Shown one piece after another: positions 1-64,000 of a DNA stretch of 64,000 nt. The notes beneath the pieces were generated by a model that was given only the letters and a program-made list of their open reading frames with translations, did no database searches and was not told the DNA's origin. The stretch is taken from contig OW028576.1 of the NCBI GenBank assembly GCA_932294295.1, positions 48,998,199 through 49,062,198 on the forward strand, in the 5' to 3' direction. A program made the translations under genes and the position numbers. The DNA is from Alitta virens (taxonomy: Eukaryota; Annelida; Polychaeta; Phyllodocida; Nereididae). Position 1 is the stretch's first letter, and each line of letters starts with the position of its first letter.

Positions 1-79
1 TATTTTGGATTATACTGTAGTAATCTACAATGTACCAGTGGTAGATGTAATGATGAGACCACTGTGAGTATGCACATAC

Positions 80-208
80 CTGCATTTTGCCATGCATTCA
101 TTGGAATAAGTTTTTCCGTCACTCCCGCATACGGGGTCTACCACTTGAGCGCAAATGCAATCTGGAACTTGGGGTTTACATTCTCCTTTTGTGACTTTTG
201 TTTGGCCA
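80..208 (-). CDS. Kazal-domain exon 4 of a secreted protease-inhibitor-like gene
   Basis: This exon encodes one complete Kazal domain, the disulfide-rich fold that inhibits serine proteases or acts as a follistatin-like spacer. Read on the minus strand it gives a cysteine-rich peptide with the hallmark DPVCGSDGKTYSNEC followed by MAKC. The acceptor is a TTTATTTCAG tract at 209-218. The donor is GTATGT starting at 79. It begins with one base completing a split codon and ends two bases into the next, exactly as exon 3 does, so the two join in frame. The coding sequence must continue beyond the left edge because the donor is intact. It is too short and spliced to appear as a long ORF. The domain call is secure; which protease it inhibits cannot be judged. 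Confidence 0.85.
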
Positions 209-228
209 CTGAAATAAAGGAGACAATC

Positions 229-605
229 GAAATCATCCTAATATCTGCAAAATCATCCTAATATTTGCAAAATCAAAATCATCCTAATATCTGCAAAATC
301 AAAATCATCCTTATATCTGCAAAATTAAAATCATCCTTATATCTGCAAAATTAAAATCATCCTAATATCTGCAAAATCAAAATCATCCTAATATCTGCAA
401 AATCAAAATCATCCTACTATCTGCAAAATCAAAATCATCCTAATATCTGCAAAATCAAAATCATCCTAATATCTGCAAAATTAAAATCATCCTAATATCT
501 GCAAAATCAAAATCATCCTAATATCTGCAAAATAAATATCATCCTAAAATATCTGCAAAATCAAAATCATCCTAATATCTGCAAAATTAAAATCATCTTA
601 ATATC
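229..605. repeat. 26-bp minisatellite in the intron next to Kazal exon 4
   Basis: About fourteen imperfect copies of a unit containing TCATCCTAATATCTGCAAAA, mostly 26 bp apart. Variants (ATTAAAA for ATCAAAA, TACTAT for TAATAT) are scattered along the array. It lies about 20 bp upstream, in transcript sense, of the exon 4 acceptor. Each unit read on the minus strand contains GATTTTGCAGAT, a good-looking 3' splice site. Confidence 0.9.
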
Positions 606-690
606 TGGCTGTCGGCCTGTCCTGACCAGCCCTATCTTGTGCTAAAATATGGGGTGTAAAGCCCATCTCACCCCACCCAAACCCAAGTGG
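606..690 (+). mobile_element. 3' fragment of tRNA-derived SINE (family A)
   Basis: The stretch with CTGTCCTGACCAGCCC and GGGTGTAAAGCCCATCTCACCCCACCC matches the tail of the full SINE A copies (CCTGTCCTAATTAGCCCATC ... GGACGTAAAGCCCTAATCCACCCACC). It is diverged and 5'-truncated. Confidence 0.45.
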
Positions 691-1020
691 CAAATGCACT
701 CTACAGTCATGCCAATCCAGCTATTGCATACCTAACTGCACTCAGGCATAGTATGTTGCCCTCACTGGTTAACTCATTGTTATAGTTAATTCCCTCCAGA
801 GTGCAAACTGTACTAATAAAGTCAGTAATACAAATCAAATTAGTGAATATGCTAAATGGAATATATGTTAGTTATAATCGAGAGTTAACTAACAATTTTG
901 TTTATTATATCCCTCCATTATCTGCAACGGGACATAACCAACAAAGATGTTAGTTAACTCCCTTCTACTCGGGGTATAACTATTACTTATGACTGATTAA
1001 CTAACTGTTAACCACTTGCT
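691..1020. other. Intron sequence without recognisable features
   Basis: AT-rich intron 3 of the Kazal gene. It contains several short variants of GTTAACTAAC in both orientations but no exon or element that can be named. Confidence 0.5.
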
Positions 1021-1211
1021 GGAGTGGGGGCCTAGCTCAGTGGTAGCACGTTTGGCTTCCAAACATTGGGTCCCAGGTTCAAGTCTCAGTTGAGCCTATG
1101 TTGGATAGCTGTTTCATCAATCATCCCATGCCATGGTCCCTGCCTGTCCCGATTTGCCCATCAGGTGCATAAATACAGGACGTAAAGCCCTATTCCATCC
1201 ACCCTCCGCTT
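1021..1211 (+). mobile_element. tRNA-Gly-like SINE A, copy 1
   Basis: A tRNA-like head (box A in CCTAGCTCAGTGGTAGC, anticodon-loop-like CTTCCAA, box B in GGTTCAAGTCTC) is followed by a family-specific body (CATGGTCCCTGCCTGTCC, TCAGGTGCATAAATACAGGA). It is flanked by the 10-bp target duplication ACCACTTGCT at 1011-1020 and 1212-1221. The anticodon position TCC points to tRNA-Gly ancestry. It is not a functional tRNA because the stem pairing is poor and a long tail follows. Confidence 0.85.
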
Positions 1212-1610
1212 ACCACTTGCTAACACCAGACTGATGCTACTGACACTGGTCGATCTGGTGTGTTTTCCGAGCCCTGTTATTACAGCTAATTTTGAAAGGC
1301 AATTTTAAAAATTTCTGACAAGGCTTTTTATCATTGTGGAAGAAAGAGTGAGTATGGTATGTTGGAATTTTGAAAAGAAAAATTCAAATACACTGTACAA
1401 AAAACTAAAATTCTGCTTTAAGTAATATTAGTGGGTTCATCTTCTTCAAAATTAATATAATGACCAGAATATATTCAAAACATTCTGAAAATGAGATAAC
1501 ATGACTTTCTACACCTTTTGTTATTGCATAATTTGTATACTTATGTACTTATGCGCAACCGGTTTATGTGCTCAAATTCAATATGTTTATTAGCTTAGTT
1601 ATGTACTTAC

Positions 1611-1730
1611 GCGCAATTGGCTAAACATCCGCTGTTATAAGTTTTCCCGTCTTCTCCACAGACTGGATCGATGACTGTTGAGCAAATGCATGATGATCTT
1701 TGGCAAACTCCTCCTACATATGTTACGCTC
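1611..1730 (-). CDS. Kazal-domain exon 3 of the same secreted gene
   Basis: Minus-strand translation gives a Kazal domain with SCICSTVIDPVCGEDGKTY and CLANC. The acceptor is TTGTTTCAG at 1731-1739. The donor is GTAAGT beginning at 1610. The length of 120 nt is one base plus 39 codons plus two bases, which matches exon 4 phase for phase. A 25-bp minisatellite starts only about 13 bp upstream of the acceptor. Confidence 0.85.
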
Positions 1731-1742
1731 CTGAAACAAGGT

Positions 1743-2043
1743 TACAGGACAACATAATCCAATGCATTATAGGACAACATAATCAAATGCATTGTAGGAC
1801 AACATAATCCAATGCATTATAGGACAACATAATCAAATGCATTGTAGGACAACATAATCCAATGCATTATAGGACAACATAATCAAATGCATTGTAGGAC
1901 AACATAATCCAATACATTATAGGACAACATAATCAAATGCATTATAGGACAACATAATCCAATGCATTATAGGACAACATAATCAAATGCATTGTAGGAC
2001 AACATAATCCAATACATTATAGGACAACATAATCAAATGCATT
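1743..2043. repeat. 25-bp minisatellite organised as 50-bp dimers
   Basis: Twelve copies of AGGACAACATAATC plus ATGCATT, 25 bp each. Two variants alternate regularly (AATCCAATGCATTAT and AATCAAATGCATTGT), so the array has a 50-bp higher-order period. It fills the intron between exons 2 and 3 up to the exon 3 acceptor. Confidence 0.92.
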
Positions 2044-2093
2044 ACCGAGATACGGAACTAGACCTATCCATGCTGAAGTGTAATACATATAAT

Positions 2094-2480
2094 TAGGGCT
2101 GCACACCGGTTCTGCATATACCGTTAGTACAGGTACAAGGGTAACGATGCGGGTATTGATATCATCATTCATAATAACGATGCAATTAAAGGGTATGCAG
2201 AGTCGCGTTTTTTTAGCAAACAAGACACCTGCTACCCAGATGTTCCAGTGTTTTTGCAGAAAAATATCAGCCCACTTAATTGCACATTAAAAAGCAGACT
2301 GGAAATATTCCATAGTGATTTTTTTCATGGTATTTCATTTGTAATTTTCACTTACTGTAGGCTGTGTACAATTCTGCTATTGATACAGCTTAACAATACA
2401 TATCATGATACGTATCGTATTGGTTTTACTGTATCATGATATGTATCGTATCGTTTTAAAGATAAGGGTGTACAGCCCTA
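2094..2480 (+). mobile_element. hAT-type MITE, copy 1 (387 bp)
   Basis: Terminal inverted repeats begin TAGGGCTGCACACC and end GGTGTACAGCCCTA. They are flanked by near-identical 8-bp duplications (CATATAAT at 2086-2093, CAAATAAT at 2481-2488). Internal sequence is rich in the palindromic ATCATGATACGTATCG type. No transposase ORF is present. The 8-bp duplication and the terminus fit the hAT superfamily. The right end lies about 50 bp from Kazal exon 2. Confidence 0.88.
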
Positions 2481-2532
2481 CAAATAATGTATGTAAAAAT
2501 TACAATGAAAGGAATTTAGAATTGGAACTTAC

Positions 2533-2647
2533 TCGCATCTTGCTCGGCAGAAATTACTGTATGTTCTCCCGTTCGCCCCACACACCGGTTTGTAGATTTT
2601 TGGACACAAATTGCAGGGAAGAGTTTGAAGAGGAAATGCTGCTGAAT
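2533..2647 (-). CDS. Kazal-domain exon 2 of the secreted gene
   Basis: Minus-strand translation gives a Kazal domain with [20 protein letters not shown] followed by CRARC. The acceptor is TTTTTTCAG, with two further CAG acceptors 6 and 9 nt inside that keep the frame (possible NAGNAG-type variation). The donor is GTAAGT at 2532. The exon starts with two bases of a split codon, which complements the single base left by the signal-peptide exon at 10656-10710. It ends two bases into a codon, matching exon 3. The chain 1-2-3-4 is therefore in frame throughout. Confidence 0.83.
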
Positions 2648-2819
2648 CTGAAAAAATAATCATTAATATTAACTAATTAAATATATATACTTGCCAAGAT
2701 ATATTAACGGTTAATGTATTCAGATATAAGAGCTCGCAGGGCATCGCTTTTTTTCATCTGTGATTTGGTATTTTTGTAACCCACTGTACAGAATGCCAGA
2801 TCCGCTAGATAACATAAAA

Positions 2820-3215
2820 AGTTTACATGGTCAAGCACCCGAATACCAAGACCTTCTTTAAATACAGACGACACGAAGAACTGGGCTTCGTTCAGGAAAC
2901 GGTGGTCTCTGTCTCTCTGTCCCTTTTACCTGACGTAAGACATTCGCAGAGAGGTCTTTCAGTATTGCTGGGCCTAAATGGTGGAATGAGCTGCCTATTA
3001 CAGTCAAAGAAGCCACAAATGCATAGACTTTTAAACATATTTTAATGACTTTCTTATTTAATAAATTTTAAACCAATTAATATTCACTTATACATACACT
3101 GGATTTTATAGTGTACACTTTATTTATCTTTAATATTTATTATTAACCGCATCTGATAATGTATTATTCTAAGACAGCGCTATATAAATAAAGTATTTGT
3201 ATTTGTAAGATAGAA
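2820..3215 (+). mobile_element. 3' end of a CR1/L2-like LINE
   Basis: The translated stretch around 2938-3040 has the end pattern of CR1/L2 reverse transcriptases (an SQRGLSVL-like box, a WWNELP-like box, then a basic tail). It is followed by a 3' region ending GCGCTATATAAATAAAGTAT, the usual style of an L2 tail. Frameshifts are present and only the 3' end survives. Confidence 0.6.
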
Positions 3216-3649
3216 TAATATATACTGTATTTAGTCCATGACGCTAACTCTTGGTACAACATCATCCCAAGTTGACAAATACACATGCATACAGTCACAC
3301 CAAAAATTATTCGGAAACTTTCAGAATTTGATATAAATTCTCACTTTAATACCAGTGAAGGTGAAATCAGATTTCATGGCACCATTCAAAAGCTTATATA
3401 TAAATGGCAGTGTTGTTCTATGGCTACGGTTTCATTGACTAGTCTATTGTAGTTTTATAAGTTATATAAAGTTACATATTTGAAATTAAAGGTGTATGAA
3501 TAATTTTTGGGGTGACTTAATGTTTTGTTGTAACCAAGACCAAGGCCTTGTGTCTGTGCTTTTGATTCCAAAAAGATTGTCAACTCTATTCTGGTCATAT
3601 TATTAAAAGAATGTTTAAATGTTCTATGTATCAATACAACTGGGACTGA
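3216..3649. other. Intron 1 sequence, nothing recognised
   Basis: AT-rich sequence of Kazal intron 1 with no ORF or motif that can be named. Confidence 0.4.
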
Positions 3650-4145
3650 AGCTTAGTCAGCTTATATGACCAGCAGCTATTGAGGCAGATGTAAGGATGA
3701 GATGATAAGACATGGAGTCCTCCCATGTTATGCATTTACCCCATTGGTGGGGACTTCTACTCGCGTCAGCACAGACACCAACCAAGTATCAGGCACTTCC
3801 AATTTAACGTCTCATGCAATCAACATCCAGCTTGGATGTAGCTCATGAAGAGTGCCCGGGCCTGGGACCAAATCCGGATCCAGGGACCTTCAGCAGAGCT
3901 GACCAATGTGGAGGGTGGGTGATTAGGGCTTTACGTCCTGTATTTCTGCACCAATTGGGCTAATTAGGACAGGCAGAGACCATGGCAATGAGACGAAGGA
4001 TGAAACAGCCATCCAACTTAGGCTCGACCGGGAATCGAACCCGGGACCCAGCGGTTGGAAGCCCAGAGCGCTACCTCTGAGCTAGGCCTCCGCCCCTGAC
4101 CAATGTGGAACTGGTGGATGCCTTAACCATTAGGCCACCCAGCGG
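3650..4145 (-). mobile_element. tRNA-derived SINE B, interrupted by SINE A
   Basis: Read on the minus strand it starts with the tRNA-like head GGTGGCCTAATGGTTAAGGC. It continues through GTCAGCTCTGCTGAAGGTCC and ends with TGGTCATATAAGCTGACTAA. Related copies lie at 6838-6990, 7130-7790 and 14570-14705. A SINE A copy (3912-4095) has inserted into it, so SINE B is the older of the two. Confidence 0.75.
3912..4095 (-). mobile_element. SINE A copy 2, nested in SINE B
   Basis: A minus-oriented SINE A with a clean box B (GGTTCGATTCCCGG on the minus strand). It is flanked by a perfect 13-bp target duplication CTGACCAATGTGG at 3899-3911 and 4096-4108, both inside SINE B. This is direct evidence of retroposition into the older element. 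Confidence 0.9.
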
Positions 4146-4902
4146 CTAACATTGGCCACCTTTGGAACATTCTATCAACATCATTGATGCTGCGCCCCGA
4201 TGTTGGGCCGATCTGGGGTGCATCTGTTGCCTTCAAGGAGTTCCCTTGGCTCCTTAAACTAATTTTTTATTTTGATTTATAGTTTTTTTTTATTATCATT
4301 TTAATCATTTTCTTTTTCTTTGTTAATATATTGGTGTTTTTTGTTGTTGTTTTTTTTTTTTTGGTGGAGAAATAAATAAGTCTGAGTCGGTATAATAAAA
4401 TAATTAAAAGTGTTTTTTCTATGTTTTACAGTTATTCAACCTCTTCACAGTCTCCTCACTCCATAAGTCACGAGGGTGTGTTATTTTATTCACCCACTTA
4501 AGAACTTCCTTTTGTCTTACTAAGCAAATACAATTCATCATTTCTGGCGTGTGCTCTATATGTAAGACACGTCAAAATGCAGACTGCCTTACAAATACGA
4601 TATATTTCAACTTACAGTGGGTTCACATAAAGTGCTTACTTTTGCTAGATGTTCATACTAAAGTGCCCACAATGACTCATGATTCTATGTGTTATGCTCT
4701 TGAATAGCCAGCAGGTCAACACTGGAACTCTTTTGCATTATTACATACAACTGCATCGTGACCCATCAAATATATCACTTGCTCATCTATGATCTATGCT
4801 ATGTCATAGCAGTCAATTTTCATACGAATGAACCCACTGTAATACATATTCTAATTGAACATTGTATTTTTGGCTTATTTTTATATCTTATATCAACATG
4901 TT

Positions 4903-4907
<5 letters not shown>

Positions 4908-4935
<28 letters not shown>

Positions 4936-5110
4936 AATTGATGGATTGATGGACTGATTGATTGACTCTAACCATTGCATGGCAATCACTAATATTATTG
5001 AAACTATTCTACATGTTTATATATATACCTCTCTACCTAACTACCTATCTACCTAACTACCTACCTAACTACCTACCTACCTACCTACCTACATATCTAC
5101 CTTTCTATCT
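4908..5110. repeat. Simple repeats (TTGA)n and (CTAC/CTAA)n
   Basis: A run of GATT tetramers at about 4908-4965 and a CTACCTA/CTAACTA run at about 5030-5105. ORFs reading TYLPTYLP through them are repeat artefacts. Confidence 0.9.
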
Positions 5111-5544
5111 GCATACATATAGATTATATATTAATATATTACGTATATATATATCAGTATACAGTGGATGTAGTAGAATTTAATATTCAAGTTGAGTGTC
5201 TTTTCAATATGATAGATATTAGTAAAAAAAAGTCTGCAAAAAAATTTACTATTTATCATTCCTTCTGCCACTTTTTTACATAAATGTATAACTTTTTCAG
5301 AATTCCTCAAAACATACCAAAAAGAGTATATATGTTGTAGACTTATTCCTATTACTGCCATCTTACTTACCATGTACACGTAGGTCAATTTCATTTCAGT
5401 CTAACTGACTTGGTACGTCATGTTTTAACTGATTAGATGCCTAGTTCAGTGAACAGATTGGTGTTGATCCACCAATTAAAATTGCTATTAACTAGATTTG
5501 AGCAATTTATAAATGGAAAGCTGTTTGTGAAATGGCAGTCAATA

Positions 5545-5945
5545 GTGGTTGGTGGGTAGATTAGGATTTTACGTCCTGTATTTCTTCACCTGATGGGCTA
5601 ATTAGGACAGGCAGGGACCATGGCAATGAGATGAAGGATGAAACAGCCATCCGACTGAGCTAATCAAACCCATGACCCAGTGGTTGGAAGCCCAGCACTC
5701 TACTACTGAGCTGAGGGGTGGGGTCCTGGCTTAGTGGTAGCATGCTGGGCTTCCAACCACTGGGTCCCGGGTTCAACCCGGTCGAGCCCAAGTTGGATGG
5801 CTGTTTCATTCATCATCCATCATCTCATTGCCATGGTCCCTGCCTGTCCTAATTAGCCCATCAGGTGCATAAATACAGGACTTAAAGTCCTAATCCACCC
5901 ACCCCCTACTTCTGAGCTAAGCCCCCACCCCTATTAAATAAATAA
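5545..5945. mobile_element. SINE A pair: plus copy nested in the head of a minus copy
   Basis: A minus-strand SINE A (5545-5712) breaks in its tRNA head at CTACTACTGAGCT. A plus-strand copy follows (about 5716-5905). The missing head of the first copy then resumes with CTACTTCTGAGCTAAGCCCCCACCCC. The two CTACT.CTGAGCT stretches are the target duplication. The plus copy has the better-preserved tRNA-like part, with CTTCCAA in the anticodon loop and box B GGTTCAACCC. Confidence 0.8.
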
Positions 5946-6837
5946 GTCATTCTTTACATTCCAATGTTAATTCAAACCATATATTTTAATAAAAATTCTC
6001 TTAAACGTATCAGCAATGTTTCTTAAAGTTGGAATGATTTTTCAAATTGCATTTACACGTGTTGCTGAAGTATGTATTGTCTGACGGTATCCATTTGGTA
6101 TTATAAAAATAATTTACCGTTATGCTCTTTTGTTTGTTTTCTCTTTTGGCCATGTAGAATTCCTGTGTGTAAAACTTATATACTCACAAAACCACATTTC
6201 TATAGAACTCTGTTCATCTGATACCATAAGTGAGTAAAAAAGATTGACTGAGAAACGTGTTTAAACTGAAAACTAGTTCTATTCATTGTACGTCCATACT
6301 TATGTCATTTTCTTTTTTTTTTACTATTTTCTAGCAGCTCCATGCTATATTTTAACTTTTCTTTACATTTTCATAGAAAAAGGCCTTATTTCTGGACAAT
6401 TTTCTAAGTTGAACCTGCTGACATGTGACTCAGCTGCCATTGCGTGTCAAATACACATTGTGTGTCAAGCTACTAAGTCAATAAAAGTTTGTGTCAACTC
6501 TGTCAAACTCTCTCTGAAGAGCTAGAAATCTTTTGTTGTACATTTTAACAATGTGTTCTGTATGTTACCAGGTGTTTATACTTTTTTCTGCTCAAAATCT
6601 GAGATAACATTTGTTCCAAATATTTTTTATCAACCATAAAAGATTTTTTTATATATATATATATTATCCACATTGTATGTCTGGAATTTAAGTTAGTTTT
6701 TCTTTTATGTGCATATTTGAGTTTTTATTCATATTATAATTTCTTGCAGATATGTCTCATTTATCATTTAAATTTGTCAAAAGAAAGATTTTTGTCGCAC
6801 GAGACATTTATCGGAGGTGAATTGTACTCAATGTCTA

Positions 6838-6990
6838 TGAGGGGACAAGTAAAAGGCCCCACCCATGGGTAAATGTGTGACATGGTGTGGACTCCAAGCA
6901 GCCTTATCGTCTCATCATTATGTCTGCTTCGGCAGCTGGTCATATAAGCTGACTAAGCTTCAGACCCAGTAGCATTGAGACATTGATACA
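6838..6990 (+). mobile_element. SINE B, truncated copy
   Basis: Matches the 3' half of SINE B (GGTGTGGACTCCAAGCAGCC, then TGGTCATATAAGCTGACTAA). The tRNA head is absent. Confidence 0.65.
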
Positions 6991-7129
6991 TCTGCTGATT
7001 CTGCTCCAAGGCATGGGAATAAAAATATGGTATTTTTCAATCTTAAATCCATTGCCTTTTCATCTCATCATTACATCTGCCTGAGGAAGGTAATTGTCAT
7101 TGCCGTAATACTACTGGTCTGAAGCTTAT

Positions 7130-7790
7130 TCAGCTTCAAAAAATGCATCAAAATTGTATATTTATTACCAGCTGCCAGAAACGTAATGATGAGATGATTA
7201 TACATGGGCGTCCACACAATGATTACATTTACCCCATGGGTGGGGTATTTTACTTGCCTCAGCATAGACACCGAGTACAAGACACCTCCAATTTAACGTC
7301 TCATCTGAATGACATCCAACCGAATCTAACCCGGGACCTTCAGCAGAGCTGGCCAACGTGGAATTGATGGATGCTAGGGCTGTACACCGGTTCTCAATGT
7401 ATCGTTTGTACCGGTACAAGAATAACGATACAGGTATTGATAACCATTATATAATAATAACGATACAATTAAACGATATGCAGAGCGGTGTTTTAGCTAA
7501 CAAAACACCTGATACCCAGATGTTCCAGTGATTTTGAAGAAAAATATCAGGTCACTTTAATTGCAATGACATTAAACAACCCTATGGAATTATTCCATCA
7601 AGATTTTGTTCATTATTGTGAATTGTCAATATTGTAGGCTTTGTTTATTCTCCTATTGATACAGCTTAACGATACGTATCATGATATGTATTGTATCGAT
7701 TTTACTGTATCATGATACGTATCGTATCGTATTAAAGATAAAGGTGTACAGCCCTAACTGATGCCTTAACCATTAGGCCACCCTGCTGCT
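7130..7790 (-). mobile_element. SINE B copy split by a hAT MITE
   Basis: The minus-oriented SINE B tail at about 7130-7374 and its tRNA head at 7757-7790 (GGTGGCCTAATGGTTAAGGC on the minus strand) are separated by a MITE. Compare the unbroken arrangement at 3650-4145. Confidence 0.75.
7375..7756 (+). mobile_element. hAT-type MITE, copy 2 (382 bp)
   Basis: TAGGGCTGTACACC and GGTGTACAGCCCTA termini sit inside SINE B. The flanking 8-mers are ATGGATGC and ACTGATGC (6 of 8 match), consistent with an old 8-bp duplication. It is about the same length as copies 1 and 3. Confidence 0.85.
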
Positions 7791-7799
7791 AAGGACATC

Positions 7800-9520
7800 A
7801 GTTCTTCCTTAACATTGATATGAACTTTCTTCTTCATTATACAACATGTTCAACAACATGTACTTTCAGTTAAAAACATTAGAAATACCACTCTATATGC
7901 TGTGACAAATAGGTCACTTCTGTACCTATCACAGATACCTATCTGTTTTATGCCAGTTTTACTGGAATGATGTTTAAAAATGATAAAATTCAAGAGGAAT
8001 ATTTTTGTCTGTTAAGTTAAGTATATAAGGAAGTCTAAACGGAGCGATGAAGAGCACAGCAGACATTACAAAGAAGCAGAGTGCAAAGAAGGAAATATTT
8101 CAGGTGTATGGTGTTATAACAATGTCTTTGAGACCGTGAAATTGTTTTATTTCGCTTGTGTTATTGGATGCCTGAATATCTTGAACATTTATGTAAGCGA
8201 AGTTGGCTCCAGTAAATTTGCTGCCTAAGCTTTCTCAGTCATTGCAAGTCGTGTCTGTAATAACTCTATTTAAAGTGGATGACTTTTTCTGCATGTTCTG
8301 TGTGTCATGCATCAATTCATTGCATCACGTGCATGTTTGTTTGTTCTGTTTTGTGTGTGGTGTTTTTTGTGTATTGTCTGAATGAAGGAGTTTTCTAAAT
8401 GATTCATCAATTATATCTTATCTTAATCTAAATATAATAAAATTAACTTGTACCAATGATGGCTTTAAAATTAAAAGAAATCTAAGAGCCATCCCAGATT
8501 GCACTCCAATTTGGGACAACATTGTTTCAATATTGGCCACAATGGCCAGACATCGTTTCCATGATCATCTAGTTAAATAATATATAATAGTGAAAATTTT
8601 AAAAATAGACCAAAAAATAAAATTATAAAAATAGACCAAATTGTATCCGCACTATTTTTATGACACCGCGTTTACGTGCAAAATCCCAATTGTCTTCATG
8701 CTTGAGAAAGAACTAGAAAATGTCTTTAAAAAAATTGTTTATGTAAAAATGTAGCATGCAAAAGATGACACCCAGGCCTAGGCTGTCATAATTTGAAGAG
8801 TTCAATGTCGTATGCTTTACAGTACAAACAGTGATTGCCATAAATTTACTTACAAATGTATTTGAAAGTACAAAAAAACAGGGGGCAGTTCATTATATTA
8901 TTTTGTTACAAATTATTGAATTGTGTATGTTTTATTTATTTTACATGTAGCATATGGGAGGGAGGTTTTCTATGAATTTATATAATATATTATAGAGCAT
9001 TATCATTTCATCATTACGCTAGCCTCAGTCGTGAGAATAAGATTATTCTCCTCTGCAGTTTCATCATTATGAACTTATTTGTCATCTCATCATTACATCT
9101 TCCTGAAGAAGATGAGCTGCGCTGACTTGTTATAACTTTTTATTTGTAATATATAAGAAGTTATTCCAATATACCATTTAATACTATTTATGCTCATATA
9201 TAGCCTAAAAGGAAAATAGAGCATAACAATTACTTTATTTACTTTGGCTACATTTCATATCAATGCAACCTTACATGGCAATACAACTATATATACACTT
9301 ATAGGCTTTTCCCAACTTCATTTGTGTATATAAGGCATTTACATCAGAACAATAATCTTGAGTTATGATGTTCTATCATTCTATTTATAAACCTCATTAC
9401 AAAGACCATTGGGGTAAATTTAGGGGTCTTAATTGTGGTGGAAAGTCCAATAATGTATTTCAATCATTTTAACCTGTAACAGAATTCCATAGATGTTTGT
9501 AGTAAAATTCGCAATCTTAA
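7800..9520. other. Long intron sequence of the Kazal gene, no gene seen
   Basis: AT-rich, with short ORFs only. A degraded SINE B-like fragment (CATCTCATCATTACATCTTCC) lies near 9080. Nothing else can be named. Confidence 0.4.
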
Positions 9521-9730
9521 CAGTGAGGTGGACTTAATAGTGAGGTGTTCTTAATAGTGAGGTGGTCTTAATGGTGATGTTGTCTTAATATTGAGGTGGT
9601 CTTAATAGTGAGGTGGTCTTAATAGTCAGGTAGTCTTTATAGTCAGGTGGTCTTATGGGTCATCAATCAATATTACACACTGTCAGGTGATAATAGTGAG
9701 ATGGTATTAATAGTGAGGTGGTCTTTTAGA
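9521..9730. repeat. 17-bp minisatellite
   Basis: About ten diverged copies of GTCTTAATAGTGAGGTG. The same word recurs once far away at 13253-13270. Confidence 0.8.
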
Positions 9731-10273
9731 ATGTTTAGGATAACGTTTTTTCCAGATTACTGTTGCTTTTTAAATTATTGGATTTTGTTATATTGAGGTT
9801 GTAACATTGGCAGACACTGTATAATTATAACAACAACATGCTAAAAATGTAATACCATTAAATACATTTATTATACACAATAAAGTAACTATTTAAATTA
9901 TCAGGGCATATCATTGTTATTCATGTTTATTAGTTTATTTGTATGTAGGTCATGTGAAGTTAAAATTCCAGTTGCGTGTTAAAAATATTTCGTCAAAAAC
10001 AAGTCAAAAGTTTTCGTGTAGAACTTGTTGACTTGCCAAGAGCTTTGACACAGTTGACTGTTTATACAATATAGTCATTTTGACTGGGGGACTTCAATAA
10101 TTGGCAAACATTCAATGGTACAAAGAGCCATTCTATAGCCAACATATATGATACAGCAATACACTATATAATATGACATTTGCTATTAAATTATCATTAA
10201 TGTTACACTACTTACAGATAAACTTTGCTGTCAAATTATATTAATCTTGTAAATAAAAAACTGTATTTTGTAG

Positions 10274-10495
10274 ATAGATAGATAGATAGATTGATTGATT
10301 GACAGATAGATAGGTAGATAGATAGATAGATAGACAGAGAGGTAGATAGATAGATAGATAGATAGAGAGATAGATAGAGAGACAGATAGACAGAGAGACA
10401 GATAGACAGAGAGATAGATAGATAGATAGAGAGATAAATAGATAAATAGATACAAAGATAAATATATATATTATATAGATAGATAGATACATTTA
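10274..10495. repeat. (GATA)n microsatellite with GACA and GAGA variants
   Basis: About 220 bp of GATA tetramers with GACA/GAGA interruptions. The overlapping minus-strand ORFs made of SIYLSIYL are products of the repeat, not genes. Confidence 0.97.
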
Positions 10496-10655
10496 TCATC
10501 CCATCTGCCTTGCCAAATACTCAGCATACAATTCACCTATTCATAAAACATACTAGCACATAGTAAGGTATTCTCTAATATATTCTATGAATAGTCCACA
10601 GTTAACTAAAATGTAATTATACATAATTATATATAATATACAACATAGTACTCAC

Positions 10656-10710
10656 CCACTGAGGTTAATGTGACAGCTAAAAGTAGCACACACCCAAGTA
10701 AATGTGTCAT
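10656..10710 (-). CDS. Signal-peptide exon 1 of the Kazal gene
   Basis: On the minus strand an ATG at 10710 opens an 18-residue peptide, MTHLLGCVLLLAVTLTSV: a short polar start, an uninterrupted hydrophobic core and a small residue next. This is a typical secretion signal. A GTGAGT donor follows at 10655. One base is left over, and the next Kazal exon (2533-2647) begins with exactly two, so the joined codon is complete. Intron 1 is then about 8 kb. No alternative downstream exon with matching phase was seen closer. A promoter should lie to the right of 10710 but no convincing TATA box was found. Confidence 0.7.
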
Positions 10711-12343
10711 ATTTCTTCAGTAGATAAACTTGTAGAATATGACAATTTGTAAGAAACGCCTTATAGACTGTTCACAGCATGAGTCCTTGCTCTGAAAATT
10801 CACACAGAAAATTGATATTAGTGCAAATTGAAAATCATGTCCATGACATCGGATGCATTTAAATGCCAATTGAATTGCTATCCAATTGCAATGAGATTTC
10901 CATTGAATTGACACAATACATTGAAGTGACACAGGAGTCGATTGTGTCAAAGTATATGACACTTTTGGGATCTTAAGTTACCCGAATGCCACAAATTGCA
11001 ATTAAAACAATCCGCTTACACACGATTAGAATTGTATTAATAGGGGCATGCCAAAAATGCTGAGCTGGATTTTATGAGGAAATAGGAAATATTACTGTAA
11101 TTTGACATTGCTAAACTGCAAAGCTATTTATGATAATTTCTCAATGCCACAATTGTTAATATAAGTATATTTTATGTCTTGACCATCGAAATAATATTTA
11201 TCTATGTATTTATTATCTGTGAAAATAATATATCAGAATTATTCAGTAAAATTTCACGATAAGAACAATCTATAATAAGTCAATCTTGATTTTAAGACTA
11301 TTTATAATATAGTCCCACAACTGGATAATGTGTATCTCGACTGTGAGGTTTCAATGTATAAAAATGATTTGATAATTTTACATGTAAATACATAAAATGA
11401 AAATATGATTACCATTTTACATGATATTCAAATACAATTGCATAACATGAAAATAGGCAATATGTTTACATGTAAGTACATGACCTACCTATAGAGGCCT
11501 GTATGTGTGCTGTATGATGTTCCAGCGAAAAATAAAAGTATGTGCAAGCCCTGTGTTGCTTGGTGGTGATCTCAATGCCTACTCTGTGTAGCGCCAAATA
11601 TAGTGCTTATTTATATACCCCCGGCAGTCATGCTATGTGATTCAAATGCTTATTTTAACAAAACATCCACGAACGTTTTCCTACAAACATTTTTACAAAC
11701 ATCCTCTACAGACACCATGACACATATGGCTATATACCCCCGTACTTAAGGGGGACTGGCACACACTGACACAGTGATCTCTTGAGATCTTAAGGCAGAT
11801 GACGTCACAAGGTGGGGTTAAAATATAACACATAAAGGGTGTTAAGGCCCCATCCGGGTTCTTAAGTGTAACGGGGGTAATTTAAGGGTAATTTTGTCTT
11901 TGTTCTGTATCAAGGAAGTCAACGAAATAGCACACTTAGTAAAAACAACTTTTTTGTTTGATATATTTGTAAGATCAAAAGGTACATAGATCTGATATAT
12001 TATACTTATAAATAATATGATTTTAACAATTATCATTGATACTTCTTGGTTATACTAGATTTCATATTTAAACTGTCAATTTGTTCAAGAATAACAATTA
12101 TACATTTCATTCAGTTTTTTAAATTTTATCAGTCAATATTTTTTATTCGTGAAACACGTATGTCAACATGACAAACAACTGAGAGGGAATTATTTCAAAT
12201 TTGTCAGTCTAATCTAATCTATTATAATCTAATCTAATCTCTACATTATTTTTGCAATATTGCAATTTTCTTTTATATGAACAGCAAAATGTCTGTGAAT
12301 AAAGATCATGTATACTACAAACCACTGCAAAGGGAGTATAATT
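10711..12343. other. Intergenic sequence right of the Kazal gene
   Basis: AT-rich and without a supported gene. Around 11615-11880 are phrases such as TATATACCCCCG and CTTAAGGGGGACTGGCACAC that look like part of a dispersed repeat. No termini were found. Confidence 0.4.
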
Positions 12344-13395
12344 TATCAGAATTATAAGTCTTATCTAATCTAATATCTACTACAAAACTTAGTACAAAGA
12401 ATTGAGGAGATTAAAATAATTATTATAAGTCTAATCTAAGTCTATTAATTAATTCCAACTTGAAACAAAAAAATCCTGGATATTTGGTGAGTCTAATCTA
12501 GACTAATCTTATTTGATATATATTGGAAAATGCAAAGTTTGGTTTGATTAAAAAATCACTAGACCCATTGGGTGATTTAACATGAATAGCCTGAGATACA
12601 AATCAGTGAAATATGCTCGATTTAACATGTATGTCAAGTTATTTACTTTGGAAATCGGTGAATAAAAATTGTGGGGAAATAAGTATAATTCTCAAAAAAC
12701 CGCACCCGCTCATTTATTTATTTATTTTTCTTTGGTATCTAGGTATTTTGTGGCAAATACGAATAATTCACAAATCAACAAAGCTATATATATTTGTGGG
12801 AAATAAACAGCAGAATGAATATAAAAGAAACAGAGGTGTTATTACACAACTGATATGGGATTTAGTGAAACATTGTGTGCCAAATAAGAATACATATTGC
12901 CAAAAATATCTGCTTGTAGTAAACACATTATGTAATGCCCTAAGGAGAGTATAAATACCTCATATTGTATAGAAACCTGGGGCAGCCAAAGTACATATAT
13001 GTCATCTTTATTAATAATTCAGAAAAGGTTTGTTAGAATTGCTACAAAGTGTTCATACCTTATTGTTACCGTTTGCAAAACTGAGTACTGATTTTCATGT
13101 ATAAAGCTATATAAGAACTTAATGCCCAATATATTTCAGTACTCGTAATGAAGAAACTTATGTGTACCAAACGCTAAATAGGACTGGCAGGAAAATTATT
13201 CAGAATAATAAAGTTCATTGAACCCATGGTGAATTCAACTGGTTTTGATAATGAGGTGGTCTTAATAGTGAGATATAATACAATGTTGTGTTCAGTAAAA
13301 AAGTTTAGCTTTAATTTTAACATAGCCTATAAAACTAATGTGTATACTAAGTTTTGTAGTAGATATTAGATTAGATAAGACTTATAATTCTGATA
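12344..13395. mobile_element. 1.05-kb segment bounded by perfect 51-bp inverted repeats
   Basis: 12344-12394 and 13345-13395 are exact reverse complements over all 51 bases (starting TATCAGAATTATAAG). TCTAATCTAA repeats lie around the left arm. The segment contains a LINE fragment. No transposase is visible, so it may be a non-autonomous DNA element or a hairpin-forming repeat. The target duplication is not clear. Confidence 0.7.
12880..13110 (+). mobile_element. LINE reverse-transcriptase C-terminal fragment
   Basis: Near 12958-13065 the translation reads YCIETWGSQSTYMSSLL followed by a basic QKRFVRIATK-like stretch. This matches the thumb region common to jockey/CR1-like RTs (Y.I..WG...... 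L...QK+.+R.I). It is diverged and has no intact ORF. Confidence 0.55.
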
Positions 13396-14550
13396 GATGG
13401 ATTATAGGAGTAGAATTAAAATAAAATAAAATATCAAAGAAGATTATATTAATTTCGTTTCATGTCACTGTGACATAGACAGACAGACAGACAAAGACAT
13501 TTAATTACACAAAGAGACACATTTCATATACAAACATTGATGGAAACATACATAGACACAATTTACAAGTAAAGAGATATTTTAAAGGTATTTACTCTAT
13601 GTGTGGGAGGCCTCTCTAAGGTCTTAAGACCGCTATCGAGAGGCCACCCAGGCGTTTAAAGGTAGGCTGAAATCTCCCGAGTCACCGATTACAATTTATC
13701 AAGTTAATAGAATATTTCAAGAATAATAATAGTAACAAAAATGAAGTGTATCCAAAACAAAATAAAAGACAACATTTTAAGGATTTGTTCTCATGAGTGA
13801 CAATCACTAGTTCATGACAGGACAGAAACATTGATGAACAAAATACTGAATGAAATTCACATGCTATTGTTACAAGCATTTTATGTATATTATATGAAAA
13901 TGAAATGAATATACACATTATTCAATATCATGTTGGAGTTACTGAAATGAAATTCACATGCTACTTGCACAAGCATTTTCTGTGCAGTGAATGACTTGGT
14001 TCATCACCTCCAAGTGATCAACATAAGAAAGGACAAATGAATTACTCGAAGGCATTAATATGCTGTGATATTTTATAGGCCCAAATATCAATGATAATAT
14101 TCAACAGAACCCAAATATGACAAACTATATTGAGTCAAACAAAAAGTATTTAGTATTATTTAACCAACTTTTGTGATAAAGTTATCGAAGTACAATTGGT
14201 CCTGAAGTCAATACTCATGGAATGCAGCCACTGTCAGTGGACTCTGGCGATTCACTGACATCATGCAGGACACATTCGTGTTTACAACCATGCAGTATGA
14301 CCTTCTCATTATTACTGGACTTCATTATCAGCATGGTCGTTATGTGTGGCCTCAATGTACTTGATACTTATTTCCTAGACAGTATTTTCTTTCTATAGAT
14401 TTTACACAATTCACATGATTATATGTCCCTTCCTTATGCTTCGCCGCTTTTTATGAGCTTCGTGACTCACATTTGGACTTAGTTGACTAGATTTGCAGAT
14501 GTTAATTTTTTTTTAATTGGCGGTGCCTTGTACTGGGTGTCTTTGCTGAA
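13396..14550. other. Intergenic sequence, nothing recognised
   Basis: AT-rich. A short duplication GAAATTCACATGCTA occurs at about 13852 and 13948. No gene or element can be named. Confidence 0.4.
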
Positions 14551-14569
14551 GCAATTTGAAGACCCCCCC

Positions 14570-14705
14570 CCCCCACCCATGGGGGGTGAATGTGTAACAT
14601 GGTGTGGACTCCAAGCAGCCTATCATATCATCATTACATCTGCCTCTGGTAGCTGGTCATATAAGCTGGCTTAGCTTCAGACCCAGTAGTCTTGAGACAT
14701 AGACA
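14570..14705 (+). mobile_element. SINE B, truncated copy
   Basis: Contains GGTGTGGACTCCAAGCAGCC and TGGTCATATAAGCTGGCTTA, as in the copy at 6838-6990. A poly-C run precedes it. Confidence 0.6.
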
Positions 14706-14934
14706 TATCACATGGGCCTAACCATCATCAAAATTGTATAGCTGATCTCACCACAGAAGCTTTTTATCAAGAGCAGGGGCGTCCATACAGAATACATACT
14801 GCCTTGAAATATTCTATCTTGGTTCAAAACTTCTGGGAACTATCTAGAAAAGGAACTTATTTTAATAACCTGTAACTTTACTAAGAACATTATATGTCAT
14901 TTCTCATATCATTTGTAAATATTTGTTATCTTGT

Positions 14935-15070
14935 TGTTATTGAAAAGCTACTGTCTGTAGCTTATGTTCTTTGTTTTATTGTCACCACCGAATGTAAATA
15001 AAGTTTTATCTTATCTTACCTTATATATATATCTTATCTTATCTTATATATATATCTTATCTTATCTTAA
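14935..15070 (+). mobile_element. LINE/SINE 3' tail with (ATCTT)n
   Basis: TAGCTTATGTTC, TTTATTGTC and AATAAAGTTTTATCTTATCT are followed by ATCTT repeats. An inverted relative lies at 59870-59945 with the same words. The repeated pentamer tail is typical of non-LTR retroelements. Confidence 0.6.
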
Positions 15071-15177
15071 AGGAACTATCTAGGAACTGGAACCAGGGAA
15101 CTTGGTTCAGACATCTTCCTCAGAAATTTCAAACTTTCAAGCATTACATAGCATGCCTCATTTTATTCTTGCCCAGG

Positions 15178-15277
15178 AGTGTATATACCGCCCCCACCTT
15201 TTGAGAAAGGGGAGGGGGGGGGGGGGTTGCATTGATTAACCGCCCTTCTCAAAAGGGGGGGGGGGGGTATATACAGT
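15178..15277. repeat. Imperfect hairpin with two long poly-G runs
   Basis: The left arm, TATATACCGCCCCCACCTTT then TGAGAAAGGG, is complementary to the right arm, CCCTTCTCAAAAGGG followed by a G run and TATATAC. Two runs of 10 or more G lie inside and at the right arm. It can form a hairpin and is a G-quadruplex candidate. Confidence 0.75.
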
Positions 15278-15989
15278 GTAGCGTGTGCTGTGGAAACTCT
15301 GGAATTTTTCAACGAAAATGGCAATCATTTTCAGAGGAGGGGTTTCCATGGCACACCCTCCAAAAGCTTGGAAACACCCTGGATAGCGCACCCTTTTTTC
15401 GATTGTATTGTTCTTACCATTTCTATGTAATTGCCCAAGAGGTACCTGATCATGTTTGTCCAGTCCACAGATGAAGAACAAGTTATTTATAAATGTAGAT
15501 CTACCTGTGCTCTTGTATGCACCTAACACGTGTCACTTCAGTTAAATGTGCAATACAATAGCCACCAAAATCCATTGTAGCTACTGCCAATTATCAAACT
15601 GTACCATTCATGTTGAGGAAGTCTTTCTTGATTTCTTGAATAGTCGATCAAAGCTGTATTTGTGAGTATAATGCCAAGTATATCTATACCTGTTGTTAGA
15701 TGTTTAGATGTTTTATTTGTTCACAGTATGTAGTATCTCAATATGGTTAGTACATTACATAAACAATAAATGACATTAGCATACTGTGGGGGATGTGCAC
15801 TAGCTTACTAAAAAAGCTGTAAAATTGTGCACACCCCTTACATTAAATAAAAGGAAAAAGACGCTAATTAAATCAAATTGAAATTAAATTCATAAAGTGA
15901 CACATAATTTAAAAAAATTAAAAAATTAAAAAAATAATAATAATAATAAAAAAATAAAATGAATTGACATATATTGCATATTTGCACAC

Positions 15990-16960
15990 TAATACTAATT
16001 ACAAAGTTGCTTTTTTAATGCTTTATTAAAGGCTTTGACACTAGTTTTGCTTTTTAATGTTATATTCGCAGGTAACCATAGACTTGGTGCTTTTCCCAGA
16101 TAACTTTTATTGTATATGTTTGTTGTATGATGTGGTGTCCTTAAATTGTTTCTGTTTCTTGTGTTGTAGTTATGGTTTGTTAGGCTAAACAAGTTCGTAA
16201 TTCGTAATGGTAATATTTCACTTATATACTTATAGGATATATTCAACAGTGAGCTTTTAACTAGATTATAAAATTTTTATATTTTACCCTTTTTATAGTA
16301 TGGTTCTAGTCTAGTCCTTCTTTTGACATTATATATTAACCCGATTTATTTATTTTGTTGTTTCCTTACACTTTGTAAATCCTTGCTTTTCAACATAGGT
16401 CCCCAGGCACTTATGGCATACGCCAGATGACTTTGTACATTACAATAATATACTTGTAATTTCGATCTAGTAGGTATAATGTTTTTTTATCATATTTAAA
16501 CTATAATTTCCTGCAATAACTTTAGTTAACATATGTTTTACTTGTAGCGTCCATTCTAAAAATTCGTCCAACATGATACCTAAAAATTTAATACTTTTGA
16601 CTTGGGGTATTGTTTGCCCATTTAGATCTAGTTTTCCATTGTAATTAACTTGGTTCCTTTTTGATCGAAAAATGATATATCTTGACTTTTCTATATTCAA
16701 TGTAAGTGAATTACCATTAAACAAACTACTTAATGATCTTAAATCTTCATTAACCTTTTTGTACAAAAATTTTAAACTATTTCCAGAAGCGTATATTGTT
16801 GTGTCATCTGCAAAAGTTACACCACTGCAAAATTTCAAACTTTTTGTCAAATCATTCGCTAAAATTATATTGTTACTTTTCCAAAAAGGTATTTTTAGAT
16901 TACCAAAGCTTTGATAATTCCTAATTTTATCTCAATAAGATATCTTTCTCAGGTTGTGGC
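15990..16960 (-). pseudogene. Broken LINE reverse transcriptase (CR1/jockey type)
   Basis: The minus-strand translation at 16850-16467 contains the RT active-site box FADDTTIYASGN. It is followed by the conserved SLTLNIEKSRYIIF-type and IKFLGIMLDE boxes. After frame breaks, 16430-16370 reads SHLAYAISAWGP and 16246-15995 is the C-terminal tail (YLGKAPSLWLPANI). The order active site, LGI box, WG box, tail is that of a non-LTR retrotransposon. It is 5'-truncated and carries several stops, so it is dead. Confidence 0.85.
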
Positions 16961-17795
16961 ATCACTGAACATATATAGCCATTCTCTAAAGTACAGGTGA
17001 AAATAGTTACCCCTAATGAAGTTGCTCAACAACAGTGGCTATTTCTTGCTTTCTTTTAGAGACGGTTCTCTGCGGAATGCGACTCAATGCAATTATAATA
17101 TGTAAACTTTTGTAAAAATTTCCGCTCACATGGTATTCTATGACTCCATGAATTGTTTTAACTGAATTGTACATCTGAGAAAATCTCATACATAACTGGA
17201 CAAGGAAGGGATTTCTGCCCATAAGAACTGTCGTCAGGTGAAAATTCTGTGCAACACCTGCGCAATACGCCAGGGGTCGCCACCGTCTTTTTTGTGCTTT
17301 ATATTAAACATTTCATTAAAAATTGAAGGAAGGCATTTTCTTTTGAATTACAAAGAATACATACATTAGATAAATTGACAGAATTTTGGATAAGGAACTA
17401 ATAAAGATACTGCACATTAGACAGAATTTTTTATTTATTCACAATATGATGTAGGTTTTATTCAGTAAAGAGGCAACATGCAGGATCTTCTCTCCAGTGA
17501 AGATTCCAGACATGTCTCCCACATTTTCTCCATTTATATGAAATAGCTACTTCATGCATCTGGTGTTGTGAGTTTGTTTGTAAACCACTGATGAATTTAA
17601 AAAATGAGTTCCATGCTTGCATGATGAAAATAAATGGACGTTTCAGCGTCAGCGCAACGCATTTGTGAGGAGAGTTAGGGCGAGACCCAACAGGGGGCGT
17701 CCAGGAGACAAGGACGACACCTGGTGTATAATAGTGGCACTACTCAATCGTTTCATCAAACAGTGAAGAATAAATCTTATCTCTCATCTCTCTTA
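16961..17795. other. Repeat-like intergenic DNA, not classified
   Basis: Contains GGGCGAGACCCAACAGGGGG and AGTGAAGAATAAATCTTATC near 17675-17780, which look like the end of a retroelement, but no termini could be matched. Confidence 0.35.
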
Positions 17796-17799
17796 AGCT

Positions 17800-18020
17800 G
17801 TCTCACCTACTAGCACTTGGCTAGGTGGTTTTGCCTTCAGCTCAACTGTGACCTCACAAGTAGGGTAGGTGGTTTGAGCCCTGCTCGTGGGGTGAGGTTG
17901 GTTAAGGTGGGATTTGCCGCTCCCCCAGAATCGGGGAGGGAAATGCTTCCGCGCGTCATCTGCATACAAAGTAGTGCGATTACTACGCCTTATTTCTTTC
18001 TTCCAAGAAGCCACTCACTG
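17800..18020 (+). mobile_element. tRNA-derived SINE, third family
   Basis: A box A-like ACTTGGCTAGGTGG and a box B-like GGTTTGAGCCCTG lie about 60 bp apart, with a family-specific body (GGTTGGTTAAGGTGGGATTT). Related words occur inverted near 18378-18405 and at 42730-42870 (CCAAGTGCTAGCAGGCGAGG), and directly near 18870. Confidence 0.55.
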
Positions 18021-18423
18021 TAAAATTAATTCAGACGATTTCTTTTGACTTTAACTCTACTAACGTCATGAAATTGAACAACTTTACCGTGGAATTCAAC
18101 CTACTGCAGAAGGTACTATTTTCATGAAAAGCACTGAACAAGCGTTCTAACGAAATAAATGGAACTGAACAAGCGTTGTAACGGCGTTGCGACGCTTATT
18201 CAACGATCGATATTTTACTTTATCCCTTGATGCTTCGCGTGAGTTATCAGAAAGACCGGTGCTACGCACCGGACAAGCGCCGTCTTTCGGCAGAAATTGC
18301 ACGGTACCTGCGGTTGACAGGCTCTGTTCCTTTCTGGAATTTCTCAACTTCCTGTGGAGCATACAGCTGTCGCAATGCTCCGCTGCCAAGTGCTAGTAGG
18401 CGAGATAGTTCTGAGGTTTTAAC

Positions 18424-18806
18424 TAGGGCTGTACACCTTTATCTTTAATATGATATGTATCACGATACAGTATAACCAATACGATACGTATCATGATACG
18501 TATCGTTAAGCTATATCAATAGGAGAATAAACAAAGCCTACATATTGACAATTCACAATGAAATATAATGAACAATATTTTTATGGAATAATTCCAGAAT
18601 GTTGTTAAATGTCGTTGCAATGAAAAAGAGCTGATATTTTACTCAAAATCACTGGAACATTTGGTTAGCAGGTGTCTCATTAGCTCGAAAACACCGCTAT
18701 GCATATCGTTTAATTGTATCGTTATTATGAATAACGGTTATCAATACCCGTATCGTTATCATTGTACTGGTACAAACGGTATATCAAGAACTGGTGTACA
18801 GCCCTA
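18424..18806 (-). mobile_element. hAT-type MITE, copy 3 (383 bp)
   Basis: TAGGGCTGTACACC and GGTGTACAGCCCTA termini with a perfect 8-bp target duplication GTTTTAAC at 18416-18423 and 18807-18814. It is in the opposite orientation to copies 1 and 2. It is the best evidence that this family duplicates 8 bp, as hAT elements do. Confidence 0.93.
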
Positions 18807-19947
18807 GTTTTAACCATCCTGAAGTCGGCTGATTAGTAGTGGTTAAGACCTCACAACAATCTCGACTACGAGCACTTGGCAAGGGAGCATTGCCCTGAAG
18901 CTCAACAGTTAGAAATGTTTTAAAGCTCCCATCCTATAGTCCATTAATTCTATGAAGTTACTTCCTAATGGGGGTGTGTTGTTCATCGGGCCTTAATATT
19001 GAGCCAGTGTTGTGTAAATATAGCATAAAGTATAAGACTGTTTCACTACGTATTATAAGCGCACACTGCTGTCGGGCTAGCATTCAAGGAGTGGGAAACT
19101 CTCATGAAAAGATATTTTGCCATCTCCAAAGTCAGCAGCACTTCTAGATGTCAATATGTCAGTATGCTTACCTCGTATATTCATTAGATAGCCTAATACC
19201 TCGGCTATTTAATGGTACCAAATATTGGTGATTACTATTTCATCGGTGCATGCTTACCATATAACTAACTTTCCAATAACCAAGAATTTGACCGGTTCTT
19301 TCTTCTAGGAACTAACTGGGAGCTAGAACTGTGAGCTGTGTTCATTATAGTATTGTAGGTTGCATATTTGTAAAAAAAAAAAATAATTATGTGTAAGTCA
19401 AAATTTTCAAGTACTAATTTCGGATAATTTGGATATTAAAAATATCTTAGCTTAGACTTCAATATGCTTTTGTACATATATGCACCGTAAAATCACAGAC
19501 ATGCCTCTAGTTTATTGAATTGAATAAAAACATTATAAAAACAACTGAGGGGTAAGAGTTAGTCAATAAATACTCCCCCTACCTTGAAAATTTACAAAGT
19601 GGAGTTGTCGTTTCAAACTAGATACAGAGTGGCTTTGTAAAACCCAGTGAAGACGTGAGGTAATGATATAGTCACAGTGAAGTCACACGAAAGTCACAAT
19701 GATGATTTCACACAAGACTACCTAACAGTTATCTAACTGTGTTCCCACAACCATGATGTCTTACATGAATAGACAACAAATACCTAACTGTGACTTCACA
19801 TCTATGATATCACCTATGAATAATTCACAGTGTTGTCATATTTTGTGAGGTCATATAGGATGATGTTTCTGTGACCTCACCGTGTGAACCATGCTGTGAG
19901 GTCACACCGTGATATTTGTGTGAGGTTTCTGTGAGGCCATCAAGTGA

Positions 19948-22944
19948 GCAGGGAAGTTTAAGGTTGTTACGTTACACAACAGTCATGAAGTCAACCAGCG
20001 GAAATCTGTTGACAGTCTACACTCGTCTGCTACAGGCGCACAGCCAAAGTCTACGATTGACAATGTAGCTGACTTGATGAAACTATATCCACAACAATTC
20101 GATAGGATTGGAAACATGTCCACACACACTTTAAAAAATAGGAATGACATGCAGAGTCATGTTGATGCACCCAGATGTATTCCGCTTGCTCTTAAAGACA
20201 AGATAAAACAAGAACTCGATAAGATGGTTAATGACGGAGTCATTCGTAAAATCCAAGAGCCAACGGAATGGGTGAGCTCGATAACGTATGTCACCAAGAA
20301 AGACGGATCACTGCGGATGTGTTTAGACCCAAGAGCTCTCAATAAAGCACTCATTCGACCGTATCACCAAATGACCACAGTAGAAGAGTTAAACCACCGT
20401 TTCAGTGGAGCAAGATACTTCTCAAAGTTAGATGCCAAATCGGGGTATTGGGCAATATCTCTAGATGAGGAAAGCCAGAAACTGACTACTTTTGGCACCC
20501 CTTTTGGACGTTACTGCTTTAGAAGGCTTCCATTCGGTTTAAGTGTGAGCCAAGACATATTCCAGATGGAAATGGATAATATCTTAGAAAAATGCTCAGG
20601 AACATGCGGCATAGCAGATGATGTCATAGTGTATGGAAAAACTGAGTCTGAGCACGACAACAATCTCAGAAGCTTCATGAAGATTTCAAGTGAGCAGGGA
20701 CTGACATTGAATTCCACCAAGTGTGAGATCAAAAAGAGTAGCATTTCCTTCTTTGGAAATGTATATTCATCAGAAGGTATGAAACCAGACCCACAGAAGG
20801 TCAACAACCTTATGAACATGTCAAGTCCAACAAATAAGAAAGAAATGCAACAATGCCTGGGTTTCCTGAACTATTTGTCTAGGTTCGTGAAAGATTTCAG
20901 CACAAAGATAGCTCCTCTGAGAGAACTCTTGGGACAAGACAATGTATTCGTTTGGGACAGTAATCAGGAACAATTATTTACGTCCATCAAGAACGAAATC
21001 TCCCAAGCATCAGCGTTACAATATTTTGATGTGAGCAAACCCGTATATCTGCATTGTGACGCCAGTCAGAAGGGGGTCGGCACTGCATTACTGCAACCAA
21101 GTGACAGTGGAGACCTGCGTCCAGTTGCATATGCAAGCAAGAGCCTGACAAGTACAGAACAGTGATATGCATGTATAGAGCGTGAACTGTTGAGTATTGT
21201 GTTTGCTACACAGAGATTCCATCAGTACTTGTATGGCAGAAGATTTCACGTGGTGACAGACCATAAACCACTAGTGATGATATTGGATAAGCCAATTAAG
21301 AATGTACCGGCAAGATTGCAGCGTATGATTATAGCGTTGCAAGGATACAACTTTGACATTTCCCATCAGAGTGGTGCTACAAACTTATTGGCAGATGCGT
21401 TATCTAGATTTCCCAGTTCACCTGAAGGAATAAGCATTGAACTTGACGTAAGGGTTGACCACATTAGATTTTCAAGTAGGAAAATAGAGAAGTTAAAAGA
21501 AGAAACCACCGTGGATCATATGCTTAACCATCTAAAAGAAGTGATAGTTACTGGATGGCCGTCAACTATCAAAGAGTTACCTACAGAAATTAGAAGCTAC
21601 TGGAGTATACGAGACCAGTTAGTAGTGGATGATGGACTTATCCTCAAGGGTCAACAAATTCTGATTCCAGCATGTATGCAGAAAGAAATTCTTAATGAGC
21701 TACACATAGCGCATATGGGTGTGGATAAAACGAAACTCCTAGCCAGAGACACAGTGTTTTGGACAAACATTAATAAGGATATAGAGAATTTCATCAAGAA
21801 ATGCTCGATACGTCAATATCATCAAACTTCACAAGCCCCCGAACCTCTAATGCCACACGAAGTACCATCTCGCCCATGGTGTGTACTTGGCATTGACATT
21901 TTTGACAACTCTCAGTGGCTGATGATCGCAGATTACTACAGAAAGTATCCATTTATTAGAAAAATGCCAAATCCCGCTCCCAGTAGTTCCGTTATAGACA
22001 TTTTGAAACACTTATTCTCCGAAATGGGAATCCCTGACAAGATTGTAAGTGACAACGGACCTCATTTCTCAAGTGTCTCATTTAGCAAGTTTGCTGAATG
22101 TTGGGGTTTCAAGCATGTTACTTCAGCACCTAGAAGACCACAGGGAAATGGTTATGTCGAGAGACAAATACGAACTGTCAAAATGATTATGGAGAAAGCT
22201 AGAGAATCGCAGACAGACATTCGATTAGCACTCTTGCAACTTAGAGCAACACGTGTCACTTCTTCAATCGCAAGCCCAGCTCAATTGCTGTTGGGAAGAA
22301 AAATCAGATCATCCGTGACGACACGAATCCGTTCAGAAGATCGCAATCAAGATGATATACAGAACGCACTACAGAAACGCACAGATACGCAGAAGTTATA
22401 CTTTGATAGAAAAGCCCGTAAAGACGACCTCCCACCACTGTACCCAGGGCAACAAGTTCGTATTCAAGACCAAACAACACAGTGTTGGAAACCAGCAGTC
22501 GTGAAATCTACAGATCACCAGAGATCGTACATTGTACAAGATCAACATGGCAGATCGCTCAGAAGAAATAGACAACATATTTGTGAAAGTGTGAGCTCAA
22601 ACGTTCCTGTAGTTGACAATCGGTCAACAACACAATCACGTTCAAGTGCACCAGAGACGGTTTGTCGTGATGATACAGTTAGATCACAAGAGACTGTTCA
22701 AAATCAAGAGACTGTTCGTGCAAACATTCATGTAATACCCGATGTTATTACAAGCAATCCTTCAACAGAGACTGTCTTATCTAGTGAAACAGTTCCTGGT
22801 CAAATTGTATCAGAAGCTGTCAGTGCAGAAACTGTAACAACCAATTCTTCGGGTAAATCGAAGAATGAAGTACCAAGTTCTACACCAGAAAAAAGAACAC
22901 GCTCAGGAAGAATTATCAAGAAGCCAGCGAAATTGGACTGTTAA
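19948..22944 (+). pseudogene. Ty3/gypsy pol (RT-RNase H-integrase), single in-frame stop
   Basis: One reading frame covers reverse transcriptase, RNase H and integrase. RT: LDAKSGYWAISLDEES, LPFGLSVSQDIFQ and the catalytic GIADDVIVYG, the ADD variant seen in some gypsy clades. RNase H: VYLHCDASQKGVG and VVTDHKPL. Integrase: a zinc-binding region (LHIAHMG) whose final cysteine pair reads CSIR, so the second Cys is lost. Its core has D, D (IVSDNGPHFSS) and E (PQGNGYVERQ). A TGA at 21163-21165 interrupts the frame inside RNase H, just after SLTSTEQ. Gag and protease are missing: the frame opens only at 19948 after a TGA. The element is inactive but fairly young, having one nonsense change over 3 kb. 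Confidence 0.92.
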
Positions 22945-23251
22945 AAAAAATAAAAATATATATATATATATAAAAAACAAAGTTATTAGTTTTGGTAAAA
23001 GTATTTATTTTGTTAATTTTCAGTCTTATAAATTGTAAATTCTATTTTATTTGAATTGTAATATGGTATTTTCAAAACATGTATTGTTTATATACATACA
23101 AAAAAAAAATATATATATATTATAAAGTTAGAAAATCCATGTCCAGGATGTAGAGTAGGCAATGATAATTTACTATGATGTACAAGTTATGTAATGAGAA
23201 TGATTACACCGGGTGTTACAATATTTTGAGCTAAATTTTAAACCCGGGGGA

Positions 23252-23365
23252 TGTAATGATATAAGCGGCATTGAGTGAATGTGCTAAGGGGCCGTGTGTA
23301 AAACGGGATTCCGGAATAAAGATGGCGACTGGGAAGATGCGTTGTTATGTGTCTACATAAAACGT
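23252..23365 (+). mobile_element. Start of the gypsy 3' LTR (truncated)
   Basis: A purine tract (CCCGGGGGA) is followed by TGTAATGATATAAGC, a typical LTR start. An AATAAA at 23315-23320 runs into AAGATGGCGAC, which fits the YY1 consensus. No matching LTR exists at the left end of the element. The right boundary is uncertain. Confidence 0.5.
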
Positions 23366-23580
23366 CAAGGGTCAAACTACTACAACAGTTACCTCACAGC
23401 TAGTTCACAAATACCTCACAGCTAGGTCAGTTACCTCACAGGTTTGACCTCGTATTCTAGCTTTACTGTGAGGTAGGTGTGCATCAATAGTATGAGTTTT
23501 CTGTGACCTAACTCTGATGTTTCTGTGTGAATACGTATGGGTAACAGTGAGGTCACTGTGAGGTAAAATTCTTCACTGGG

Positions 23581-24280
23581 AATATTACAAGAAAGGCAAC
23601 AGCTTACGCTTACCACATACTTAATTTGTCCACACACAATGGTATTATAGAATAATTAAAAGAATCATGCTTGATACAATTTGCATATATTTTAATTCAA
23701 ACATTATGCAATAACAAATTCCGATTTTCAAATGCATTTGAACATCTGCACTAAATAACAATGGATACGAATGAAGAACATATTCAGACATATTCACACT
23801 CAACTGCTCGTCCAATTATTACACTTACCTAAGCCAGTTGAAATTATTACAGATTGCAAAAAGTACAATACTATGAAGTACAGATAATACTTAATGCCAA
23901 ACGAGCATCATTTCATGGATCATCAGTTTCATCTCACTCTCAACCCATACTCTCAGTGGACAAATGAACAATGATTCCTCAATTCTGGCACCTGAATAAA
24001 AACAACTAATATAATTGAACAAAAATACAATCATTACCAAAGATCAACATTTATGGCTACTCTATGTGGGACTGATGAATATAAACAACAAAAGTAGTAA
24101 CCATAATTATACCAAAATTAAATGTATGCTTATGAAACAAAATATCAACCCACATCAAGCATTCCAAGCATTCCAAGGCAACTGTACATTATGAACATTC
24201 GGCATTAAATTCAATGAGTCACTTTGAGGTAATGAAAAGTGAGAAATGTTTGCTTAAATTATTTTTTCCCCCAGCAATAA
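23581..24280. other. 3' flank of the ankyrin-FIIND-CARD gene
   Basis: No ORF is present. It should contain the 3' UTR. No canonical minus-strand AATAAA was found; a variant ATTAAA is read near 23692. Confidence 0.35.
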
Positions 24281-25916
24281 TTATTCTCCGCTCATTTGAT
24301 CACTAGCTTTTTTATATGCACTCTTCAACTTGTCAGCAAGGTCAGAATAATCATTCTCCAAGGATTCGATGAAATGGTGAAATGCTTCAACATCTTTGGT
24401 ACAAATGATATCCAACAGCTTTCCTGTCCGAACAATTGTTGCTGGTTCGTGAAGTAATTCTTCCTTCAGGCGAAGATTGATGATATCATACTGCTGCATA
24501 TGTGGTAGGATGTATCGAATGTTGAGATATTCAACAATCTCTACTCTGTGTGTTCGTAAAACCATTACCCAAATTGGTTCGTTGCCTGGATTTCCAGAAA
24601 TCTCCATGCCATCTACCACCTTTGACAGTTGCATTTCTTCTTCCATAGCTGCAGAAGCTCCTGCGGAGTTTGATGAAGTATTGAGTGTTTCATCATGAGC
24701 AGAAGTCGGGCAACTTGATGCATAATCTCTCTGTAGTTCTGAACCAATACTAGGATACTTTATAATCAAAGATTTCACGAATAATTGGAAAGCTTTCCAG
24801 CCTTTCCCAGAAATATAATCCAACAGCTTTCCTGCTTGTTCTTGCTTGGCTGAAATTGAAAGCAAATTTTCTTGTTCAGCGACATTCAGGACACCATCCT
24901 GACGCAAGTAATCCAGGATTTCCTTGACATCTAGTTTGTTTGTGACTCGTTCTCTGTTCCTCTGTAGGACCTTCTCCCAAACAGATAATTTTTCCTGATT
25001 TTGAGGAATCTCCAAAGTGATTTCGCAAATGTCTTGCTCCGGAAAAACAGCATCCAATCTTCGACGAATATGCAATTTCTTGGGATGATAATCAGTGCTC
25101 TGGGTGAGAAATGGAACTTCAATATATTGACCATCCTGTTCACATTCACTAAGTTGGAAAGAGCATGCCTTAGCCAAATTTGGAGAGGTGTTATAGTAAA
25201 ACAAGAACCTTTCATCCTCAATAATGTGATATTGAGATGTTCCCCTTCCAACCGTGGTGTAGTCAGAGTCCCTGAGATTTAAGTCAAATTTTTGGCTCTT
25301 CTGTTGCTGTTGCGCTTGGAGGACTACTACCACCAAATTACATTCAGTGGGTTTGAAGTACACATTAAAGTTGCAGTGAGCATGTCGACTATTGAGCAAG
25401 GCACGTACTTTATATCCAACAGCGAATCCAACACCTGCACTTAGTACAGTCACTGGTAGAAGCAGTTTGATTGTTTCAATGAGAGAAAAGTGGTTGACAA
25501 AAAAAACGTAAGCACCATCTCGGATTTCTGGGTTGGATTCCTGGGTGATATCATTCCATTCAGTTTCTTGAGCACGCTTTACTTCCTTGTGGAACACCAA
25601 CAATTTGAAATTTTCAGTCGCAGCCTGGTTTCCTATTTCAAATTGTATTGCATGGCGAAATCTTTGCCCATGTGGTTCTAAGCGTAAACAAATTCCAGGC
25701 TGTACAAATTCATGGAATCCAGCAGACTTGATTTGTTGTTGTCTTGATTCAGTATTGTCTATCATTGCTACTGACATCATTATGTCTGTATTCAAAGCCT
25801 TTGGAGGTACCCTTATGCCAACATGATTAAGGATCAAGTAACCTCCTGACTCATCAATGCGTTTTCTTTGCCCTACATGTGTTACGTTATCCTCAGTCCA
25901 TTTCTTTGTAATATAT
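24281..25916 (-). CDS. Terminal exon: ZU5-UPA (FIIND-like) plus two CARDs
   Basis: Acceptor TTATTTGCAG at 25917-25926; stop at 24281. The first 26 residues precede the frame start at 25837 and lead into the ZU5 signature SGGYLILNHVGIRVPPKAL. The ZU5 domain continues through CLRLEPHGQRFRHAIQFEI. It ends in NHFSLI, where HFS (25484-25492) matches the autoproteolysis site of PIDD and the FIIND family. About 150 residues of beta-rich UPA-type sequence follow. CARD 1 (about 286-372 counted from 25837) has ILDYLRQDGVLNVAEQENLL and LLDYISGKGWKAFQLFVKSL. CARD 2 (about 422-509) has VEIVEYLNIRYI and LLDIICTKDVEAFHHFIESL. A polar linker of about 50 residues separates them. A hydrophobic stretch after HFS (IKLLLPVTVLSAGVGFAVGY) could be mistaken for a membrane segment. 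The architecture predicts cleavage, then CARD-driven signalling. Confidence 0.85.
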
Positions 25917-26141
25917 CTGCAAATAAATTGTAGCGATGCTTATAAAAACAGTTACTATAACTTCTAAATGGAAAGTGTTTTTTTGTAGTTATAAAGATGA
26001 ATTATGATTAATTGGACTCAAGACAAACAAGCTTGAAAATGTTGCATGGAGAACTGAGCTGGTAATTTCACTGGATTGATATTACAAGTACTAAGCAAAA
26101 ATCACCTGATACAACATTTAAATATGTGATTAGATACTTAC

Positions 26142-28934
26142 AGGGGTTCTGTTGCTCCTGCCCTTGCAAGATGAGCATCAGCACCCTTCTGGAGAAATAT
26201 CTCTTCAAGCTGCAAAAATTTCTTTTTTCTGTGTGGGTCATTCTCCCATCTTGCTTTGCCTGTTAAAATCCAGGAGAATGGAGTTGAGGTGTGTTCATAT
26301 CCAGCATTCACATTGTCAGGTGAGACGAGATTAGGAAAAAGGGGCAATAGTTTGTCTGCTGCATCTGGATGTTCACAAATGTTTTTAGCAAAGATATGCA
26401 GTGGAGTCCTCCCATCGTAGTCCTGAATATTCACATTCTCAGATGTTGTGAGATTAGGAATGAGGGGCAATAGTTTGTCTGCTGCATCTGGATGTTCACA
26501 AATGCCGATTGATAGGATATGCAGTGGGGTCATCCCAGATAAGTCTTGAATATTCACGTTCTCAGATGTTGTTAGATCAGGAACGAGGGGCATAAGTTTG
26601 TCTGCTGCATCTGTATATTTACAAATGCCCATTAATAGGATATGCAGAGGAGTCTTCCAAACACAGTCTCTGACATTCACATTTTCCAGTGTTGTAAGAT
26701 TTGGAAAGAGGGGCAATAGTTTGTCTACTGCATCTGGATGTTCACAAATGCCAATTAATAGGATATGCAGAGGAGTCCTCCAAACACAGTCTATGGCATT
26801 CACATTTTCCAGTGTTGTAAGATTTGGAAAGAGGGGCAATAGCATGTCTGCTGCTTCTGGATGTTCACAAATGCCTTTGGCAAAGATATGCAGGGGAGTC
26901 CTCGAATCACAGTCTTGAATATTCACGTTCTCAGCTGTGGTGAGATTAGGAATGAGGGGCAATAGTTTGTCTGCTGCATCTGGATGTTCACAAATGCCAA
27001 TTAATAGGATATGCAGAGGAGTCCTCCAAACACAGTCTCTGACATTCACATTTTCCAGTGTTGTAAGATTTGGAAAGAGGGGCAATAGTTTGTCTACTGC
27101 ATCTGGATGTTTACAAATGCCAATTAATAGGATATGCAGGGGAGTCCTCGAAACACAGTCTATGGCATTCACATTTTCCAGTGTTGTAAGATTTGGAATG
27201 AGGGGCAATAGTTTGTCTGCTGCATCTGGATGTTCACAAATACCAATTAATAGGATATGCAGAGGAGTCCTCCAAACACAGTCTATGGCATTTACATTTT
27301 CCAGTGATGTAAGATTAGGAATGAGGGGCAATAGTTTGTCTGTTGCTTCTGGATGTTCACAAATGGCTTTGGCAAAGATATGCAGGGGAGTCCTCGAATC
27401 ACAGTCTTTAATATTCACGTTCTCAGATGTTGTAAGATTAGGAATGAGGGGCAATAGTTTGTCTGTTGCTTCTGGATGTTCACAAATGGCTTTGGCAAAG
27501 ATATGCAGGGGAGTCCTCGAATCACAGTCTTTAATATTCACGTTCTCAGATGTTGTAAGATTAGGAATGAGGGGCAATAGTTTGTCTGCTGCATCTGGAT
27601 GTTCACAAATGCCAATTGATAGGATATGCAGAGGAGTCCTCCAAATAAAGTCTATGGCATTCACATTTTCCAGTGTTGTAAGATTTGGAAAGAGGGGCAA
27701 TAGCATGTCTGCTGCTTCTGGATGTTCACAAATGCCTTTGGCAAAGATATGCAGGGGAGTCCTCGAATCACAGTCTTGAATATTCACGTTCTCAGCTGTG
27801 GTGAGATTAGGAATGAGGGGCAATAGTTTGTCTGCTGCATCTGGATGTTCACAAATGCCAATTAAAAGGCTATGCAGAGGAGTCCTCGAATCACAGTCTG
27901 TGGCATTCACATTTTCCAGTGTTGTTAGATTTGGAATGAGGGGCAATAGCATGTCTGCTGCTTCTGGATGTTCACAAATGCCAATTAAAAGGCTATGCAG
28001 AGGAGTCCTCGAATCACAGTCTGTGGCATTCACATTTTCCAGTGTTGTTAGATTTGGAATGAGGGGCAATAGCATGTCTGCTGCTTCTGGATGTTCACAA
28101 ATGCCAATTAAAAGGCTATGCAGAGGAGTCCTCGAATCACAGTCTGTGGCATTCACATTTTCCAGTGTTGTTAGATTTGGAATGAGGGGCAATAGCATGT
28201 CTGCTGCTTCTGGATGTTCACAAATGCCAATTAAAAGGCTATGCAGAGGAGTCCTCGAATCACAGTCTGTGGCATTCACATTTTCCAGTGTTGTTAGATT
28301 TGGAATGAGGGGCAATAGCATGTCTGCTGCTTCTGGATGTTCACAAATGCCAATTAAAAGGCTAAGCAGAGGAGTCCTCCAAATACAGTCTATGGCATTC
28401 ACATTTTCCAGTGTTGTAAGATTTGGAAAGAGGGGCAATAGCATGTCTGCTGCTTCTGGATGTTCACAAATGCCTTTTGCTAAGATATGCAGTGGAGTCC
28501 TCCCATCACAGTCTTGAATATTCACGTTCTCAGCTGTTGTGAGATTAGGAATGAAGGGTATAAGTTTGCCTGCTGCATCTGGATGTTCACAAATTAATTT
28601 GAGCAATGCATGAATGACAGTGTATTTTGATTCTTTGTGATTGAGGAATAATGGGAGGAGTTCCATCAATTCAGTGGCAAGATGCTTCTCATTAGCAAGG
28701 ATAAGGAACACTCCCTGAAGAAATCTGTACAATGCCGATTCATTTTGATCCACTGAACCATCATCATCTCTTCCTGAAACTTCATCAGATTCCCCTGGCA
28801 TCCATGTTGGATCTGCTCCTGCCTTGAGCAGCATTTTTAAGATGTCTATGAACTCATTTGTCCACTGGAGGTTATCCCACTGCCTCCCAGATGTATATTC
28901 TGCATTCATGAGGAGCAGCCGCAGGTACTTTGAT
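26142..28934 (-). CDS. Large exon with nineteen 41-residue ankyrin-type repeats
   Basis: Acceptor TTTTCCACAG at 28935 and following; donor GTAAGT at 26141. It is 2,793 nt, one base plus 930 codons plus two. It opens with SKYLRLLLMNAEY and an ankyrin-like LLKAGADPTW. From residue 105 to 883 (counting from 28909) it is a tandem array of GICEHP.AAD.LLP..PNLT, then ENVN..D....TPLH. The TPLH and ENVN..D elements are ankyrin; the eight extra residues lie in the CEHP..A..LLPL..NL helix region. It ends QKGADAHLARAGATEP. Four central units (27860-28351) are identical in protein and apparently in DNA. Reverse-strand frames also stay open across the array because the 123-bp unit is a multiple of three; they are not genes. 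The repeats probably form the recognition or scaffolding surface. Confidence 0.88.
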
Positions 28935-29055
28935 CTGTGGAAAATATGTTAAAGGACTAATCATTCATTAAAAAGACCAAAAGAAATATGTGGGTCAATA
29001 CTGACGCTATACAGTTCAAAAACAATGTATCTGTGTATGTCATTTGTGTACTCAC
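28935..29055 (-). other. Intron
   Basis: Short intron (121 bp) between the 35-nt exon and the large ankyrin exon, with a GTGAGT donor and a TTTTCCACAG acceptor. Confidence 0.65.
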
Positions 29056-29090
29056 TTTGACAAATCAGAAACTACTATTGCAGATAATAT
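29056..29090 (-). CDS. 35-nt exon preceding the large ankyrin exon
   Basis: TTCTTTCAG acceptor, GTGAGT donor; encodes ILSAIVVSDLS plus two bases of a Lys codon completed by the next exon. It has the same length, phase and position as the exon at 32419-32453, which supports both calls and shows that the cassette was duplicated. Confidence 0.62.
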
Positions 29091-29866
29091 CTGAAAGAAA
29101 TTGAAAAGTGAACTTTTACAAAACAAGTGATAGTCATACATTTTGCAGATTTTGCGGTTTATAGTTTAATGTCGGATTCTATCGTCGGTAAAAACGAATC
29201 AATGGTACAGATAAATAATGAGATATAGAAAGCCACTGTAGATTTGAAAAAAAAGGGAAATTCAGCTTCAAGTCAGTCTTTGTTGGGTCAAAATCAGTCA
29301 AGAATCAGCGAAGTTCATGTTCCATTTTGAATAGTGAAAGTGAAAGTTAAAGGCTAAAGAGCTGATTGACTGCTCACCCAGATATAAACATTAGGGACAA
29401 TTCTTTGACTTTAAATTCAAAATAACTTTTTAAAATGAAAAAATTATCTTCAACCCAGGTTTTGTTTCATGAATATTGAATTATAATTTGTATAATTGGC
29501 GAAGCTGTGATCTTTAGTGTGAAAAATGAAAGTGAAACAGATTATCCTGAAGTAGTCAGTCTAACATTTAAACCAGGAATATTGGATCACAATTTATTAT
29601 AATTAGGGATGTGGATCACACTAAATACCTCATGGGTTGTTCCTAATAGGTTTTCTGTGAGGAACACAGCCAAGTGTGGGATATAAAGCTATTCCAATTT
29701 CAAGGACCAGGATAAAACATAAAACTGCCAATTCACAAGCTAGACCTGACCAAAAGAGATATCTAATTGATCTGACAATGTCAGTATGACACAGAGGTCG
29801 AATATCAATACATCGGCCTCATTGATAACTGATGTTAGAATCGTACATTACAAATCAGGTGCATAC
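29091..29866 (-). other. Intron, nothing recognised
   Basis: AT-rich intron between the helical exon and the 35-nt exon. No element was seen. Confidence 0.45.
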
Positions 29867-30059
29867 CTGTATTATCTGAATGAAATAAGTCGATTCTTTC
29901 AGCCTGCTCCCCTTCCTTATCATCATCATGAAAACCTCTGGGTCTCCTTCCAGAATCTTTGATCCAACGTCTATGAGCAGGTCCAGAATTCTTTGTCCGT
30001 GGTCATCCAGGTCTTCCTTTTTCTGAAGCTTTTCTATGATCGCCTTCGTCTCCAAATGC
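29867..30059 (-). CDS. Helical linker exon (second copy)
   Basis: Acceptor GAAATTTCAG; donor GTATGC. The 193 nt (one base plus 64 codons) encode a charged helical segment with KKEDLDDHGQRILDLLIDVG and an end reading ESTYFIQIIQ. It shares the pattern (K.EDLD...ILDLL, then ES..Y.IIQ directly before a GTATGC donor) with the exon at 38355-38550. The two are diverged duplicates. No known domain is recognised. Confidence 0.68.
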
Positions 30060-31162
30060 CTGAAATTTCATGATGCAAATGTTCGCTTTATGAACTCTCA
30101 AAACACCTTATGTACAAACAGTGCTGCCCCATTATAGATTAAAAAAGTGTCATAAATTTTTCACTGAAAATTACCATATTATATAATGAGTAAATTGAGC
30201 TGTGAAATAAAAGCCAATTTTTACAGTGTCATGATTCAGCAGTCACGGGTGGCTGATCGGCTTGATCGACTTGAGAGGCCTAAATTAATCCTATGAGCAG
30301 AATCACAGCAGCTCTGCTTGGAAGCAGATGTCAAAATTTGTAAGTTGTATTCTTATAGAATTTATCTTAGGGTCATAATCTACAAATACAAAAATGTGTG
30401 TTGTAAGATTGTAACTAGTTTTGTTATTTGACTTTATTTTAGTCCTTAAATTCTTTGATATTCCATTCAGATTTTACATATCTAATTTTACTGTATTTAA
30501 ATTCTATATATATATTTCTAAACTCTTAGTCATTCCACTTAAGTGTTTATGTAAGCTACCTTAAGTCAAGAATTAAAGGTCAGAGGAGAGGTCTTGGTTT
30601 GTGGTCAACATGCCATAACCCCTAGCTAATAGAACTCTGACATATAACTTACAGTAACCAATAGGAATATGACAGGCGACGGAAAGAAAACCCATAGTTT
30701 TGCCCTAGAGCATTAAGTTCTGGGCTGGATCTCATTCAGCTTTGAATAAACTTAAGGTTTATGGACAGGTAAACTAAAAACAATCCCCTCCTACATTTGC
30801 TAAATGATCTTTGGAAAACACGTACCCTATTTTTGGATCAAATTGTAGAGGAAAGTTACCGAGGCTATCTTGCTAACACTTCCATCAAATCCGGTTTACA
30901 AATTTTGACAGTCACACGCAAGTTAGTTGCACAAGTTATGTGTGCTTTTTTGGCAGTTTCAGTATCACATAAAATTTGTTCAAATCCCGTATTCTATGAT
31001 TTGTATATGGCACTTGCAAATGCCACTGAAAATTAGATATTCTCCATTAGTTTTATTCTCTTGAGAGAAGCTGGGTAACATGTATTAGTACTTAGCAACA
31101 GCTAATAAAAAATAGTGTCCAAAGGCATCATCAGCCAAAACTGAATGTAAAATACTACTTAC
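30060..31162 (-). other. Intron, nothing recognised
   Basis: Intron between the first ankyrin exon and the second helical exon. It contains only short ORFs with no similarity. Confidence 0.45.
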
Positions 31163-32287
31163 TGAATAACAGAATATCCTATTTTTGCAAGATCCGCATC
31201 AGCTTCATTCCGGAGTACGACATCTTCAATTTCAGAAAAGATGTCAGCGTCCGAACCCGTTTGTCGGCATTCCCACTTTCCTTTTAAGATCCAGCTGTAT
31301 GGCGTCACTGAGTGCTCATCTGGGATATTTACATTTTGCGATGATGTTACTACTGGAAAAATTGCCTTAATGTCCTTTCCTAGGCCTGGATTCAACGCCA
31401 CCTTTTCTGTGAGAACATGCAGAGCAGTACGTCCTTGGTTGTCTTGAATTTCAATGTTTGATTCAGTTGCAAATATCTTAAAAACATCACAGAATATTTC
31501 CAGGCTATGCTCCTGAATATCTTTCACAAACTTTCCTGCTAATATGTGCAGAGGTGTCTGTCCATTGCTATCCCGAGCATCAATGTTGGAATCAGATGTA
31601 AGACACTTGACAAGGTCAAGAAATGCCTGATGCCCATTTTGAGATATGGCCTTGTGAAATACCGGCAATGCCTCTGTAAGGTAATGTACAACAGTTTTGC
31701 CGTCAATATTTTTACTGTTAATGTTGTCATCTGATCTCAGTAGAAGTACTATGTCTCTCACATGTTCTATGATGTTCTCTTGCAGTTTCATGCCCTGAAT
31801 AAACCAATGCAATGGGATATCACCATTACAGTTGGTCATATCAACAATGCCAGGGTTACGTGTTATGACTTGGGAAATTAATGTCTTGTATTGATGAAAG
31901 AAATCATCAGGTAAGTGTACAACTTCTCTGTTTAACGAATCCCAGCCAAATTCAACAAATGCATCGAGTGAAGTGCCCTGGAAATAGTCCTGGTTGGATT
32001 CCATGGGAGACAGAAACAAGGGCAAGATGTCCATTAAGGAACTGAAGAGGTGATTCTTGAACATAAGAACATGTTGGATGGCCCTGAAGAACACATACTG
32101 AGCAGAGCTATCCTTCAAGAATTGCCATTGAGGCATCCAGGCGGGATCTGCTTCATTCTCTAGTAGAACTTTCAAAGTAACAAGGAATTCTTCTGTCCAC
32201 TGAATGAAACAGTCTGTGCTTAGTTTTGATTGTCTTGGTGGCTTTGCATACTCTGAATTCATAAGGAGGATTTGCAGACACTTGCTC
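31163..32287 (-). CDS. First ankyrin exon, degenerate repeats
   Basis: Acceptor CATTTCAG; donor GTAAGT; 1,125 nt with the same start and end phase as the large ankyrin exon. It opens SKCLQILLMNSEY and has a LLENEADPAWMP box, clearly homologous to SKYLRLLLMNAEY and LLKAGADPTWMP. About five irregular ankyrin units follow (NGDIPLHWFI, DGKTVVHYL, NGQTPLHILAG, QGRTALHVLTE, HSVTPYSWILKG), with repeat lengths of 40 or more. It ends NEADADLAKIGYSVI, again matching the other exon. This looks like the ancestral, non-homogenised version of the array. Confidence 0.83.
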
Positions 32288-32418
32288 CTGAAATGAAGAA
32301 TTATTGATTTCAGAAATTGTAGTTTTCCGACAAGACATTGTGCCTGCCAAAAACAACTTTAAAGAGGGACCCACAGCCATTGCTCCTGAAATAGAGATTC
32401 TGCTTTTTTAACACTCAC

Positions 32419-32453
32419 CTTGACTTTTCATCGACTTCTAAGGGCGTCAGTGT
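32419..32453 (-). CDS. 35-nt exon preceding the first ankyrin exon
   Basis: TTTTTTCAG acceptor and GTGAGT donor; encodes TLTPLEVDEKS plus two bases of an Arg codon. Twin of the exon at 29056-29090. Confidence 0.62.
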
Positions 32454-32799
32454 CTGAAAAAACAAAAGAATATCTGTGACTACATCGGTGTTAGACTTCT
32501 TTTTTTCCTTCATGGCTTTAAGAATTTACTAACACTAGCGTGTAATGACATTTCATACTAATACGTTTACTGTTTCATTTTTATGTTAGATGCAACCCTG
32601 TGTGTGAATAAATTTCTCGGTATCTTTAATCTTGTTATTTCACATACAACAAGAGATCTGTTCAGAAATGTATTAGTCGCAACAATGTCTAAGGGTTGTA
32701 ACAAATTCTAATGGACTTTACTCATTGCATACAATATACAGTGTATTGTTCTCTGCCTTTCTTAATAACTGGAGCTATTAGGAGTGAACGTCAACTCAC

Positions 32800-32931
32800 C
32801 AGGACAAGAGAAAGGAGTTTCTGTTGACCAGCGCACAACGCTTTAGTATGGTCGTCAATCTGCTTCACCAACCACTCAAGAGGTCCTTTTGATGGCTTAT
32901 GAGGAATGGTTTTGTACAGGAAGGCCATTTT
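32800..32931 (-). CDS. 44-codon helical exon
   Basis: Acceptor TTGTTTCAG, donor GTGAGT, phase 0 on both sides. It encodes KMAFLYKTIPHKPSKGPLEW and then a helix with QIDDHTKAL and QQKLLSLVL. It contains an ATG as its second codon, so a shorter transcript could start here. The phase also fits joining to the exon at 38355-38550. Function unknown. Confidence 0.6.
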
Positions 32932-33061
32932 CTGAAACAATCACAAAATGTTGTTTTATTTGACTCTAATTGTGTTGCATGCTTTCAATTGGCTTTCACA
33001 CAATAATTAGTAAACCATATATGAGTGATATATGCAAAGTCTGGGCTGAAGTTATCATGAA

Positions 33062-33068
33062 CATGACT

Positions 33069-33100
<32 letters not shown>

Positions 33101-33103
33101 TGG
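33062..33103. repeat. (GATA)n microsatellite
   Basis: About ten GATA tetramers in the intron. Confidence 0.9.
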
Positions 33104-33519
33104 AAAGTGCAGCCCTCTAAGACAAGTTCTTGCTAGCTAGTGTTATGAATTATGGCATACACACTCAAGAACAGTATCATTTAATAAAGATGTTGAACAA
33201 AAGGGGTCCATTGACTGACCCCTGAGGATTTTATTTTTATTTTATATTTTTGTTTTAGAGAGAACTTTTTTAAGAATTAACCCTTAATTAATCACGCAAA
33301 CTCATATATGATGATTGGAAACTTTCGCCATTGTTGGAACACACATAAAGAAGACATAAAGAAGACAGGACACACAGACAGCACAGAAAGATAAACCCGG
33401 AGGCATACTGAGAGCAATCCCAAGAGCCAAATGATCTAAAAAGATGATAAGTTAGAGAGAATGTAGTGGAGTTTTAGTTATGATTGAAGAACACTCATGA
33501 AATAAGGTACAAGATGTGG

Positions 33520-33987
33520 CTAGTGATGGATGAGAGGCTGTGAGCCCGAGGCTAGCCTAGCTGACACCTGAGCAGACTGGATCAGAGAAGGGCAGATGTA
33601 CACCCTAAAGGCAGCGGATCGCCACCTACTCAGCTGCTGAATATCTGATTCAGTGAAAGCAAGTTGGGCAGCGTCTGTGGCCGCACCAACCCTGAGGGAA
33701 TGGGGTGTAACTCTATGAGATGGATGACCTGCGATGCTGCAAAATCTCTTCAAGGCGGCCGATGGCGCCTGATGGGTGAGTGGAGAGCCATCCAAAAATC
33801 TAAAAAGCAGGGTATGAACTAGAAATGGACGAATGGTGATATAAGCTCTCGAAGTACAATGAGCACAAACTAGAGATCCAGAACAGCCCACTATGACCTC
33901 GAAGCCTTGAACTGATGCCTTAGATGAGGCAATGCGAAGCGTAAAATAAGGCGGCTGTGTATTGGAGATGAAGTGTACAGAAGACAC
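33520..33987 (-). pseudogene. Tyrosine recombinase of the DIRS-like element
   Basis: The C-terminal catalytic boxes are visible: HSLRVGAATDAAQLA (the HxxR box) and RWRSAAFRVYI, with the nucleophile Tyr. The upstream part carrying the first catalytic Arg is not clear. The ORF has a TTG-type start in the track frame, so it is probably the 3' part of a longer broken frame. Confidence 0.85.
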
Positions 33988-34651
33988 AAGGAGTGGGACG
34001 TCCGGGCAAAGTAGGCCACATCAAGTTATCAATACTGTATGGCAAACATCAATAAATTATAAGCAACATAGATACTGAGACGGGCTGAGCTTGAACCGGA
34101 GCTGGCGTGGAACGCTCAACAGCTCTAAGGGCCCACTTGACTCTGGGAGAGTAAATGTCGGGACAGGGGGCGTAATGAGCCAGGCCCGAACCCCCGACAA
34201 ATAAACCTTGATGGTAGAGAGCTGCAAAGACAAGGAAGCAGATGAGCTAGTAATATGAGCGTCTCAGATAAATTGAGTGGATATAAATAATAAGATTTAC
34301 TGGAGACACCTATGAACTGGGGCTGAATATGATCTGCGTGAATTATAAGCCAGCCCGGAGCCCACCAAGTGGGAAACATGAGAGTCCGAGGCTGAAAGAG
34401 ATAAAAACATCCCTCAGACAGGCTGACCATAGTAATCGAAGGGGGCAGGCCAGACAGGCCTGCGCTCCCTGGTGGAGAGAGTGTGAAATTCGACCAACTC
34501 CCTCTACTGAGAAGATCTGCCTCGACATTGAGATGGGTAGAGATATATACTACGGCTACCTCTGAAATAGCTCAATAAGCACACCAATGTCTAACTGACT
34601 CGAGAAGTGACTGTATTATCTATATGAAACAACACTTTGGCGCATCGAAGA

Positions 34652-35746
34652 TCAGGGCCCCAGGTTACAAGAGTCTTGACCGCTGCTGAAGCTCCCTCCA
34701 GTTAATAGAGTATACGGCAAGAGAATGAGAATCAAGGTGCAGCATGGCAAACTATCTCCAAAGACGGCTCCATATCCAAGGTCACTAGCATCTGTAAACA
34801 CATGGGATACATGACCCACTGACCAGTCGATGGAAAAAATATATAAACACCATTGTGTGAGTCCAGGCACTTGGCCCACCAGGCAATGTGCATTGCGTCA
34901 TGTGTCAAGCGAACCTTGTAGTGGAGGTGTCCAGGCTTCTTGGCTTTGTGGATTAAGCGACCCAGAAAAGCTCGCCCAGACTTCACGACACACGCTGCAA
35001 ATACAAGCTTGCCAATCAGACTAAGGAGCTGCCTCTTGGTGCTGAATTCTTTGCTAGACCATTCGGCAAGGATAGCTTTAATTTCAGCAACTCTCTCATC
35101 TGATATCCTGAGCTCGCTTTTCCCGAGTCTATGACTATTCCTAGGAACTCGACGATCGTAGCAGGACAAGTAACTTTTGAAGCGTGGACTGCTGCACAAC
35201 CTGCCTTTTTACATGTGGCTAGCATGATGGAGAGATTGCAGGCACAGACACCCTCATCAGCTGCAATAACCAGGAAATCATCAACATATCTTACCACCTC
35301 ATCACAAACACCCTCATCTTGCATGAAGAGCTGAGCTGCAGTGACGCAGCAAAAGCATCAAATAACGCGGGCGCTGAGTGCAGCCCAAAATTGAGACCCA
35401 TGGAGAAAAAATATCTTGGGGATAATGCCCATCGTAGGCCAAGCAAATGTTTACAAGCGTACTGGTGATCAAGCTTAGCCATAGATGCCTGGAGTAAAAT
35501 GTGATAGCTTTGTCAATGCTATTATAATGTAATGAAAGTCATCCGGGTTAATTTAGCGTTGACTGAATCACGTTCTGGGTATGAATGATCGTGTATAAGT
35601 CGGTTCTTGGATCTGTCACGCTTGACAAGTACGCCCAGGGGCGATACCACATAACTGGTGTAAGTAGAAATTTCAAACAGACCATATAACCTTCCCAGGG
35701 CGCAATTAGCAGCGATGACATCTGAATCTTGCTGGAAAAAATCCAA
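34652..35746 (-). pseudogene. RT-RNase H of the DIRS-like element, frameshifted
   Basis: The pieces in different frames read in order: VSPLGVLVKRDRSKNRLIHD, then HLLGLRWALSPRYFFSMGLN and GLHSAPALFDAF, then the active site VRYVDDFLVIAADEG, then the RNase H box HVFTDASDLGYGAVFGD. The frames change at least three times. Confidence 0.85.
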
Positions 35747-35795
35747 AGCAGAAGGCCAGTTTGGCGAATGAATAATTTGGCGGCAGGTTGGCGTC

Positions 35796-37187
35796 CTATG
35801 CGCACACTATGACGGAGACCATTATACAAGGTTTGAGCCCTGGATACATTATAGACCTTAAAAAGCATATGGTGCCAGTAGGGCATAAGAAGGCAACAGA
35901 CCCTGGGATCAGAGTTTGGCACATTTGCACATCCCTTGATACTGTCTGGGCCGCTACAACTGATGCAGACATGGCACTGCTAGCATTTTGATCCTGCCTT
36001 GCAGAGATCTTGCTGGTACAAGAGACAGACATCCCCTGATGCCCCCCCCCCCCCCCCCCCGAACTAGGCTTTTTGAACTTGGACAGGTCATTGGCCTGTC
36101 CGGGCCCACGAAAGGGGCAGTCGTTGGTGGTATGATCTACTGAAGCGCACCTAATGCATTTATCAGAACTACCGTGCTGTTGCATCAAAAGTTGTAATAT
36201 AAAGCTGGACCTCTGACATCTTATGTTTAAATTTCCAAATTCGTCCACAACACTTCTAAATTCATCATTATCAGATCTCAAATTCGACACCCAAGTCAAT
36301 CATGTCTACACACTCACCACGCAGTGCTGTGTTGCGCAGTCTCTTGGATACATGCTCCGCCCCTGATATGGTATTATCCGCCATAGTGGGGTCATAGCCA
36401 CCTGGCCAGGTTACATCATGTAAGTAGTCTGGCTCTAAGTCAATACCTTGTGCAAGAGGCACTCGCACATTTTGAACATACACAATGGGGCGTATCCAGG
36501 TCGCCATGTTGTGGGTGCACAAAGTAGGGGTTCATCTCACGCACATCGAGATTATGGGGTGTGGCATATTCCTCACCATGTGGGTGCCAATTTGATCTGG
36601 CTGGGGGGCCCACGCTGGGGGGCCTACCATAGATGCCAGTTTTAGGCCACACATCCAGGAAAGGGCCCTCTGCTCCGCGGGCAGAATTTTCCCGTGAGCT
36701 TGGTACCAGCCGTGCGCTCCCGGGGGCTACTTGAGCCTGCTGACGCTGAGGAGGTGCAGCGAAAAATGTAGAGCCCCTCTGAACGTAACCATCTCCCTCA
36801 CGTGTGGGGGTGTAGTACCAATTACTGCTCTTACTGTTCTTCAGAACTCTGGCCTCTGTCAGAGTTGGACAGTCTATGAAGGAGGCCCATTATTAGCAGC
36901 AAGGAATGCCGGTCGGACATTTCATGTCGCCTAGGCTGCCCACTCCGGTCCAAATTTTTGTCTCTGTTACCCTGGTTATTATAAGCACCCCTGTCTCGTT
37001 CTTCGTCAATCAATACCGCCATTCTACCCAGATTATCATGAAACACATCAAAGTTACTGCCATCATCCGACAGAGCCTCCATGAGACTCATCGTAGACGG
37101 GGCATTACACCTGCCTTCACCGACAGGACCATTATGCCCTCGAACTGCTCGGCCACATACTGTGCAACTATGCTTCTTCCTGGTCAT
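35796..37187 (-). pseudogene. Gag-like ORF1 of the DIRS-like element
   Basis: It starts MTRKKHSCTVCGRAVRGHNG, a zinc-finger N-terminus usual in DIRS elements. It continues across frame breaks to a retroviral-type zinc knuckle, CIRCASVDHTTNDC (CX2CX4HX4C), followed by a glycine-rich tract lying at a poly-C run at 36042-36060. Confidence 0.72.
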
Positions 37188-37899
37188 GCTGTAAGGTAGC
37201 TACAACCCTACAGAACAGAGACACGGTTACTGAAACTTGCCTTTGAGATGACATTCTTAGCAGCGAGGTGACTATTTCCTTACAACTCTTTGAACTTGGC
37301 CGGGTGGTTCAAGAAGGACTTGTACCCAGTACTTCAGCTAAGCCAGTAAGCCTAGGCTCAGACGTACCCAAGTGGATTGAAGTGTATTGAAGACAACTGA
37401 AGACAACTGAAGAAAACTGAAGCTCAGGAAACTGACAACAGGTACCCGTGGGTGCAAGGCTTCTCGGTGCAGTAGTTATGACGAGGGTGCTGACCAGTCA
37501 GTGAAGTGAATAATGAGACGAATGAGGCTGAAGCAGTGCGGACGGAGCTATATAGGCCATCTAATCTGCTTGGCGCCCCCAGCTCTGAGTGGCGAAGCGA
37601 GGGCTAACTGTGAGTAAATAACACATACAATACAATATTATTCCAACATTACAATAATGCCACACACACACAAGATGCAAATGCGCATATACAGTGTGAA
37701 TACAGTGAATATGAAACATCTTTGACAAGAGAATCTTTTTTGAGTGACTTAACTAGTTTATTTCGGCTGTAAATTGCAATTTCGCACGATTGCATCACAG
37801 AGTAGCACTTTGCTATTCATCTCTCCTCATAATGTTTTGTGTCACCGCATCTAAAAGCTACTTTCCTGACGCACCCAAATAATCCACTCGAAAGTTTAA

Positions 37900-38075
37900 A
37901 GCCCAGGTAGAAAAAATAGTTTGGCCCACCAACGGCCTGCTGACGGCGACATCGACGGCCCTCTTTCAGCTGCCACCGGCGGCCCGTCAGACTGCTTGCT
38001 CATCCGTTTGATGGCAGTCCATTGGCGGCAATTATCCGATGGCCCTCCGGCGGACAACCTCCGGCCCACTTGCAG
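37900..38075. repeat. G+C-rich patch of CGGC/GCCG words
   Basis: A 170-bp island with repeated GGCGGC, CGGCCC and CCGGCGG words (for example GCCACCGGCGGCCCGTC), in sharp contrast with the AT-rich flanks. No ORF. It may be an internal part of a dispersed repeat. Confidence 0.55.
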
Positions 38076-38273
38076 TTTCTAGAGTACCAGTGTCATTAAG
38101 AACAATCATTTCACTAGGAATTAATATGGTAATTACACCGTTGTATATTTATTGATTGAAAACAAGTAGTGAGAGATCAGATGTGGTGTCGACAAGCATC
38201 CATCTAGTAATTGGAATATAGCCAAGTCCACTAGATAGAGAAAAATTAAATACCCTTTACCACTGTAGCATAC

Positions 38274-38354
38274 CTGAATAATTTGGCAGTATCTTTCTGA
38301 TTCTATCATCAAGTGAGCTTTCTTAACCAAATACCCTTTACCACTGAAGCATAC
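38274..38354 (-). repeat. 81-bp duplication of exon end and splice donor
   Basis: Repeats the MIESERYC.IIQ coding stretch and the donor GTATGCTNCAGTGGTAAAGG almost exactly. The length is a multiple of three and the reading frame runs through. Confidence 0.85.
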
Positions 38355-38550
38355 CTGAATAATGTGGCAGTATCTTTCAGATTCTATCATCCAGGGAGCT
38401 TTCATAACCATGATCTTGAAGATAGTTGGATACTCCTGGAGAGTCCATGCTGAGTGATTGTTGAGCAATTGCAAGATTCTATCTTCCACAGCACTGTCAA
38501 GATCTTCTGGTTTTCTCAGGTACAAAGTTAACTTTCTCAGCTCTGAATAC
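38355..38550 (-). CDS. Helical linker exon (first copy) with two possible donors
   Basis: Acceptor CATGCTTTAG; 196 nt, one base plus 65 codons. It encodes YSELRKLTLYLRKPEDLDSA, ILQLLNNHSAW and an end WMIESERYCHIIQ. A GTATGC donor follows. An 81-bp in-frame duplication of the exon end plus donor lies immediately downstream, so a second donor ends the exon at 38274 and would add 27 residues. Related to 29867-30059. Confidence 0.66.
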
Positions 38551-39239
38551 CTAAAGCATGGAATATTTTTGGAATATTATTTTTCATATATTATAATATG
38601 TGATCAATTGTAAATTTTGTCTTAATTATATTTATTGCAATTTTGGTTTATTGATATTTATTGCAAAAGAACTATAACAATGTAAACAATGGGCATGAAC
38701 AAAGAAATATATATAATTATTAGTTTATAATTTATGAAAATGTTTTAAAAAGTTTTGCCTCACCATTCATGAGAAAATACATATGTATTACCCTTTTGTA
38801 GGCGTACAATCTACTTTTACAATTTGTACTGAAATTATCTAAAACTATGCTCAATGATGTAAACTGATTGTTAGAGCCTGCTGTAGCAATTTGAGCATCT
38901 AAAATTTTGAAAATAAATTCATTTGGCTTTTTACTTTATATTTCACGAGAACCTTCTGAGCTGAATAATTATTAGTTAAAATGTACAATATATCTAATAT
39001 ATATCTAATATATAGCACAAGTTCATCTAGTAAAACCAAACAACCTAGATGAAATAAACAAGTGGTTAATTAATGATTATTTGTGACAGGGACATCATAG
39101 ATTGATGTGCTGATGTCTCACTACAAAATGAATTCGACAACACTTGCACTCCCTGATGATTAAATAATGTTACAATGTACACAATCTAATGACATAAGAA
39201 AAGAGGGGAAATATTAAGAGCGGACACTTGCACATTTTT

Positions 39240-42200
39240 AACCCTCAGCGAACAAAGTTCAAAAAGGGAGTAACACTTTCGTTTCCGGAGCAGAACTCTA
39301 ACACTAATGCACTTACCCCAACGAAATTTTGCACAGTAATACTCCATATAGCCTGATGGTGCCTTTTGATATATGTCAGATATGATTTAACAATTTTGAA
39401 AAAACTTGAAAAAATTAATTTTTTCGTTTCCGGAGCAGGACACTACTGCACCTACATGCTTAAAACTTTGCCATAATATGTCTAAAATAGTGCAGTGGTG
39501 CCTTTTTGGGTTTTCAGGGCTGTAAATACCAGAGTTTAAAATAAGGGAAAAATAGGGAGAATTCTTACTTTTACATACCTCCATATGAAAGACACTACTT
39601 ACACTACATGAGTGAAATTTTGTTAATAACATATCTAAATTATAGTTTTTCCACTTTTCAAACTTCGCTTTGACATTCATTTCATGCTGTTTTCATACTA
39701 ACGGAAAATCTGAAAAAAGCTATAAATTGTGTTTAATTGTGTTTCTGGAGCTGAACTTTGGCACTATGGTATTACTATATATATAATTTTATTGACATGA
39801 TATTATCATAATTGATACATTTGTCAACATACAAAATAACATACAATAATAACATACAATAATACAGTACGTTTACAGTAATAAGAAAATAATACTAAAA
39901 GTGTTAAGCTAACAGTCTATATTAAATGTTGTGACTATGTATTTTACAGCAAGTTGGTCCCGGTTGTGACTAGTAAAAAATACTAATAATACAAACAAAA
40001 AATAAAAAACAGACAAATATATACTGCTTGTCCCATTGGTTTAACCAATCTGGCTATCCATGTATTGTTCTAAATAATAGTATGCGAAGCCCAGGGGAAC
40101 AAAAAAATAAATAAATAAATATAATAAATTTAGAGGACATGGTTTAGAAATATGCCAAGAGCATTAATTACACCTGCTTCTTTGCTGGACATTATTGGCC
40201 CTCGAACGTCCTTGGCCTCCACGCGGCGAGGGTGAAGTCCTCTATCCCCAGTGGCTAAAACAGGACAGTGCGCATTGCACAAGCTGCTCCAGCTATCCAA
40301 CGCAGACACTTATTGATTTTTGCATGCTTCTGGTTTCTACTACCAACTATGGATGATCAATCTTACCCTAGAGAGCCTCTACATAGCCCACTCAGGTGCT
40401 GATGAGGCGTTAAACAATACCACTACCTACCTACCTGCTGGACATTATTGCTTGAAACTGTTCAGTTGGGGTTAGATTATTGAAGTCAGAAATATATTTA
40501 CTAAGTTCTTTATTTAGCTCTATTCTTGGCACATTATTGGCAATACATTTTAAAAGGCAGTGAAATTCATCTTCTACTTCGTTATTACAATTCTCACAGA
40601 TTCTTTCTTTGAGAAACACCTTAGCGGTTTCATGTCTACCTTTTTCTATCCTGATATTATGCGAACTAATTCTAAACCTAGCTATGTTACTGTAAGTCTT
40701 TTTTGGGAGGTTGAGGTTTAAGTAGGTTTCAAAACTATAGTTGGTTTTAAAGATCTTATAACTCCTTAGTTTGGGGTTTAACTCGGAGTCATGTATTGCA
40801 TTTGTGATTCTGTTTTGCTCTTTTTTATACAATTTTAACCTCATCTCATTTACCAATTTTTCTGGATCTTTTGTTGACCAGTCTGTGATTTCAGAGTAGT
40901 CAATTATGTGTTTTACTTTGCTATAATAATTATCTTGGCCATGTGTGTGTAATATTTCTTGTATCTTTAGACATTTATTTAGAATGTCATAATCTGGCAA
41001 TTTTGCTAGCCTTGCCCAGTAGTTTAATGTACTTATTTTCTGTCTAATAAGAAGAGGGAATCTACCAGTTTCAGCAAATACTCCTATTGTTGGGGTCTGT
41101 TTTCTTACTCCTAGTATACATTTAAGATAGCTTAATTGGATCTTTTCTAATTACTCTATATAGCCTAGTTGTGCCTTATGATAGTCACGTTTACATATTT
41201 CAGCAGTTTTTTACAAAATTTTGGAAAAAAAAAAAATGAGTAAAATTAATTTTATCCATTTCCAGACCGGAATCACTCACTGCTGTGCCTAAATGCATAC
41301 AAATACTTGGCATAATATGTCTACAAGAGTGTAAAGAAACATTTTTGGGGTTTCATGGCCATTGATGATATATAATTTTCTAATAAGGCGAAAATATGAA
41401 GATTTGGTATTCTTGCAAATCCCAATATCAATGACAGTATGATCCCTACGTAAGTGAAATTTTGCATAACATATCTTAATTGTAGTACTGTTACTTTTTA
41501 AGTTATATTTTGAAATTTGTTTCATCCTTTTTGTATCATAATTATGGAAAATCTGGATAAAAATGCAAAAAATTGTGTTTCTCCCTCCATATTTTATGGT
41601 ATCACATACTTTACAATGACAGCCATAAATGTTATAGAATGCTTGTGGATACACTTATTAAATATTTGATCATAGTATTGCCATATTCAACTAAAATAAA
41701 TGCCATAGATTTAATGCAAATAAGCAACCCAACAATTCAGTAACTGTTGAAGGGAATATGGCAATTGGTAATGTATAGTTACTTCAGTTGCCAGCTTCAG
41801 AAATCAGCGTCTGAAAAATATTTTGATTGATTAAAGGGATTAAAATGGGAGTGTTGAGTATCATCCCATACAAAATAAACCTTTAAGATTTGTATTTAGA
41901 TGTATTTAGTCTTTATTTAAATACAAGTAAATAGAAAATTGCTGCTTAATTTCATATCTTAGTTGTAAATTAGTTAAGGAAACATGCTGTTGTTTTGATA
42001 ATTCTAGTGAACTAAATACTCCTTATTATGCATAAAATCTTTGAAACAGTAAAATTAAATGGCAGGAAAAGTATAGACAATACTTTTGAAACTCACTTGG
42101 CTTTACTCTGAATAGAATGGATTACTATTAATTAAATGTTTTCACACTTGTCTGAATATAATGAACAAATGAAGAAATTCCATAGTTAAACAAATTAAAC

Positions 42201-42474
42201 ATCTTGGACTCTAATTAGCATTGAGTAACAGGCTATGTAGGCCAAGTGGCAATCGTTTTGGTTCATTGCACACACTATATATAAACAAATTTCTAAATCA
42301 TAGCTGCAGTATTTCAGTGTGACTATCAAAAGGCACCACTAGGCCATATGGTTTGTTACGGAAATGAAGTGTGTGTTAGAGTTCTGCTTTGGAAATGAAA
42401 GTGTAAACATCCTGCTTGAAAAACACTGAACAGTTTTAAAGATGCCTGTATGCCATGTGGGATTCGCTGAGGGT
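39240..42474. mobile_element. Element with long inverted termini, containing a LINE
   Basis: The left end AACCCTCAGCGAAC at 39240 and the right end, whose complement is AACCCTCAGCGAATC (about 42460-42474), continue as about 150-bp diverged inverted repeats (CAGAACTCTAACAC and TGGTGCCTTTTGAT in both). The left part holds sub-repeats starting GTTTCCGGAGCAG. Internal DNA includes a LINE fragment (39780-41160) and a second sub-repeat block (41160-41620). No transposase was recognised. A related terminus stands at 46351-46830. Confidence 0.6.
39780..41160 (-). pseudogene. LINE fragment: RT C-terminus and 3' UTR
   Basis: The ORF 41000-40431 has LNPKLRSYKIFKTNYSFETY, then a zinc-ribbon-like CENCNNEVEDEFHCLLKC. 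It is the C-terminal domain of the same LINE family as 51497-53500 (KLRTYRMFKSDYSLEGYV there). The 3' UTR runs to about 39780. The RT core is missing. Confidence 0.75.
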
Positions 42475-42729
42475 TTTGCTGCAGCGCAGCCTATGTTTAT
42501 AAGCCATGTCAGGGTTGGTTTTGGGCAAAAATAGCTGTCGTTTGCTGTATTACATCATAATCATAACAATGGCAAGTGATGTCATTGTGATTGTTATTGT
42601 GACATCATATTTCTGCGAGCTTTAAATAATGTGTTTCATATGTAAACATTTTAAAGATTAGTTGAGCTTCTTTAGTGCACTTTAATTATTCTTGTGTGCA
42701 GCTTTCCTGCACCCTAACAGTAAGCTAAA

Positions 42730-42875
42730 GAGCAGCTGCCCACCAGCCAAGTGCTAGCAGGCGAGGTAGTTGTGTACCTGGAACGTAATACTATATCCCC
42801 TATGACCACCAGAGGTTTTTACCACTCCTAGTCAACAACCCCACCCCACTAACGGGGTTCGAACCAACTACTGTA
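42730..42875 (-). mobile_element. tRNA-derived SINE, third family
   Basis: On the minus strand a box B-like GGTTCGAACCCCG, with CCTCGCCTGCTAGCACTTGG near the other end. Related to 17800-18020. Confidence 0.45.
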
Positions 42876-43350
42876 CAAATGAGGTCAGAGGGGACCAGAT
42901 TCTACACCATCTTGTAAGCTAAAGGGCTTTGAAGTTCGTTCAGAAACGCTGGTTCTGATTGAGGAAAAAATATAAGAATATTCAACAACAAAACCAAGTA
43001 AGGGAATTTAGGAATCACTCTCTTTCTGATGACTAAAACATTTTTTGTTGCTGTAGAGTATTTGCAGGATTTGTTTAATAGGAATTATCAAGATTCAAAA
43101 TAGTATAATTTATTTCCATTTAAAACGTCAATAAAAATAACATTGATTTCAACGATATATATATACTTGTATTAGTCTCAATATCATATTTACACATATT
43201 TATTGAATTTTTATAATTCGCAATGTACACATTTAGTACGAATTAATTATAATAAAAATAATAAATATAATATGATTCACTGTGGAAGGAAACTGAGGCA
43301 CTCTCAATTATCACTCATAAAATTAAATTATAATGAATGTTCTCACATAC

Positions 43351-43542
43351 CTTAAAGGGGGGGTTTTTGGGTGTCTGGAACCCCCCCAGGGGCTCTTCTC
43401 CAATTTTAATATTTTCCCGTGGAGCTTTGCCCGCGCAGTGTCTTCACTCACATCTTGGAACCCCTCCAGCATGAACCTCTCCCAGCCCTGACTGAGGCTT
43501 TTTGCTTCCAGAGGTCGGTTTTCCTCCAGTTCTTTCGAACAC
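43351..43542 (-). CDS. N-terminal-region exon, WG motif
   Basis: Acceptor CTCAAACTAG, donor GTATGT; 192 nt, one base plus 63 codons plus two. It encodes CSKELEENRPLEAKSL, GWERFMLEGFQDVSEDTARA and KLEKSPWGGSRHPKTPPL. Both junction phases fit the neighbours. The arrangement W..F.LE.F....ED.A...L, then SPWG....P, faintly recalls the helical repeat region that follows the SLOG domain in TRPM channels. That is only a hint. A long G/C run near the 3' end (43357-43392) makes the coding end less certain. Confidence 0.6.
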
Positions 43543-43637
43543 CTAGTTTGAGATTAGATAAAGAAAATAGTCTATAACAGGCAAATATTTGCAATTATCT
43601 CAATTTTACATGTATTTTGCAAGGAAAAGCTTCTTAC

Positions 43638-43700
43638 GTTGGCTTTGGCTCATCATCTACATCTTCTGGTTGATTATCGCCAGCCTCCTTTTCAGGAATT
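43638..43700 (-). CDS. Acidic linker exon
   Basis: Acceptor GAATTTGCAG, donor GTAAGA; 63 nt, encoding IPEKEAGDNQPEDVDDEPKP. Phases agree with both neighbours. Acidic and probably disordered. Confidence 0.55.
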
Positions 43701-44879
43701 CTGCAAATTCAAAGACATCTAAATTGTTTGTGTTTATTATTCTCCAGTACAAGCCTAAGCTTATCGAACTGGAGCTACAATGCATTAGGACAATTAGGGG
43801 TGGGGGTAAAATTCATTTAAATGAATTTAAATGAATCATCAAATTTCTTCAGCTGGTCAAGGTCTTTGTTTCCATACTCTCAGCATGGACTGAAACGGAA
43901 TTTGAAATAAACATCTATCTATCTAACTTTGCCATTTTTTTTGTCTTTAGTCAACTCCATCTGCATTGCATTCTGAAACATAGTTTATTTTAAGCTCTAA
44001 TGCAACTTTCCTGAACTGGTTGAAACCTCCAGAAATGCACTTATCAATATAATGGTCAGTAGAACATGAGCTAATATATATCAGAACATGAAGTAATAAT
44101 ATTACGATAGCCTTTAATAAACTTCTCTATTTCTTCTGTGAATATTACCATGTAATGTTACCAGGTAATGTGCAAACAAGGTAGATGTGGTAGTGCCAAC
44201 TTACTGTACTAGACATAATGTTCAAACTTTACATAGTATATATGTATACGCCTAGTATTACCTTAACAATTAACATTATTGGAACACTAAGGCGACGGTT
44301 TTTTGATCTTTCGTTTCTCGACACCGCCGGCCAAACTTTTGCGGTGCCGCTTAATTAATAAATCAACAAGATTGATATAGACTGCTATACCGGTTGAAAA
44401 AAGTTATGGAAAAAAAAACACTGTCTTGGGATTTTTTTATTTTCCGACCGACCGTCTGAAAAACGGTCCGAGAAAGTTCCGAGAAACATAAGATCAAAAA
44501 ACCCATGTCCTAACTGCATAAGATTGCCAAACAATGGCAATGCTAGTTGTCAATCGGGTCACCATTCACTTTTTGTCTTTGATTTCAGAAGCACAAATCA
44601 GTCGCTGGGCAATGTGAGCTTTAAGTTTGTAGTATATGAGGATGTCACTTCTGCTATGTTGTTCACTGGCACACATTCCTGTTTCTGTTGAGGTAGAATA
44701 TCTTACCTGTTCTTTTCCAAATCCAAAGATGTGTTCCTTTTGTAGCTCAACTCCATCAGCTAGCATTGGCTATTTAAACAGTCCTTTCCATATACGTACA
44801 GTCTAAACATTTTACTTATTGGAACACTAAAACAATGCTTAAGAGATTTCATCAGTCTCATATTGTATAAATAAGCATC

Positions 44880-45360
44880 AAATTATTATTTTTATTATTA
44901 ATCTTTATTGCAGACACACACACATACATTAGTTACAATATATGGGGGTCCATATCCTTCTAATAACTACCTAACTACTGAGTATTATTATATGGCACTG
45001 TAAAAACAAATTCACAAAACAACAGTACAAAGCAACTCAACTGCGCGTCCAATACAAATATAACAAATGACTCCCAATGTCTTCTAATGTAAGAATGCCA
45101 AAAGGCGTCACTACTAATAACATTCATATTAATACACTTTTCAGACCTGTTGATCCTTTCACTGAATTTATAGACAAGATTTCTAATAACTGCTTCAAAG
45201 GTGCGAACTATATTTCCCAACTTATACATGAGAAGCCAGGTGTAGATGTGGATGTCAAATGGAGTGGATCAAAGTCCTTGAGATTTGTCTTGAGTCATTG
45301 TGATGTTCATGATTGGATTTACAAGATTATTACCCATCAGAGCTCCAAAAGGTATTAAAA
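44880..45360 (-). pseudogene. LINE 3' end
   Basis: The minus-strand reading SERINRSEKCINMNVISSDA and FVLDAQLSCFVLLFCEFVFT ends at a stop, followed by CTGCAATAAAGATTAATAAT, a LINE-like 3' terminus. There are in-frame stops upstream. Confidence 0.6.
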
Positions 45361-46005
45361 TAGGCATGATCGAAATCCACCTTTAAAAAAAACCTCAAGG
45401 AATTTGCTGGCGAGCTGATTTGCATCTCATATTCATTAGAAAACTTAAAATGCCTGCCAAGGATCTTATCTAATGTAAATATAAATTATATGATGATAAA
45501 TATTGTGCCAGTAGTGCCACGGGTCTACGGTGAAAGGTCAATCAAAGAGTTTGCAAATCTCTAATTACAATTTAACAATATCAATGGAACGCATTTTAAA
45601 GGATATTTGCACAGAAACCAAATATCAACACCAGATGTGTCTGTTAAGTAGTGTAAGTTCCCAATAAACAACCGCAGAATTTACGTTTCGGGTAATTACC
45701 AAGAAACTACAGGCCTTATACAGGGGGATTGCACTTAATTGATATCATAATAAGTTTTTTCCTTGTTAAGTGACCCAAACAGCACATTTCGGGTAATCCA
45801 GTTGATTTAGAATTATCCCCAAACCCTAGTAAAATAGATTAAATTTGATTAGGCAGCATGAATGTAAATTAGGATGAACTAGTTCATTCACTGAAAGTCA
45901 TGGCCAGCTTCATTTAGCAATATTTGCTGAACACAAGTGTTGCTTCTAGACAGGAATAAGAATAGAGAAAGAGAGTATGGGCCAACAGATAATTTAGAAG
46001 AGTAC

Positions 46006-46077
46006 CTTTGCTTCGGTCGTACTGGATTGTCCATCTTCTTTGCTTTGACTTCTCCAAAAGTCAGAACTGCATTCAGC
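46006..46077 (-). CDS. Most upstream exon found, start not identified
   Basis: Acceptor AACAACAG, donor GTACTC (weak). It encodes LNAVLTFGEVKAKKMDNPVR. Its end phase fits the acidic exon. An internal ATG (KKMDN) could be a start if this is the first coding exon; otherwise another exon lies further right, beyond inserted elements. Confidence 0.42.
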
Positions 46078-46350
46078 CTGTTGTTATGACGATATTGAAT
46101 GTCTTTAATCCGTCATCTTTAATCAATTGCCCTGAAAGTACAGTAGATAATTCTGTGAGAGTTCTTCAATTGCTCTGATATTTCACAGTATTTGGGAAGG
46201 TTTGGCTCAGATCAGAAAACTTTGTCGAAATTTGGTTCGGCCTACTGCACAAATACCTGAAAACATGACACACTCAAATTTTGGGAGTCTGGTCAAAACG
46301 GCCAACTACCGTAACGGCCAGTCCCCATGGCGGCCAATTAACCACAATTT

Positions 46351-46830
46351 TTGAACCCTCAGCGAGCGAAGTGCGAAAAGGGTTTATGTTATCATCCATG
46401 TCCAACCGACGGGCAGACAGTCGGGCGGGCGAGCGAGCGGGCGGGCATTACATTTTCGTTTCCGGATTCACTTACCCTTACGAAATTTTGTACAGTAATA
46501 CTATATATGGCCTAGTGGTACCTTTTGATAATCACGTTAACATATGTTGGCTATGTTTTAATAAAATTTGGAAAAAATAGAATAAAATATTTTTTTTCTT
46601 TCTTGAGCATAACTCTGACACTTTTCCACCAACATGCTTAAAACTTTGTCATAATATGTCTAAAATAGTATAGTGGTGCCTTTTGGGGGTCTCATGGCCG
46701 TAAATACTATAGAATTTTTAAATCAGGGCAAAATTTTTCCTTTTTAAACCTCCATATATAAAAGACACTATTTACCTTATAATGAATGAAAATGTATCAA
46801 TAACATATCTAAATTATAGTATTTTCATAA
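46351..46830 (+). mobile_element. Solitary end of the long-TIR element family
   Basis: Starts AACCCTCAGCGAGCGAAG and carries the same sub-repeats (TTCGTTTCCGGA, TGGTACCTTTTGATA, CTTAAAACTTTG) as 39240-39700. A GGGCGGGCGAGCGAGCGGGC stretch near 46424 is extra. The opposite terminus was not found. Confidence 0.6.
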
Positions 46831-46870
46831 CCATTTATGACAGATAATTTTATTTAATAAGGAAAATTTT

Positions 46871-47884
46871 CTAGTTTCTAGTGAAATCGTTAGGCAGTTC
46901 AGGGATGTATACAGTACACCTTTTCCTGATAATAGAGTTGTTCTTGTCCTTGATGTCGGTGTTAGTGATAGTTAAGGCTTTTGAGGATCTCTTAGTCTGG
47001 TTAGCTAGTTGAACAGTTGCTGAACATACATGTGTGGCCTTGTAGATGACGAAGCATTTTTTGCAGATTTTGTTTGAGTGCAATAACCTCTGAATATTTG
47101 TGACTGCATGGGTACCTTGATCATCCTGGTAGAGGTAAATTGTTGCCTCCTTGGGTGCTCCTCCGTACAAGATGTTGTGATCTTGGTTGATTATGATGAT
47201 CTGTAGATTGATATGGTCCTCAATTCTTGGAAGGTCTTGAGTCGTTACTCGATGGTCTGTTGGTAGATCAGTCTCTCTTAAAAGTGTATGTGCTAGACCC
47301 GTTTGAGATAGGGGACCTTTTTTGTGAGCCCTGTACGACTTACTGATCTCTGCAGCTCGGGGGTCATTTTCGGCCTTGGCTCTGGCAACAACTATGGCCC
47401 TGGCAAGTTGTGTGTTGTCATCTGGGAGATTAGGGATTGTTACATAAGACTTGCCTCCTCCTCTGTCATGATGAAGAGTTCCTACTTCTACCTGGAATGA
47501 GCTGTCGATTCTCATGTTCTGTGATGATTGTAGGACTTTTTCCATCCTATCCATAATGGTCTTTGCTGTTATGAGGTTTTGAGGTCTCATGTGAATGACA
47601 ATGTCTTGTCTGAGGTCCTTATGCTGAATGATGACTCTGGCTCTATCTTCAGGATCGTGGTGTTGTGCTGCTCTGTCAATAACCTCTTGAAACATATCTT
47701 CTAATTCTTGATGTATGTCAAGCAGTCTATGACCTACATAATCTTGGTTAAATGTGGCTCTGAAGCTTCTTTCTTCATAACCAAACCTCCTAGCAGTTCT
47801 GTGCTGAGTTTGAAGAACCTGATAAGGAGAAGGTCTGGGGATCTTTGCTCTGGGTGGATCAGGTGACAAGTCTCTCTTAGTCAT
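46871..47884 (-). CDS. Polinton-like protein: N-terminal region of a family B polymerase
   Basis: An intact 337-codon ORF from the ATG at 47884 (an earlier ATG at 47932 overlaps the TATA box, so the later start is preferred). It begins MTKRDLSPDPPRAKI. A conserved block follows with FRATFNQDYVGHRL, RVIIQHKDLRQDIVI and MDRMEKVLQSSQNMRIDSSF. Next come GGGKSYVTIPNLPDDN and ARAIVVARAKAEN, then INLQIIIINQDHNILYGG and ATIYLYQDDQGTHAV. A zinc-binding ICKKCFVIYKATHVC lies near the end. This order is that of the N-terminal region preceding the family B DNA polymerase of Polinton/adintovirus-like elements, as I recall that family. No polymerase domain follows; the ORF stops and unrelated repeat DNA begins. 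Either the element is truncated or this is a split version. Confidence 0.65.
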   Translation of the reverse strand: MTKRDLSPDPPRAKIPRPSPYQVLQTQHRTARRFGYEERSFRATFNQDYVGHRLLDIHQELEDMFQEVIDRAAQHHDPEDRARVIIQHKDLRQDIVIHMRPQNLITAKTIMDRMEKVLQSSQNMRIDSSFQVEVGTLHHDRGGGKSYVTIPNLPDDNTQLARAIVVARAKAENDPRAAEISKSYRAHKKGPLSQTGLAHTLLRETDLPTDHRVTTQDLPRIEDHINLQIIIINQDHNILYGGAPKEATIYLYQDDQGTHAVTNIQRLLHSNKICKKCFVIYKATHVCSATVQLANQTKRSSKALTITNTDIKDKNNSIIRKRCTVYIPELPNDFTRN

Positions 47885-47918
47885 GATGTTTTTTGTATGA
47901 TCAAATGAAGACAGAAAG

Positions 47919-47932
47919 CTCCTTATATACAT
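47919..47932 (-). promoter_or_regulatory. TATA box of the Polinton-like gene
   Basis: On the minus strand GTATATAAGG (47930-47921) lies about 40 bp before the ATG at 47884, a normal TATA-to-start distance for a short leader. Confidence 0.55.
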
Positions 47933-48289
47933 GCGTGTTACATAATGACTGAGGTGCCACTCTACCCTCCCTCATGGTATTGGTCATTGTTATCCTCTCA
48001 AGTAATAGTTTCTGTGACAAAGGTCTGAGGTATTTTTAGATCATGCCCCCCTGTCCTTAGGCATTGGTCAAAATGCTGCTTCATGTTCTCTCATAGCTTA
48101 CTGGATATTGAATATACCCTAAGGCTCTGGCAGGTGGTCATGCATCTTTACAGATTTTCACTAAATGCATGTGCATTGATGCGGAAACCTCCCTGCATCC
48201 TTACAGATTTTCACTAAATTCATTTCATGATGTCTACAGAAAATAATTATCATAACTAAGGATGTACTCATCATGTCTACAGAAAATAA

Positions 48290-49330
48290 TTATGATCATT
48301 AACGAGTTATGTAATTAAAGAAAGTCATTACGATCATTAACGAGTTATGTAGCGTGCTAAAGAGTTATTATTTTCATCAAAGGGAAATAATTACGCTCGT
48401 TAACGAGTTATGTAATTAACTTCGTTAAGTCGTTACACTCATTAACGAGTAATAATCACGTCATTAAGGAAATAAAAGAAAATACTTATTGGTCATTAAC
48501 GAGTTACGTAATTTTTCGCACCTTCCTTAACGAGTTACATAATTTTTCGCACCTTCCTTAACGAGTTACGTATCTTTTCGCACCTTCCTTAACGATGTAC
48601 GTAACTTTTCGCACCTTCCTTAACGAATTACGTAACTTTTCACACCTTCCTTAATGAGTTACGTAACTTTTCACACCTTCCTTAATGAGTTACGTAACTT
48701 TTCACACCTTCCTTAATGAGTTACGTAACTTTTCACACCTTCCTTAATGAGTTACGTAACTTTTCGCACCTTCCTTAACGAATTACGTAACTTTTCACAC
48801 CTTCCTTAATGAGTTACGTAACTTTTCACACCTTCCTTAACGAATTACGTAACTTTTCACACCTTCCTTAATGAGTTACGTAATTTTTCGCACCTTCCTT
48901 AACGAGTTACATAATTTTTCGCACCTTCCTTAACGAGTTACGTATCTTTTCGCACCTTCCTTAACGATGTACGTAACTTTTCGCACCTTCCTTAACGAAT
49001 TACGTAACTTTTCACACCTTCCTTAATGAGTTACGTAACTTTTCACACCTTCCTTAATGAGTTACGTAACTTTTCACACCTTCCTTAATGAGTTACGTAA
49101 CTTTTCACACCTTCCTTAATGAGTTACGTAACTTTTCGCACCTTCCTTAACGAATTACGTAACTTTTCACACCTTCCTTAATGAGTTACGTAACTTTTCG
49201 CACCTTCCTTAACGAATTACGTAACTTTTCACACCTTCCTTAATGAGTTACGTAACTTTTCACACCTTCCTTAATGAGTTACGTAACTTTTCACACCTTC
49301 CTTAATGAGTTACGTAATTTTCGCACCCTG
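48290..49330. repeat. 31-bp minisatellite with TTACGTAA palindromes
   Basis: From about 48490 roughly 27 copies of CGCACCTTCCTTAACGAGTT then ACGTAACTTTT follow one another at 31 bp. A looser zone of TTAACGAGTTATGTAA precedes it. A block of 12 units is itself duplicated (372-bp offset, for example CGAGTTACAT at 48531 and 48903). Most units contain GTTACGTAAC, a perfect palindrome. The array lies upstream of the Polinton-like ORF. Confidence 0.95.
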
Positions 49331-49357
49331 AGGGCATGTGCAGTGGGGCGCGAAGTC

Positions 49358-50000
49358 AGGGGCTCTCTCCTACCTATATAGTAGTCTGGGGCATCTGTCC
49401 AACCTCAAATCTGAGGTTGGATACTCAAACAAGTCTTCCCTTGCCCCCCTCTATCACGGAGTATGGAAATTTTATGGACGTCCTTTTGTAGATCTCATTG
49501 ATGCAAATCTATTGGTACCAAGTATTTACCATGTAAGTGCATCTTGAGGGAACTGGCATGACTAGGGCAATCAGCAGTAGAACTTCCAACGGCTGAGGTG
49601 CCCACTGAGGTGCCCGCTAGGGTGCGGTCATGAATCCCCACGACACTGCGTGTAGCGCCGGTTGGTCAACAAAATGGAAATTGGGTAGATTAGCTGATTT
49701 CAATGAGTTGGTTTTTGTGGTCAAAAGTTTGTCAATGACTTTGTGTTTCCCAAATTTATACGAGTTGGTTTGTCAACGAATTTGTACCTGGCCTTAATTG
49801 TCAATGACTGGTATGTTGACGATTTTGCATGATGAATCAACCTGTATTCGTTAGTATAATTCACGTGATAAAAATGGCAGCAATGATCAACATGCTCTCT
49901 TCATTATACCGGTACTTTTAATGGTTGTGTGCAATGATAACTCATTTTAGTTGCAATGAATTCAGTTTAAGGTGAGGTTTGATGGGGCAAGTGTGTATTG
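49358..50000. repeat. Dispersed repeat D, copy 1
   Basis: Shares CTGGGGCATCTGTCCAACCT, TTGGATACTCAAACAAGTCT, GAATCCCC.CGAC, GTTTGTCAATGACTTTGTGT and AATTCAGTTTAAGGTGAGGT in the same order with 57925-58270. Copy 1 has about 170 bp more between AAGTCT and AGGGTG. Confidence 0.8.
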
Positions 50001-51496
50001 GGCATTGGAAATATGCCAGAACCATGGCTGTGGCATATATATCAAAAGCCTTCTGAGCCCCACACTCTAGCTATGTCTACATATGCTGAGGCAAGTTGAG
50101 GTGGCGTTCCAAGCCTTGCCATCTCATCAGTACATCTGCCTCTGACACAGAGTAATATGATAATATGACAAGCCCGCAGTGATTCATATCAAATAATGAT
50201 AGGATTTGTTCATATAAATACACCACTGAAAGTCAAACAATTAATCTCAGATTAATCAGAGAATCACATTATGAATATTTGCAAATTATTATTATCAGCC
50301 ATGACCAACCCTTACAAAAATGTAAGTGTCCCCTCTAACTATTTCTACTCTTTATCTGAAAGCCATATTTGTATTAGATAAGCTTCAAACCTGGTAGTAT
50401 CATCCATAGTCCATATACACTGAGTTATGCTAACTTAATACCTCAGTCTGTGTCCATGAAATAGGCCCATGTACACTCCCATCGCATAACAAACTGAAAC
50501 TGTTCAACTCAACTTGGCGTTTCTGGGTCAGTAGCTATACGATGTGCTAGAGCTAGAGAGCTTGATAGTACAGGCCATGAAACAGGCTAGGTTTCCAGAA
50601 ACAAGTCCCCTAGTGTTAACTGTAATTAGCATCACAGCGACACCAATTGGGGGTGGGAGGTCTAGCTGATACAAGTTTGATAGATAGATAGATAGACTTA
50701 CAATGCATTGCCAGGGCGAAGTTGCTATTGAACTTGTAAACCATAATGTTGTTATTGGTGGTGATTTCAAGCTTGATTATTATGTGCCATGCTGGATGTC
50801 TCCCATCGCCCAAAGTGATTATACTTTACAAATGGAAGCATTTACTCAAATTGATCACTTTTGTTTTGATCGTGGTTTGCTGAGCGGTTATTGACATGTA
50901 GACATAATAACTATGCTTTAAACTTCAGGTCACAGACCTATTATTGATACTTAATTAAGCTGATTTATCCAGCTTTATAAATTCAATATAATGACCTGAA
51001 TATTTGAAAGGAAGGCCCTGTGGCAGATAAGGAATTTGGTCTTGTATTGATCCGTGTATACAATAAAGATAACAATAAAGATAACGGACAGAAATTATTC
51101 AAACAAAACTGAACTGAACTAAACTTAAAAAAAACTCAAAACAGAGGCACCTTTAGTCATCATTGTCCTGTAAATGCACTCTTGTAGTCAGCTTGAAAAC
51201 ATCTATCTAGCTATCTATCTGTCTATCTGTCTATCTGTTTATCTATCTATCTATCTATTTATCTACGTCTATTGCAGTTTAGTCATTTTGTAATAACATG
51301 CAGCTATAACAGCTCAGTTCTGTGATTGACATGGTTTGAAAAGGGTAAATAATATTTGTTAATTTATTTTATTAATAATAATATATAATAAAATTTATAT
51401 ATTTTTTCATAATAATGAAATAAATCAAAAATTGCCAAAAGTTGTGTTGCTTGCTACATTTCTGAACCCTGGCACTCTGTTTAGAATAACATCAAT
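50001..51496. other. Repeat-poor DNA with small fragments
   Basis: Contains a SINE B-like scrap at about 50090-50145, GATA repeats at 50681-50697, an ATCT microsatellite at 51200-51265 and no supported gene. Confidence 0.5.
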
Positions 51497-53500
51497 ACAA
51501 TTCAATTCAATTCAATTCAATAAATTTTTATTAACGTGACTTGCATATCATTACAGATATTTTTTGTTGTTAAAGAAAACAGTAATCATAATGCCCGGCC
51601 TATCAGGCCTATAAGTCACTTATTTATATTATAAATGTTACTATCTGGGGGTGAACAACATAATTATGTTAGTCAGATATATAGATAAACGGTCAAGAGG
51701 TTAGTTACAAACGTGATATATAATACATACATATGTACTTGTATTTCTGCTTTACTTATCGTACAGTATTTTATTTCGGATATAATACGATATATTTTTG
51801 GAAGTACCATGCAAGTGATCTTTGATTTTAACTATTGATAACAGTTTGAAACAAAAATTCTTTACTTAGAGGCAATAAACTTACAGAGAGTAGTAACTCA
51901 TTAAACAATATTATTCTATCTTCATTATAAACTTTGCATACTAATATAAAATGAATTTCATCTTCTATTAAATTCTGTTCACAAAGAGGACATAATCTAT
52001 TTTCTAATGGTGTTAGTGGAGTAGTAAATCTTCTAGTCTCAACATGTAAAGGTAAGATTCCTTATCTTAACTGAGCTAAAAATAACCTCTCTGATCTTGA
52101 CATATAGTTAGTAACATATCCTTCTAATGAATAATCTGATTTAAACATTCTGTAAGTGCGTAATTTTGGATATCTAGTTATATCTATTTGCCATTGCATT
52201 TTATAATTTTCGAACAACCTATTTTCAGTGGTTCTTAAAACATTTCCTAATCTAAAATTAACCGTTTCTGTATGAAATAAATATGTTTGACTTGTCTGTT
52301 CAAAAATACATTTCAATTCATATGACCAATTCTTGACATTGCGATATTTACAGTTATACACATCAAACACAAAAAGTCTTTTAGTTAATCTAATATCATC
52401 CATACGTATAAACCTACACCAAAGTCTCACCATTTCAACCTTCCATTTGGTGCACATTTATGGACCCCTAGGAAATACCGTAAAATTTTATTTGAACAAC
52501 ATTAATAGAATTATAATCTTTAAAACCCCAGACCCCTGCCCCATAATCCATGATAGGAGTTAAGCATGTTGTAACAAATAATTTTAAAATAAATGTAATA
52601 ATCTAGTGTTTTAAATGTTCTTAATTTAGAAATTACAAATCCAAAAGCTCTACTAGAGCTATCAGCCAAGATCTTGGAACAAACATCAAAATTCATAAAT
52701 TCTTGAAACATTACCCTAGATATTTATATTGACTAACAACTTCCAAATCCTGTTCCATAAGCAATTCTGGTCAACGCTTTTGACATGTCTATAAAACAAC
52801 AAAAGAAACCCTGTTTCACTGCTAATCTGTTATTTATAATGCTAGACAGAGAAAAGATGTGATCAAGACAAGAATGAGTGGCTCTAAAACCATTTTGTTC
52901 GTCTACGGTCAATCCAGCAACTTCTAAAAATACAGTGAGTCGTTGGTTTAAAAAAGCACTATAAAGTTTGCCAATACACGAGAAGAGACTGATACCTCTA
53001 TAAAACTGAGGATTTCTTTTATCTGATGTTTGGTTCTTAGGTATCGGTTTCAGTAGAACCTGATTCCATTGCGTTAGCACCATACCACTGCCAAAACATA
53101 GATAAAATAAAGCATGAAGTAAATTAACAAAGGATTCATTATTTAAAACTTCATTTGGTATATTATCAACTCCCATTGCCTTCCCCTTCTTTGCCCTTTT
53201 TATCAATAGTTCTACCTCTCCTCTGCCTACATAATCATCTAAAACTTCTCTAAATAATTCATATCTATAATTATATGGGGGATCACTTTCCCCTCTCTCA
53301 TATTCTGATTTCTTAGTAATAATGTAATCTAACAATTCTTTATCGTGACCTGCACCCATCTGATTATCATGAAACAGACTACTGAAGTGGTTATACCAGC
53401 CATTAAGAATTACATCTGGGTCAGTTGACATCGAGCCATCATGCAATATAATCTCATTTGGAAGGTTTGTACATCTTTTTGGAATTTCTTAAGTGCCTCC
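51497..53500 (-). pseudogene. LINE reverse transcriptase, frameshifted, with 3' tail
   Basis: The minus-strand ORF 53446-52733 holds RT N-terminal and palm boxes: AKKGKAMGVDNIPNEVL, WNQVLLKPIPKNQTSDKRNP, FYRGISLFSCIGKLYSAFLN, EQNGFRATHSCLDHIFSLSS and CCFIDMSKA. After breaks, 52457-52062 gives the C-terminal domain (KLRTYRMFKSDYSLEGYV). The element ends at 51497 in a (TTGAA)n tail. The active-site YADD region was not found intact. Same family as 39780-41160. Confidence 0.85.
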
Positions 53501-54645
53501 CAAAATACATGATTGGTTTAATAAAGTGTATTTATGTATGCTTTAAAATTGTATAAGCTTATAGACATTTATTAAAGATTAGGGAAATTTTGGAAATTTA
53601 TATTATCCAAACTTCTGCATCTTAACTCATACCTAAATGCATGAAATTGTGGTTTAAAATTGTATGAATTATAAGTAGTTTGTGCAGAGATGGCAGCACT
53701 GTTGTACTGTGAGGTGCTGCCACCGCACAGCTCTGTACACTGTGAGGTGCTGCCACCATGCTCCATGCATATGACCCATGTAGTGATCTGTGAAAGATAA
53801 ATGTATACAGTTAAAATTAATTACACTAATTATCCATATGCTTAGTTAGTAAAACCATTACAGACTGTAGTGGTAAAGAAGGCCCAATCTTTGTATAATG
53901 TATGTTATGTTTTTGAAATGCACCAATGATTGTTAACTGGAACATGACGCATTGTGCAAGTGACCAATGAAAACAGTTTTACACCCTATGATTCGCAGAC
54001 CTACATCCGTTTTGGTAGGACAGCACTCAGTGTGGTATCAGGAGCTATAAAATCGACACACACACACGCACACAGGCACAATGGTTACATTTTTCTGTTG
54101 GATTCTTATTGGACATGAGGAGTGTGGAGAAGCAGAAGTTCGCCATTTTATTACCGCATGCAAGCTCAAAAGATAAATTTGTTTCACTGGATGAGTGCAA
54201 AGCAGAATTTGAGGATGGCGATGAGCATTTCAAATGAAGATAATATAGTGTGAGATTTCTATGCCGCAAACCAGTCATCAATGATGTGATGACTTTCCCT
54301 TTTAATGCCGAGTACAAAGACAGATGACCCTTAGTTATCCTTTTCTGAAGAGAAGGATTCTATCGATGGAGACACAAGGGTGCAACGACCTTTGCAGTGA
54401 TGATGATGAAGATGCTGAAGGGCGCCCCAAGCCTATGGTCTCATGGGAAGCATACAGGAGTGTAACGTAGTTGGTTTCTCTGCGTTTTCTGATCACATGG
54501 CATAAAATAAGGGGTTGTTGTTCGCTTCTGTGATGAGGTCCGGGTGGACCTGTTGACCGCCGGAAGTCTCATGGAATAAGGGAACACCATGTAAAGTGCA
54601 GCCCTTTGCAGCCACTTATTAGCTGTCATATTACAGTATGACATG
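53501..54645. other. Non-coding DNA, not classified
   Basis: Holds a two-copy TGTGAGGTGCTGCCACC duplication at 53709-53759 and a short CA-rich run at 54057-54080. No gene is supported. Confidence 0.4.
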
Positions 54646-55030
54646 ACCAAGCTGTACACTCCTCGTTACACTTGCCCTAGGCAAAGGATGTACACGCATG
54701 TCAGTTAGAATTATATGTCAGGTGCAGTGATTGTACACTCCTCGTTACACTTGCCTTAAGCAAAGGATGTACACACAGGTCAGGCACAATTATTAGGTAC
54801 ACTCCTCGTTACACTTGCCCTAGGCAAAGGATGTACATACATGTCAGTAGAATTATGTTAGGTACATTAATTGTGTGCTCCTCATTACACTTGCCCTAGG
54901 CAAAGGATGTACATCCATGTCAGTAGAATTATGTCAGGTACATTGATTGTGTACACTCTTCATTACACTTGCCTTGAGCATTTTTGTCTGCTCTAGCAAG
55001 TGCTTAGCCTTTTACACTTTGCTTGTTGTT
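54646..55030. repeat. Tandem repeat of 64-80 bp units
   Basis: Five units built on GTACACTCCTCGTTACACTT, GCCCTAGGCAAAGGATGTAC and a variable CATGTCAG...AATTATGTCAGGT part begin near 54653, 54733, 54797, 54874 and 54951. Confidence 0.85.
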
Positions 55031-55274
55031 TAATGTTTATATTATGCAAGCTCATGTCAAGTGCAATATTGTTAGCACTTCATTGATGTCAGGTGCAATA
55101 TTGTTTGCTCTTCATTACACTTGCCCTATGCAGGCCTCTGCTCATGTGTGACTTAAATGCAGTTTGTTGTGTGTCCTCATCATTTCATTGTGCTAGTCAC
55201 TGCTCTGCTCACATGTGTCAGTATTTTCTTGTTACTCGTGTTTAGCTTTATGTTAAATTAGCCTGCTGCAAGGA

Positions 55275-55400
55275 ATTGATTGATTGTATTATTAATTGAT
55301 TGATTGTATTATTAATTGATTGATTGTATTATTAATTGATTGATTGTATTATTAATTGATTGAATGTTTATTTCCAATCATTAATTGATTGAAAGTTTAT
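55275..55400. repeat. 20-bp tandem repeat
   Basis: Five copies of TTGATTGATTGTATTATTAA, decaying into TTTATTTCTAATTATTAA. Confidence 0.9.
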
Positions 55401-56950
55401 TTCTAATTATTAATTTATTAGATATTACTAATTATGATGTGATTGCATTGCCCTGTTAGGATGCCTCACTACTGAGTCCTGAATTGTGGGAGGAGCTAAC
55501 TTTCCCTCCAAAATTTTCCCTCCAAACCTGCTGACCAAGCCAAAGTTGACACTGTGCACAATAGCCCATTGTGACTTGAGCTACAAATAGCCTCAGCACA
55601 ATGCAGAGCACTGCAGGGGGCCCACTTCTTCTCAATTGTCTTAGCTGCCCTAATCCCTGGCAGAATTTGGAGAAAGATGCTGGTAGCAGCCCTGTTTGGG
55701 GGAGGTATCACCCCATGCAATGTGAATGATTACTGAATTTACTGTGATGTGATTGGTTGATAATTCCCTCTCAGCCCTGCTGGGGGGAAACTTCATGATT
55801 TATCTGTTTAATACATAAGCCTGTGCATCAATAAATATATCAGTTTTTCCTAGAACAGCATTTGGAACTGAGGAAGCAAGATATACTGTCTTTGTGTTAC
55901 TACTTGTGCTTACTGCACTTTGGACTCTGCCCACTTTGGAACTGGAAGAACTTGTCTTGTTTCATGCTGAGAGGATGACTCAGTTGAGAGTCTGCATTTT
56001 CAAGTCACTCTGACTTTATGCTGCTTGCTTGGAATTAAGCAGCTTGGACTTGGAAATGTCATTATATTGGAGTCTTTAATGACATGGACTTTTACAACCA
56101 GAACCAGTTTGAGTCTTTCTTCACATCACATCATCATACATACATTGTTGACCATTCGTCTTGCCTATCTGCTTGCTGTGCTCCCTCTCTCTCTCTCTGT
56201 CTTTTCCCCTCTCTCTTTGTTCACTTAATTCTCCTTATTTATATTTATTCCCCCAAGGCCTCCTGCAGCTATTAATATCTATTCTGGTCTATTTGAGGGT
56301 ACATACTGCATTGCATGCCAGTTCAGCACTCAGTAACCTTCCTTCTAGTGTTAAGTCACTGAACCCATCAGTCCTAGGGCCCATTTACTGAACTAACCTT
56401 GCTAAGTGCATGACAATGACACATGCCCGTCTGTCTTTTTTGTGACAAATTACTGACATGCCTAATTTGGCATAAGGCTGCTAACAGAAAAACCATAACT
56501 AATCCTACTGGAATAACATTAGTGCTAAGCAAAGCAGACTAATAGATGAATAGAGGAATATTAATTTAACTATTCTGATCCTTAGTAATATACTGAATCA
56601 AAGTTAAAATTCATCTTTTAATAATTAATATTAAAATCACCATCATTAAATATATGAAATATATAATGACACTGAATAACATCTATCAATCAGATGAAAG
56701 AGTGGTCATAAATTCATCAATACGTATCAATAATACATTATTACAATCAACAATTATGGATATAAACACAATAATATAATAATGCTTAATAATACTCAAT
56801 ACAGCAGCACAAAACATTAATCGAATCCAATTGTCAATAGTCAAATTGTTCTTGAAGCATACAGCTCTCAATCCAAATTGCATAACAGAATGAAACACAT
56901 TCCATTCTGCTGGCATTCCATGGGCCGAAAGTCTAAGCTGATTTTGCTCA
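55401..56950. other. Non-coding DNA, not classified
   Basis: Includes a CT-rich run (about 56180-56235). Short ORFs only, none with recognisable similarity. Confidence 0.4.
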
Positions 56951-56954
56951 ATAT

Positions 56955-57790
56955 AGCTCACGGAGATAGGTCACGGAGATGCTATCTGAGATGGATCGAT
57001 TTACACTTGGGTTCCTGTTTAGGCCCCATTCAGTTCATTATATACACAGCACCGTTATTTGATATTACCTGGTATTTGCCCATAGATATGCAGATGATCT
57101 CCAGCTGTACACAACCTTCAAACCTCCAACAGACCAAGCAGACACACTGAGATGTCTTGAGCAGTGTATTACCGAAGTGCGGAAATGAATGCTAACAAAC
57201 AAACTTAATATCAATAACAACCAGTCAGAATTTATCATCATTGGCAGTAAACAACAACTAAGCAAATTGCAAATTTATGAAATTGAAATTGGTGACCATT
57301 TGATTATGCCAGCTAAGAAGACTCTCCGCAATCTAGGAGTCACGTATGATGAAAATCTCGAAATGAAAGATCATGTCAACAAAATCTGTCGAACATCTTA
57401 TTACCACCTACGTAATATAAGGCACACTCGGCCTTACCTTACGGACAATGAGGAAATTTGATCACATAACTCCAGCTCTTAAAGAACTTCACTGGCTTCC
57501 AGTCACCTCCCGCATTACATTTAAAATGTGTCTTGCCTTTAAAGCTTTGCAAGAACATCCTAACAAAGGGGCGCAATCCTCACTATCACACAAGATCAAA
57601 TGTACATCCCATACAACTGGTAACTCCTCGAATCAAACACATCACCTTTGGCGGACGCTCATTCCATGCAAGTGGCCCTAAGTCTTGGAACAGCCTACTG
57701 GATACCATAAGATCTTGAAAGGATCTCCAAAAATTCTAAAAATCTTTGAAGACTTACCTATTGAAACTATAAATATTTTCAATAGACGCT
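56955..57790 (+). pseudogene. CR1/L2-like LINE reverse transcriptase remnant
   Basis: In changing plus-strand frames the order is: the region before the active site (GSCLGPIQFIIYTAPLF), the active site RYADDLQLYT, KLNINNNQSEFIIIGS, TLRNLGVTYDENLEMKDHVN, then ITPALKELHWLPVTSRITFK and the tail HTTGNSSNQ. All are marks of CR1/L2 RTs. It is 5'-truncated with at least three frame breaks. Confidence 0.85.
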
Positions 57791-57924
57791 TCAAGCTCCA
57801 TAGAATGTAACTAGATATGATACTATGCAAATATATTTTTGTCATTTGTCAATTGTATCTTTCCATCATTTTTCAGATAAAATTAACTAGAAAAATGCCC
57901 AAAATAGGGGCATTACGGAGTTCT

Positions 57925-58270
57925 ATGGTTAGACTGGGGCATCTGTCCAACCTCAAATCTGTGGCTGGATACTCAAACAAGTCTAGGGTGTGGTCCTGAA
58001 TCCCCGCGACCCCGCATGTAGCTCCGGTTGGTCGACAAAATGGTCATTGGGCAGATTAGCTGTCTAGAGTTTGGCAATGACATTTCAATGAGTTGGTTGT
58101 TGTGGTCAAGAGTTTGTCAATGACTTTGTGTGTCCCAAATTTATATGAGTTGGTTTGTCAACGAGTACCGGGCCTAAATTGTAATGGTTGTGCAATGATA
58201 ACTCATTTTAGTTCGCAATGAATTCAGTTTAAGGTGAGGTATTGATGGAGCAAGTGAGGTATTGATGGAG
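57925..58270. repeat. Dispersed repeat D, copy 2
   Basis: Second copy of the element described at 49358-50000, lacking its internal 170 bp. The last phrase (GTGAGGTATTGATGGAGC) is duplicated locally. Confidence 0.8.
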
Positions 58271-59869
58271 CTTCGCCACTTGTGAGTTCCTCCGCCAGAC
58301 AGCTCACAAATGGGTTTCATTGAGCTGATCCACCACTGTGGTTGGGTTTTATTATAATAACAATGAAAATTTCAGTAAACAAAGGTAGGGGTGCGGACAT
58401 TCCAAATTTTATGGACTTAAAGGCATATAACCTGAAATTAGAAATTATCTTCTTGAGAGATATCAACATTGTTTTCTTATCATAAAACATGTAATTTATA
58501 CTACATGTGAGTGAAAACAGACTGAAAATTGAATAATTATTTACGAAGATATTACATTTTGAAATCAGTGGACAGAATTTTGTTGTTAGTTGGCAAGAAT
58601 AAGAAGAATTTTCCAGTTTGTGGCCCTTTTATATTAGCATTGTCCACAAATTACGGAACGTACTAGGCAAAGCTTTCTGGGAAAAGCCGCGGAGCGATAT
58701 TAGAAGTATTCGCCGGCAAGCCCAAAGACTATATATTCTTTTGAATAAGTCATAAGGGGATTTCGGTGAGCAAGCCCAAAGGCTAGCTCGTCGCCCAAAG
58801 ACCTGCTTGTCGGCCTAAAGGACATAATATCCAGCCCAATATGCAATCTCGGCAGATATTGGATATTGACAGCAACAGGTTTTTTATATTTAAAACACAG
58901 ACGGCTGCAACAGCATACAGCAAATTTGGATTAAAATCAGAAATGTACTAGTTGAACTAAAATGGACTAGTTGACTTTGCACTGCACCACTGTAGAGATA
59001 CATTATAAAAGAGTATGAGTCACTTATTTTCTAAACTTACGGTCATGTACATACCAGGCCTGTTGCCAAGGTAAGTGTGGGGGGTGGGGAGGTCGAGGGG
59101 GTGGTACGACCCACCCCAGTTGATCCATGTCCACACATTGGTCCACATCAGGGAATGCTATTTTAAGAATTTGTATGGAAGGTCCACATTTATGTCAAAG
59201 ACCCACCCAACGCTAGCGGCTGGTTATATCATTTTCATCAAAAAATGAACATGAAATCATACATCTGTATGCTACATAAAACCCCCGAAGGGCTTGTTGG
59301 ACTCAGGAAAATTACACTACAGTAACATCAACAGGCAGACAGTCAAAGAAATAACAATTTATGAATATGTAACAGAAAAAAAATGGTTTGTTGGTAATAA
59401 AAAAAACAATAGGTTTACCACATGTTAATTGAATACTGATAAAAGAAAAGGACAATTACTAATCAAATCGGCAGTTTTTTTTGATGAAAATCTTGTGTTT
59501 TCGCAAAACTTTCCTAACAAAATGTTCATATCTTAGCAGCCATAAGACATAAAGACTTGCTTTTTTGTACTAAAATTTAGAACTTGACTTGGCACATCTT
59601 TTGATAACAACCCCATCTCTCTACGTGCAAGCATGGAGCAAGAGATTTCAATATTTATATTTAATATTTACGCCTACATGGGTCAAACAAATATGTAGCA
59701 ATATTTTTTTTTTTTCTATTTCTCATTTTTCTTTATTGACCATGTATCATATGAAAAATAAAAAAATAAAAATAAATAATTGCATTCATCGAAATTATCA
59801 TTAACACGGTTGGCAGACACTATGCAGTGTATATGCCATTTCCTATCCTATCCTATCCTATCCTATCAA
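58271..59869. other. Non-coding DNA, not classified
   Basis: Around 58690-58850 the phrase GCAAGCCCAAAG(A/G)CTA recurs three times in altered form. No gene is supported. Confidence 0.4.
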
Positions 59870-59960
59870 TAGATAAGATAAGATAAAACTTTATTTATAG
59901 TCGGAGGTGCAAGACAAAACAATAAAACATAAGCTATAAAGCTTTTAGCCGACTGGTAAA
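59870..59960 (-). mobile_element. LINE/SINE 3' tail, inverted relative of 14935-15070
   Basis: (TATCC)n and (GATAA)n repeats join AAACTTTATTTATAGTCGGA and ATAAAACATAAGCTAT, the complement of the tail at 14935-15070. Confidence 0.6.
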
Positions 59961-60319
59961 AATAACAATAACAATGAAAGAAGATATATATACAGATGAT
60001 TAGAATGAGATTATGACTCTATTCAATGATCATGTTTATGACCAATTACTACGAAAATTAAATATTTTGCCTGTCGCTTTTTAAGGAGATACGGTTATGT
60101 CCATCGTCATGAACAGTGTCTCCACTCAGAAGTTTGAAGTGAAATTGCAAACAAACGGGTCATTGTGGCACCCTAAAAAGTGTTTGAAAACCAACACTAA
60201 AATAAACACTTTTTGTTTAACTTTATGAACGTGTTGAAATGTTAAAGACTATTAAGATAAACATGTTGAGGTGTTTATGAAAATAAACACTAAAACGCCT
60301 TTATAAGCTTGTTGCGCTT

Positions 60320-60475
60320 TATGAGCACTACAACATGTTTAACAAGGATAAGGTGTATATAATCAAACACTTCAGTCTACAACATGTTTAACAAGGATGA
60401 AGTGTTTATATGAAACATGTGTCAGTGTACAACATGTTTAACAAGTGAAGTGTATATATCAAATAATTTAGTCCA
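60320..60475. repeat. Three-copy repeat of about 55-65 bp
   Basis: ACAACATGTTTAACAAGGAT followed by AAGTGT.TATAT.A occurs three times (about 60329, 60378, 60430). Confidence 0.8.
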
Positions 60476-61640
60476 TTGTGTAGGCTATCTTTAACGAATA
60501 CATGGCAATTGGAGCCTCTTTATCAATCCCCTTTCTAGATCTCCTGGTATTGAACATTATCAACCTGCAAGTGAAATGGCAAATGCATCCTAATTCACAG
60601 TTGAAAACACTTACAATTTGAGATAAAAGAAAAACTGGTGGTAATTGTTTCAAATATATAAAACATATATCACTAGGATCATCTAGTGGAGGCACTTGGC
60701 CTCGTTTGCTTTACACCCAGAGACCATCAGTTGCTCTTAGTGGGGCAACCACACGACTTTTGTCACTAGACTGACACTTTATCCATCTTGGACATTATGA
60801 CCTACTGCAGACTTAACTCAACATTCATATGTTCGATTCCAGCTCAAAAATGACGTATTTTATTGAAAATATTCAATTATGAAGAGAACGAGATAATTTT
60901 GTGCTTTGGCAATTTTTATTGACTCTAGTCATGCATGGTGGCTGAGTGGGCTTAAACTTCAGCATTTTAACTTCATCAGTTGGGCTAGCTATTAGTTCAT
61001 TAGTCACACCATCTGTCATGTTGACCTGGTGTTGATTATCTGGGCTCTTTATCCAGTCTCTCCTTCCAGGAGAAGCGTCTCTGAACCTCTCACAGGATGA
61101 CAGAGTGCTATGAGACAGAGTACTATTTCTCTAAGCTAAGTATCGTGGTATGGAGGGATTGTGCACCCTCCCTGAGATCTAATCCAATGTCTAATCAGTT
61201 AGTTCGACATTTTGACTATGAATGACTAATCAGCTTGTCAAATTTGCCAAGAGGGTTAGACAAAGCCTGTGAATTCTAATGGCTAAGAAGTTAGACATTT
61301 TCGACTAAGAGCTTTGCATCACTAACTTGACTAACCTGTTGGCCAGAAATAAGAAATGTACCAAAGTACAGATCCTAATTAGCCAAGTGTAGATACAGCA
61401 CAAACCAAAATAAAGCGTTACAATACCTTTAAGTAAAGAAGAAACAGCCACCACCCTTCCTTTGTAAACTTATATTATAAATTGCATTTACATAATATTT
61501 AGTTGTTAGGAATTTATTAGACTCAGATATTGACCTAATTTAACCTGATATGTTATTAGTAGGTAATTACGCATGATTTTGAACAAATTTGACCCACTGA
61601 AATTAGGTCAATATCTGCTTTAATATCAATTTAAAGTCCA

Positions 61641-61827
61641 GTTCCTTTAGAGTTCCTTGAAAATGAGGTAAAACCATCAGCAAAACTGGGTGCAATTTAT
61701 TCAGAATCACGTGATATAGGTTGTTATAAGTTTTCTAAAATTTTCTGCAAAATTTACTTTCTTGAGGAACTGCGAAGGAACTGAAAGAAGGAACTGTTTA
61801 CCAATTCTCAAGGAACTCTAAAGGAAC
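61641..61827. repeat. Inverted repeat with perfect 20-bp arms
   Basis: GTTCCTTTAGAGTTCCTTGA at 61641-61660 is the exact complement of 61808-61827. GGAACT words fill the right half of the spacer. Related GGAACT-rich text occurs at 14833-14850, 15070-15112 and 19290-19335, so this may be a MITE family. Confidence 0.75.
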
Positions 61828-62955
61828 TCAGAAGTAACTGGGGAGAAGGAACTGGCTTCACCTATAGTTTTTTTCATTTTGGCTAACCCGGTTTTTTTTT
61901 TAATTTGCCTCAAAAGAGACCTTTTTAAGTGCTCCCTACAGGAAGACTATTATAAATAGGAGATTTTGCTTTTATCTTGGTTTTAGAAGATAAACTTCCC
62001 AAATTTGATAAAATTAGAGATGGTGTGGAAAGGTCAGCATGATTTTCTCCGAGACCGAGAGTAAAATGTCTTTAATATAAATTTTAATATCACACGTAAA
62101 GAACTAGAGCAACCCTCTGATATTCAACGCAAAATGTTAATCGCCATCATGCAGTCAGCCTATATAATAAACGTAACATATTATCTCCATAAGATATTAT
62201 GTAGGATTTTATGGAAGTCATGGTCTAAGGATCACTGCCTAAACAAATATTGAAATATTAATGTCGTAAGTCATGAATTGCTACATGTATACAACATGAA
62301 CCAGTACAGCCAACAATAAGAGCTGGCTGATTCTAGTAAAAACAGACACCAATTTTGATGGATCCAACAAACTTTCATTGAAAATTTAACAATTGTAAAC
62401 CATCAGACCACATTTCCATCATGTAATGACTAGAATACAAATAATGTACACAAATTGTTTGATTACAAATATTAAGCTTATTGTCATAAACTGATATTAT
62501 CACTAATACCCAAATTACAAAATACATCACAGCCAGAAAATTTCAATTGATTATAGTTTATATAATATCAGCTTCAAATTAAGATTTTGTATTGCATTAG
62601 TATTAAAACAAATTATAAAATAAGTAAATCTTGGGGGAAATTTGCAGCTAACAGGCTTATGTACCTCCTTTAATTGTAAAATAAATGAGGCTTTAAATTA
62701 AGCAGATGTATCACAAAGACATTTACTTAACACAAACTATTTCCAAAATTACCTTTTCTCCAATTACTTCAAATAACAGTAAAAATCATTTCCATCGACA
62801 ATAACAAAAAATAATTTAGAGTGTTGCAGCGACCACTCAGCAAATCAGCCATCTTGAATTTTCAAAACATGTACACACAAAACAGCAGAGAGGAGTTGCA
62901 ACAAATTAAATGGAACCAACATTTTCATAGTTGGTCTGAATTTGTTTAATGGTCT
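61828..62955. other. 3' flank of the SLC3-like gene
   Basis: AT-rich, no gene recognised. Confidence 0.4.
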
Positions 62956-62958
62956 GCA

Positions 62959-62964
62959 TTTATT
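62959..62964 (-). terminator. Polyadenylation signal AATAAA
   Basis: Minus-strand AATAAA about 47 nt after the stop codon at 63011-63013. Confidence 0.55.
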
Positions 62965-63010
62965 TGAGCCAAATAGTTATTGAGAAAATACAGAACCTAA
63001 CAATTAGTGT

Positions 63011-63277
63011 TTAGAGAGAGAAAACCTTGTGTTTCCATGGCAATGCAAATATAACGCCCTCTCCTGGTTGAAGAACAAACTGTTCCATGGAGACCTTCAT
63101 CCCCACTTTATACTCAGTCCATCTTTTTTCAGGAAAGTTTTCTGTCGTCATGACCATCTCTGCTTCAGCTGGAATCGACTCCGGCATTGCCCGGTGGAAA
63201 TCGGCGTAACTATTGGTAACTTCAGCGCCCTCTGCAGGAAAATTCATGGCTACCAGGTAGCCTTGAAAGCCCTCAGC
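63011..63277 (-). CDS. Terminal exon, SLC3/4F2hc-like C-terminal beta domain
   Basis: Acceptor TTTTGTCAG at 63278 and following, phase 0; stop TAA at 63011. The 88 residues read AEGFQGYLVAMNFPAEGAEV, then a linker, EAEMVMTTENFPEKRW and finally FVLQPGEGVIFALPWKHK. The pattern (G.LVA.NF, an EVV.TT-like strand, L.PGEG...LP) is that of the C-terminal beta-sandwich of GH13-derived proteins. It most resembles the heavy chains of heteromeric amino-acid transporters (SLC3A1/SLC3A2), which chaperone a light-chain transporter to the plasma membrane. A GH13 maltase-type enzyme is the alternative. The catalytic-domain part lies to the right of the window. The polyA signal at 62959 supports this being the last exon. 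Confidence 0.6.
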   Translation of the reverse strand, partial: AEGFQGYLVAMNFPAEGAEVTNSYADFHRAMPESIPAEAEMVMTTENFPEKRWTEYKVGMKVSMEQFVLQPGEGVIFALPWKHKVFSL

Positions 63278-64000
63278 CTGACAAAACAAAAAATACCATC
63301 GAGTCAATACAAGCCAAAAACTAGGCGTCCCACAAAAAATGGAACTGACCATGATACAACCACAGTGATGGCACTGGTGTGAGCTCTTAAACTGTTGTGG
63401 TTAACCCCCTTGTTCAAGGCTTAAAATACTCCCCAGGAAGTGAAAAAGCTCTGGATAGAGTAAATTAATTACATAATGGTGGTGTACTCTACTACAGTTA
63501 GTTTCATTAAAAACGGCCCGTCAAATTGAAACTAGACAAAGCTGTCATAGCTGGCTACTCAAAATGGATCTAAAAGTACATATTTATGATATTAGACCAA
63601 TTTCTTACATTTACCAAGGTTTATATTTATGTGGTGATAGATGCAAGCCGATTATTAGCTATAGAAGTGGACAGAAGCAGCTGGCTTTAGCATGTTTAGA
63701 CCACAGCCAGGTACAGGTCGCTACAGACAGCTAGAGTCGACCGTATTTTACTGTAACTGACTAAATTTACATTTACAAATTGAATGCAAGTTCAGCCTGT
63801 AATCTAAGACCAAAAGCCACAAATATTACAGCAGACACTTTAGTATCTAGGCATATGCAATATATACAATTATGAAATATTGAGTTCAGATTAGATTGAT
63901 AATTTTGCTTTAATATAAATGTATACTGTAAATTGGGAAATATGGCTACATTTTTTCTTGTTTGAATGTAAATTAATACGCGTCTCAATATATTCTTGTT
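63278..64000 (-). other. Intron of the SLC3-like gene
   Basis: No further exon was seen before the window ends. Confidence 0.4.

Follow-up and report, generated by a model that had tools for sequence, protein, structure and literature searches.

A candidate release-type sensor gene combining ankyrin arrays, ZU5 and two CARDs in the polychaete Alitta virens

Results

Seven exons on the minus strand of the analysed window most likely form one gene that encodes about 1981 amino acids from its ATG; the exons are open, with canonical splice sites and matching phases. The window is the whole stretch of 64,000 nucleotides from Alitta virens contig OW028576.1 (positions 48,998,199 to 49,062,198). Judged from the sequence, the product is slightly favoured to be an autoproteolytic ANK-ZU5-UPA-CARD-CARD sensor of the release type. 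As an ankyrin (ANK) array is combined with a probably self-cutting ZU5 and two CARDs, it resembles an alarm protein on the release principle of NLRP1 and CARD8, with a different detector.

Gene structure and exon join

The exons and the last intron, in the direction of transcription, are as follows.

32800..32931, minus strand: exon M, which probably opens the coding sequence, with its ATG at 32928-32926 (KMAFLYK...), in frame with all later exons
32419..32453, minus strand: exon B1, 35 bp (TLTPLEVDEKS), bounded by AG/GTGAGT
31163..32287, minus strand: ANK1 exon, ending CA/GTAAGT in phase 2; Ank_2 match at 2.7e-8; member of a large genome family; used in the donor test
29867..30059, minus strand: exon A, 64 amino acids, phase 2 to phase 0
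29056..29090, minus strand: exon B2, 35 bp (ILSAIVVSDLSK), equal in length to B1
26142..28934, minus strand: ANK2 exon, N-terminal part, 18 full 41-residue units and a degenerate final one, with GTAAGT as its phase-2 donor
25917..26141, minus strand: 225-bp intron between the ANK2 and ZU5 exons
24281..25916, minus strand: terminal exon with ZU5, UPA-like region, CARD, CARD and the stop TAA

The initial annotation had described a large ankyrin exon ending CT/GTAAGT, spliced through an intact Leu codon and an uninterrupted frame to the next exon, within 24281..28934. This junction was confirmed. The ANK2 exon (28934-26142) and the terminal exon (25916-24281) have canonical splice sites, are in phase 2 on both sides and give a single open frame. 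The donor side reads ..CCCCT/GTAAGTAT with the boundary at 26142, the acceptor side reads ..TTTATTTGCAG/ATATATT with the exon starting at 25916, and the junction codon CT+A is Leu, from which the open frame continues to the TAA at 24281. The interval itself holds for the join and not for the extent of the gene, whose exons continue upstream to 32931.

The open run of the terminal exon is 552 codons long, compared with a longest run of 188 codons in 300 mononucleotide shuffles. Since its reading frame has no Met before residue 54, which lies inside the ZU5 domain, an upstream exon is needed. The smaller exons recur elsewhere: exon M has a homologue at locus L048, likewise with a K-M-A start, and exon A has homologues at 38550-38355 and within L048. 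A 35-bp exon occupies the B1 position at all six ANK1-type loci examined, the window's own counted. Of 17 places with an ANK1-type exon, 12 have an ANK2-type exon downstream on that strand, no more than 30 kb away; these involve nine distinct ANK2 exons, including the one described here.

The ANK2 array has grown recently as its 41-residue units were duplicated; three of the units are identical at the DNA level. The ANK exons belong to a very large family in the genome. With repeat numbers that differ between exons, this family could supply receptor diversity.

A splice donor that doubles as an in-frame stop

Read in frame, the ANK2 donor GTAAGT contains a stop codon. We considered whether the ANK exons simply terminate at an in-frame TAA and rejected this. 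Among 27 related ANK-exon ends, a G precedes the in-frame stop in 23 and follows it in 22; for the 19 distinct ends the counts are 15 and 14 (expected 17-19%; p ~8e-9 for the G before and ~3e-7 for the G after). The stop is TAA at 20 of the 27 ends, TGA at 5 and TAG at 2. Because the three stops interchange while the donor bases stay, we read these ends as donors. The frequency of phase-2 GT inside the ANK2 exon (6 of 930 codons) is no fair control, since every stop begins with T. The YxxKK tails of three ANK exons (L064, L065 and L071) were rejected as a match to the start of the ZU5 exon; they are intron read-through past a GTATG-type donor.

Domains of the terminal exon

The terminal exon contains the following features.

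25484..25861, minus strand: ZU5, ending in HFS; Pfam ZU5 E 0.006-0.027, below the cut-off in this copy
25484..25492, minus strand: HFS motif; autocleavage is predicted to fall between its Phe and Ser
24986..25486, minus strand: UPA-like region, assigned from its position; the family conserves it, and its size and place fit
24731..24973, minus strand: CARD 1, pLDDT 67-84 over the block in a single-sequence model
24323..24562, minus strand: CARD 2, 34% identical to CARD 1 across 59 residues

Profile searches bore differently on the three parts of the ZU5-UPA-CARD-CARD architecture in the initial annotation. The two CARDs are certain: Pfam scores them at 98.5 bits (cut-off 23.9) in two stretches, and the nearest solved structures are those of CARD9, CARD11 and APAF1. 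The ZU5 assignment also stands, with 15.2-17.3 bits against a Pfam cut-off of 21 in the window copy and scores above this cut-off in two paralogues. These two are among the seven places found in a genome-wide ZU5 search at E <=0.001, and the window copy is not. At E <=1, ZU5 was matched in 8 of the 15 family members scanned (best 9.3e-8), and the PHG signature agrees with the ZU5 of ZO-1 (E 0.22).

UPA received no profile support. The window copy gave no usable match (best UPA-FIIND, E 0.64), and UPA was found neither in 10 paralogue segments nor with a family profile. By its position after ZU5, the region may correspond to UPA. In the single-sequence structure model only the CARDs are folded, while ZU5-UPA is not (pLDDT <50, residues 1-311).

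A search of a protein database with the terminal exon yielded 6349 candidates, none at E 0.001. Five stretches in viral contigs and ten in genome contigs came up, the viral ones fitting a pattern, with no relative among either; phage records gave no match, and neither NCBIfam nor PADLOC assigned a family. In the window, Rfam at its gathering threshold and a tRNA scan returned nothing.

The HFS motif and its predicted cleavage

HFS occurs once in the terminal exon, at residues 143-145 of 545. In shuffles, HFS turned up somewhere in 4.6% of trials and between residues 126 and 166 in 0.4%. Aligned over 17 family places, the site keeps Ser in 17 and Phe in 16, in the forms HFS (4), SFS (2), QFS (10) and QIS (1). 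According to PMC3210808, HF/S in PIDD and SF/S in CARD8 and NLRP1 are autocleaved; changing the Ser before the CARD8 site to Ala slightly reduced cleavage and changing it to Gln did not; and UNC5b has Leu where the PIDD-type motif has Phe. Cleavage of the A. virens protein at HFS is predicted from this likeness. The motif, absent from the initial annotation, strengthens the release-type reading.

The ZU5 family in the genome

We found 16 further ZU5-type places in the genome. The terminal exon and its closest ZU5 paralogue (L002) differ by dN 0.28 and dS 0.72, indicating purifying selection. This paralogue has a phase-2 candidate acceptor, and those of 10 other ZU5 paralogues are of mixed phases. 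An exon of the window's ANK family was found at none of the 16 other places in flanks of about 8 kb each (E <1e-3); an ordinary ANK exon of a different kind lies upstream at three of them. ANK-ZU5 pairing of exactly this type was seen at one locus only.

In three nearly identical CARD-less paralogues, a hypervariable segment begins at the predicted cleavage site, with almost purely amino-acid-changing differences. Three loci (L021-L023) were excluded from the claim of diversification, as their ORF frames differ near the end. Dispersed elements with a CARD ORF are also present. A Gypsy-type pol lies downstream of the gene at 19948-22944; upstream, at 33520-34020, a tyrosine recombinase is matched weakly, at a score that does not reach its cut-off.

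The genome holds a natural series in which the site is HFS, SFS, QFS or, once, QIS, the number of CARDs is two, one or none, and an ANK exon is or is not nearby. This series would allow a copy-by-copy test of cleavage and effector output.

Proposed mechanism and alternative explanations

In the proposed mechanism, an intracellular sensor would have the layout [M-B-ANK1]-[A-B-ANK2]-ZU5-UPA-CARD-CARD, with the ankyrin array as the ligand-binding half. After folding, ZU5 would cut itself at HF/S, and the ANK-ZU5 part would keep the UPA-CARD-CARD fragment of about 401 residues bound non-covalently. Binding, modification or degradation of the ANK half would then set the C-terminal fragment free, and its tandem CARDs could nucleate a filament and recruit a CARD partner, either a caspase or a CARD9/BCL10-type pathway. 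Retention, release, the choice of partner and an immune role are suggested by the likeness to known sensors.

A more specific version is put forward tentatively: a release-type CARD alarm outside the NLRs, in which a member of a large, repeat-homogenising ankyrin family is spliced to an autocleaving ZU5-UPA-CARD-CARD part, and the released fragment, not the sensor half, diversifies. The diversifying part would be the fragment because the hypervariable segment of the young CARD-less copies starts at the cleavage site.

It is unlikely that the gene instead encodes an ankyrin-like scaffold coupled to CARDs, whose ANK repeats bind membrane or cytoskeletal partners, whose ZU5-UPA is an uncleaved structural adaptor and whose CARDs recruit a CARD9/BCL10-like NF-kB branch. 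The layout is like that of ankyrins (PMC5135030), and CARD9 and CARD11 are the nearest CARD structures; however, Phe and Ser of the HFS site are kept through a divergent family, whereas UNC5b carries Leu at the Phe position (PMC3210808), there is a single ZU5 and no Death domain, and the array is young and homogenised.

Mere adjacency of two genes, an ANK gene with another terminal exon or a further ANK module and a ZU5-CARD exon with a different first exon, is distinctly unlikely. Other ANK exons with a donor show no ZU5 match downstream (two over ~2.9 kb, three over ~1.4 kb), and no ANK of this family lies within ~8.6 kb upstream of the closest ZU5 paralogue, but here the intron is only 225 bp, the phases match, donor and acceptor are strong, and the terminal exon has no start codon of its own ahead of the one inside ZU5. 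A recent functionless chimera heading for decay, to which the pairing at one locus and the nearby transposable elements might point, is very improbable against seven open exons, 18 repeat units in frame and purifying selection on the terminal exon relative to L002.

Should the protein of the favoured reading self-cut at HFS and signal through its CARDs, the functional-degradation design of NLRP1 and CARD8 would need no NLR-type sensor.

Comparison with known systems

NLRP1 and CARD8 are human inflammasome sensors. The A. virens protein shares with them a ZU5 that ends in a site of the [HS]FS type and a C-terminal CARD, and the region after its ZU5 is UPA-like by position; it differs in having an ANK array instead of a NACHT-LRR or disordered N-terminus, and two CARDs. 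The FIIND profile gave no usable match in the window protein. Pfam scans covering the ANK1, ANK2 and terminal exons and exon A found no NACHT, in agreement with the earlier placing of the sensor outside the NLR family.

With PIDD1 it shares HFS directly behind ZU5 and a death-fold C-terminus. PIDD is described with LRRs and a Death-type domain (PMC3210808) and with two ZU5 domains (PMC3482391). A Pfam scan of the window protein found no LRR or Death domain, and gave only ANK, ZU5, CARD and unrelated weak matches.

Ankyrins carry 24 ANK repeats of conventional type; here ANK2 has 18 full units, each 41 residues long, in addition to the ANK1 exon. Ankyrin-1/2/3 type proteins have the same order of ANK array, ZU5 and death-fold domain, and their UPA sits where the UPA-like region lies here. 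Their layout is given as ANK-ZU5-ZU5-UPA-Death (PMC5135030); the A. virens gene gives one ZU5 match where ankyrins have the tandem ZU5-ZU5-UPA cassette, and has CARDs for the Death domain, and the HFS motif.

Lineage-specific ZU5 proteins have expanded in sponges, where a defence role is suspected (Zhang et al. 2012, PMC3482391). The likeness lies in the expansion of ZU5 proteins within one animal's genome and in the suspected role, a comparison made apart from their architecture. As this expansion is already published, the gene is not a new kind. FIIND and UPA-ZU5 are also found fused to TRADD-N adaptor domains (PMC8195603), which likewise link an autoproteolytic module to death-adaptor domains outside NLRs, with TRADD-N there and ANK plus CARD here. 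The suggestion in the initial annotation of an independent build of the release design is weakened, since it leaves out of account the ankyrin order (PMC5135030), the sponge expansion (PMC3482391) and the TRADD-N fusions (PMC8195603); what stands is the combination of ANK, ZU5 and CARDs in one gene. If the release-type reading is true, a further lineage of animals would have coupled the NLRP1/CARD8-type design to an ankyrin array.

Structure of the gene

The initial annotation had the large ankyrin exon (ANK2) spliced in one frame to the next exon, and this join is borne out by canonical sites, matching phase 2 and a frame that stays open to a TAA. The whole gene has seven exons, with 1982 sense codons counted from the start of exon M and a single stop at the end.

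Exons of the gene, in order of transcription
32931-32800 (-), exon M, continues the gene's frame
32453-32419 (-), exon B1, continues the gene's frame
32287-31163 (-), exon ANK1, continues the gene's frame
30059-29867 (-), exon A, upstream of ANK2 in the same gene
29090-29056 (-), exon B2, upstream of ANK2 in the same gene
28934-26142 (-), exon ANK2, AG acceptor, GTAAGT donor in phase 2
25916-24281 (-), terminal exon, AG acceptor, accepts phase 2, ends TAA

Exon M supplies the first ATG as its second codon. At another locus, L048, an ANK1-type exon is preceded by a homologue of exon M that likewise starts K-M-A. A 35-bp exon is found in six of six ANK1-type loci examined, the window's own counted. 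On the gene's strand, 38355-38550 contains another A-type exon (E 5e-4, 34% identity with exon A), possibly left over from a different module; a weak match to a tyrosine recombinase, read as DIRS-like, lies between it and the gene. A Gypsy-type pol in two ORFs (RT, RNase H, integrase) is located at 19948-22944 (+), 1.3 kb 3' of the gene's stop.

The ANK2 donor GTAAGT reads in frame as a stop (xxG TAA), and the exon could therefore have been a last exon. We inspected 27 other ANK-family exon ends, 25 obtained with ANK1 as query and two with ANK2. In all 27, an in-frame phase-2 GT is present in the final codons before or at the first stop, and it is canonical in 25. The stop itself is TAA in 20, TGA in five and TAG in two. 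Because every stop begins with T, the bases flanking it are a fair test of the donor. G precedes the stop in 23/27 and follows it in 22/27; one or both are missing in six ends (L053, L063, L064, L065, L067 and L071). When similar ends were collapsed to 19, G stood before the stop in 15 and after it in 14 (p about 8e-9 and 3e-7), the expectation being 17% from third-position G in the ANK exons of the window and 19% from the G content of the window strand. As the flanking G is kept while TAA, TGA and TAG alternate, the reading as a last exon was rejected. Judged from these sequences, the conserved element at ANK exon ends is a donor, not a stop.

The ankyrin half and its families

ANK2 consists of 18 full units, each of exactly 41 residues, and one degenerate unit. 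Three units are identical in DNA, which indicates that the array grew recently. Pairwise comparison of the units (153 pairs) gave a mean dN of 0.15 and dS of 0.28, and dN/dS over these pairs showed no sign of diversifying selection between units.

Both ANK exons are members of very large families. At least 188 stretches match ANK1 (110 of 493 candidates scored) and at least 93 match ANK2 (49 of 456), mostly on chromosomes C4, C12 and C13 among the candidates scored; ANK2 matches without internal stops have open frames of 241 to 989 residues. We considered 17 of the best 18 ANK1 matches. At 12 of these 17 places, an ANK2-type exon follows in the same orientation at a distance of no more than 30 kb (nine distinct ANK2 exons); two also have one upstream, and none has an opposite-strand ANK2-type exon within 30 kb. 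The order M-B-ANK1 followed by A-B-ANK2 is therefore a recurrent plan.

The terminal exon

Pfam confirmed the two CARDs proposed for the terminal exon, with two matching stretches at E 2.3e-28. They share 34% identity over 59 residues; the solved relatives of the first are CARD9, CARD11 and, weakly, BCL10, and those of the second are CARD11, APAF1 and RAIDD. CARDs were detected in 4 of 15 ZU5 family members scanned: the window copy and L002 have two each, L003 and L004 one each.

The genome-wide CARD search (150 of 272 candidates scored) also returned CARD domains with equal scores in many short ORFs of 103, 108 and 93 aa types on C1-C14. The 103 aa type is a 98-aa CARD-only protein counted from its ATG. 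Among L040-L046, six loci of this type are 98-99.9% identical across 3.2 kb and the seventh, L040, is more diverged; these loci suggest a recent element, mobile or of viral origin, that carries a CARD gene. CARD-SH2-kinase genes are suggested at L031, L034 and L038, where CARD exons share the frame of, or lie near, sequences read by eye as SH2-like and tyrosine-kinase.

A ZU5 and a UPA had also been assigned to the terminal exon, of which only the ZU5 was recovered by profile. It is sub-threshold in the window copy (Pfam, E 0.006-0.027), which is absent among the matches of a genome-wide ZU5 search; two paralogous exons reach 34.9 and 32.7 bits there, above the cut-off of 21. A ZU5 match at E up to 1 is present in 8 of 15 scanned family members (best 9.3e-8). 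When solved sequences were searched with a profile of the family's ZU5 part at a limit of E 10, there were two matches, both to ZO-1 ZU5 (E 0.22 and 0.25) and both aligned through the PHG signature. The region that follows is conserved in the family alignment and has the right size for UPA; neither Pfam nor PDB profile search identified it, and position is the only criterion for calling it UPA.

The predicted cleavage site

HFS, the predicted autocleavage motif, occurs once in the terminal exon, at the ZU5 end (residues 143-145 of 545; 25492-25484). PIDD is cut at HF/S after each ZU5, and CARD8 and NLRP1 at SF/S (PMC3210808). According to the same source, the second Ser of the site is required, a Phe-to-His change severely impairs cleavage, replacing the residue before Phe with Gln in CARD8 has no effect, and UNC5b has Leu in place of Phe. 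A ZU5-type exon is found at 16 other places in the genome, with 25-59% identity to the window copy; the count comes from 19 search rows, from which the window, an extra L002 fragment and one match to a CARD alone were subtracted. Across the 17 places, which are non-independent as several C13 copies are near-identical, the aligned site has Ser in 17 and Phe in 16 (HFS 4, SFS 2, QFS 10; QIS at L007). The Ser column is also invariant in the family alignment (15 of 17 places, L024 and L025 left out). That constraint falls, in a family this divergent, on precisely the two residues that the chemistry requires is the best evidence, not proof, for a putative autoproteolysis.

Directly after the predicted cut is a hydrophobic stretch, IKLLLPVTVLSAGVGFAVG (residues 150-168; 25415-25471; mean hydropathy 1.83), which would sit near the new N-terminus of a released fragment. 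Three CARD-less copies differ from one another from the equivalent site onward.

CARD-less ZU5-UPA copies
C13:3010908, L018:8826-9269
C13:2613070, L019
C13:2494712, L020

Identity among them is 97-100% (per 150 bp) across the upstream intron and the ZU5 half, and only 80-89% from the QF/S site onward. Changes in this segment are nearly all amino-acid-changing (51:1, 59:0 and 63:3 nucleotides; dN 0.16-0.20, dS 0.03-0.05), with Fisher p of 0.011, 0.0014 and 0.055 for single-change codons in non-independent pairs. In the 3' flank, L019 and L020 are again 99-100% identical, and that of L018 does not align to them.

Pairing of the ankyrin array with the ZU5 cassette

No ANK exon of the 41-residue family (E under 1e-3) was found in about 8 kb of upstream flank at the 16 other ZU5 places; the pairing of ZU5 with this array is thus seen once. 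Three C13 places have an ordinary ankyrin exon of another kind, located 5' of the ZU5 exon in the same orientation at a distance of 2.8-5.3 kb, and this suggests that ANK and ZU5 are paired repeatedly.

Ordinary ankyrin exons at C13 ZU5 places
L016:5584-5895
L019:2868-3170
L020:2686-2988

At L003, the upstream stretch within the ZU5 exon's ORF has no significant Pfam match and reads as coiled-coil by eye. The closest terminal-exon paralogue, L002, is 58% identical, carries two CARDs and has a candidate acceptor in phase 2; candidates in 10 other paralogues are of mixed phases. With dN 0.28 and dS 0.72, the pair of window copy and L002 is under purifying selection. No terminal exon of the other ANK genes came to light in about 2.9 kb downstream of two ANK2-type exons, which contained no ZU5 match or recognisable ORF, the ORFs being judged by eye. 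The most economical reading is that a gene of the ANK family took up, or retained, a ZU5-CARD cassette as its terminal exon.

Proposed mechanism and known systems

By the logic of known families, the ZU5 would cut the chain at HF/S and the ANK-ZU5 half would then hold the UPA-CARD-CARD half. Loss of or change in the ANK half would free the tandem CARDs, which might nucleate signalling. We infer these steps, as well as a partner and an immune purpose, by analogy; what the sequence itself shows is the exon structure, every domain except UPA, and conservation of the motif.

No ANK-ZU5-CARD protein was found among the listed titles and abstracts of CC-licensed PMC literature, where absence proves little. 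FIIND-CARD is named for NLRP1 and some fish NLRPs (PMC11508797), and autoproteolysis is predicted for TRADD-N proteins with FIIND or UPA-ZU5 (PMC8195603). NACHT-Zu5 combinations are on record in early animals (PMC12909245), and ZU5 is among the partners of NACHT in cnidarians (PMC8260672). Zhang et al. (2012) reported ZU5 proteins expanded specifically in sponge, with a possible defence role (PMC3482391). Ankyrins have the organization ANK-ZU5-ZU5-UPA-Death (PMC5135030), so the broad layout is old; unlike them, this protein has a single ZU5, an HFS site, CARDs and 41-residue units.
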